Both the position numbers and the translations under genes were made by a program. Below are positions 1 through 35,009 of a stretch of 35,009 nucleotides of DNA, one piece after another; the first letter of the stretch is position 1, and the number at the start of each line of letters is the position of its first letter. Under the pieces are notes generated by a model, which ran no database searches, was not told the origin of the DNA, and was given only the letters and a program-made list of their open reading frames with translations. The DNA comes from a bacterium (GTDB taxonomy: Bacteria; Bacteroidota; Bacteroidia; B-17B0; Aurantibacillaceae). The DNA is taken from NCBI GenBank assembly GCA_029945625.1, contig JAQSCW010000016.1, positions 1 through 35,009 on the forward strand. Reading direction: 5' to 3'.

Positions 1-3000
1 GTTGTTGCTGAACAACCGTTTGCATCCGTAACGACATAAGTATAAGTTCCGGCAGAAATCGTAAAGACTCCAGTGCCTGTGTAGGCTCCGGTGCCGCCTG
101 TCGCGGTAACAGAGACTGTGGTAGAACCACCGTTACATAAAAAGTTTCCTGCAGTTGCATTAGAAACTAATAAAGAAGGTTGTGTGTTTGTAAAGCTGAC
201 AACCGTTGTATTACCATTTGCATCAGTAATCAAATACGTATGTGTTCCGGCTGAAACCGTATATACTCCGGTTCCGGTATAAGGACCAACACCGCCTGTT
301 GCATTTACAGTTGCTGTGGTGGTTCCGCCATTACATAAAATACTACCGGTACTGGATGTTCCTACTAAAGGAGCAGGTTGTGTCAGATTATATGTTCCTG
401 TTGACGTACAACCATTTGCATCAGTCACCAAATAGGTATGGGTACCTGCGGTCATAGTGAAAGTTCCTGTTCCTGTATAAGGACCTGTACCACCTGTTGC
501 TGTAATGCTCACTGTGGTAGCACAACCATTACAAAGAATGGTTCCTGTATTTGATGTGGCGATAAGCACCGAAGGCTGGGTCACTGTGCAACTTACAATT
601 GCAGTACAACCATTGGCATCGCTTACCTGATAAGAATATGTTCCGGCACTTACTGAGAAAGCTCCTGTTCCTGTATAAGGACTGGTTCCCCCCGACGCAC
701 TAACTGTCACAGTGGTTAAACCTCCGTTACAAAGAACACTGCCAACACTTGTTGCAGCGCTTAGTGAAGAAGGTTGTGTGATCGTAAAGCTCACAACAGT
801 TGTATTGCCATTTGCATCAGTAATCAAATAAGTATGTGTGCCGGCTGATACGGTATAAATTCCTGTTCCTGTATAAGGACCAACTCCCCCTGTTGCACTC
901 ACTGTTGCGGTAGTTGTACCACCTTGGCATAAAATACTTCCTGTTGATGATGATCCAACCAATGGAGCAGGTTGCGAAAGGTTATAAGTTCCTGTAGAGG
1001 TACAACCATGTGCATCACTCACCAAATAAGTATGTGTGCCTGCGGTCATAGTGAAAGTTCCTGTTCCTGTATAAGGACCTGTACCACCTGTTGCTGTAAT
1101 ACTCACTGTGGTAGCACAGCCATTACAAAGAATGGTTCCTGTATTTGAACTACTAGTAAGCAAAGAAGGTTGGGTTAATGTAAATCCTGTTGATCCTGAA
1201 CAACCATTGGCATCGGTCACAGTATAATTGTGAGGGCCTGCGCTAATCGTAAATACTCCTGTTCCAACATAAGGACTGCTTCCGTCTGAAGCGGTAACAG
1301 CACAGGTAGCCGAGCCGCCATTACAGAGAATGCTTCCGGAGGTGGAACTGATCGCAGGAGCTGAATTAATAATCACACTCAGCATGTTCGATTCTCCCAC
1401 ATAAGATGTACATCCACTTCTTCTTGCACATCTCAAATAATAAGTTGTTACAGTCACACATCCCGGAGCAAAGGTAGGGCTATTGGTTCCGGGAATTCCC
1501 ACCCATCCATTACTTCCGTTATTGGGGAAATTGGGTTGTGAATTTTTGATCCAGATATATTGTATAGTTCCTAAACCACCTATCGGCAGAGAATTGCTTC
1601 CGAATGCGACGCCGCAAACCGGGCCGCAATTTGCCGTAGAACCACTGATGGCGCCTCCACTGGTCACATTGCAACAAGGGGTAATGTTAATTGAGGTATT
1701 GGCACTTGCCATACATTCGTTGGCATCATAAACTGTCACGCTGTAACTACCTGCTGCAAGTCCACCAAGGGTGTTAGTTGTGGCGCTGGTATTCCACGAA
1801 TAAGAATAAAGTCCTGTGCCGCCTGAGGCGGATACTGTAGCAGAACCTAAATTATTGTTGCTGCAACTTCCATTTGTATGCGAAATTGTGGCTGTTAGTA
1901 AGGATGGTTGAGTAATGACAATGCTTGCGGTAGAAGAACAACCGTTAGCATCTGTTACGGGATACGTATGCGTACCTGCACTAACGGCAAAAATACCGGT
2001 GCCGGTAAAGGGACTTGTTCCCGAACTTGCCGAAACATTTACCGTAGTGGTTCCACCATTACATAAGATTGTTCCTGCTGAAGTACTCAATACTAGTGCT
2101 GAAGGCTGAGTCAGAGAAAAGCCGGTTGAAGCAGAGCATCCGTTCACATCCGTAACAGTATAAGAGTGAGGTCCTGCGTTTACGGTAAAAATTCCGACGC
2201 CACTGTAAGGACTTGATCCACCTGAAGCAGAAACTGTAGCACTACTTGCTGCGCCATTACATGAAATGCTTGCTGCCGCCGAAGTGACTAGCAGTAATGA
2301 AGGCTGAGTCAAGGTAAAACCAGTTAAGGCCGAACAACCGTTTGCATCCGTTACAGTGTAAGAATGTGGTCCGGCAGATACTGTGAAAATTCCTGCACCA
2401 CCATAGGGGCTTGATCCACCTGAAGCAAGTACCGTGGCGTTAGTTGTTCCTCCGATACAGCTAATACTCCCTGAAGAAGAACTTGCTATTAGCATGGATG
2501 GCTGAGTTAATGTAAAACCGGTCGAAGCCAAACAACCATTGGCATCTGCAACAGTATAAGAATGTGGTCCTGCATTTACAGTAAAAACACCTGTTCCGCT
2601 ATAAGGAGTGGTACCACCATTTCCACTGAGGGTAAAAGTTGTTGAACCATTGTTGCAAAGAATTGTTCCGGGTAAAGAATTGGCAGTAAAAGCGGTTGGC
2701 GCAGTAAGTGTAACAACTGCAAGGCCGGTGCAGCCAAGCGAATCCGTCACCATCCTGGTATAAGTTCCTGCGGTGACAGTAAATACTCCCGTTCCCGTAT
2801 ATGGGGCAAGTCCGCCCAAAGCAGATACCGTTAATGTGGTCGATCCTCCGTAGCAAGCAATAGTGCCTTTTGAAACCGTGATTGAAAGTGAGGAAGGCGC
2901 AGTAAACGAACGATTGATACTAACTGTACAACCATGAGCATCTGTTACCAAATAAGAATGTGTGCCAACGGATGCAGTATAAGTACCTGTTCCGGCGTAT

Positions 3001-4862
3001 GGAGCAGTGCCACCTGAAGCAGAAATAGAAATCGTTCCTGCGCCGGAACAATTTAAAACACCTCCGCTTGAACTTGGCACTAATGAAGAGGGTTGAGTCA
3101 CGGTATAACTATGTATCGAAATAACAGAAATGGAAGAGGAAGAACTGCTACCGCCGCAATCATCATCATCGTCGTCATCTTCGTCATCATCATCGTCGTC
3201 ATCATCGTGGTCATCATCTTCTCTGCCGGATAAACGACAAGAAGATTTGCAACCACGTGTGTCAGTCACCTGATACGTATGAGTTCCTGCTGAAACTGTA
3301 AATACACCAATTCCGGAATAGGGTCCTGTGCCACCTGAAGCGCTGATGGTTGCAGTAGTAGAACCACCATAACACAGGATCGTTCCCGTTGTAACACTCG
3401 TTGTTAAGCCCGCCGGTGCAGTTACGGTGCGAATTGCATAAGCAGTGCAGCCACGTGAGTCGGTCACTACTTTGGTATAAGTGCCGGCAGTAACAGTAAA
3501 TATACCGGTTCCTGAATAAGGAGCAATTCCGCCAGTGGCTGTTACTGCCAGAGTGGTTGCCCCGCCATGGCACAAGATCGAACCTGTAGAAATACTAACC
3601 GAAAGCGACGAAGGAGCTGTGAAGGTGCGACTGGTATTTCCGCTACAACCATTGGCATCTGTCACAAAATAGGAGTAGGTGCCCACCGAAGTAGAAAACG
3701 TGCCGGTTCCGGTGTAAGGCGCAGTACCACCTGAAGCTGTGATTGAAACGCTGCCTATGCCATTGCAATTAAGCACGCCGCAGGTTGAATTTACCAGCAA
3801 CGCAGGCGGCTGAGTTACTGTGTATCCATTGCTGGAATTATGACTGCAACCCCCACCCGAAGAACCTGATGTGGAAACGCAGCCGCGAGAATCAGTAACC
3901 AGATAGGTATGAGAACCCGCACTAACTGTAAAGACGCCTGTTCCCATATAAGGAGCAGTGCCGCCCGAAGCTGTAATGGTAGCAGTGGTAAAACCGCCAT
4001 AACATGAAATGCTGCCGATAGAAACGGTAGTTAAGATGGAATTAGGTTGCGTTAAAGTAAATCCGGTGCTGGCAGTGCAACCATTGGCGGCAGTAACAGT
4101 GTAGTTATGAGGACCAACGCCCACAGTATAAACACCAGTTCCGCTATAGGGTCCGCTACCACCTGAAGCAGTTATGGTTGCGGTTGTAGTACCGCCATTA
4201 CAGCGAATGCTGCCTGCAACAGCCGTTGCAGTCACATTGCACGCAGCAGAACAAGCTAAAAAACCATCATTACTAGTGCCATTATCGTAATTTTCGTTGA
4301 TGCTGGTTGCTGCAGCATTAATTTGACTAAAACTGTATGCTGTTGAACAACCACCAATAACAGAATTGGCCAAACTCAAAAAAGCACCAACAGTCATGTT
4401 CGAAAAAGTACCTGTGGTGATTGAATAATTTAGCAACGGAATGCCGGAAGAGGAAAACCCCGGATCACTCGCGTCAAATGCCGTGTTTAATGTCAAAGCA
4501 ACCAACTGACCTGCCAGTACATTGCTATATCCCGATCCCGGGTTGGTAAGTGTGCCGGTTGGCAAAGAGGTTGCGGTACTTCCCGATGGTAGAAACGCAA
4601 TAACGGCAGCAGGAGAAGTTAACTTCAATTTTTTTGTACCACAACCTATCGTTAGGCCGCTAGGGAAAACGGTGCCAAAATGCGCTGAAAGATACGAACT
4701 GTTTGGGTTGCTGCAATTCGAAACACCCCAGCCGCCCTGTGTCAGTGTTTTCCCCTGACACGGATCAACGCTATGATTGGTGCAAGAGGACTGTGCCGAA
4801 ACAAGATTAGTTGCGAAAACCAGAACAAAAACGAAAACACTTATTCTCCTATACACCTTCAA
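1..4862 (-). CDS. Giant SprB-repeat cell-surface protein, 3' end outside window
   Basis: Large secreted adhesin-like protein. The frame is open for 1,620 codons from 4862 to the left edge, so any C-terminal sorting domain lies outside. A signal peptide of about 24 residues opens it (basic KVYRR, hydrophobic VFVFVLVFATNL, end VSAQ). Residues 25 to about 200 form an N-terminal domain starting near LTQGGWG, a type I associate with Bacteroidota surface proteins. From about residue 205 come about 18 modules of 62-66 residues with the cores ILCNGG, GGTGPYTGTG, TDANGC and a closing TLTQP, matching the SprB repeat; one divergent module lies near 1800 and an Ig-like stretch near 1390-1700. No ATG fits the start: TTG at 4862 or GTG at 4856 are the options, both just downstream of a plausible promoter. 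SprB of Flavobacterium is a gliding adhesin; gliding here is not shown, adhesion is inference. Confidence 0.9.
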   Translation of the reverse strand, partial: MKVYRRISVFVFVLVFATNLVSAQSSCTNHSVDPCQGKTLTQGGWGVSNCSNPNSSYLSAHFGTVFPSGLTIGCGTKKLKLTSPAAVIAFLPSGSTATSLPTGTLTNPGSGYSNVLAGQLVALTLNTAFDASDPGFSSSGIPLLNYSITTGTFSNMTVGAFLSLANSVIGGCSTAYSFSQINAAATSINENYDNGTSNDGFLACSAACNVTATAVAGSIRCNGGTTTATITASGGSGPYSGTGVYTVGVGPHNYTVTAANGCTASTGFTLTQPNSILTTVSIGSISCYGGFTTATITASGGTAPYMGTGVFTVSAGSHTYLVTDSRGCVSTSGSSGGGCSHNSSNGYTVTQPPALLVNSTCGVLNCNGIGSVSITASGGTAPYTGTGTFSTSVGTYSYFVTDANGCSGNTSRTFTAPSSLSVSISTGSILCHGGATTLAVTATGGIAPYSGTGIFTVTAGTYTKVVTDSRGCTAYAIRTVTAPAGLTTSVTTGTILCYGGSTTATISASGGTGPYSGIGVFTVSAGTHTYQVTDTRGCKSSCRLSGREDDDHDDDDDDDDEDDDDDDDCGGSSSSSSISVISIHSYTVTQPSSLVPSSSGGVLNCSGAGTISISASGGTAPYAGTGTYTASVGTHSYLVTDAHGCTVSINRSFTAPSSLSITVSKGTIACYGGSTTLTVSALGGLAPYTGTGVFTVTAGTYTRMVTDSLGCTGLAVVTLTAPTAFTANSLPGTILCNNGSTTFTLSGNGGTTPYSGTGVFTVNAGPHSYTVADANGCLASTGFTLTQPSMLIASSSSGSISCIGGTTNATVLASGGSSPYGGAGIFTVSAGPHSYTVTDANGCSALTGFTLTQPSLLLVTSAAASISCNGAASSATVSASGGSSPYSGVGIFTVNAGPHSYTVTDVNGCSASTGFSLTQPSALVLSTSAGTILCNGGTTTVNVSASSGTSPFTGTGIFAVSAGTHTYPVTDANGCSSTASIVITQPSLLTATISHTNGSCSNNNLGSATVSASGGTGLYSYSWNTSATTNTLGGLAAGSYSVTVYDANECMASANTSINITPCCNVTSGGAISGSTANCGPVCGVAFGSNSLPIGGLGTIQYIWIKNSQPNFPNNGSNGWVGIPGTNSPTFAPGCVTVTTYYLRCARRSGCTSYVGESNMLSVIINSAPAISSTSGSILCNGGSATCAVTASDGSSPYVGTGVFTISAGPHNYTVTDANGCSGSTGFTLTQPSLLTSSSNTGTILCNGCATTVSITATGGTGPYTGTGTFTMTAGTHTYLVSDAHGCTSTGTYNLSQPAPLVGSSSTGSILCQGGTTTATVSATGGVGPYTGTGIYTVSAGTHTYLITDANGNTTVVSFTITQPSSLSAATSVGSVLCNGGLTTVTVSASGGTSPYTGTGAFSVSAGTYSYQVSDANGCTAIVSCTVTQPSVLIATSNTGTILCNGCATTVSITATGGTGPYTGTGTFTMTAGTHTYLVTDANGCTSTGTYNLTQPAPLVGTSSTGSILCNGGTTTATVNATGGVGPYTGTGVYTVSAGTHTYLITDANGNTTVVSFTNTQPSLLVSNATAGNFLCNGGSTTVSVTATGGTGAYTGTGVFTISAGTYTYVVTDANGCSAT
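181..1184 (-). repeat. 594-bp higher-order duplication of SprB modules
   Basis: Positions 181-590 and 775-1184 are close copies offset by 594 bp (198 codons, three modules). Two neighbouring modules are nearly identical between the copies; the third is more diverged. The offset is a multiple of three, so the duplication kept the frame. Confidence 0.8.
3159..3221 (-). other. Poly-aspartate insert inside the SprB-repeat protein
   Basis: Twenty-one codons (residues about 548-568) encode 18 Asp, 2 Glu and 1 His, all Asp by mixed GAT/GAC. The tract sits right after the conserved end (DTRGC) of one SprB module, followed by a Cys-Gly-Gly and serine run. A much shorter Ser/Gly/Cys/His insert sits at the same place in another module (near 3835-3870). 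Confidence 0.9.
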
Positions 4863-5624
4863 TTTTTTATTAACACGTAAGTGGCTTACTAATATATAAC
4901 TTTTTTTTTGATCTGCAAAAACCTGCCTCCTAGTCCTATCAAGGACTTCCATCTTTTTTAGCTCCTAAAATTCAGTGTGCAAATTCCCTAAAAATCTCTA
5001 AAAATCAAATCACGTGCCCGCAAACACTGGTAAATTCGATGTTCCACGCCATTTTAGTCGAACATTTTGAGGTTTTCGTCGATACTTTCATCAATTTTGT
5101 CGTTTGCTTTATATCCTTGTTTTACTCCTTTAAGGCGATTGGGGTTTCGCTAAGATATTAGCAGGTAATTAACATTTAACTATTTGATTATCTGTAACTT
5201 ATATTGCTTTGTGAATTGTTATTAACATAGATTGGCTTAACCCACTCATTATTCTTTGTTGCGCAGGTCCTGTGTGGTATCTGTCAGCAAAGTAGGCGCT
5301 CTTAAAAACTACCACCCAAAAGGTATTTTCCGCAATATTTTCATTCAGGTTTTTGACTCCGAAAAGTTAGTTACCAGAATCTACTCGTACAAAAGATCAT
5401 ACTAGTTGTGTTCCCAAAATAATTTTTTTTTTAATTTCAGTGCTAACTCACAGGTTCTCGTGGTTTGTTCATTTCTCCGTTTAATCCTTTAACAAAAACC
5501 GGTTGAAAGAAATACAACGTTGTTGAATATTGTGTCTCTGCAATCCTTAACTTGATTGGTTTATTAGGCAATAGTATGATAAACAATTTCTTAAACTCCA
5601 TTCTCCCTCACAACTCATTTTTTT
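4863..5624. other. Intergenic gap, 0.76 kb, between divergent surface-protein genes
   Basis: Apart from the promoter at 4889-4919, nothing recognisable was seen: no convincing open frame, no strong hairpin, no match to the intergenic repeat families found further right. The DNA is AT-rich, and regulation of both flanking genes could sit here. Confidence 0.5.
4889..4919 (-). promoter_or_regulatory. Likely Bacteroidota-type promoter of the SprB-repeat gene
   Basis: Read on the minus strand, TTTG (4919-4916) is followed after exactly 19 nt by TATATTAG (4896-4889). This fits the -33/-7 pattern TTTG-N19-TAnnTTTG with one mismatch. It predicts a transcript start near 4883 and a leader of about 20 nt, which supports the TTG or GTG start near 4860. 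Confidence 0.45.
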
Positions 5625-7280
5625 ATGAAGATCCTCTTTAGAAATAAAAACCTCCATACCTGCCTTGTGATTCTTTTTTTGATCTGGAACACCTATGCTT
5701 CTTCCCAAAATCAAGCCTGGCAATGGGCAAGAAGCGTTGAGGGTTCGGGTGACGAAAGTGTAACGGGCATGGCAACCGACGCTCAAGGAAATGTTTATGC
5801 AACCGGATTCTTTTACGGTTCTACCCTGGCCGTTGGAACTACCACCTTGGTAAACGCAGGGAACTACGATTTTTTTGTCATCAAATTCGATCCCTCAGGA
5901 AATCTACTTTGGGCCAGAAGTGGTGGAGGAATTTACGACGAAGTGGGAATGGGCATAACCACCGACGGCTCCGGCAACGCGTATGTGACCGGTTACTTAT
6001 ACAGTCCCACCATGGTAGTGGGAAATTTTACCGTAACAAATGCGGGGGTTGGGGACATGTTTGCGATAAAATATAACAGTGCAGGTACTGAGATGTGGGC
6101 GAATGGAATTGGTGGCAGCGGTGAAGATAATGGAACCGCCATTGCGTGCGATCCTTCAGGCAATCTGCTAGTCACAGGATTCTTTAAGAGTGCAACGCTG
6201 GTAATTGGCACCTCCACGCTTACAAAATCGGTGGGTGAAGATCTCTGTGTGATTAAGCTGGATAGCTCAGGTAATCCTCTCTGGGCCGAAGGTTTTGAAG
6301 GAACAGGAAACGACAGGGGAAATGGTATCAGCAGCGATAGCGATGGAAATATTCTTGTCACCGGACAACAAGGTGGGGCTATGCTAATTCTGGGTTCCGA
6401 TACTTTACTAAATTCAGGGAGCAGTGATGCCTTTCTTACAAAATTAACTAGCAGCGGTACTGTTTTATGGTCACGCAGCATGGGTGGGTTGTATAATGAT
6501 TTTGGCAATAGCGTCACCACCGATTTCTCGGGAAACGTAGTGGTAACAGGTACGTTCAACAGTCCAACCTTAAGTGTTTCCTCCAATTCACTCCTAAATA
6601 ATGGCGGGTTCGATTTTTTTGTCGCGAAATATAGCAGTACAGGAACGATTTTGTGGGCAAAAGTGGGGGGCGGAATTTTTGACGATACGGGTTATGGTAT
6701 CGCGACCAATTTTTTAGGGCATGTTTTTGTAACCGGCCATTTTCACAGCCCTTCTATCATTATAGGCTCAGATACACTTTTTGATGAGGGTATTGGCGAC
6801 CTGTATGTAGTGGGCTACGCGAGTAATGGAAATGAAATGTGGACCAAACATTTGGGAGGTACCGCCGATGATGGCAGCGGTGCTCTAACCTGCGACGACG
6901 CCGGAAACCTCCTCCTTGGCGGTTATTTTATTAGCCCCACAGTTTCTTGTCCCGAATTCACCTTAACAAATTCAGGCAATCAGGATTTATTGGTGGCGAA
7001 GTTAAAAATAGAATACAACTTCACGGGCATCCCGTTTTCAAAAGAAAATTCCCTGCTACGTATTTATCCAAACCCTTCTACAGGCGTGTTTCACATCGAG
7101 GCTGGACTGCTTGAGCCACTAAATGTGACGATTCTAAACGAACTCGGACAACCCGTTATTTATTCTTCAGTTAGTGACACCGACACCCGTATTGATCTCT
7201 CCGATCAGCCCCCGGGGATCTTTCTGGTGAAAATTAACGTGGGTGACAAATTCCTTATTTCAAGGTTAATTTTACGCTAA
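5625..7280 (+). CDS. Secreted SBBP-repeat beta-propeller protein with T9SS type A sorting domain
   Basis: Predicted extracellular or surface-attached protein of 551 aa. A signal peptide (CLVILFLIWNTYASSQ) covers about residues 13-28. Seven repeats follow, each starting at a Trp-centred motif (LLWARSGGG, EMWANGIGG, PLWAEGFEG, VLWSRSMGG, ILWAKVGGG, EMWTKHLGG) and carrying D..GN..VTG and a G.D.FV.K strand; this is the SBBP family, and seven copies suit one closed seven-bladed propeller. Residues about 478-551 form a type A T9SS sorting domain (RIYPNPSTG at its start, SRLILR at its end), the signal by which the outer-membrane type IX machinery recognises and anchors cargo. ATG at 5625 begins directly before the signal peptide. 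No enzymatic motif is visible; a binding role is inference. Confidence 0.9.
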   Translation: MKILFRNKNLHTCLVILFLIWNTYASSQNQAWQWARSVEGSGDESVTGMATDAQGNVYATGFFYGSTLAVGTTTLVNAGNYDFFVIKFDPSGNLLWARSGGGIYDEVGMGITTDGSGNAYVTGYLYSPTMVVGNFTVTNAGVGDMFAIKYNSAGTEMWANGIGGSGEDNGTAIACDPSGNLLVTGFFKSATLVIGTSTLTKSVGEDLCVIKLDSSGNPLWAEGFEGTGNDRGNGISSDSDGNILVTGQQGGAMLILGSDTLLNSGSSDAFLTKLTSSGTVLWSRSMGGLYNDFGNSVTTDFSGNVVVTGTFNSPTLSVSSNSLLNNGGFDFFVAKYSSTGTILWAKVGGGIFDDTGYGIATNFLGHVFVTGHFHSPSIIIGSDTLFDEGIGDLYVVGYASNGNEMWTKHLGGTADDGSGALTCDDAGNLLLGGYFISPTVSCPEFTLTNSGNQDLLVAKLKIEYNFTGIPFSKENSLLRIYPNPSTGVFHIEAGLLEPLNVTILNELGQPVIYSSVSDTDTRIDLSDQPPGIFLVKINVGDKFLISRLILR

Positions 7281-7545
7281 ATCATTCGTTTTTGCCCTGT
7301 TTTCGCCACTTTCCGCTGAAATAACCAAACCTTTTTTCAAAACTGTCGTATTAGAGGTAGATATGTATCCTAATTCAATTAGTGTAATGGAACTCCTTTC
7401 TATACAAATGAGTGTTGAGAAGTATGAGTCAAACTCTCAAAAGGGTAAGGCTTTAGCCATATTTTTAGTGCTGGGATCAAACGTCTTTATTGCAAGGCAC
7501 ACAAATGAAGCAATCGCATCGCACGTATATTAAAAATATTTTTTC

Positions 7546-10500
7546 ATGAGAACTATTTACAAGATCGTACTACTTCCTCTTCTTCTTTTCCTGATTCCCA
7601 ATCAGGGGTTTGCGACGCACATTGTTGGGGGTACTCTCACCTATACTTATAGCGGAGTAGGAAACACCTATTCGGTAACACTCATACTTTACCGCGATTG
7701 TGGCGCCGCTGTGGCATTTCCGGCATCGGCAGACATTACCGTACTTCAGGCTGATGGCACCTTGTTTTCGCCCGATCTTACATTTACACTGCCCGGAGGA
7801 GCTATTTCTGCGATCCCTCTTGTATTACCTCCCTGCGCCACTTCTCCAACGCCCGCGCCTTGTACACAACAACGCGTCTACACTGCAACAGTGAGTATTC
7901 CCGCTTCACCGGGTGGCGTGCATATGTATTTTTCAATTGGTAATAGAAATGCAGCGGCTGTAAATATTGTAAGCCCGCTTACCATGGGTGAAACCTTCTA
8001 TGCGTATATCCCCTGCTACAGAACTAAGTGGGCCGAAGATTTTAATCTCGCTAACGGAACAACTTCTGATGCAGGCCCAACTGCCTGGACCAGAACCTTG
8101 GGTACCACGGCGCCCACCTCGGCCCAGGTAAATCTGGGAGAGTTTGAAGTGGTTGGATCCAACAACGGTATGATGGTGTGGGCTTCTCAGGTGATCCCCA
8201 TTTCTACCTACACGAATGGCGTGAACTTGAGTGTGAATGTGGACAAGGCAGGGGCCAATTTTGGTAATCAAGACAGTCTCAAATTATTTTATGCCATCAA
8301 TGGTGGCGCAAAGGTGGCTTTCCCTGTAAATGGCAGCCTTGTGGGGAATTGGACCGGACCATTGTTTGCCAAGGCAACAGGATTAACGGGGACTAACATT
8401 CAGATCTTTGCCAGAACTAAATTCAACGCCAATAATAATTCCACCGGCAAGACCTATTATTTTGATATGGTATCGGTATATGATAATACCTTTCTCCCTA
8501 ACAGCAATCCCACCTTTGTGAATTTGCCACCTCTTCTTTTTTGCTCCAGCAATTCCTTTTCTTTTAGTCAGGGTGCAGTTGACCTTGATGGGGACTCGTT
8601 GGCGTACACCATGTACACCCCTTACACGTTTTCGCCCACCCCCAGCTTTCCCAACAACGTGGCCTCTATCCCCACAGTTACTTGGGCGGCGGGATATTCT
8701 GCCACCAGCCCTTTCAATTCGGGAGGACCTTCAGTTACCTTAAATCCCACCACCGGTGTGATGACAGGAGTTCAAAACGCCAATGGCGGAAGAGTATTTG
8801 GCGTAAAATGTGCCGAATATCGAAACGGTCTGCTCTTAAGCGAAACAGTGCGTGACTACGAAGTCACGGCGGTCACATGTCCGCCATTTGTTCCCTCTGC
8901 ACCCGGTACCACAGCCAATACACCTTTGTGTGCCGGTCAAAATCTTAATTTAACCGCCACCTTTAGTGCGGGCGCCACGTATAGTTGGACGGGACCGAAT
9001 GGTTTTACCTCTACTTCACAAAACCCGGGCATTGTTGGTACAAGTACCCTTGCTAGCGGCACCTACTCTTGTGCGGTAACGGTTGCCGGATGTACGGGAC
9101 CTCCGGGAACAGTTGTGGTAACCGTGAATCCAAATCCTGCAAGTCCGGTGGTGGCCGGCAACTCTCCTGTATGTTCGGGAACTACCTTAAGTTTAACAGC
9201 AGCCACAACGGCCGGCGCTACCTATAGTTGGGTCGGGCCGAACAGCTTCATATCGGCCGCGCAAAATCCAACGCTGGGTGGTGTTACATTAGCTGCGGCA
9301 GGAACCTATTCACTCATACAAACTGTTTTAGGGTGTACTAGCCCCAACTCCACAGTAACCATTGCGGTTAACCAAACACCGGTTGCGCCCACAGCCGGTG
9401 CCAATACACCCTTATGTCAGGGCACCACCCTCAACCTCAGCGCCACATTTTCAGCCGGCGCAACCTATAGTTGGACAGGGCCGAATAGCTTTACTGCCAA
9501 TACACAAAATCCGAGTCTGGGGACCGTACCTCTTGTCGGAGGCGGAATTTATTCGGTAGCAGCTACCATTGCAGGATGCCCGGGTCCGGCCGGCACCATA
9601 TCGGTAACCGTTATACCAACTCCTGCTGCCCCTGTTGCAGGTGGAACGAGTACTCTTTGTGAAGGACAGAATTTAAGTCTCACCGCTTCGTTTACAACAG
9701 GAGCCACTTACAATTGGGCAGGTCCGAACGGATTTACTTCTACAAATCAAAACCCAAGTATTGCAGGAATAACACTTGCAGGGTCGGGGATCTATTCCGT
9801 GAACGCTACCATTGGAGGTTGTGCCGGACCGAATGCTACTTTTCCGGTAACCGTTAATCCAATTCCCATTGCACCTACCGCAGGAGCCAATACGCCGCTT
9901 TGTGCGGGGCTCACCTTAAGTTTAACGTCCACTTTTTCTGCGGGCGCCACGTATTTATGGAGCGGACCAAACAGTTTTACGTCTAATGTTCAAAACCCCA
10001 CTCTGGCAGGGTCAACCCCCCTCGCCACCGGTCTCTATTCTGTTGCTGCAACCATATTAGGCTGTAGCGGTGTAATAGGAACCGTTAGCGTGAATGTAAG
10101 TATTCCCCCTTCGCCTCCTGTCAACGGCGCGAATACGCCCGTTTGCGTAGGCCAAACCTTAAGCCTTACAGCAACTTTTACGGCAGGATTGTCATACACC
10201 TGGGCCGGACCAAACGCTTTTAGTGCAAACACACAAAACACAAGTATAGCAGGCATCACGCTGGCCGGAAATGGCACCTATTCGGTTTTTGCAACAACCG
10301 CCGGTGGTTGTGCAGGCCCTATCAGCACCATTCCCGTAACCGTTAACCCTATTCCTGCCGCACCTACCGCGGGAGTGAACTCACCTATTTGTGCCGGACA
10401 GAATTTTAACTTCACGGCAGCTCCCGGAGGAGGAACTTTTAGTTGGTCGGGGCCGAATAGTTTTACCTCTAACGTTCAAAATCCGGCCATCGCAGGGGCT

Positions 10501-13500
10501 TCCACCCTCGCTGCAGGAGTTTATTCGGTGTTTAACACGGTGATTGGTTGCACAAGCCCTGCCGGTACTGTTAGCGCGGTCGTAAATCCTATTCCCTCAG
10601 CACCCGTTGCCGGAAGCAATTCCACCTTGTGCGCAGGACAATCTATTAATTTAACTGCCAGTAATGGTGGCACAAGTTATAACTGGACCGGGCCTAATGG
10701 TTTTACATCACTTCTTCAAAATCCGGTGATTCCTGCGGCAACAACGGCGGCAAGCGGTAACTATTCAGTCACCCAAACGATCTTGGGATGTACTGGTCCT
10801 ATGGGCACTACAGGGGTTACCGTAAATCCAATTCCGGCAATTCCAACAGCGGGATCGAACGGCCCGATATGCGCGTTTCAAACCTTAAGTCTCACGGCAC
10901 TTCCAAACGGTTTATCCTACTCTTGGTCGGGCCCGAACAGTTTTACCTCTGCCATTCAAAACCCCTCCATTAGTAGTACTTCCACACTAGCCGCAGGAGC
11001 TTATTCACTAACCGTTACCTCCTTAGGTTGTGCAAGTCCAGCCGGTACTTTGAATGTTGTTGTGAACCCGGCCCCTTTTGCTCCCACCGCAGCAGGTACA
11101 TCCACTTTGTGTGCAGGTGGCACTATTAATTTAAGCGCCGCTTCAACTGCTACCGTGTTTAACTGGACCGGACCGAACGCTTTTACCTCTACACTTCAAA
11201 ATCCCAGTATTGCAGGTGCTAGCACGCTGGCCACGGGAATCTATTCAGTAACTGCCACGCAAGCCGGCTGTACAGGTCCCGCCGGCACAGTAAGTATAAC
11301 AGTTTTTGGTAATCCTTCATCACCCACACTCACCAGCAATTCGCCGGTATGTACAGGACAAATTTTATCGTTCACCGCCAATTTGATAGTGGGAGCTACC
11401 TATGCATGGACAGGGCCAAATGGATTTAGTTCATCCGCGCAAAATCCAACCATTCCCGGAGTTACCAGTGCCGCCGGTGGTTCCTATTCAGTAGCTGTTA
11501 ACGTTTCAGGATGCGGCAGTGCCGTAAACGTTATACCTGTGACGGTAAATTCGACTCCTGCGGCTCCTACCGCCGCAAGCAATGGTCCTTTGTGTGCCGG
11601 CCAAAACCTCAGCCTCACTGCAAATCCCGGAGGGGGCAGCTTCCTCTGGACCGGCCCAAACAGTTTTACCTCAGCACTACAAAACCCAACTATTGCAGGC
11701 ACCTCAACATTAGCAAGCGGAGTATATTCCGTAAATAATACGGTGACCGGTTGTACCGGGGCAATTGGCACTATCAGCGTTACTGTAAACCCTATTCCTG
11801 CCAGTCCCACTGCATCGGGTACATCAACACTCTGTGCCGGACAAAATTTAAGTTTAACAGCAAGCAACGGAGGAACCAGTTACAATTGGACCGGACCGAA
11901 TAGTTTTAGTTCTGTCAGTCAAAATCCGGTGATTGTGGCGGCTACCACGCTGGCTAGCGGAACCTACTCAGTAACTCAAACTATTTTGGGTTGCACCAGT
12001 TCGGCGGGCATAGTTAACGCTACCGTAAATCCAATTCCTGCTGCCCCTACCGTGGGATCAAATGGCCCTATTTGTGCGTTCCAAACCTTAAGTTTAACCG
12101 CCCTTCCAAATGGATTAAGTTATACCTGGTCTGGTCCAAATAGTTTTACGTCAACCTCTCAAAATCCCAACATTGCCGCTGCTTCAACTTTGGCAGGAGG
12201 CACCTATTCATTAATTGTAACTTCCTTGGGCTGCAGTAATACTCCGGGAACAACCTCTGTGGTGGTAAATACCAGTCCTCCCGCCCCAACAGCATCAGGT
12301 ACTTCCACATTATGTACAGGTGGAACTATAAGTTTAACCGCCACCTCCGCCGCCACTATTTTTAGTTGGTCAGGCCCAAATAGTTTTACTTCTTCACTTC
12401 AAAACCCACTTATTGCCGGCGCAACAACGCTTGCCACGGGGATGTATTCTGTTACCGGCACCATTGCAGGTTGTACGGGTCCCGCAGGCATTTTCAGCGT
12501 GACAATTCTGGGTAATCCGTCATCACCCACGTTAACCAGCAATTCACCCTTGTGTACCGGACAAACTTTAAGTTTATCTGCTAATCCTGTTTCGGGTGCC
12601 ACGTATGCGTGGACCGGCCCTAACGGTTTTAACTCTGCCGCACAATCTCCAACCCTTTCGACTGTTACACTGGCTGCAGCAGGTTCTTATTCTGTAATGA
12701 TAAGTGTTGCCGGTTGCGGTAGTGCTGTGAACATCATTGCTGTTTCTGTGAATACCATACCGGCTTCCCCAACTGCCTCCAGCAACGGGCCTATTTGTGC
12801 CGGCCAGAACCTCAATTTAAATGCCGCTGCAAGTGGAACCATTTATGCATGGTCGGGGCCAAACAGTTTTACCTCAGCGCTTCAAAATCCCACTCTCACA
12901 GCTGCTACCACAACAGCTTCGGGAACCTATTCGGTAGTGCAGATTGTGAATGGCTGCTCCAGTGCGGCGGGAACAATAAGTGTAACCATTAACCCCATTC
13001 CCGCGGTCCCTGGTGCCGGTGGCCCGGGAAGTATTTGTGCGGGACAGAATTTAAATTTAACGGCGGGTGGCGCAGGCCCTTCTTATAACTGGAGTGGACC
13101 CAATAGTTTTACCTCCACAGTTCAAAATCCTGTAATTGCCGGAGCGTCGACTCTGGCAAGCGGTGTCTATTCTGTTTCGCAAACTAATTTGGGATGCACC
13201 AGCGCCTTGGCAACTGTGGGCGTTACCGTAAACGCGATCCCAAGTGCACCAACTGCTACTAATAACTCACCCATTTGTGCCTTGCAAACATTAAGTTTGA
13301 GCGCAGCGGGTGCCGGAACCATTTTTGGTTGGACGGGACCTAACGGTTTCAGCTCTGCCGCTCAAAACCCCAACATCACCTCTGCACCTCTAGCCGCAGC
13401 AGGAACCTATTCAGTAACACAAACCATTTTGGGTTGCACAAGCCTGGCCGGCACTGTGGCTGTGACCATTAACCCGGCCGCTCCAACTCCTACAGCAGTG

Positions 13501-16500
13501 AGTAATTCACCACTGTGTTTGGGTCTAAACATTTCATTCACCCAAACGCCAATTAGTGGCGCTACATACAGTTGGACCGGACCAAACGGATTCAATTCAT
13601 CGGTTTTGAATCCCACCATTATTAGTCCTCCCGTAACTGCTTCCGGTAACTACTCGGTTTTTGCAACCGTGGCCGGATGTCCCGGTCAAACGCTTATCGT
13701 ATCTGTGCTGGTTTCTCAACCGGGAACTGTAACTACAGGATCGAGTCAAACCGTTTGTGCCAATAATTCAACAGTGGCCCTTAATGCTACTTCGTCAACC
13801 GGCTCGGGAACCTGGCTCAGCAGTGGAAGCGGCGTGTTCGCCCCAAATGCAGCGAATGGAAATTATATTCCCAGCGCGGGCGATATTACGGCGGGCTCGG
13901 TGACAATGACCCTCACTTCCACCAATAACGGAGGTTGTATATCGGTGAGCAATACACTTTCCGTCTTCTTCACTCCGGCCCCAACAGCTACGGCCATTGC
14001 AACTCAATCGGTTTGCGCCAATAACGCAACCGTTAGTTTGAACGGAACGGTAACGATTGCGAGCGGAGGAATCTGGTCCACTTCCGGAACCGGCTCCTTT
14101 GTGCCTTCAAACACGGTACTCAGCGCCAGTTATGTGCCGAGTGCTGCTGATATAACTGCCGGAACCTTTACCATTTCACTCACCACCACAGGAAACGGCA
14201 ATTGTTTTCCGGTAACAAATTCCAAAGTGATCACGATTACACCTGCCCCTGTGGTAGTGCCCGGACCAAATCCACAGGTGGTATGTAAGAGCAGTCCTAA
14301 CTTCCAATTAAATGGCTCTTCCACTTCAGGATCCGGTATTTGGGCCTCTTCGGGAACAGGAACCTTCTCTTCCATAAACGTCCTCAATCCAATTTATTTT
14401 CCATCGGTAGCCGACACCTCAAATGGTAGCGTCACTCTCACCTTAACGTCCACCAATAATTTAGGCTGCAACAGCGTGAGTCGAACTATGACCTTGGTAT
14501 ACGTCAGCACCATTACCGTTAATGCGGGTGGAAATAAAATAATATGCTCAAACGTAAGTGTGCCTTTGAGTGGTATTGCCACTACCAGCGCAGGCATATG
14601 GACCTCTTCCGGAACGGGTACATTTAGCCCAAGTGCCTCTTCCTTAGTTACAAATTATATTCCGAGTGCGGCTGACGTCTCATTGGGCATTGTCAACCTA
14701 ACCCTCACCACCGCTAATAACGGAGGTTGTGCCCCCATATCGAGTGCGATCATTGTCACCATCACCCCCGGCCCCACTGCAAATGCAGGAGCCAGTCAAA
14801 CAGTATGCGCCAATAATGCCATTTCTATTCTTACAGGATCCTTCACCGGCGCGGGCGGCGGAAAATGGTTAACATCCGGCACCGGAAGTTTTGCGCCTTC
14901 CAGTACCAGCATGATTGTGAGTTATAGCGCGAGTGCAGCCGATACCACAGCAGGAAGCGTGGTCATTACCCTCAGCACAACATCCAACGGCAGTTGTACC
15001 GCAAGCACCAGTACCCTGCTCATCAACTTTAAACCGGCACCGGTTGTGAATGCAGGAGCCGATATTTCAGTGTGCAGAAATAATGCCGTGGTGCTAATCA
15101 ATGGCTATTCATCTACAGGGTCGGGCACATGGAGCGCTTTGGGCTCCGGAACATTGTCTCCGAATAACGCCGTGCTCAGTCCCACGTATACACCAAGTAC
15201 TGCCGACACGACAGCGGGTTTTGTAAAACTGATTCTTACCTCTTTTAATAATGGGTCTTGTAATCCCGTTCGCGACACCGTGAAGATTGTGTTCTCACCC
15301 ATCCCTCAGGTTTTTACCGGAATTAATCCCACCGTTTGCGCCAACAATGCCAATGTGGTGCTCACCGGCACCTCAAGTACAGGATCGGGAAATTGGAGTA
15401 CTCTTGGCGGCGGCACATTTACGCCAAATGGATTGAGTGGCACCTATATTCCCTCAGGAGCTGATATTGCGGCAGGAACAGTCACGCTCCTACTCAACTC
15501 AACAAATAATGGGGGCTGCGCCGCTGTGTCGAAACAAATGACGGTTTCAATTTCAACAGCACCAAGTGTGAATGCAGGAACTGATAAGACACTTTGCTCT
15601 AATTCAATCTCAGTAAGTCTTAGCGGCTCCTACGCTATTTCAACAGGCGCACTATGGAGTTCTTCAGGAACCGGTACTTTTTTACCGGGAAGCGCAAACA
15701 TGACTGCCAATTATCATTTCTCTCCTTCTGATACTAGCGGTGGAACTCTCAAAATCTACATCAGCTCTACAGGAAATGGAAATTGTTTACAAGTGAAAGA
15801 TAGTATGCTGATCACCTTTACAAAAGGCCCCTCTGTAGATGCAGGCCTCAACTTTTCGGTGTGTCCCGGTCTCTCCGCAGCACTCAATGGTTCGAGTTCG
15901 GCGGGAACAGGCTTCTGGTCAACAGCGGGCTCGGGTTTCTTTTCTAACGCCAGTACATTAAATCCTATTTACACACCATCCACAAACGACATCACAAAAG
16001 GTACCGTAAAATTAACCTTGAACTCAGGTCCAACCTCTTGTGGTGCGGCTATGGATAGTTTGGTGCTTTCGTTCAAAACAAAACCGAAAGCCCTATTCAC
16101 GTTTTCAAGTACGTGTTTAGGAACAGCCACCAGTTTCACCGACTTGTCTGTATCTCAGTCCACCCTCAAGGTGGTGTCGTGGTTATGGCGTTTCAACAGC
16201 GATACTTCAACTAAACAGCACCCCAAGTACACATATAAAACGGTGGGACAGAATACAGCGGCACTCATTGTAAGCGATGGCATTTGTTCGGATTCCACCA
16301 AAAGAACTTTGTTTGTGAACCCGCTTCCTAAATCATCCTTCAATTATGAAAATGTGGGACGTTACTCCGTTCAGTTTATTCCTACCGCCACCGTTTCCAA
16401 CGGCGCACTGGTGTCGTGGAATTGGTTATTTGGAGATGCCGGCAATTCAAACGTGAAAGATCCACTGCACGCCTATCCCGATTCGGGTCGCTATGTGGCA

Positions 16501-16842
16501 TCCTTGCTCGTAATGTCGGACTCTAGTTGTGTGGGTAATTTTAGCTACACGGTAATTGTTCCGCCCGTTGGAGAACCCGCTGTGCCTTCCGGGTTCACAC
16601 CAAATGACGATGGCGTAAACGATATTTTGTTTGTAAAAGGAGGACCTTTTAATACGCTCGACTTTAGGGTGTTTAATGAATGGGGCGAGCAAATCTTTCA
16701 ATCCAACATTCAGTCCTCAGGCTGGGATGGCAGGTACAAAGAGGCCCCGCAGCCCGTGGGCAAATTTATATGGACAGTGAATGGGGAATTGATTGACGGA
16801 AAAAAAGTAAAGATGGCGGGTGAAGTAATTTTACACAGATAA
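7546..16842 (+). CDS. 3,098-aa multi-repeat adhesin with CHU_C (gliding-motility-associated) C-terminus
   Basis: Giant surface protein exported by Sec and then T9SS. Order of parts: signal peptide (residues 1-23, ending GFA); an N-terminal domain opening THIVGGTLTYTY, typical of large Bacteroidota surface proteins, interrupted by an inserted stretch at about residues 160-320; 20 Ig-like repeats of about 80 residues (about 450-2063; motifs TPLCAGQ, YSWTGPN, QNP, YSV, LGC); 9 repeats of a second kind (about 2065-2845; motifs QTVCANN, SGTGTF, PSAADITAG, NNGGC); two PKD domains (about 2847-3006; WLWRFNSD and WNWLFGD); and a CHU_C domain (3010-3098; FTPNDDGVNDIL, FNEWGEQIF, GWDGRY). The PorP/SprF-like gene starts 4 bp after the stop, a usual pairing for this class. 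Function beyond adhesion or surface structure is unknown. Confidence 0.92.
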   Translation: MRTIYKIVLLPLLLFLIPNQGFATHIVGGTLTYTYSGVGNTYSVTLILYRDCGAAVAFPASADITVLQADGTLFSPDLTFTLPGGAISAIPLVLPPCATSPTPAPCTQQRVYTATVSIPASPGGVHMYFSIGNRNAAAVNIVSPLTMGETFYAYIPCYRTKWAEDFNLANGTTSDAGPTAWTRTLGTTAPTSAQVNLGEFEVVGSNNGMMVWASQVIPISTYTNGVNLSVNVDKAGANFGNQDSLKLFYAINGGAKVAFPVNGSLVGNWTGPLFAKATGLTGTNIQIFARTKFNANNNSTGKTYYFDMVSVYDNTFLPNSNPTFVNLPPLLFCSSNSFSFSQGAVDLDGDSLAYTMYTPYTFSPTPSFPNNVASIPTVTWAAGYSATSPFNSGGPSVTLNPTTGVMTGVQNANGGRVFGVKCAEYRNGLLLSETVRDYEVTAVTCPPFVPSAPGTTANTPLCAGQNLNLTATFSAGATYSWTGPNGFTSTSQNPGIVGTSTLASGTYSCAVTVAGCTGPPGTVVVTVNPNPASPVVAGNSPVCSGTTLSLTAATTAGATYSWVGPNSFISAAQNPTLGGVTLAAAGTYSLIQTVLGCTSPNSTVTIAVNQTPVAPTAGANTPLCQGTTLNLSATFSAGATYSWTGPNSFTANTQNPSLGTVPLVGGGIYSVAATIAGCPGPAGTISVTVIPTPAAPVAGGTSTLCEGQNLSLTASFTTGATYNWAGPNGFTSTNQNPSIAGITLAGSGIYSVNATIGGCAGPNATFPVTVNPIPIAPTAGANTPLCAGLTLSLTSTFSAGATYLWSGPNSFTSNVQNPTLAGSTPLATGLYSVAATILGCSGVIGTVSVNVSIPPSPPVNGANTPVCVGQTLSLTATFTAGLSYTWAGPNAFSANTQNTSIAGITLAGNGTYSVFATTAGGCAGPISTIPVTVNPIPAAPTAGVNSPICAGQNFNFTAAPGGGTFSWSGPNSFTSNVQNPAIAGASTLAAGVYSVFNTVIGCTSPAGTVSAVVNPIPSAPVAGSNSTLCAGQSINLTASNGGTSYNWTGPNGFTSLLQNPVIPAATTAASGNYSVTQTILGCTGPMGTTGVTVNPIPAIPTAGSNGPICAFQTLSLTALPNGLSYSWSGPNSFTSAIQNPSISSTSTLAAGAYSLTVTSLGCASPAGTLNVVVNPAPFAPTAAGTSTLCAGGTINLSAASTATVFNWTGPNAFTSTLQNPSIAGASTLATGIYSVTATQAGCTGPAGTVSITVFGNPSSPTLTSNSPVCTGQILSFTANLIVGATYAWTGPNGFSSSAQNPTIPGVTSAAGGSYSVAVNVSGCGSAVNVIPVTVNSTPAAPTAASNGPLCAGQNLSLTANPGGGSFLWTGPNSFTSALQNPTIAGTSTLASGVYSVNNTVTGCTGAIGTISVTVNPIPASPTASGTSTLCAGQNLSLTASNGGTSYNWTGPNSFSSVSQNPVIVAATTLASGTYSVTQTILGCTSSAGIVNATVNPIPAAPTVGSNGPICAFQTLSLTALPNGLSYTWSGPNSFTSTSQNPNIAAASTLAGGTYSLIVTSLGCSNTPGTTSVVVNTSPPAPTASGTSTLCTGGTISLTATSAATIFSWSGPNSFTSSLQNPLIAGATTLATGMYSVTGTIAGCTGPAGIFSVTILGNPSSPTLTSNSPLCTGQTLSLSANPVSGATYAWTGPNGFNSAAQSPTLSTVTLAAAGSYSVMISVAGCGSAVNIIAVSVNTIPASPTASSNGPICAGQNLNLNAAASGTIYAWSGPNSFTSALQNPTLTAATTTASGTYSVVQIVNGCSSAAGTISVTINPIPAVPGAGGPGSICAGQNLNLTAGGAGPSYNWSGPNSFTSTVQNPVIAGASTLASGVYSVSQTNLGCTSALATVGVTVNAIPSAPTATNNSPICALQTLSLSAAGAGTIFGWTGPNGFSSAAQNPNITSAPLAAAGTYSVTQTILGCTSLAGTVAVTINPAAPTPTAVSNSPLCLGLNISFTQTPISGATYSWTGPNGFNSSVLNPTIISPPVTASGNYSVFATVAGCPGQTLIVSVLVSQPGTVTTGSSQTVCANNSTVALNATSSTGSGTWLSSGSGVFAPNAANGNYIPSAGDITAGSVTMTLTSTNNGGCISVSNTLSVFFTPAPTATAIATQSVCANNATVSLNGTVTIASGGIWSTSGTGSFVPSNTVLSASYVPSAADITAGTFTISLTTTGNGNCFPVTNSKVITITPAPVVVPGPNPQVVCKSSPNFQLNGSSTSGSGIWASSGTGTFSSINVLNPIYFPSVADTSNGSVTLTLTSTNNLGCNSVSRTMTLVYVSTITVNAGGNKIICSNVSVPLSGIATTSAGIWTSSGTGTFSPSASSLVTNYIPSAADVSLGIVNLTLTTANNGGCAPISSAIIVTITPGPTANAGASQTVCANNAISILTGSFTGAGGGKWLTSGTGSFAPSSTSMIVSYSASAADTTAGSVVITLSTTSNGSCTASTSTLLINFKPAPVVNAGADISVCRNNAVVLINGYSSTGSGTWSALGSGTLSPNNAVLSPTYTPSTADTTAGFVKLILTSFNNGSCNPVRDTVKIVFSPIPQVFTGINPTVCANNANVVLTGTSSTGSGNWSTLGGGTFTPNGLSGTYIPSGADIAAGTVTLLLNSTNNGGCAAVSKQMTVSISTAPSVNAGTDKTLCSNSISVSLSGSYAISTGALWSSSGTGTFLPGSANMTANYHFSPSDTSGGTLKIYISSTGNGNCLQVKDSMLITFTKGPSVDAGLNFSVCPGLSAALNGSSSAGTGFWSTAGSGFFSNASTLNPIYTPSTNDITKGTVKLTLNSGPTSCGAAMDSLVLSFKTKPKALFTFSSTCLGTATSFTDLSVSQSTLKVVSWLWRFNSDTSTKQHPKYTYKTVGQNTAALIVSDGICSDSTKRTLFVNPLPKSSFNYENVGRYSVQFIPTATVSNGALVSWNWLFGDAGNSNVKDPLHAYPDSGRYVASLLVMSDSSCVGNFSYTVIVPPVGEPAVPSGFTPNDDGVNDILFVKGGPFNTLDFRVFNEWGEQIFQSNIQSSGWDGRYKEAPQPVGKFIWTVNGELIDGKKVKMAGEVILHR
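8899..13735 (+). repeat. Array A: 20 Ig-like repeats in the adhesin
   Basis: Twenty units of about 240 nt. Each has two conserved Cys (in LC.GQ and GC), a YSWTGPN strand and a closing V.VNP.P..PT linker. A longer order is visible: units 7-11 resemble units 12-16 one by one (period 1,203 nt, 401 codons), and 17-19 resemble 12-14. Confidence 0.88.
13738..16085 (+). repeat. Array B: 9 repeats of a second type in the adhesin
   Basis: Nine units of about 85 residues, each with VCANN or a variant, a G.W.SSGTGTF strand, P.AADITAG, a TLTSTNNGGC strand and a closing F.PAP linker. They are clearly different from array A and more diverged from one another. Confidence 0.85.
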
Positions 16843-16846
16843 GATC

Positions 16847-17887
16847 ATGAAGAAAAATACTATAATCATTTTGTTTCTTGTTCTTCTTTATGCACGATCG
16901 CTAAAGGCACAAGATTATCACGTGTCACATTACGATGTGGCCTATCTCTATATGAATGCCGCTACTACCGGCATGTACGGAAATACACCGGCAGATTATC
17001 AGGCCTGTCTCGATCAACGATCGCAGTGGAGAACCTCGGGAATAAAACCATTTCTCACCTCATATCTTCAGTTCGATATGCCCTATACTGTGAAGGGAAA
17101 GAACATTGGATTGGGGGCCTATCTGCTCAATAACAATGGCGGACTAGGTGGTTTTAATACCTTAACATTTATGCTATCGGGTTCATACGACATCTTGGGA
17201 AAACCTGCAAGGACCTCTGCTAGCCTCTCAAATGGCGCTAAACACTTGCTTACGATGGGACTTCAAGTTGGATTGTTTTACAGATCCACCAATCCTAACG
17301 CGTTAAATTATGATGTACAATATTCGCTTGCCCAGAATGGAGGATCATTTGATCAAAGTATTTCAAGCAACGAATATTATAACCGCATCAACATTACCCG
17401 CTTCGATGCCAACTACGGACTTTTTTATAAATACCTGGAAAGAGGAAGAAAGGCCCATCCGTATTTCGGTTTTTCAATGGCGCACCTCACCATGCCAAAC
17501 GAATCATTTACCGGCGGAGAAACCAGAATGCCGATTAAATACACGTTCTATGGCGGATGTGAACTAAAATTGAACGACAAAATGGACCTTATTCCACGTC
17601 TCTACTATATGAATCAGGCAAAAGCATCTGAACTCTCGGCAGGACTCCTCTATTATTACCGCTTAAACGACGATGACGTGAAACTCTTACTGGGCTTTGA
17701 CTACCGATGGAAGGATGCCTGCGTAGCAGCCGTAGGACTAAAAAAAGATAAGTACGCCTTGCGTTTTAGTTATGATATCAATACGTCGTATCTCAAAAAC
17801 TATACTAACGGTCGCGGTGCCTGGGAAATTTCATTGGTATATGTCGGCAAAAAAGCGGCCGGCGCGAGTGCGGCGCAATTTAATTAG
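16847..17887 (+). CDS. PorP/SprF family type IX secretion outer-membrane protein
   Basis: Predicted outer-membrane beta-barrel of 346 aa. A signal peptide (IIILFLVLLYARSLKAQ) is followed by DYHVSHYDVAYLYMNAATTG, the N-terminal signature of the PorP/SprF family (Q..H.......NPA.TG). The rest alternates short hydrophobic strands with Gly and aromatic residues, ending in a beta-signal-like YVGKK region. SprF is needed for SprB export in Flavobacterium johnsoniae, and paralogues often sit directly downstream of one giant cargo gene. Here the start is 4 bp after the 3,098-aa adhesin stop, so co-transcription and a dedicated role in secreting or anchoring that adhesin are the natural inference. Confidence 0.88.
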   Translation: MKKNTIIILFLVLLYARSLKAQDYHVSHYDVAYLYMNAATTGMYGNTPADYQACLDQRSQWRTSGIKPFLTSYLQFDMPYTVKGKNIGLGAYLLNNNGGLGGFNTLTFMLSGSYDILGKPARTSASLSNGAKHLLTMGLQVGLFYRSTNPNALNYDVQYSLAQNGGSFDQSISSNEYYNRINITRFDANYGLFYKYLERGRKAHPYFGFSMAHLTMPNESFTGGETRMPIKYTFYGGCELKLNDKMDLIPRLYYMNQAKASELSAGLLYYYRLNDDDVKLLLGFDYRWKDACVAAVGLKKDKYALRFSYDINTSYLKNYTNGRGAWEISLVYVGKKAAGASAAQFN

Positions 17888-17895
17888 ACGCTTGA

Positions 17896-17911
17896 GTTAG
17901 CTAATGCTAAC
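17896..17911. other. Small perfect hairpin between convergent genes
   Basis: GTTAGC, a 4-nt loop TAAT, then GCTAAC: a 6-bp stem between the convergent porP-like and DUF3820 genes. There is no T-run after it on either strand, so a terminator role is only possible. The 13-mer GCTAATGCTAACA recurs downstream of higA (34296-34308). Confidence 0.4.
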
Positions 17912-17935
17912 AGTACATATCGCAGAAAAAATAAA

Positions 17936-18169
17936 TCAATCGTTGTACTTCTCTTTGATCTCTTTCAACAAAAATTCCAAACCATTGAGTTTAATTTCAT
18001 AGATGGTGGAAAGTAACATGCCTGTTTTTCCCGGAGGAAAGCCCTGCCTATTCAGCCATTCAAGGTAGTTTACGGGGATGCGATAATACGCCGTGCCTTT
18101 GTATTTGCCAAATGGAATACTGGTATTGATGAGATCTTTCAAGATCTGCGGATTAAATCCTTCCTGCAT
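17936..18169 (-). CDS. DUF3820 family protein
   Basis: A 77-aa protein matching DUF3820 (QSregVF_b family): the signature MPFGKYKG appears here as SIPFGKYKG (residues about 18-26), followed by YLEWLNRQGFPPGKTG and YEIKLNGLEFLL. The family is small, lacks a known enzymatic role and was linked to quorum-sensing-regulated virulence in Pseudomonas; no function can be assigned here. It starts 3 bp after the stop of the upstream 158-aa gene, so the two are probably co-transcribed. Confidence 0.8.
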   Translation of the reverse strand: MQEGFNPQILKDLINTSIPFGKYKGTAYYRIPVNYLEWLNRQGFPPGKTGMLLSTIYEIKLNGLEFLLKEIKEKYND

Positions 18170-18172
18170 CTT

Positions 18173-18649
18173 TTAGGTTATTTCTTCCAGTTCGCGTAAA
18201 TAATCTCCCTGCAAATCCTCATGTAAAGCCCCAATAAATGTTTTGATTTTTTTTACTTGCTGCTCATACATGTTGATCAGCTGCTGACTTTTATGAACCG
18301 CTATCCCCGGCTCCTTTACCTTCTTACAAAAATAAATATGCAGGTCGGCGCTCGCTGCCTTATCGCCCATATACCGACAGTACTTGGTGATGGTGCGCAA
18401 TAATTTTCGAAGGCTTTTTTTGGTGAGGTATAAATTACTCTGTGATTTCAACTCCAGAAAAAAATTGTCAATTTCCCTTTTGATGTCAAGCACAAACCCC
18501 GGCTTATCAAACGAATCAACCAGCAAATAGCCCAACAGATCTTTATTGTCCTTTTTATACTTAGCCAGTGAAATGCATAAATCAGCCAACTCAGAAGCCG
18601 GCAAATTCTGCAATTCCTTTTTTAATTCATTTAAACTAAAGGATTTCAT
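18173..18649 (-). CDS. Helical hypothetical protein, 158 aa
   Basis: Not assigned to a named family. The sequence is Lys- and Leu-rich and reads as mostly alpha-helical, with no signal peptide or membrane segment, so it is probably cytoplasmic. Notable stretches are LAKYKKDNKDLLGYLL (about 28-43) and KKSLRKLLRTITKYCRYMG (about 77-95), a layout I recall from uncharacterised Bacteroidota proteins. It lies 3 bp upstream of the DUF3820 gene and 91 bp downstream of the phaC stop; a shared transcript with phaC is possible but no terminator or promoter decides this. Confidence 0.75.
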   Translation of the reverse strand: MKSFSLNELKKELQNLPASELADLCISLAKYKKDNKDLLGYLLVDSFDKPGFVLDIKREIDNFFLELKSQSNLYLTKKSLRKLLRTITKYCRYMGDKAASADLHIYFCKKVKEPGIAVHKSQQLINMYEQQVKKIKTFIGALHEDLQGDYLRELEEIT

Positions 18650-18740
18650 TAAAAAGCTTCAGATAATAAATTTGGACGTGAACGAAAAACCCTCGGAAAA
18701 TCTGTCCTAAAGCCACCTCATTAAAAAGAAAAAAAAGAAA

Positions 18741-19790
18741 TTAATTATCTCTTTTCTTTAACCAGGATGTTACCGCAGGAGCCAATTCTTTTTGTGACTT
18801 ACTTCCTACAAACACACCAATATGGCCTCCTTTAAAACTATAAAGTTCTTTATCGGTACTTCCCACCAAATCGTTCAAAGGTTTTGTTGCTGCAGGAGGC
18901 ACCAGGTGATCTTCGGTAGCAAAAATATTTAGAAGGGGGGCCGTTAGGTTTTTGAGATTTACTTTCTTGCCACCCACTTCCAATTCACCTTTCACTAATT
19001 TATTTTGTTGGTAAAGGTCTTTCATAAACTGGCGGAAACACTCTCCTGCCTGATCGGGACTCTCTGCGATCCATTTCTCCATGCGAAGAAAATTTAGAAG
19101 TTTGTTCTTATCATCCAGAGAATTCGTCATGCTTTGTTGTTTCTGCGCTTTCATCATGGGCTTCAACATATCGAATCCCTGATTTAAAAATTCACCGGGA
19201 ATCAAGCCGTGATTGGCTTCCACTAAAAGATCAAAGTCCATGTCCTTGCTCCAACGGAAAAGCAAACCGTCATTGGTGCTAAAATCAATAGGTGTAACGT
19301 GTGTTACGAGGTTTTTCACCTTGTTTGGGTAAAGTGCCGAGTAAATCACACTCAAAGTACCACCTTGGCAAATACTTAAAATATTAATCTTTTCGAGACG
19401 GTGCTTTTTGCGAATATGGTCCACACAATTATTAATGTACCCGTTTACATAATCGTCCATAGTCAAATACTTATCCATGCCTCCCGGAAATCCCCAATCG
19501 ATTAAATAAACATCCAGCCCTGCGGCTAACAAATTTTGGATATAACTCCGATCGGGCTGAATATCCAGCATTTTATAGGTATTTACAAGGGCGTAGATAA
19601 CCAGTACCGGTGTTTTAAAGGTAGCCTCTGTGTCACGGTTATATCGGTAGAGGGTCAGTTTATCTTCCGAATACACTGCTGTTTTGGGACTTGTTGCAAT
19701 GTCCACTTCAGAGATCTGATTTAAGGTGTCGTAGCTCTTTAGAAGCTTTGAACTCATGTTGTTAAATTCCTCTATTATCCTATTATCCAT
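18741..19790 (-). CDS. phaC: Class III poly(3-hydroxyalkanoate) synthase, catalytic subunit
   Basis: Polymerises (R)-3-hydroxyacyl-CoA to PHA storage polyester at the granule surface. The 349-aa length matches class III PhaC (about 350 aa), which works with PhaE, and is far below class I/II enzymes (about 560-630 aa). The alpha/beta-hydrolase fold carries the lipase-like box SICQGG with catalytic Cys141, Asp294 in ATEDHLVPP and His323 in GGHIGVFVG. That is the Cys-Asp-His triad of Allochromatium vinosum PhaC (149/302/331), at the same spacing. DVYLIDWG near residue 93 is also typical. ATG at 19790 gives the usual short N-terminus. Its partner, the phaE-like gene, lies on the same strand 4.5 kb upstream instead of adjacent. 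Confidence 0.93.
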   Translation of the reverse strand: MDNRIIEEFNNMSSKLLKSYDTLNQISEVDIATSPKTAVYSEDKLTLYRYNRDTEATFKTPVLVIYALVNTYKMLDIQPDRSYIQNLLAAGLDVYLIDWGFPGGMDKYLTMDDYVNGYINNCVDHIRKKHRLEKINILSICQGGTLSVIYSALYPNKVKNLVTHVTPIDFSTNDGLLFRWSKDMDFDLLVEANHGLIPGEFLNQGFDMLKPMMKAQKQQSMTNSLDDKNKLLNFLRMEKWIAESPDQAGECFRQFMKDLYQQNKLVKGELEVGGKKVNLKNLTAPLLNIFATEDHLVPPAATKPLNDLVGSTDKELYSFKGGHIGVFVGSKSQKELAPAVTSWLKKRDN

Positions 19791-19974
19791 ATGGTTTATT
19801 TTAAGGCCTTAAAGGTACGTTTTTTAGCTGCAATTCCTTATAAGTTTATTTTAATTTTGAAGGGGCAAAGTGTAATATGGACATGATTAGCGCCTGTTGG
19901 CCTCGCCCTTATATGTACTATTGTTTAAGGAATTCTAAAATGGCACAAATAACAGGCATTCAACAATACCACTT

Positions 19975-20133
19975 CTACATTTTAGTCGTTATTTCAATAT
20001 TTATTTCTATTGCGCGTTTAGATTTGATGTCCTTTTGAAAGTCACTGAATATTTTCTCGTCCGGAAGAAATTGATTGATCTCGGAAATTGCTTTTCGAGT
20101 GTCGGATATCCAAACCTTAATTGCCTTTTCCAT
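19975..20133 (-). pseudogene. 3'-truncated HEPN (DUF86-type) gene of an MNT-HEPN module
   Basis: The 52-aa frame (MEKAIKVWISDTRKAISEIN onward) matches the first half of small HEPN-domain proteins that pair with MNT nucleotidyltransferases: DT..AI.EIN.FL, F..D.K.KRA.E.N.EI. It then stops (ITTKM, stop) where a full protein would continue through a second helical half with the RNase motif R-X4-6-H. None of that half is found downstream. ATG at 20133 overlaps the end of the MNT gene by 17 bp, the usual arrangement. Read as a broken toxin; a frame beginning at 20157 would add eight residues but is less likely. Confidence 0.65.
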
Positions 20134-20425
20134 ACCACAGCACTTTTGAGTTGTCAATATTTTGTTTTAAATATTGATTTTTTATCTCTCTTGATTCTAA
20201 AAGGTCAATTTGCCTTTTGAACAATTGCTCCAATTGGAATTTTAAGCCAAAATAGTTGTCCGAATATACAAAGGGGTCATTGTTGTCGATGTCTAGTATA
20301 AGGTCAATGTCGCCGGTGGGGGTAAGCTCATCCCTGATGACCGAACCAAAAGCGAACAATGACCTAACATTATACTTGTCGCAAAGAGACTTAATGCTGT
20401 CGATATTTGAGGCAAGCAGTTTCAC
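20117..20425 (-). CDS. MNT-type nucleotidyltransferase (MntA-like antitoxin)
   Basis: A 102-aa minimal nucleotidyltransferase. The active-site signature GS(V)-x(n)-DxD is plain: FAFGSVIRDE at about residues 24-33, then GDIDLILDID at 38-47. In MNT-HEPN toxin-antitoxin systems this enzyme neutralises the HEPN ribonuclease, in studied cases by adding AMP to a Tyr near its active site. Here the HEPN partner immediately downstream is truncated, so this may be an orphan antitoxin. It is 31 bp downstream of the small partner of the PIN gene, in one run of four minus-strand genes. Confidence 0.85.
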   Translation of the reverse strand: MKLLASNIDSIKSLCDKYNVRSLFAFGSVIRDELTPTGDIDLILDIDNNDPFVYSDNYFGLKFQLEQLFKRQIDLLESREIKNQYLKQNIDNSKVLWYGKGN

Positions 20426-20456
20426 TCGTATTAAAAAGATAATACTATTCTTGAAG

Positions 20457-20609
20457 TTATGCGCCGGGTTTTACAGTTAACTCTGTTTTACGTTTCTTGA
20501 AGTACTCAATGATTTCAGTTTTAGTCATCTTCGATAATTTCTTGCTTAATTTGTCACGTTGCTGCCGCATAAATTCCACAGCATCAAATTTCTTTTCAGT
20601 CGCTTTCAT
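20457..20609 (-). CDS. Small basic PIN-partner protein, putative antitoxin (copy 1)
   Basis: A 50-aa frame from ATG at 20609 to TAA at 20457, overlapping the end of the PIN gene by 14 bp. Its sequence includes KKFDAVEFMRQQRDKLSKK and a helix ending EIIEYFKKRK. The same pattern (FDAV..MR..RDK.S, then MT......YFK..K) is seen in the 51-aa protein downstream of the second PIN gene (32894-33049), which makes a real gene and a conserved pair very likely. It looks all-helical and basic, unlike the usual VapB AbrB or ribbon-helix-helix folds. Antitoxin role is inferred from position only. Confidence 0.75.
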   Translation of the reverse strand: MKATEKKFDAVEFMRQQRDKLSKKLSKMTKTEIIEYFKKRKTELTVKPGA

Positions 20610-21063
20610 GTTTTTCAAATTCTCTAGGTGATCGTATTTCTAATTGCTTGTAACCATTTTTAATATTAATCGAATTGTAACCACGGATTCTTTCCACATT
20701 CACAATGTGTTTGAAATTCCAGCTTACTAAAAAGTCGGCCCGATTGATCGTTGCTAAAGCAATGTGTAAGCAGTCAGCATAACTTGTCTCTCCAACGATT
20801 TTCTCTAAAATATATTCTGCTGCCAGTTCAACAGCTTCGTCAGTTGTATCGATAAAGTCCGTTGATTCGCGTTTTATACTCTTAACAAGGTCCTTCACTT
20901 TCTCCGGAGCGTTGTCAAGCTCCTCTTGAGTAACAGTAGAGAAAAGCAAAATAAACTCATTATTTCTCAGTCTGTTAAATAGTGGGATAGTATGTTCTGA
21001 AAATTCCTCGTCATAATAGCCACCAAATACAGAAGTGTCAATATAAATACGTTGTCTCACCAT
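20596..21063 (-). CDS. PIN-domain protein, putative VapC-like ribonuclease toxin (copy 1)
   Basis: 155 aa with the PIN layout: RIYIDTSVFGGYYD at the N-terminus (first acidic residue Asp9 in YIDTSV), VTQEEL in the middle (acidic Glu), and YADCLHIALATINRADFLVSWN near residue 115-135 (third acidic site Asp plus Asp). PIN proteins of this kind are Mg-dependent ribonucleases, often toxins cleaving tRNA or rRNA. It shares SWNFKHIVN, RIRGYNS and LEIRSP with the second PIN gene (32445-32897), so the two are paralogues. The toxin gene comes first and the small partner second, the reverse of classic vapBC. ATG at 21063 is used; GTG follows it directly. Confidence 0.85.
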   Translation of the reverse strand: MVRQRIYIDTSVFGGYYDEEFSEHTIPLFNRLRNNEFILLFSTVTQEELDNAPEKVKDLVKSIKRESTDFIDTTDEAVELAAEYILEKIVGETSYADCLHIALATINRADFLVSWNFKHIVNVERIRGYNSINIKNGYKQLEIRSPREFEKHESD

Positions 21064-21682
21064 GTGAAGTTACGAATTTTTGGTGAATGGTTAAAATGTC
21101 TGAAACTCCAACCCTACAGGCCTTCCACATCAAACTACGTTAATCACAATAATGGCCCTGGGCATCACCCAATTAATTTCGTATGCTAAAGGCATGGAGT
21201 GTGTAGCGAGAATAAACCTGCTAGTCATGCGAAGTAGAACATCTTATTACTGCTAAAGAAAAGATTTAGACTTAGAGGTTACGCCTACCCGACCACGAAT
21301 ACTTATAAGCTCATTTGGGTAAGTCCCTACACCATACACTAGTATGGCTTTCCGAGGGCAAGCCCTTATAACAAATAACAAGATTAAAACACCCCTGGGG
21401 AAAAAATTATGCGATTGATTTTGGGGTTATCATTGGTCGCGATGACTGCCAGTTCTGTGTGAGGGACGGCAAAAACACTGTGGGTTTTTGCGTGAGCTTG
21501 TGCGCGCGCGAAATACTGATTGAGGGAATTGCAAAAAGATGGGGCTGGAACGCACGACCCCTGAAGCAGCACGCGAATTGAATGCCAAGTCCGCTCGTTT
21601 CAGGGGTCACGCCCGCGTTAACGCAAACAAAAAGAGTTTTACTCAAACGGGACTTAACAAAAAAATGGCCTCAGAATGTGTC
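21064..21682. other. Intergenic gap between PIN gene and membrane protein gene
   Basis: The left part (21064-21400) has short interrupted frames on both strands and no recognisable gene. The right part contains copy C of structured repeat family 1 (21457-21614). Confidence 0.5.
21457..21614 (-). repeat. Structured intergenic repeat family 1, copy C
   Basis: Minus-strand copy: GGGCGTG (21614-21608), a 9-bp stem ACCCCTGAA (21607-21599) with TTCAGGGGT (21565-21557), and a closing TCCCTCACAC (21466-21457) in place of the usual TCCCTCACGC. The P1 pairing is weakened by that change. Confidence 0.6.
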
Positions 21683-23491
21683 CTACTTCAACGTTTCATA
21701 ACTCAGATCAGTGAGCAGAAATTCCACTTTCACATCATCTATGTAAAGTTTCTTTTTTGCCTCTACGTTCCAAATAATGAATCGTATTGAGGCAACGGTA
21801 TTGGCATTCAAAGTAAAACTGTCCGAAATATCGTATCCAAATTCTTTTTCTTCCCAACCGTTATACGTGAAATACTCTGCACCGGTGTAAAAAGGAAGTT
21901 CCAGAATCACCTTTTTATGATGGTCCACAAACTGAAAAAATACATGCATCATGTTCATTCCCTTTTCTGCCTTCGCCGCAAATGAGAAACGGATCTTCTT
22001 GCCTCCTTTTTCCTTAAAAATAGCGGGGAAACTATGCTCCGCCACCGTGCAAATGAAATTTGCGGAGTCGAGTAAAAGAACGGCCTTTCCGGTACGTTTC
22101 ACGTAATCGGTTCTTTTACCCAAAAAATCAGGACTTTCAAATCCTTCTGAAAATTGACTTGATTTTAAGATACTTTTTGGCGGCACTAAAAATTGTTTCG
22201 TTTTTGTTGTACTAAAAAACTTCTTCCAAAACACTTCCCGGTACGTGGTGTATTCATCTAAAATTCCACTCCTCACTTGATAGTTCTTGAATTGAAAGTA
22301 AACCAACGAGAGCAGGAGAACCGCGGTCAAAAGAATTGACTGTTGCCTGCCTTTTTTATGACTGATCAGTGCCCCAAGAAAAATGGCCGGCACCGCGTAA
22401 AAATCGATCATGGCCCGTTTCACAATGGGCCAATACCACCAGGAGCTGTAAACAAATAACATAAACAAAAAGAACGTCCCAAGCACCAGTGCCATTTTTC
22501 TTTGTAGGAAGCGTGATCCAACTAGTGCGATAAACATCAACGGAACGTACACAAATAAGCCCATATGATAACTGAAAAGTGCTGCAAGGAACTTAGGGTT
22601 CAAAAAATCGAAGTGCTCGTCGGTATACGTGTATGCAAAAAAGGACCCTGTTTGAATGTGTGTGAGCCACAACTGGTAACACAAACTACCAAAGGCCATC
22701 ACCAAAATAAGTGCATGAACGAATTTGAATTTCCCAAAATGAATCTGCTTCTTAAAAAATCCCTGAGGAATAAATGCGGGAATCGTAAAAACTACCACAC
22801 CATTGAGGGGACGAATACAGACAGAAATACAGAGAAATAAAAAAACGAGAAGTAGATTTCTTAAACGATTTGCATCTTCTTGAAAAAACAAAACGACCGC
22901 GTACAAAAATAATACACAAAAAGTAAAGGAATAAGCATGCGACAAGGTATTCGCAAATATGGCATAGGTGTATAAATGTGTGCCATAAAAAATGAGAAAA
23001 GGAACTACCGCTGCAGCAAAGCCATGATGAAACAATCGCAGCAGTAATTTTCTAAGAAAGAATAGTCCGATGAGCAAATAAAATAATGAGGCCAGACCCA
23101 TAGCTAGTTGGTACGGCAAGGAAAAGCCATCGGGGGTATAGTGGAACAGTTTGGCATAAATATGCCCCATGATAAAAAACGGCATCCAGATATAAGCGAG
23201 TCCCTGATAATATTTATTTATCTTTTTTCCGCCGTACTGCACCAATAAATTGTCTTCGGGATTTGGAAAAGAACTGTACACGTAATTGGCATTGTACACA
23301 CGATTAAACCATTTAAAGTCAAGTTGCGGATCGTTGTGTATAAATTTTGCCGGGAGGTAGGCATAATAGCCCAATCCATCGCCGGCAATAAAGGGATGCC
23401 ATGCAGATTTAGGAGGTCGCACATAAAAGAACACAACCAGCACCGACAGCAGGAGGGCAAAGAAAAGCGAATCGTATTTGCTCGTAGTCAA
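21683..23491 (-). CDS. Multi-pass membrane protein resembling GT-C glycosyltransferases
   Basis: 602 aa. About ten hydrophobic segments fill residues 8 to about 405 (for example FFALLLSVLVVFFYV, LASLFYLLIGLFFL, ILLTAVLLLSLVYF). A conserved first-loop motif, AGDGLGYYAYLPAKF with Asp38, lies where GT-C enzymes of the PMT/ArnT type keep their catalytic Asp. Residues about 430-602 lack membrane segments and look like a beta-sandwich domain exposed at the outer face (IRFSFAAKAEKG, YIDDVKVEF). GT-C enzymes transfer sugars from polyprenyl-phosphate donors; substrate here is unknown and the family call rests on topology and one motif. Upstream is repeat-rich DNA, downstream the toxin-antitoxin cluster. 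Confidence 0.7.
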   Translation of the reverse strand: MTTSKYDSLFFALLLSVLVVFFYVRPPKSAWHPFIAGDGLGYYAYLPAKFIHNDPQLDFKWFNRVYNANYVYSSFPNPEDNLLVQYGGKKINKYYQGLAYIWMPFFIMGHIYAKLFHYTPDGFSLPYQLAMGLASLFYLLIGLFFLRKLLLRLFHHGFAAAVVPFLIFYGTHLYTYAIFANTLSHAYSFTFCVLFLYAVVLFFQEDANRLRNLLLVFLFLCISVCIRPLNGVVVFTIPAFIPQGFFKKQIHFGKFKFVHALILVMAFGSLCYQLWLTHIQTGSFFAYTYTDEHFDFLNPKFLAALFSYHMGLFVYVPLMFIALVGSRFLQRKMALVLGTFFLFMLFVYSSWWYWPIVKRAMIDFYAVPAIFLGALISHKKGRQQSILLTAVLLLSLVYFQFKNYQVRSGILDEYTTYREVFWKKFFSTTKTKQFLVPPKSILKSSQFSEGFESPDFLGKRTDYVKRTGKAVLLLDSANFICTVAEHSFPAIFKEKGGKKIRFSFAAKAEKGMNMMHVFFQFVDHHKKVILELPFYTGAEYFTYNGWEEKEFGYDISDSFTLNANTVASIRFIIWNVEAKKKLYIDDVKVEFLLTDLSYETLK

Positions 23492-23777
23492 ACCCAGTAA
23501 ATCTATTTCTGGCTAAAGATAGAATTAAATTGAATGGTAAAGGACTGCTGATGTGGTTGTACCAACCCCATTAATGAAAAGTCAAGATGCCGCCACCCAC
23601 TTCCCTCATGAGTAGTATAGCAATTTCCTGAATGTTCTTCTATCAATTTCCAAATCCACCAGCGGTGCGACAGAAGCCCGGTTGGTTCTGGGTCAAGCGA
23701 AAAAATTAGGGAGAAAATTTTTGAGCCTGCCCCCATGAAGAGAAAAACTTACCAAGAAAACTTCCCGGTTTTTCTGA

Positions 23778-23900
23778 TTTGGGCCTGCCCCCGTCTTTCT
23801 TTTTTTATTCCGTTGGGCGGGGTCGCGCTTTCCGTTCCAAGTCCTCGCCACGCAAAGAGACAGGCGTGGCTGTGGGCTTTCCACTACAATCGCTCACGCA
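23778..23900 (+). repeat. Structured intergenic repeat family 1, copy A
   Basis: Begins TTTGGGCCTGCCCCC, continues GGGGTCGCGCTTTCC and ends ATCGCTCACGC. A perfect 7-bp stem GCCACGC (23847-23853) with GCGTGGC (23864-23870) forms the second arm. GCCTG in place of GCGTG breaks the P1 stem, so this looks like a decayed copy. Confidence 0.6.
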
Positions 23901-24059
23901 GTAAACAATCTGTTTTCAATTATCTAAAAAAATCCAAGGAATAAATTAGTTACATTTCCCCAACGATTCCGATTGATCCTTAGTTCTCGATAACCTTTGC
24001 TTGAGTGAGAAGGTTTGGTGGGCCGATCGATCCGGTTTTCTCGGAAAGGGAACGGGTGC

Positions 24060-24200
24060 TTCGCGAGAGGGATTGAGGCGGCAGCCTTGCGAATGAAAGT
24101 AAAAAATGCCGTAGCAGCGAGGCGGCTGACGACAGGAAGCCACCGGAGCGCTCAGGCATTTTACTTTCAGAGCAAGCTACAGCCGAAAGCCCGACAGCCA
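24060..24200 (-). repeat. Structured intergenic repeat family 1, copy D with long hairpin
   Basis: On the minus strand it has GGCTGTCGGGCTTTC (from 24199) and TCAATCCCTCTCGCG (down to about 24062). Its second arm is long: TGAAAGTAAAAAATGCC (24094-24110 on plus) pairs with GGCATTTTACTTTCA (24155-24169) except for two bulged A, and GGCGGCT with AGCCACC pairs inside that (one mismatch). Confidence 0.6.
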
Positions 24201-24252
24201 TGAAGCAAATACCCCACCATTTAAGCAAACATTTGATTCATGGGTGGCTCGC

Positions 24253-24287
24253 CAAAAAAAAAGGGCCGTTTCAAAAAAACGACCCTT
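24253..24287 (-). terminator. Rho-independent terminator of the phaE-like gene
   Basis: On the minus strand AAGGGTCGTTT (24287-24277), a 5-nt loop, AAACGGCCCTT (24271-24261): an 11-bp stem with one G-T pair, followed by a run of T (24260-24254). It begins 22 bp after the phaE-like stop codon. Confidence 0.9.
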
Positions 24288-24308
24288 CTTTTAACTTATA
24301 ACAATCTA

Positions 24309-25679
24309 TTATTTTTTGCGGCTTTTGCCGGCTTTGTCTTCTTCCACTAACTCAGCAACCGGTCCGGTTTGCATGGCTAATTTGTTTTGCAGATCCTTAA
24401 TTTGTTTTTTAAGATCGAAAACAACTTTCTCAAGTTCTTCTACTTCACTTTTAAAAACAACCGGAAAATTAGAGAAAGTACTTTCGAATTGTTTTTCGAA
24501 ATGTTTTTTGATATCATTGGTAAGATTCAAGGCTTCTCCCTTTACTTTACTGAATTCTTCAGTGGCAAACAATTCAGAATACAATTGCTCGTTTACTTTC
24601 ACCCACTCATTGTACATCTCTTGTGGAGTTGGTACCTGAGTCATGGCTTGTGGATTGCTGAATTTAGCAGCATATTCCTGTGCAATTTTTTCAACACCTG
24701 CTTTTGCAGTTGATTGAAGAAACGCTTGTAATTCTGCTTGTTTCACGCTGTATTCTGCAATGCGGTCCATCATTGAAATAACGGCTTCAATGTTTTCTTT
24801 TTCTTTTCCGGCATTTACCAGTTTTAATACCGGTTCAAATGTTTTTCCAAACACATTGTTCATTTGCGCGTAGAATTCTTTTAAACTGGTAGCAGAAGAA
24901 GAATTACCGAACAATTGCGGGAACTCTTTGCTGATATTTTGGATTTGAGAGAAATATTCCTTGCTCAAATTGTTATTGCTGGCGAAAAATGTGTGTAATT
25001 CCTTAATGGCATTATCGTACATAGTTTTAATGGCAGCCTGATCGTAAATATTACCAAACATTTGTTTGCTCAGGTGAGCATAACTCTCGGCAGTAAAGTG
25101 ATTTTTAATCGCTTCCACGTCGAATTGTCCCTTTTGCATGGCAGTCATCATAGGTTGAAAAAACTCCTGCATTTTTGCAAACATTTGATTGCCTTGCATG
25201 AAGTTTGCGAAAATGTCTTTGTTAAACGCGCCATTCATATTTTTGCTGAGGGTATCGTACGTTGAGTTAAGAGTAGTTAACCAGCTATTGTACATATTAG
25301 TAAAAGCAGTATTGCTTTGTCCGAAATTTGCCATGTAATCAGCAGCCGGCTTACCAAAACTGGTGAAGCTGCTATTGATGCTTTGGTTGAAATCGGTCAT
25401 TTGTTTTGCAAATGCAGCTTGTTGGTTGAACCAGTTTTTAAAAAACTCCTGAGGATTGTTTTGACCATCAGCACCAAAAAGATCTTTGTTAGATTCTTTC
25501 ATTGTGTTAAGAATGTCCATTTGTTTGTCAAAATACTCCTTGTATAATGATTGACCTTCGCTGGCGATATTACCGCTGGTGAAAGCTGATTGCATTTTCT
25601 TTGCCGAATCCATCCAGCTGTTCACAAACTGGGTTTGGCTTTCTACTAGAGTATCGATGATCGGGTTTGCTGTTTTCAT
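24309..25679 (-). CDS. phaE: PhaE-like subunit of class III PHA synthase
   Basis: 456 aa, soluble and strongly helical, rich in Gln, Asn, Phe and Met, with no signal peptide. The C-terminal part (about 370-440) carries the PhaE pattern: ELFATEEFSKVKGEALN, then a helix, then FPVVFKSEVEELEKVVFDL and a coiled coil KKQIKDLQNKLA; this matches the family's lPTrsEvdel-heLrrel end. The tail is basic (KSRKK). PhaE binds and activates the class III PhaC and helps place it at the granule. The protein is longer than the A. vinosum PhaE (about 360 aa), mainly in the N-terminal helical half, which also resembles phasins; a pure phasin is the alternative. phaC is on the same strand 4.5 kb downstream. It has its own terminator and a dyad upstream. 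Confidence 0.72.
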   Translation of the reverse strand: MKTANPIIDTLVESQTQFVNSWMDSAKKMQSAFTSGNIASEGQSLYKEYFDKQMDILNTMKESNKDLFGADGQNNPQEFFKNWFNQQAAFAKQMTDFNQSINSSFTSFGKPAADYMANFGQSNTAFTNMYNSWLTTLNSTYDTLSKNMNGAFNKDIFANFMQGNQMFAKMQEFFQPMMTAMQKGQFDVEAIKNHFTAESYAHLSKQMFGNIYDQAAIKTMYDNAIKELHTFFASNNNLSKEYFSQIQNISKEFPQLFGNSSSATSLKEFYAQMNNVFGKTFEPVLKLVNAGKEKENIEAVISMMDRIAEYSVKQAELQAFLQSTAKAGVEKIAQEYAAKFSNPQAMTQVPTPQEMYNEWVKVNEQLYSELFATEEFSKVKGEALNLTNDIKKHFEKQFESTFSNFPVVFKSEVEELEKVVFDLKKQIKDLQNKLAMQTGPVAELVEEDKAGKSRKK

Positions 25680-25724
25680 TTTTTTTGTTTTTTTAATGTT
25701 AAATTATTGTTAATCAATTAGTTG

Positions 25725-25757
25725 TATGTAAACTATTGATTATCAATGATTTACATA
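25725..25757. promoter_or_regulatory. 33-bp dyad upstream of the phaE-like gene, possible operator
   Basis: Outer arms TATGTAAA (25725-25732) and TTTACATA (25750-25757) are perfect, inner arms ATTGAT (25735-25740) and ATCAAT (25742-25747) are perfect, with two mismatched pairs between them and centre at 25741. It lies 46-78 bp before the ATG at 25679. It could be a repressor or activator site; the core TTGATTATCAA recurs before the TerC-family gene. Confidence 0.5.
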
Positions 25758-25960
25758 TGGTTTCCTTAATCTGCTGCAAATATCGCTATTCTTCCCCTCA
25801 AGTTCCAAATATTTTTGCCAATAAAATGTTAAATCTCAATTATTTAACATTTGGACGCCTGTTTTGGGTCTACGATTTTTATTGTGGGTTTAACCTGAGT
25901 GGGATTGAGGAGGTGAATGATCTCTTTTTGCTGGGTTCCTTAATTCTTTTGGGGAGCGCG

Positions 25961-26040
25961 TCACCCCGACGAACGGCAATAGCCTTGAAGGCTTTTGAGC
26001 GAGGTCGTGGGTGGCCCATCAGCATGTGCGGTGAGGAACG
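25961..26040 (+). repeat. Structured intergenic repeat family 2, copy 1
   Basis: Core CGGCAATAGCCT, loop TGA, AGGCTTTTGAGCG: inner stem AGCCT (25981-25985) with AGGCT (25989-25993). An outer pairing joins CCGACGA (25965-25972 region) to TCGTGGG (26005-26011). The right half GTGGGTGGCCCATC is followed by GCATGTGCGGTG and recurs at 27457-27490. Confidence 0.6.
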
Positions 26041-26072
26041 ATTCTTTCGAGAGGCATTGGCACTTAAGGTCA

Positions 26073-26310
26073 TTATCCCTTTCTATCTAGCCGCCAACTC
26101 ATAAATCCTGCATTGAGAAATTTCCAATCTGGATTTTGTTGTACGATAAGGTTTATCTTTTTATTCTTGGTCCAGCCCTTCACTTCATACTTAGGATAAA
26201 TACCGCCTTTAGGATGAAACTAACTCTAGATTTTTGCCCAGCTTTTTGATAAGTTAGATTTCAGATAGGTGAAAACTTGCCGATCAAGTCTTGATTTTGT
26301 TTATTGCTGA
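26073..26310 (-). pseudogene. Possible remnant of an unknown protein gene
   Basis: One minus-strand frame reads like protein but is broken by two nearby TAG stops. Upstream of them: LDRQVFTYLKSNLSKSWAKI; downstream of them: a 48-codon stretch with GGIYPKYEVKGWTKNKKIN and NPDWKFLNAGFMSWRLDRKG ending at TAA (26073-26075). Trp-rich, sensible composition on both sides of the stops in the same frame suggests decay of a once longer gene. Family not recognised. Confidence 0.3.
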
Positions 26311-26333
26311 GAATAGTTGCTTTCGTTTGTTAA

Positions 26334-27299
26334 TTGACCTATCAAAAAGAAATTCCCACATTTGTTTTTCTGAATCGGGAAAAAAATACTGCTCTCATTA
26401 AATCTGAAGCCAAACGACTGGGCTTCGATTTTTGCGGCATTTCCAAAGCTGAATTTTTAAGTGAAGAAGCGCCCCGTCTCGAAAAATGGCTTAATGAAAA
26501 AAAGCATGGGCACATGAACTACATGGAAAATTATTTCGACAAACGCCTCGATCCGCGTCTGCTCCTTGATAATGCCAGATCCGTGATTTCTCTTTTATAT
26601 AATTATTACCCCGAACAAAAACAAAAAAAGGAGGTGCCGAAAATTAGCAAGTATTCATACGGTAACGATTATCATGAAGTTATTAAAACAAAGCTTCATG
26701 AGTTTTTACACAATTTAAAAGAAAAAATTGGCAACATCAATGGCAGAGTGTTTGTAGACAGTGCACCGGTAATGGACAAAGTATGGGCCAAAAAAAGCGG
26801 ACTAGGTTGGATCGGCAAAAACAGTAACCTCATTACCAAACAACAGGGTTCTTTTTTCTTTATCGCCGAACTTATTCTTGATCTTGAACTCCAGTACGAC
26901 GGGCCCATCAAAGATTATTGCGGTTCCTGCACCAAATGTATTGATGCTTGTCCCACGCAAGCAATTGTCGCCAATCAGGTGGTTGACGGAAGTAAATGCA
27001 TCAGCTACCTCACCATCGAATTAAAAGAAGCTATTCCCTCCGAATTTAAACCTAAGATGGATAATTGGGTCTTCGGTTGCGATGTGTGTCAGGATGTTTG
27101 TCCGTGGAACCGATTCAGCAAAACACATAAGGAGCCCCTTTTTGCGGACACGCGAGGTCTCCTGAATTATTCTACTGAAGATTGGGAAGATATTACAGAG
27201 GAAACTTTTAGTAAAGTATTTAAGAATTCTGCAGTAAAAAGAACGAAGTATGGGGGTTTGAAACGCAATCTGGATCTTGTTAAACCACTAAGACACTAA
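26334..27299 (+). CDS. queG: Epoxyqueuosine reductase
   Basis: Cobalamin- and iron-sulfur-dependent enzyme that reduces epoxyqueuosine to queuosine in the anticodon wobble position of tRNA (Asp, Asn, His, Tyr), the last step of queuosine synthesis; cytoplasmic. 321 aa. An N-terminal domain begins [18 protein letters not shown]. The central part has [23 protein letters not shown], the QueG signature with the catalytic Asp (VDSAPV). Two [4Fe-4S] sites follow: [16 protein letters not shown] (about 200-215) and [11 protein letters not shown] (about 250-260). E. coli QueG is 379 aa; the shorter form without a C-terminal HEAT part is usual in Bacteroidota. No ATG fits the N-terminus: TTG at 26334 is the best start. 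Confidence 0.95.
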
Positions 27300-27672
27300 G
27301 TGCACTAAGGTACACTAAAAAGAATATAAGCAAATTTCTCTATGCCCTCTTGGCTACACTCTATTAAGCCCAAGGTTTGGCGGAGAGGCTCTTTGCACCC
27401 GCCCGACCAGGCAAATTATTAACCCAAGTCGGTCCCGGCGGAGATCTGCTTGTGTGGTGGGTGGCCCATCTGCTTGTGCGGTGGGTCATGCGGTTCTAAA
27501 TGCCGGACAAAGAAAAAGAATATGCCCCCTCCGTGTCCTCTGCGCATTCCTCTGTGTCCTTTGTGGTTTCTGCCTCTCTGTAGGCTGGCTCAGGATGACC
27601 GCGGGGTGGTGGGTACCCCCTCCCCAGAGAGAGAGCGTCATTATTCATAAGGAATCCAAATCAGCTCATTCC
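27300..27672. repeat. Repeat-rich gap between convergent queG and PspC genes
   Basis: Contains a CACTAAG-type stretch (27286-27320, ACTAAGACACTAAGTGCACT at its core), a 24-bp direct duplication of ATCTGCTTGTG-GGTGGGT (27444 and 27468; right half of repeat family 2) and a stretch of the word TCCTCTGTGTCC/TTTGTGG (27528-27585). No gene is credible here. Confidence 0.6.
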
Positions 27673-29463
27673 CTACTTCTCCTTTTTCTTCACTCCGCTA
27701 CTGTTTACCTCAATGTCTTTTTCAGGTGTTTTAATTTTTATACCATCTCCGTCAATCTTAATTTCAGTTTGGTTGTCTTTCACATTAATTCCGTCGCCAT
27801 CAATGGTAATGTTGTCTCCGTGCCGGTGATGAATCCGCACATCTTCCGAATCCGTATTGTCAGCCGACTCCAAATTCTCACAATCAATACACTTCAATCC
27901 CCTGTCTGTCATGATCCATCTTCTACCCACCATATTGCCATCCCAGGTATTGGTGGTATTATCAATATCATCCAGTAAGTACTTTACACTTTTATCAAAA
28001 TACACGACCTTTCCCTTGGGTAATTTAATTTTTATGTCCAATTCCTGCGCCCTAAATTTTGTGCCTTCGGCCACCGAAAAAATCTCATCAAACACCAATT
28101 CGTTTTTGTTCTGTGAATACGAATAATTAATGGCTTTCGCATTTTCATTGGCATCCTGTTTGTCGTATCCTCTTGCATTGCGACTAATAATCATCTCCAC
28201 ACTGTCTGAAGCACTCTCCACCACATTGAGATCGGCAAAACCTAATACGCTCAATTGCCTGTTGTTTTCTCCAAAATAATACCCACTGTGATGATGGCCC
28301 AAATAATTTTCCACCTCCTCGTGATTCGCAAACTCAAGCTTTTTTAAAGCGGTATACTCGGGACTTAATTTTATGACCAGCGTATCCCCTATCCCGCGTA
28401 AGACAATGGTTTCTTTTACCCGCGAATTTTCGCTAAATTGTTTCACGGTGATGACGGTGACGTAACAACCCAGCAAAAAACCGAGCAACCAAATAATTCC
28501 CAAACTTCGGTTCAACCAGCGGTTGCTGTAGCGGATCTTAAAAAGTAATTTCACGCCGGCATAAATCAACATTAGAATCGGAATTCCTGCCACAATAATA
28601 AACGCGATAACACCCCATGCATAGTCGCCCGGAGAAGTAAATATTACGGAGCGCCAATGCGAGAGATCGGCATTGCCATCCGCAATCGAAATTCCCAACA
28701 AAGAGGTAATGTAACCAAATAAAAATACACCCCCCAGCATCACCAGCAGAAAACCAAACAAGCGTCCGAAAATATTAAAAATGGTGCTCATTACTATAAC
28801 GGCATTGCTGCGTATGGCCTGACTGTAATTTTGATCCTTAAACTCTTTGCCATATTTCGTAAACCTATTCTTTACATCATCTGCCTCCTCTTTAAATGAT
28901 TTATAAATAGTATTGATGTTGGCCGACTCACCACGCATCGCAAATTTATCAGCAGTGCTTCTCGCTTCCGGCATCACAATCCAAAGGATAATGTACACCC
29001 ATAAACTTAGTCCTCCGAAAAAGATGAGTAAAAACATGGCCAAGCGAATCCACACGGTATCCACATCAAAATACGCCGCCAAACCGCTACACACCCCGCC
29101 AATGGCCTTATCGTCCGGATTACGAAACAAACGGCGTTTGATGGGCTCACCCGAAACATCTTCGCGACGCTCGTCTGATTTTTTTTCTTCTGCCGACGGC
29201 TCTGCCCCAAACTCTTCCGGTTTTCCCATTACCGTCTTCACATGATCCACGTCCACCATCAGGATCACCTGTTTTCCGACATTAATTTTTGCCTGCAATA
29301 ACTCCGCAATGCGGGCTTCAATATCACCCATGATCTCATTGCCACCATCAGTGGCACTAAAATACCCTTTTATGGTGGAGAGGTATTTACTGAGGCTTTC
29401 ATACGCATCTTCTTCAATGTGAAAGATGATGCCGCTGATGTTTATGGTTACTGTTTTATTCAT
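27673..29463 (-). CDS. PspC-domain membrane protein with extended C-terminal domain
   Basis: 596 aa. Residues 1 to about 105 form a cytoplasmic part (ISGIIFHIEEDAYESL) common to Bacteroidota PspC proteins. The PspC domain (about 108-165) reads RRLFRNPDDKAIGGVCSGLA and then AYFDVDTVWIRLAMFLLIF with its membrane helix. Four or so more membrane segments lie between about 220 and 355. Residues about 370-596 are beta-rich (TIVLRGIGDTLVIKL) and end in short GDGI repeats (ITIDGDGINV, IKIDGDGIKI) and a basic tail. PspC proteins sense or counter membrane stress. In Bacteroidota this gene usually follows a padR gene closely; here the padR gene is 486 bp upstream with repeats in between. Its regulation by PadR is inferred from that pairing. 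Confidence 0.88.
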   Translation of the reverse strand: MNKTVTINISGIIFHIEEDAYESLSKYLSTIKGYFSATDGGNEIMGDIEARIAELLQAKINVGKQVILMVDVDHVKTVMGKPEEFGAEPSAEEKKSDERREDVSGEPIKRRLFRNPDDKAIGGVCSGLAAYFDVDTVWIRLAMFLLIFFGGLSLWVYIILWIVMPEARSTADKFAMRGESANINTIYKSFKEEADDVKNRFTKYGKEFKDQNYSQAIRSNAVIVMSTIFNIFGRLFGFLLVMLGGVFLFGYITSLLGISIADGNADLSHWRSVIFTSPGDYAWGVIAFIIVAGIPILMLIYAGVKLLFKIRYSNRWLNRSLGIIWLLGFLLGCYVTVITVKQFSENSRVKETIVLRGIGDTLVIKLSPEYTALKKLEFANHEEVENYLGHHHSGYYFGENNRQLSVLGFADLNVVESASDSVEMIISRNARGYDKQDANENAKAINYSYSQNKNELVFDEIFSVAEGTKFRAQELDIKIKLPKGKVVYFDKSVKYLLDDIDNTTNTWDGNMVGRRWIMTDRGLKCIDCENLESADNTDSEDVRIHHRHGDNITIDGDGINVKDNQTEIKIDGDGIKIKTPEKDIEVNSSGVKKKEK

Positions 29464-29507
29464 TTTATTGGTTTGTTAATTTGGTGGTTTGTTCCTCTTT
29501 TTTATTT

Positions 29508-29645
29508 GGGCGTGCCCCCTGAAGCGAAAGCCATTTTCCAATCTTTTAGCAGGCTTTCTGCTTCAGGTGTCGGGCTTTCCGTTCCAAGTCCTCGGCTTCG
29601 TTCCTCAGCCTCCGAGCTTTCCACTGCAATCCCTCACGCGAAGCT
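29508..29645 (+). repeat. Structured intergenic repeat family 1, copy B (best preserved)
   Basis: GGGCGTG (29508-29514) can pair with CACGC (29635-29639). Arm 2 is a long hairpin: CCTGAAGC (29518-29525) with GCTTCAGG (29560-29567) and GAAAGCC (29526-29532) with GGCTTTC (29552-29558), one bulged T. Then TCGGGCTTTCCGTTCCAAG, a short arm around CTCGG/CCGAG, and CACTGCAATCCCTCACGC. Confidence 0.75.
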
Positions 29646-29829
29646 GGCACTCATTGCGGCCAGTAACATCCCCAAAATCTTCATTAATATTATTTTTCCT
29701 TGGCATATTTTTGCAATCATTTCTATTAATTGTTTCCGGCTTCCCTAATTCTTAATTTTTAATTCATAATTTTTAATTTTCAATTCATCTAAGCACGCAG
29801 AGACGCAAAGTTCGCAAAGAAAAATCTGT

Positions 29830-29901
29830 CTTGTTTCCCTTCTCTCTTGTTTCCCTTCTCTCTTGTTTCCCTTCTCTCTTGTTTCCCTTCTCTCTTGTTT
29901 C
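29830..29901. repeat. 16-bp tandem repeat, about 4.5 copies
   Basis: Unit TTGTTTCCCTTCTCTC repeated without change, pyrimidine-only except for one G per unit. Strand asymmetry and perfect identity suggest recent slippage; copy number may vary between strains. Confidence 0.9.
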
Positions 29902-29949
29902 GTGTATCCCTAATTCCTAATTTTCAATTAGTAATTCACAATTTTCTTG

Positions 29950-30324
29950 TCAGAATCTCTTCCCCTGTTCAATCGTCTTATTCACAGCACTCACCAGCTC
30001 CAACCACGACAGCTGCAGTTCCTTCAAATACTGTTCCCCGATCTCCGTCAATTTATAATATTTTCTTGGCGGACCACTGGTACTTTCTTCCCAGCGGTAA
30101 CCCAGGAGACCGGTATTTTTTAAGCGCGTCAATAAAGGATAGAGTGTACCTTCCACTACCACCAATTTAGTTTCTTTCAGTTTATCGATGATCTCGGTGG
30201 GGTAAGCGTCGCCTTGTGAAAGAATTGACAGGATGCAGAGCTCAAGCACTCCTTTGCGCATTTGTGCTTGAGCCCCTGCTTTAAAGCTTTCTTCTGTTGA
30301 TTTTATTTCCTCTTCGTTGGCCAT
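29950..30324 (-). CDS. PadR family transcriptional regulator
   Basis: 124 aa winged-helix DNA-binding protein. Signature: MRKGVLELCILSILSQGDAY (about 22-41), the wing region VVVEGTLYPLLTRLKNTGLL (about 54-73) and GPPRKYYKLTEIGEQYL (about 84-100), all standard for PadR. A short charged N-terminal extension precedes it. PadR proteins of this subfamily usually repress a neighbouring operon that includes a PspC-domain membrane protein; the PspC gene is downstream on the same strand, with repeat DNA between. Start ATG at 30324 fits; a second in-frame Met at residue 22 would cut the first helix. Confidence 0.92.
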   Translation of the reverse strand: MANEEEIKSTEESFKAGAQAQMRKGVLELCILSILSQGDAYPTEIIDKLKETKLVVVEGTLYPLLTRLKNTGLLGYRWEESTSGPPRKYYKLTEIGEQYLKELQLSWLELVSAVNKTIEQGKRF

Positions 30325-30352
30325 TTTTTAGTGCTTCGTTTTAAGTTCCATA

Positions 30353-30540
30353 TTTCAAGTTTCGGGTTACAAGTTCCGAGTTACGGGTTACAAGTTCCGG
30401 GTTTACCATTCCTGCCAACTGCTCCCCCCTACTGCCCATTGCCTACTCCTCACTGCCCATCGCTACTGGCTACTGCCTACTTTTTTTGACTCCCTCTTAG
30501 TGTCCCTTAGTGCTCTATGTGTCTTAGTGATAGAGTGGTT
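30353..30540. repeat. Degenerate short repeats upstream of padR
   Basis: 30353-30405 is a run of the word (C/T)AAGTT(C)CG(G)GTTAC with variations; 30415-30480 repeats TACTGCCCATTGCC-like words; 30495-30540 is the reverse of the CACTAAG family (CTTAGTGTCCCTTAGTG). No gene is visible. Confidence 0.6.
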
Positions 30541-30553
30541 CTTAACACCGCCC

Positions 30554-30925
30554 CTACTTCCCATCCACGTATTGGAAATTAAGCATCACACTGTGCGCTA
30601 CATTTTCCTTAATTTGTGGCAGCTTAAAAGTAGAAAATTGTCTTTCAATTTCCTGCTTCAATTTTAGATCTTTGGTTTTTGCATAGGCATAAGTAACTTT
30701 CCCCAATTTATCGGTGGTAAAAATCACTTCCACTTTTACCGCTGCGTTTGCTTTTGTTTCGCTGTAAGGGATCAAAATGCTTGGGAATTTGAAGTAATTA
30801 GCGATGCTCTTTTCAGGAGAAGGAGGCACATTGCCTTTTGGGGTGTTGTTTGAAATGGCCATTAAACTTGATAATGATAATGCAAGAATAAGACCCAGGC
30901 TGATGATGTTTTTTGATGTTTTCAT
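30554..30925 (-). CDS. Small secreted protein, TonB-C-like
   Basis: 123 aa. A signal peptide covers residues 1 to about 25 (SLGLILALSLSSLMA). The mature part (about 45-120) is EVIFTTDKLGKVTYAYAKTKDLKLKQEIERQF and a closing VMLNFQYV strand, a beta-alpha-beta layout like the C-terminal domain of TonB and related periplasmic proteins (V.F.....G.V..... of that family). No transmembrane anchor or proline-rich linker follows the signal, so it is not a full TonB. Probably periplasmic. It stands alone, flanked by repeat stretches. Function unknown. Confidence 0.75.
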   Translation of the reverse strand: MKTSKNIISLGLILALSLSSLMAISNNTPKGNVPPSPEKSIANYFKFPSILIPYSETKANAAVKVEVIFTTDKLGKVTYAYAKTKDLKLKQEIERQFSTFKLPQIKENVAHSVMLNFQYVDGK

Positions 30926-31059
30926 TTTTTTTAGTTTTTTAATTTGTTTGTTAATTGATTTAATTTTTTGCTTGTTATTACTGTTTCGAGTTCCTTGTTA
31001 CTTGTTTCAAGTTCCGTGTTTCAAGTTTCGTGTTTCGTGTTACAGGTTGGTTCTCTAAA

Positions 31060-31108
31060 ATCGAGCACGGCAAAAGTCCTGTGGACTTTTGAGCGGGCCC
31101 GTGCGCCA
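31060..31108 (+). repeat. Structured intergenic repeat family 2, copy 2
   Basis: Inner stem AAAAGTCC (31072-31079), loop TGT, GGACTTTT (31083-31090), 8 bp perfect. Outer stem GCACGG (31064-31069) with CCGTGC (31099-31104). GAGCGGG follows the inner stem as GAGCGAG does in copy 1. Confidence 0.7.
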
Positions 31109-31373
31109 GCCTTGCCTTAACTCTGCGCCCTTTGTGCCTTCCTTTGTGTCCTTTGTGCCCGCCTGACCGACTAAATGTATTCAATAGGTCGGGCAGGGTT
31201 AAAAAATCTGAGTTCCGTGTTTCAAGTTCCGTGTTTCAAGTTCCGTGTTTAGAGTTCCGTGTTTGTACTTGGTATTTAATTCCTATAGCTATTAGGCGAT
31301 ACAAATATACATATTTTATTTAGTACCATGCAACACATAGTACTAAAATATTTATACAATACACTTAACTCAT

Positions 31374-31384
31374 TGATTATCAAC
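31374..31384. promoter_or_regulatory. TTGATTATCAA palindrome upstream of the TerC-family gene
   Basis: An 11-bp palindrome about 60 bp before the ATG and 35 bp before the -7 box. ATTGATTATCAA is also the core of the dyad upstream of the phaE-like gene (25725-25757). Possible shared regulator site. Confidence 0.35.
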
Positions 31385-31418
31385 GCAAATATTTTCATTC
31401 CTACCTAAAGAAAAATAC

Positions 31419-31426
31419 TATCTTTG
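31419..31426 (+). promoter_or_regulatory. -7 promoter box of the TerC-family gene
   Basis: TATCTTTG matches TAnnTTTG exactly and lies 18 bp before the ATG at 31445. The -33 region 19 nt upstream is T-rich (TTTTCATT) but lacks a clear TTG. Confidence 0.55.
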
Positions 31427-31444
31427 CATAAATTCTATTAGAAA

Positions 31445-32245
31445 ATGCACGATTGGTCCTCCGATCTTACCCGATTATTATCCATTGAAGGCCTAATCGG
31501 CTTACTTACTTTGTCAGTTTTGGAGATCATTTTAGGTATCGACAATATCATCTTTATCTCCATCGCCGTTAACAAACTCCCCCATTCCCAACAAAAAAGA
31601 GCCCGGGTTATCGGACTCACACTCGCACTCGTGGTACGTTCAGTACTATTGCTCTTTGTTGGCTGGATTGCCGGTTTAAAGGAAGCTCTTTTTAATATTG
31701 GTCCCTATGGCATCAGCGGCAAAAGTCTGATCCTCATTGGTGGGGGGATCTTTCTGGTCATTAAGACCTGGAAAGAGATCATGGAAAAGATTTATACCGA
31801 CGAGGACGAGACCGATTACACCGAATCCACAGGGGCCAAAACCAGCTTTCAGGCCATCATCCTCCAGATCATTATCATTGATTTCATTTTCAGTTTTGAC
31901 AGTATTCTAGCGGCTGTGGGTGTAAGTGGCATTGTACTCATTATGATTGGCGCCGTGGTGATTAGTATGATCCTCATGATCATTTTCAGCGGCAATGTGG
32001 CCGAATTCATTAATAAGAACCAGGGCATTAAAATGGTGGCCTTAGTGTTTCTACTCGCCATTGGGGGAATTTTAGTGGCCGAAGGCCTGATAGATGCCTA
32101 TAACTTCAGCGTAGAAGAGGCAGATCATGTGCACCTGAATAAAAATTACGCCTACATCGCGCTCCTCTTCGCCATGGCCATTGAAGGTTTTAACATGAAG
32201 GAACGGAGTGTGAAGAAGAGAAAAGACCTCGAGCTGAAGGATTAG
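31445..32245 (+). CDS. TerC family integral membrane protein (probable metal-ion exporter)
   Basis: 266 aa with about seven membrane helices. Two family signatures are present: VLEIILGIDNIIFISI (about 26-41) and IIIIDFIFSFDSILAAVG (about 138-155); their acidic residues within membrane helices are thought to bind metal. TerC/YoaE-family proteins export Mn2+ (shown for Bacillus and E. coli members) or confer tellurite resistance. A cytoplasmic acidic loop (YTDEDETDYTE) lies near 115-125 and a basic tail ends the protein. Monocistronic by layout: its own promoter upstream and repeat DNA on both sides. Ion specificity cannot be told. Confidence 0.92.
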   Translation: MHDWSSDLTRLLSIEGLIGLLTLSVLEIILGIDNIIFISIAVNKLPHSQQKRARVIGLTLALVVRSVLLLFVGWIAGLKEALFNIGPYGISGKSLILIGGGIFLVIKTWKEIMEKIYTDEDETDYTESTGAKTSFQAIILQIIIIDFIFSFDSILAAVGVSGIVLIMIGAVVISMILMIIFSGNVAEFINKNQGIKMVALVFLLAIGGILVAEGLIDAYNFSVEEADHVHLNKNYAYIALLFAMAIEGFNMKERSVKKRKDLELKD

Positions 32246-32444
32246 TGTTACCCTATTCAACACAGAGTCACAGGGAGACAGAGGGCACAGGGGATTTTAT
32301 CCACAGGTGAGTAAATGTTATCATCTGCTATCATGTCCGCCACCTTTTGTCAATGCCTGGGCCCGGGGTTTAAAGGCTTTTTAAGCCTACCAAACTTTTC
32401 GTATCTTTATCTTTAAATATCATCGGCAATCTGACGATCAATAA
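32246..32444. repeat. Short gap with CACAGAG-type repeat and possible PIN promoter
   Basis: 32253-32290 carries CTATTCAACACAGAGTCAC and AGGGAGACAGAGGGCAC; nearly the same block recurs at 33166-33198 and partly at 33290-33305. TATCTTTA (32402-32409) is one base from TAnnTTTG, 36 bp before the PIN gene. Confidence 0.6.
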
Positions 32445-32897
32445 ATGATACAGCGGTTTTATATAGACACTTCAGTTATCGGTGGCGTTTTTGATACCGA
32501 GTTTGAAGAACATTCGACTATTTTAATGGAGAAAATCAAACTCGGACAAATAAAAGCCGTTTTATCAGACGTGACTGAAAGTGAAATAATGAGAGCTCGT
32601 AAAGAAATTCGTGACTTTTATGAATCACTTCCTAAATCTAGTATTGAATTTGTTGAAATTACCAAAGATGCTGTTTTACTTGCAGACAATTATATAAGGG
32701 AAAAAGTTGTTGGCAAAACAAGCCGCAACGACTGTTTGCATATTGGTATCGCTACAACCAACCGTGTTGACATACTTGTAAGTTGGAACTTCAAACATAT
32801 TGTAAATATTTATCGAATCAGAGGATATAATTCAGTAAATCTTAAACTTGGCTTTCCACCTCTGGAGATCCGTTCACCTAAAGAAATTGTAGAATGA
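32445..32897 (+). CDS. PIN-domain protein, putative VapC-like ribonuclease toxin (copy 2)
   Basis: 150 aa PIN protein, paralogue of the one at 20596-21063. RFYIDTSVIGGVFD opens it (Asp8 in YIDTSV), VTESEIMRA holds the second acidic site, and RNDCLHIGIATTNRVDILVS holds the third and fourth. SWNFKHIVN, RIRGYNS and LEIRSP are shared with the first copy, showing a common subfamily rather than chance. The start ATG overlaps nothing upstream. Its stop TGA overlaps the ATG of the 51-aa partner by 4 bp (ATGA), which implies translational coupling. Toxin role is inferred from family and gene layout. Confidence 0.87.
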   Translation: MIQRFYIDTSVIGGVFDTEFEEHSTILMEKIKLGQIKAVLSDVTESEIMRARKEIRDFYESLPKSSIEFVEITKDAVLLADNYIREKVVGKTSRNDCLHIGIATTNRVDILVSWNFKHIVNIYRIRGYNSVNLKLGFPPLEIRSPKEIVE

Positions 32898-33049
32898 AAA
32901 CAAAATCAAAAAAAACAACAAAAACGTTTGACGCCGTAAAAAGTATGCGTGAAATTCGAGACAAAATCTCATTAGAAATTGCAGACATGACATTTGAGCA
33001 GCTAAAAGCATATTTCAAAAGACACAAACTACAGAAATCCAAATCATGA
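32894..33049 (+). CDS. Small basic PIN-partner protein, putative antitoxin (copy 2)
   Basis: 51-aa frame from ATG at 32894 to TGA at 33049. A very basic start (KTKSKKTTK) is followed by TFDAVKSMREIRDKIS, EIADMTFEQLKAYFKRHK and a basic end. It aligns over most of its length with the 50-aa partner of the first PIN gene: FDAV, MR, RDK, S, MT, YFK. Coupled to the PIN stop by a 4-bp overlap. Likely a helical antitoxin or regulator; no named domain recognised. Confidence 0.8.
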   Translation: MKTKSKKTTKTFDAVKSMREIRDKISLEIADMTFEQLKAYFKRHKLQKSKS

Positions 33050-33079
33050 AGGCCGGCGATTAAACGGTCGGCACGGTCA

Positions 33080-33130
33080 TCCGCTAGCCCTTCATCCTGA
33101 ACAGGTACTAATGAACCGGCCTCATAGAAT
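33080..33130. repeat. Intergenic repeat family 3, copy 1
   Basis: TCCGCTAGCCCTTCATCCTG, then ACCGGCCTCATAGAATTTTT. Divergent in the middle from the other two copies. Confidence 0.7.
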
Positions 33131-33404
33131 TTTTCGTTGCGCACGCTGATGGATCCCATTACTATTCAACACAGAGTCACAGGGAGACAGAGGACACTGA
33201 GCTTTTTTTTTGAGACAAAAAACAATTAGGTTCAAAGGGTTCAAATATTCAAGGTTCAAAAGGTTCAAATTTGAAAGATTAGTGTTACCCTATTCAACAC
33301 AGAGGCGCTGGAAATTAAAAATTAAGGATCAAAAAATTAAGAATGGTTTTTGTTAATGACCAGAAAGTGTCATTCTGACAAAAGAAGCCGGCTATCATTA
33401 TTTC

Positions 33405-33457
33405 TCCGCTAGCCCTTCCCGGTGAACGGGCACTGTTGGACCGTCCTCATAAAATTT
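33405..33457. repeat. Intergenic repeat family 3, copy 2
   Basis: TCCGCTAGCCCTTCCCGG, then GGGCACTGTTGGACCGTCCT and CATAAAATTTT. Same orientation as the other copies. Confidence 0.75.
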
Positions 33458-33615
33458 TGTTTTTACAAATCAAGGGGCATTAAAAGCAGTAAGAAAAAGG
33501 CTTCCTGTATATGAGAATAATAAGCTCAAAACACATCTTAAGCCACAGATATTTGAAGAGAATAAAAAATTGGGACCCCACCTAAAATAAATATTCCCAT
33601 TTCGGGAACTTTTTG

Positions 33616-33623
33616 TATATTTG
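33616..33623 (+). promoter_or_regulatory. -7 promoter box of higBA
   Basis: TATATTTG fits TAnnTTTG exactly. It predicts a start near 33630 and a leader of about 10 nt to the TTG codon at 33640. Confidence 0.5.
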
Positions 33624-33639
33624 CATAAAATATTGAACC

Positions 33640-33933
33640 TTGAGAATTATTGCAAAAAAGGCGCTTCGAGACTTTTGGATAAAACACAATGACTGTGAAT
33701 CACAGTTAAAATTATGGTATCACGAAGTTCATCTGGCGAAATGGAAAGCTCCAAATCAAATTAAACGAGAGTTTCCCACTGCCAGTTTTCTTCAAGACAA
33801 TAGAGTTGTGTTTAACATAAAGGGGAATGATTACAGACTCGTTGTTAAGATAAATTACGACTACAGCTTAGTTTGGATTCGATTTATTGGAACTCACAAG
33901 CAATATGATAAAATTAATGCAAAAACAATTTAA
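33640..33933 (+). CDS. higB: HigB-type toxin (RelE/ParE-like mRNA interferase)
   Basis: 97 aa. Family pattern visible throughout: IIAKKALRDFWIKHNDCE at the start, LKLWYHEVHLAKWKAP, then VVFNIKGNDYRLVVKINYDY and VWIRFIGTHKQYDKINAKTI at the end. HigB toxins bind the ribosome and cut mRNA during translation; HigA represses the operon and blocks the toxin. TTG at 33640 is the likely start, as it gives the family's usual first residues (MRIIAKK) and no ATG fits. The toxin precedes the antitoxin, as in all higBA loci; the next start is 1 bp after the stop. Confidence 0.9.
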   Translation: MRIIAKKALRDFWIKHNDCESQLKLWYHEVHLAKWKAPNQIKREFPTASFLQDNRVVFNIKGNDYRLVVKINYDYSLVWIRFIGTHKQYDKINAKTI

Positions 33934-33934
33934 C

Positions 33935-34291
33935 ATGCAACATAAAGTAATTAAAACCGAAAAGGATTATAAAATGTCATTAACGCGCCTCGAGAAAATA
34001 TTCGACGCCAAAAAAGGAACTAATGAAGGGGATGAGTTAGAATTACTTTCCCTGCTAATTGACAAATATGAATTAGAAAAATATCCTATTGACTTCCCGG
34101 ATCCAATTGCCGCCATAAAATTCAGAATGGAGCAACTAGGCTTTAAACAAAAAGATCTTGCCGGTGCACTCGGACTTAAAAGCCGAGTAAGTGAAATTTT
34201 AAATAAGAAACGAAAGCTTACTTTAGACATGATTAGAAAACTTAGCGAAACCTTAAGTATTCCTACCGAAGTGCTTGTAAGAGATTATTAA
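33935..34291 (+). CDS. higA: HigA family antitoxin with helix-turn-helix domain
   Basis: 118 aa from ATG at 33935, 1 bp after the higB stop; a longer frame starting inside higB at 33887 is possible but not needed. The N-terminal half has LTRLEKIFDAKKGTNEGDEL and the family's YPIDFPDPIAAIKFRMEQLG. The helix-turn-helix follows (about 70-115): KQKDLAGALGLKSRVSEILN, then KKRKLTLDMIRKLSETLSIP. This is the Xre-type HigA fold, which binds DNA at its own promoter. Confidence 0.92.
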   Translation: MQHKVIKTEKDYKMSLTRLEKIFDAKKGTNEGDELELLSLLIDKYELEKYPIDFPDPIAAIKFRMEQLGFKQKDLAGALGLKSRVSEILNKKRKLTLDMIRKLSETLSIPTEVLVRDY

Positions 34292-34309
34292 AGCGGCTAA
34301 TGCTAACAA

Positions 34310-34357
34310 AGCATAGAAACCAGGCGGATAGGTGTACATGCACCGTCAATTTATGCT
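34310..34357 (+). other. Imperfect hairpin after higA
   Basis: AGCATA (34310-34315) pairs with TATGCT (34352-34357); inside, GGTG (34331-34334) pairs with CACC (34341-34344), with bulges between. ATGCTAAC occurs on both sides (34300-34307 and 34353-34360). Without a T-run it is not a standard terminator. Confidence 0.4.
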
Positions 34358-34491
34358 AACGTTCTTCATCCCAGGCAGTGGCACTGAACCAAAGGGTAAC
34401 AGAGCCTTCAGGGAATCTTTTGGAGAATCAACATTTCATAGAGCTTTACCGCTGATATAATTCAATTTCAGGCCTTACCCATATTTATCAA

Positions 34492-34597
34492 AATTATGCG
34501 GAATATAAAAATGATTCAATTGTAAACCCAAACTGTTGATTAGTAATATATTATAAAATTCATTTGAGTATATTTAATACAATTATGCGGAATATAA
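34492..34597. repeat. Two 17-bp direct repeats, 89 bp apart
   Basis: AATTATGCGGAATATAA occurs exactly at 34492-34508 and 34581-34597 in AT-rich DNA. Their identity stands out from the degenerate repeats nearby. Confidence 0.8.
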
Positions 34598-34698
34598 TGA
34601 GGAATATTTTTCGACCAGAAAGCCCCTCATGCTGACACCGGAGGGGGGGGTTACTACTCTATTCAATACAACCAAAGGCACATTGACCATTACTCAAG

Positions 34699-34770
34699 GC
34701 TTCGATTAACCTGCAGGCCGAAGCAAGAGCCGAAACGTCAATAGGCACGCTTCGATTAACTCAGCGGCCG
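34699..34770. repeat. Direct repeats GCTTCGATTAAC, 50 bp apart
   Basis: GCTTCGATTAAC at 34699-34710 and 34749-34760, each followed by a GC-rich GC.GGCCG. Confidence 0.75.
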
Positions 34771-34790
34771 CATCAGCATCCAGCACCTAC

Positions 34791-34843
34791 TCCGCTAGCC
34801 CTTCCCGGCAGAAGGGTACTGGTGGACCGGCCTCATAAAGTTG
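34791..34843. repeat. Intergenic repeat family 3, copy 3
   Basis: TCCGCTAGCCCTTCCCGG, GAAGGGTACTGGTGGACCGG, CCTCATAAAGTT. CCCTTC and GAAGGG can form a 6-bp stem. Confidence 0.75.
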
Positions 34844-34904
34844 AACCTTAACACCAATGATTAACGCGTAAGCAAACACAGCTACGTCTTGGTTAGTGCG
34901 GTGG

Positions 34905-34922
34905 TCCCGACGGATGTCGGGA
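34905..34922. other. Short perfect hairpin
   Basis: TCCCGAC, loop GGAT, GTCGGGA: a 7-bp stem followed by GCGA and no T-run. Probably another small intergenic repeat rather than a terminator. Confidence 0.5.
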
Positions 34923-35009
34923 GCGATTTGGTGTGAACCCGAATTTTTCGTTAAGTGGAAATTCCGCTTAAATAGGCCCCACTTCATCACTTCAAACTGA
35001 CCCCACTTG

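What the first reader, a model, noticed from the sequence alone, without database searches (positions are those of the whole stretch)
29508..29645. Structured intergenic repeat family 1 with a closed multi-arm fold
Four diverged copies lie in this window (21457-21614 minus, 23778-23900 plus, 24060-24200 minus, 29508-29645 plus). Fixed blocks GGGCGTG, TCGGGCTTTCC and ATCCCTCACGC frame two variable arms that are inverted repeats of different sequence in each copy. GCGTG pairs with CACGC to close the fold. Variable but self-complementary arms mean structure, not sequence, is kept, as in a mobile element end, a protein-bound DNA fold or an RNA.
Basis: partly seen in the sequence, partly recalled or inferred. 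Interest (0 to 1): 0.55.

Follow-up and report, generated by a model that had tools for sequence, protein, structure and literature searches.

The report
Y-shaped Flavo-1 repeat, probably DNA-level
A DNA repeat scattered between genes keeps a precise Y-shaped folded form while its letters change; its stem is the mysterious "Flavo-1 RNA", and the evidence here suggests it works as folded DNA that spreads in the genome rather than as an RNA.

Summary
All four copies match a covariance model of the family (D and B-type sequences were in its seed). In 90 copies from other genomes, none used in the model, 94.7% of pair cells pair and 31 of 34 pairs show compensatory change. The fold is a three-way junction: closing stem P1, variable arm P2, and stem P3, in which two near-identical boxes pair with each other below a second variable arm. 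P3, read on the opposite strand, is Rfam Flavo-1 (RF01705), listed as an sRNA of unknown function. Copy D is below Rfam's cut-off; two Y-type copies in a genus relative exceed it. P1 and P2 lie outside the Rfam model. Favouring a DNA-level element: wobble pairs are almost absent outside two or three motif columns, orientation to genes is random, orthologous sites are empty, and copy B's subfamily sits in a MITE with 8-bp target duplications. Yet some copies persist at orthologous sites, so structure is selected. Copies also occur in Treponema and on B. thetaiotaomicron plasmid p5482. The recognising protein is unknown; RAYT transposases fit poorly.

The parts
29502..29639 (+). copy D, complete Y-shaped element (T-run, P1, P2, box 1, arm 2, box 2, P1')
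   Evidence: R1 131.4 bits; D is one of the eight seed sequences
29510..29514 (+). P1 5' side GCGTG; pairs with CACGC at 29635-29639
   Evidence: structure; helix P1 99.3% paired in 90 independent copies, 5 of 5 pairs with change on both sides
29635..29639 (+). P1 3' side CACGC
   Evidence: as above
29516..29569 (+). P2, variable arm 1 (outer sides 29516-29525 and 29560-29569)
   Evidence: 10 of 10 pairs with change on both sides
29572..29591 (+). box 1, GGGCTTTCCGTTCCAAGTCC, lower P3
   Evidence: pairs with box 2; compensatory GGG:CCC to GCG:CGC and T:A to C:G among the seeds; position
29594..29610 (+). variable arm 2, apical P3
29614..29633 (+). box 2, GAGCTTTCCACTGCAATCCC
   Evidence: position
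29564..29649 (-). sub-threshold match to Rfam Flavo-1 RF01705 (covers P3 only)
   Evidence: 32.7 bits, gathering 42, E 1.8e-5; alignment of the family to a relative's copy
23775..23899 (+). copy B, Y-element of the amplified subfamily
   Evidence: 106.7 bits
23690..23979 (.). MITE carrying copy B; terminal inverted repeats 23690-23712 and 23957-23979
23682..23689 (.). left target-site duplication of the MITE, 7 of 8 bases equal to 23980-23987
23980..23987 (.). right target-site duplication of the MITE
24063..24260 (-). copy C, Y-element with closing stem GCGAG:CTCGC
   Evidence: 71.0 bits
21490..21620 (-). copy A, diverged Y-element; frame and P2 kept, inner part not aligned to the model
   Evidence: 28.6 bits, E 1.4e-6

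Best explanation
The feature is a copy of a dispersed intergenic element, mostly about 80-240 bp, whose core is the sequence that Rfam calls Flavo-1. It is most likely a DNA-level structure: one strand (or both, as a cruciform) folds into a Y of three stems, and an unidentified protein recognises the internal loop formed by the two paired boxes plus the closing stem. Recognition keeps the boxes and the strict complementarity and leaves the arm sequences free. Copies spread between sites, in this genome largely as passengers of a MITE with about 23-bp imperfect inverted repeats and 8-bp target duplications, and then persist at some sites for long periods. Shown: the fold, its conservation, dispersal, absence from orthologous sites, the MITE for copy B, random orientation to genes, near-absence of wobble pairs. 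Inferred: that the acting molecule is DNA, that a protein binds it, and that copies such as D move by themselves.
For: Covariation: 8 seed copies, 17 of 34 pairs compensatory, 0 of 500 shuffles; 110 copies, 32 of 34; 90 independent copies, 31 of 34, 94.7% paired against 37-55% when slid. Pairing is almost strictly Watson-Crick: leaving out two motif columns G.T 24 and A.C 44 in 110 copies, leaving out three G.T 13 and A.C 13 in 90 copies; in P1 alone 76 and 52 alternative Watson-Crick cells against 2 and 6 G.T; 31 tRNAs from fetched loci have 47 G.T in 638 pairs. Orientation to flanking genes ++26, --21, +-27, -+24, 98 classified of 128. Empty sites: the genes flanking D are 15-99 bp apart in 29 of 29 relatives, 489 bp here; the pair flanking B and C 129-352 bp apart in the 10 relatives, of 29 loci, where both genes were found together, 820 bp here. 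MITE: 24 complete end pairs, 8-bp flanks 166 of 192 bases equal, permuted mean 62.8 and maximum 94; 19 of 24 have at least 7 of 8; 71 ends in the genome, 0 in the reversed control. Published passage (PMC9723704): Flavo-1 hits lie indistinctly in sense or antisense, many outside transcribed regions.
Against: Plain-hairpin copies without P1 and P2 sit between sufD and sufS in seven genera, and a Y copy beside ssb in four species, so at those sites it does not behave as a transient insertion. sufD-sufS is probably one operon, where the element would be in the mRNA. In the 14 classified copies of the Flavo-1 search set (A5), genes run ++ 9 times and -- 3 times (counted by eye), a possible sense bias. 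No bias to a replication strand (20:12 against 15:15, p 0.44), as a lagging-strand single-strand mobile element might show. No mobilising gene found. The D insertion is 489 bp and holds other repeats, so a precise unit insertion was not shown. Motif columns hold T.G (R1 strand) and C.A (Rfam strand), so neither strand is free of wobble. ARAGORN reported no mismatched tRNA pairs, so the A.C part of that control is not informative.
Confidence: 0.5

Rival explanations
1. It is a structured RNA, as Rfam and Weinberg et al. 2010 class it (Flavo-1): the fold acts in transcripts, as an sRNA or as an element within mRNAs.
For: Rfam match on the opposite strand; conserved internal loop; plain-hairpin copies with compensatory change in what is probably one operon at sufD-sufS, where however the Rfam strand is antisense to the genes; several 5' transcribed regions coincide with Flavo-1 hits in PMC9723704 (passages).
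Against: Wobble pairs are nearly absent outside motif columns. Orientation to genes is random, with 24 of 98 classified copies between divergent genes. The same paper found hits indistinctly in sense or antisense. The commonest wobble (T.G at box 1:box 2) is a wobble on the strand opposite to Rfam's and an A.C mismatch on Rfam's strand.
Confidence: 0.25
2. It is a REP of a RAYT (Y1 HUH transposase), mobilised in trans as single-stranded DNA.
For: Two RAYT-like genes in this genome, one of them starting 294 bp beyond a B copy. Quentin et al. 2018 report atypical structures flanking Bacteroidetes subclass 2.6 genes (PMC6006769, passages and one section). Within the genus, copy number and RAYT number correlate weakly (rho 0.44, p 0.03, n 25).
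Against: No correlation over 41 genomes (rho -0.13, p 0.41); 5 genomes have copies and no RAYT match, 9 the reverse. Of the 20 RAYT loci fetched (one per genome, not all matches; flanks up to 1.5 kb) only 1 holds even a weak match (E 0.084). The palindromes beside the C29 RAYT are different sequences, by eye. No replication-strand bias.
Confidence: 0.08
3. It is a decaying by-product of MITEs and recombination without function of its own; complementarity reflects recent copying.
For: Many copies in this genome lie in MITEs; arms are shared between copies; copy number ranges from 0 to 56 within the genus.
Against: Structure is kept with compensatory change at orthologous sites across species and genera and over distant taxa. 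Mismatches inside the boxes recur across the alignments inspected and are not corrected, so simple palindrome correction does not explain it.
Confidence: 0.15

Closest known systems
Flavo-1 RNA, Rfam RF01705 (Weinberg et al. 2010)
   Same: Same P3: two boxes paired with internal mismatches and a variable apical arm. Two Y-type copies of one genus relative (G001) score 51.5 and 51.0 bits, over the cut-off of 42.
   Different: Opposite strand; the window's form has P1 and P2, which the 76-position model lacks. Copy D scores 32.7, and the other Y copies in the 16 loci are below the cut-off. Of 18 high-scoring Flavo-1 copies aligned, 15 show no P2 pairs.
REP sequences of RAYT/TnpA_REP, including subclass 2.6 of Bacteroidetes (Quentin et al. 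2018)
   Same: Dispersed intergenic hairpins; in the window's family also constant internal mismatches and a conserved 5' foot.
   Different: Only 1 weak match beside 20 RAYT genes; three-way junction; no GT[AG]G foot, though the paper says subclass 2.6 lacks it too.
MITEs with 8-bp target duplications
   Same: Copy B is one of 24 complete pairs of terminal inverted repeats, 19 with at least 7 of 8 duplicated bases.
   Different: Only the B subfamily; no autonomous element with these ends was recognised, by eye, among the 71 ends (one could be collapsed in the assembly).
Integron attC sites (recalled)
   Same: Structure kept over sequence, variable terminal arm, paired boxes with unpaired spacers.
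   Different: No RYYYAAC/GTTRRRY ends in the alignments; copies in both orientations between ordinary genes.

Membership tests
Flavo-1 (RF01705) | gathering score of 42 bits | tested here: not met
   copy D 32.7 bits. Of 16 Y-type loci only two distinct copies, both in G001, pass (51.5 and 51.0); four ssb-side Y copies 30.3-34.1. 36 of 296 phylum genomes have a match over it; 10 matches at E <= 0.001 in the window's genome
Flavo-1 (RF01705) | pairing scheme of the Rfam model (box 1 with box 2, apical arm) | tested here: met
   same pairs
Flavo-1 (RF01705) | acts as an RNA gene | not testable with these tools
   no expression data held; indirect evidence against
REP of a RAYT | GT[AG]G foot at the hairpin base | tested here: not met
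   foot is a T-run plus GG; definition and subclass 2.6 exception from PMC6006769
REP of a RAYT | copies flank the transposase gene | tested here: not met
   1 weak match at 20 of the RAYT loci; one B copy beside a RAYT-like gene in the own genome
MITE | terminal inverted repeats and target-site duplication | tested here: met
   for copy B only
MITE | the same ends at copy D | tested here: not met
   on contig C16 only 23690 and 23957 match the end pattern with up to 3 mismatches
integron attC | RYYYAAC and GTTRRRY ends | tested here: not met
   ends are GCGNN...NNCGC in the alignments read; definition recalled; cassette arrays not searched for

The most novel reading that the evidence does not exclude
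Flavo-1 is not an RNA but the best-known part of a family of protein-read folded DNA elements. The Y form has a constant frame (P1, P2, GGG:CCC) and exchangeable inner modules. At least two modules exist (the Flavo-1 type and a type II without an Rfam match over cut-off), both occur at one orthologous site in different genera, and the family spans Bacteroidota and Treponema and rides plasmids.
Probability: 0.25. Interest if true: 0.75.

Novelty: new variant of a known kind. Interest (0 to 1): 0.55.

Why it matters
Flavo-1 has been listed as a likely RNA since 2010 without a function (PMC2864571, table passage); a 2022 review names it among abundant sRNA families (PMC9029176, passages). If it acts as DNA, annotations across Bacteroidota count a structured DNA repeat as a small RNA. 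The wider Y fold, the type II sister and a copy on a plasmid of the tractable B. thetaiotaomicron make the question directly testable.

Tried and rejected
RAYT as mobiliser: searched the own genome and 40 relatives, correlated and looked beside 20 RAYT genes; not supported. Lagging-strand insertion bias: two complete genomes, 62 of 79 matches used (those over the Rfam cut-off), no bias; GC skew was sampled from 20 stretches of 20 kb per genome, so ori and ter are rough. Intrinsic terminator: rejected from the sequence, since the T-run precedes the fold; no terminator scan was run. Rfam at the default threshold found nothing in the window; only the lower threshold on a short stretch showed Flavo-1. 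Phages: no match to copy D.

Literature: the searches listed no paper that I saw to describe the extended fold, its MITE or Treponema copies. I saw listings, and passages of four papers (PMC2864571, PMC9723704, PMC9029176, PMC6006769, the last with one section). One search listed 20 of 181 papers and 20 of 28; the latter looked unrelated. Supplements were not available, and the additional files of Weinberg 2010 may show a larger motif.

Limits of the counts. Gene calls for the orientation test come from a simple ORF caller (longest ORFs of at least 90 codons with little overlap). Of 128 copies, 20 had no such ORF on one side within the fetched stretch and 10 were more than 700 bases from one, and these were dropped. 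The strand test leaves out two motif columns in A4 and three in A6; the totals with them are G.T 115, A.C 46 and G.T 96, A.C 39. The seeds of R1 come from this genome, so copy numbers elsewhere are lower bounds. R1 finds only 2 of the sufD-sufS copies; Rfam's own model finds them.

Full report
What was checked. The window is contig C16 of a 4.1-Mb, 55-contig genome. A BLAST of copy D against that genome gave 54 places. Eight full copies (L002 = copy D, L003, L004, L008, L013, L016, L029, L048) were aligned (A2). I wrote a structure by hand: P1 = GCGTG with CACGC; P2 = arm 1; P3 = box 1 paired with box 2 and capped by arm 2. Box 1 and box 2 are almost the same sequence (about GGGCTTTCCRCTNCAATCC). 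Laid antiparallel they form GGG:CCC, TT:AA, GC:GC, AA:TT and GTCC:GGGC pairs separated by recurrent mismatches, a two-fold symmetric internal loop. The B copies change GGG:CCC to GCG:CGC, L048 changes AGTCC:GGGCT to AATC:GGATT, and L016 changes T:A to C:G in P1. Counting gave 94.0% of cells paired, 17 of 34 pairs with change on both sides, and 0 of 500 shuffles as high on any measure.

Wider sample. The model R1 hit 29 of 41 genomes: the own genome with 56 matches, 18 of 24 others of the genus, and 10 of 16 from other families of the class; copy number within the genus runs from 0 to 56 (stricter filters, and the seeds come from this genome, so other counts are lower bounds). Alignment A4 has 110 matches from 97 loci, 9 of the loci from the own genome and including the seeds: 96.2% paired, 32 of 34 pairs with change on both sides, covariation score 0.485 against 0.134 shuffled. 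One of its five measures, further pair types, did not exceed the shuffles (253 of 500). None was used in the model: 94.7% paired, 31 of 34 pairs, 0 of 500 shuffles on every measure. Sources with a match include Flavobacterium, Aquimarina, Algibacter, Capnocytophaga, Chitinophagaceae, Mucilaginibacter, Tannerellaceae and Bacteroidales. Outside the phylum they include Treponema sp. Marseille-Q4130 on a 212-kb contig (L415, 58.6 bits, closing stem GGGTT:AACCC) and two Spirochaetes MAGs (L345, L382), where binning error is possible; a Rickettsiales MAG (L339) and a third Spirochaetes MAG (L371) matched the pattern but not R1.

Identity. At the default threshold Rfam gives nothing in the window. 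At a lower threshold copy D matches RF01705 Flavo-1 on the minus strand at 29564-29649 with 32.7 bits, below the cut-off of 42. Of 16 loci with Y copies (some overlapping), only two distinct copies pass, both in genus relative G001 (L070/L096 51.5 bits, L105 51.0). The Rfam model has the same P3 pairs and neither P1 nor P2. A phylum search with RF01705 found 44 of 296 genomes at E <= 0.001, 36 over the cut-off, and 0 of 14 control genomes. Of the 19 listed loci (of 30 fetched), 18 match R1; in 15 of these 18 no P2 pairs are aligned, and several shown are a plain hairpin with TCCCG:CGGG or TCCTG:CAGG at its base. The window's form is therefore a three-way variant of Flavo-1, sub-threshold as a formal member. 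Weinberg et al. 2010 (PMC2864571, table passage) list Flavo-1 as a likely RNA, not cis-regulatory, in Bacteroidetes. The Flavobacterium psychrophilum transcriptome paper (PMC9723704, passages) says its hits are indistinctly in sense or antisense and many lie outside transcribed regions, while several 5' transcribed regions coincide with hits.

DNA or RNA. Leaving out two motif columns, 110 copies hold 24 G.T and 44 A.C cells, against 2944 Watson-Crick cells over all columns. Leaving out three, 90 copies hold 13 and 13. The 31 tRNAs found in the fetched loci hold 47 G.T in 638 pairs (that program reported no mismatches, so the A.C part is not informative). In P1 alone alternative Watson-Crick pairs number 76 (A4) and 52 (A6), against 2 and 6 G.T and 3 and 2 A.C. 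An RNA kept for its fold would be expected to pass through G.U pairs. The motif columns are mixed: T.G in 58 and 33 cells of A4 and 66 and 17 of A6 favours the strand opposite to Rfam's; C.A in 24 cells of A6 favours Rfam's. Genes around 98 classifiable copies of 128 run ++26, --21, +-27, -+24 relative to the R1 strand. The subset from the Flavo-1 search (A5) is 9 ++ against 3 --, a hint the other way.

Mobility. D lies between a PspC-type gene and a PadR-type gene. They are 489 bp apart here and 15-99 bp apart in 29 of 29 genus relatives. The genes flanking B and C are 820 bp apart here and 129-352 bp in the 10 relatives, of 29 loci, where both were found together. R1 found no copy at these two junctions in relatives; L141 has one on the other side of the g24309 orthologue, and L164 and L168 have weaker ones elsewhere. 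Copy B lies in a 290-bp MITE. The own-genome loci hold 24 complete end pairs; their 8-bp flanks have 166 of 192 bases equal, against a permuted mean of 62.8 and maximum of 94, and 19 of 24 have at least 7 of 8. The end pattern occurs 71 times in the genome and 0 times reversed. D has no such ends, and its 489-bp interval holds further repeats, so the unit that moved there is not defined.

Persistence and module change. A Y copy next to ssb (Pfam SSB in L089 and L094) is shared by four genus relatives (L089, L094, L101, L223) with compensatory changes, for example GGCGTT...AACGC to GGCCTT...AAGGC; on its other side lies what looks, by eye, like an rRNA-operon leader. Between sufD and sufS (SufBD and aminotransferase V domains), 29 of 30 loci have both genes. 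I scanned nine of them with Rfam: seven, of seven genera (L459, L460, L462, L463, L464, L470, L471), carry Flavo-1 over the cut-off, 48.6 to 81.6 bits, and L465 and L468 do not. These are plain hairpins; R1 finds only two of them. By eye one further genus carries type II in the same place (L466; Flavo-1 22.7 bits), L468 looks like a decayed type II, and 20 of the 29 show no copy. L465 looks like a loss between two CTAT repeats, as its spacer equals the first 17 bases of L463. Type II (GGCTTTCGCCACTCGCTC...GAGCTCAAACAATGGCTCAATCC) sits in the Y frame in 8 further distinct copies. In four type II loci Rfam gave no match over cut-off; besides the Flavo-1 match at L466 there was one other sub-threshold match, ST7-OT3_1 at L021, 28.9 bits, cut-off 50.

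Mobiliser. RAYT genes do not track the copies over 41 genomes (rho -0.13; within the genus 0.44, p 0.03) and 20 RAYT loci show 1 weak match beside the gene; one B copy lies 294 bp before a RAYT-like gene in this genome. Strand against replication direction shows no bias over 62 matches in two complete genomes.

A tractable copy. B. thetaiotaomicron VPI-5482 plasmid p5482 carries a complete minimal Y at record position 31041-31128 (72.9 bits). A search with copy D matched 20 plasmid records of Bacteroides, Phocaeicola and Parabacteroides, 18 typed conjugative; R1 was run on p5482 only.

Verdict. Real, structured, a Y-shaped variant of the Flavo-1 family, more likely a DNA-level dispersed element than an RNA. 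Mechanism of action and movement remain inferred.

Noticed in passing
genome G000, contig ends of C1, C5, C11, C12, C15, C19, C22, C32, C33, C39, C40, C41, C42, C44, C45, C51, C54, C55: MITE end sequences lie within about 400 bases of at least 21 contig ends (contig lengths, that of C15 inferred from a cut locus), so the MITE seems to be a frequent cause of assembly breaks in this genome.
   Followed up: partly
L017, L021, L030, L141, L168, L206, L420, L454, L466: Type II inner module in the same or a similar frame, with no Rfam match over cut-off in the four loci scanned.
   Followed up: partly
L049 3868-4620 and L050 1400-2398; L055: Two RAYT-like genes; the one on C29 is flanked by other palindromes, the one on C30 is followed by fragments of itself, and further fragments start contig C42.
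   Followed up: no
L116, between g27673 and g29950 orthologues: One relative has a different short hairpin (TGAAG...CTTCA) at the same junction that holds copy D here.
   Followed up: no
window 30331-31283: Tandem 14-base repeats (GTTCCGTGTTTCAA type) in three clusters.
   Followed up: no
window 33079-33131, 33404-33456, 34790-34842: Three copies of a 53-base repeat, CTCCGCTAGCCCTTC..., two of them 77% and 85% identical to the reference copy.
   Followed up: no
L106, L170, L206, L208, L224 (inverted pairs); L175, L177, L180, L186 (tandem): Y-elements sometimes occur in close pairs or triplets, in inverted or direct order.
   Followed up: no
window 7546-16842: A single open reading frame of 3098 codons.
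   Followed up: no
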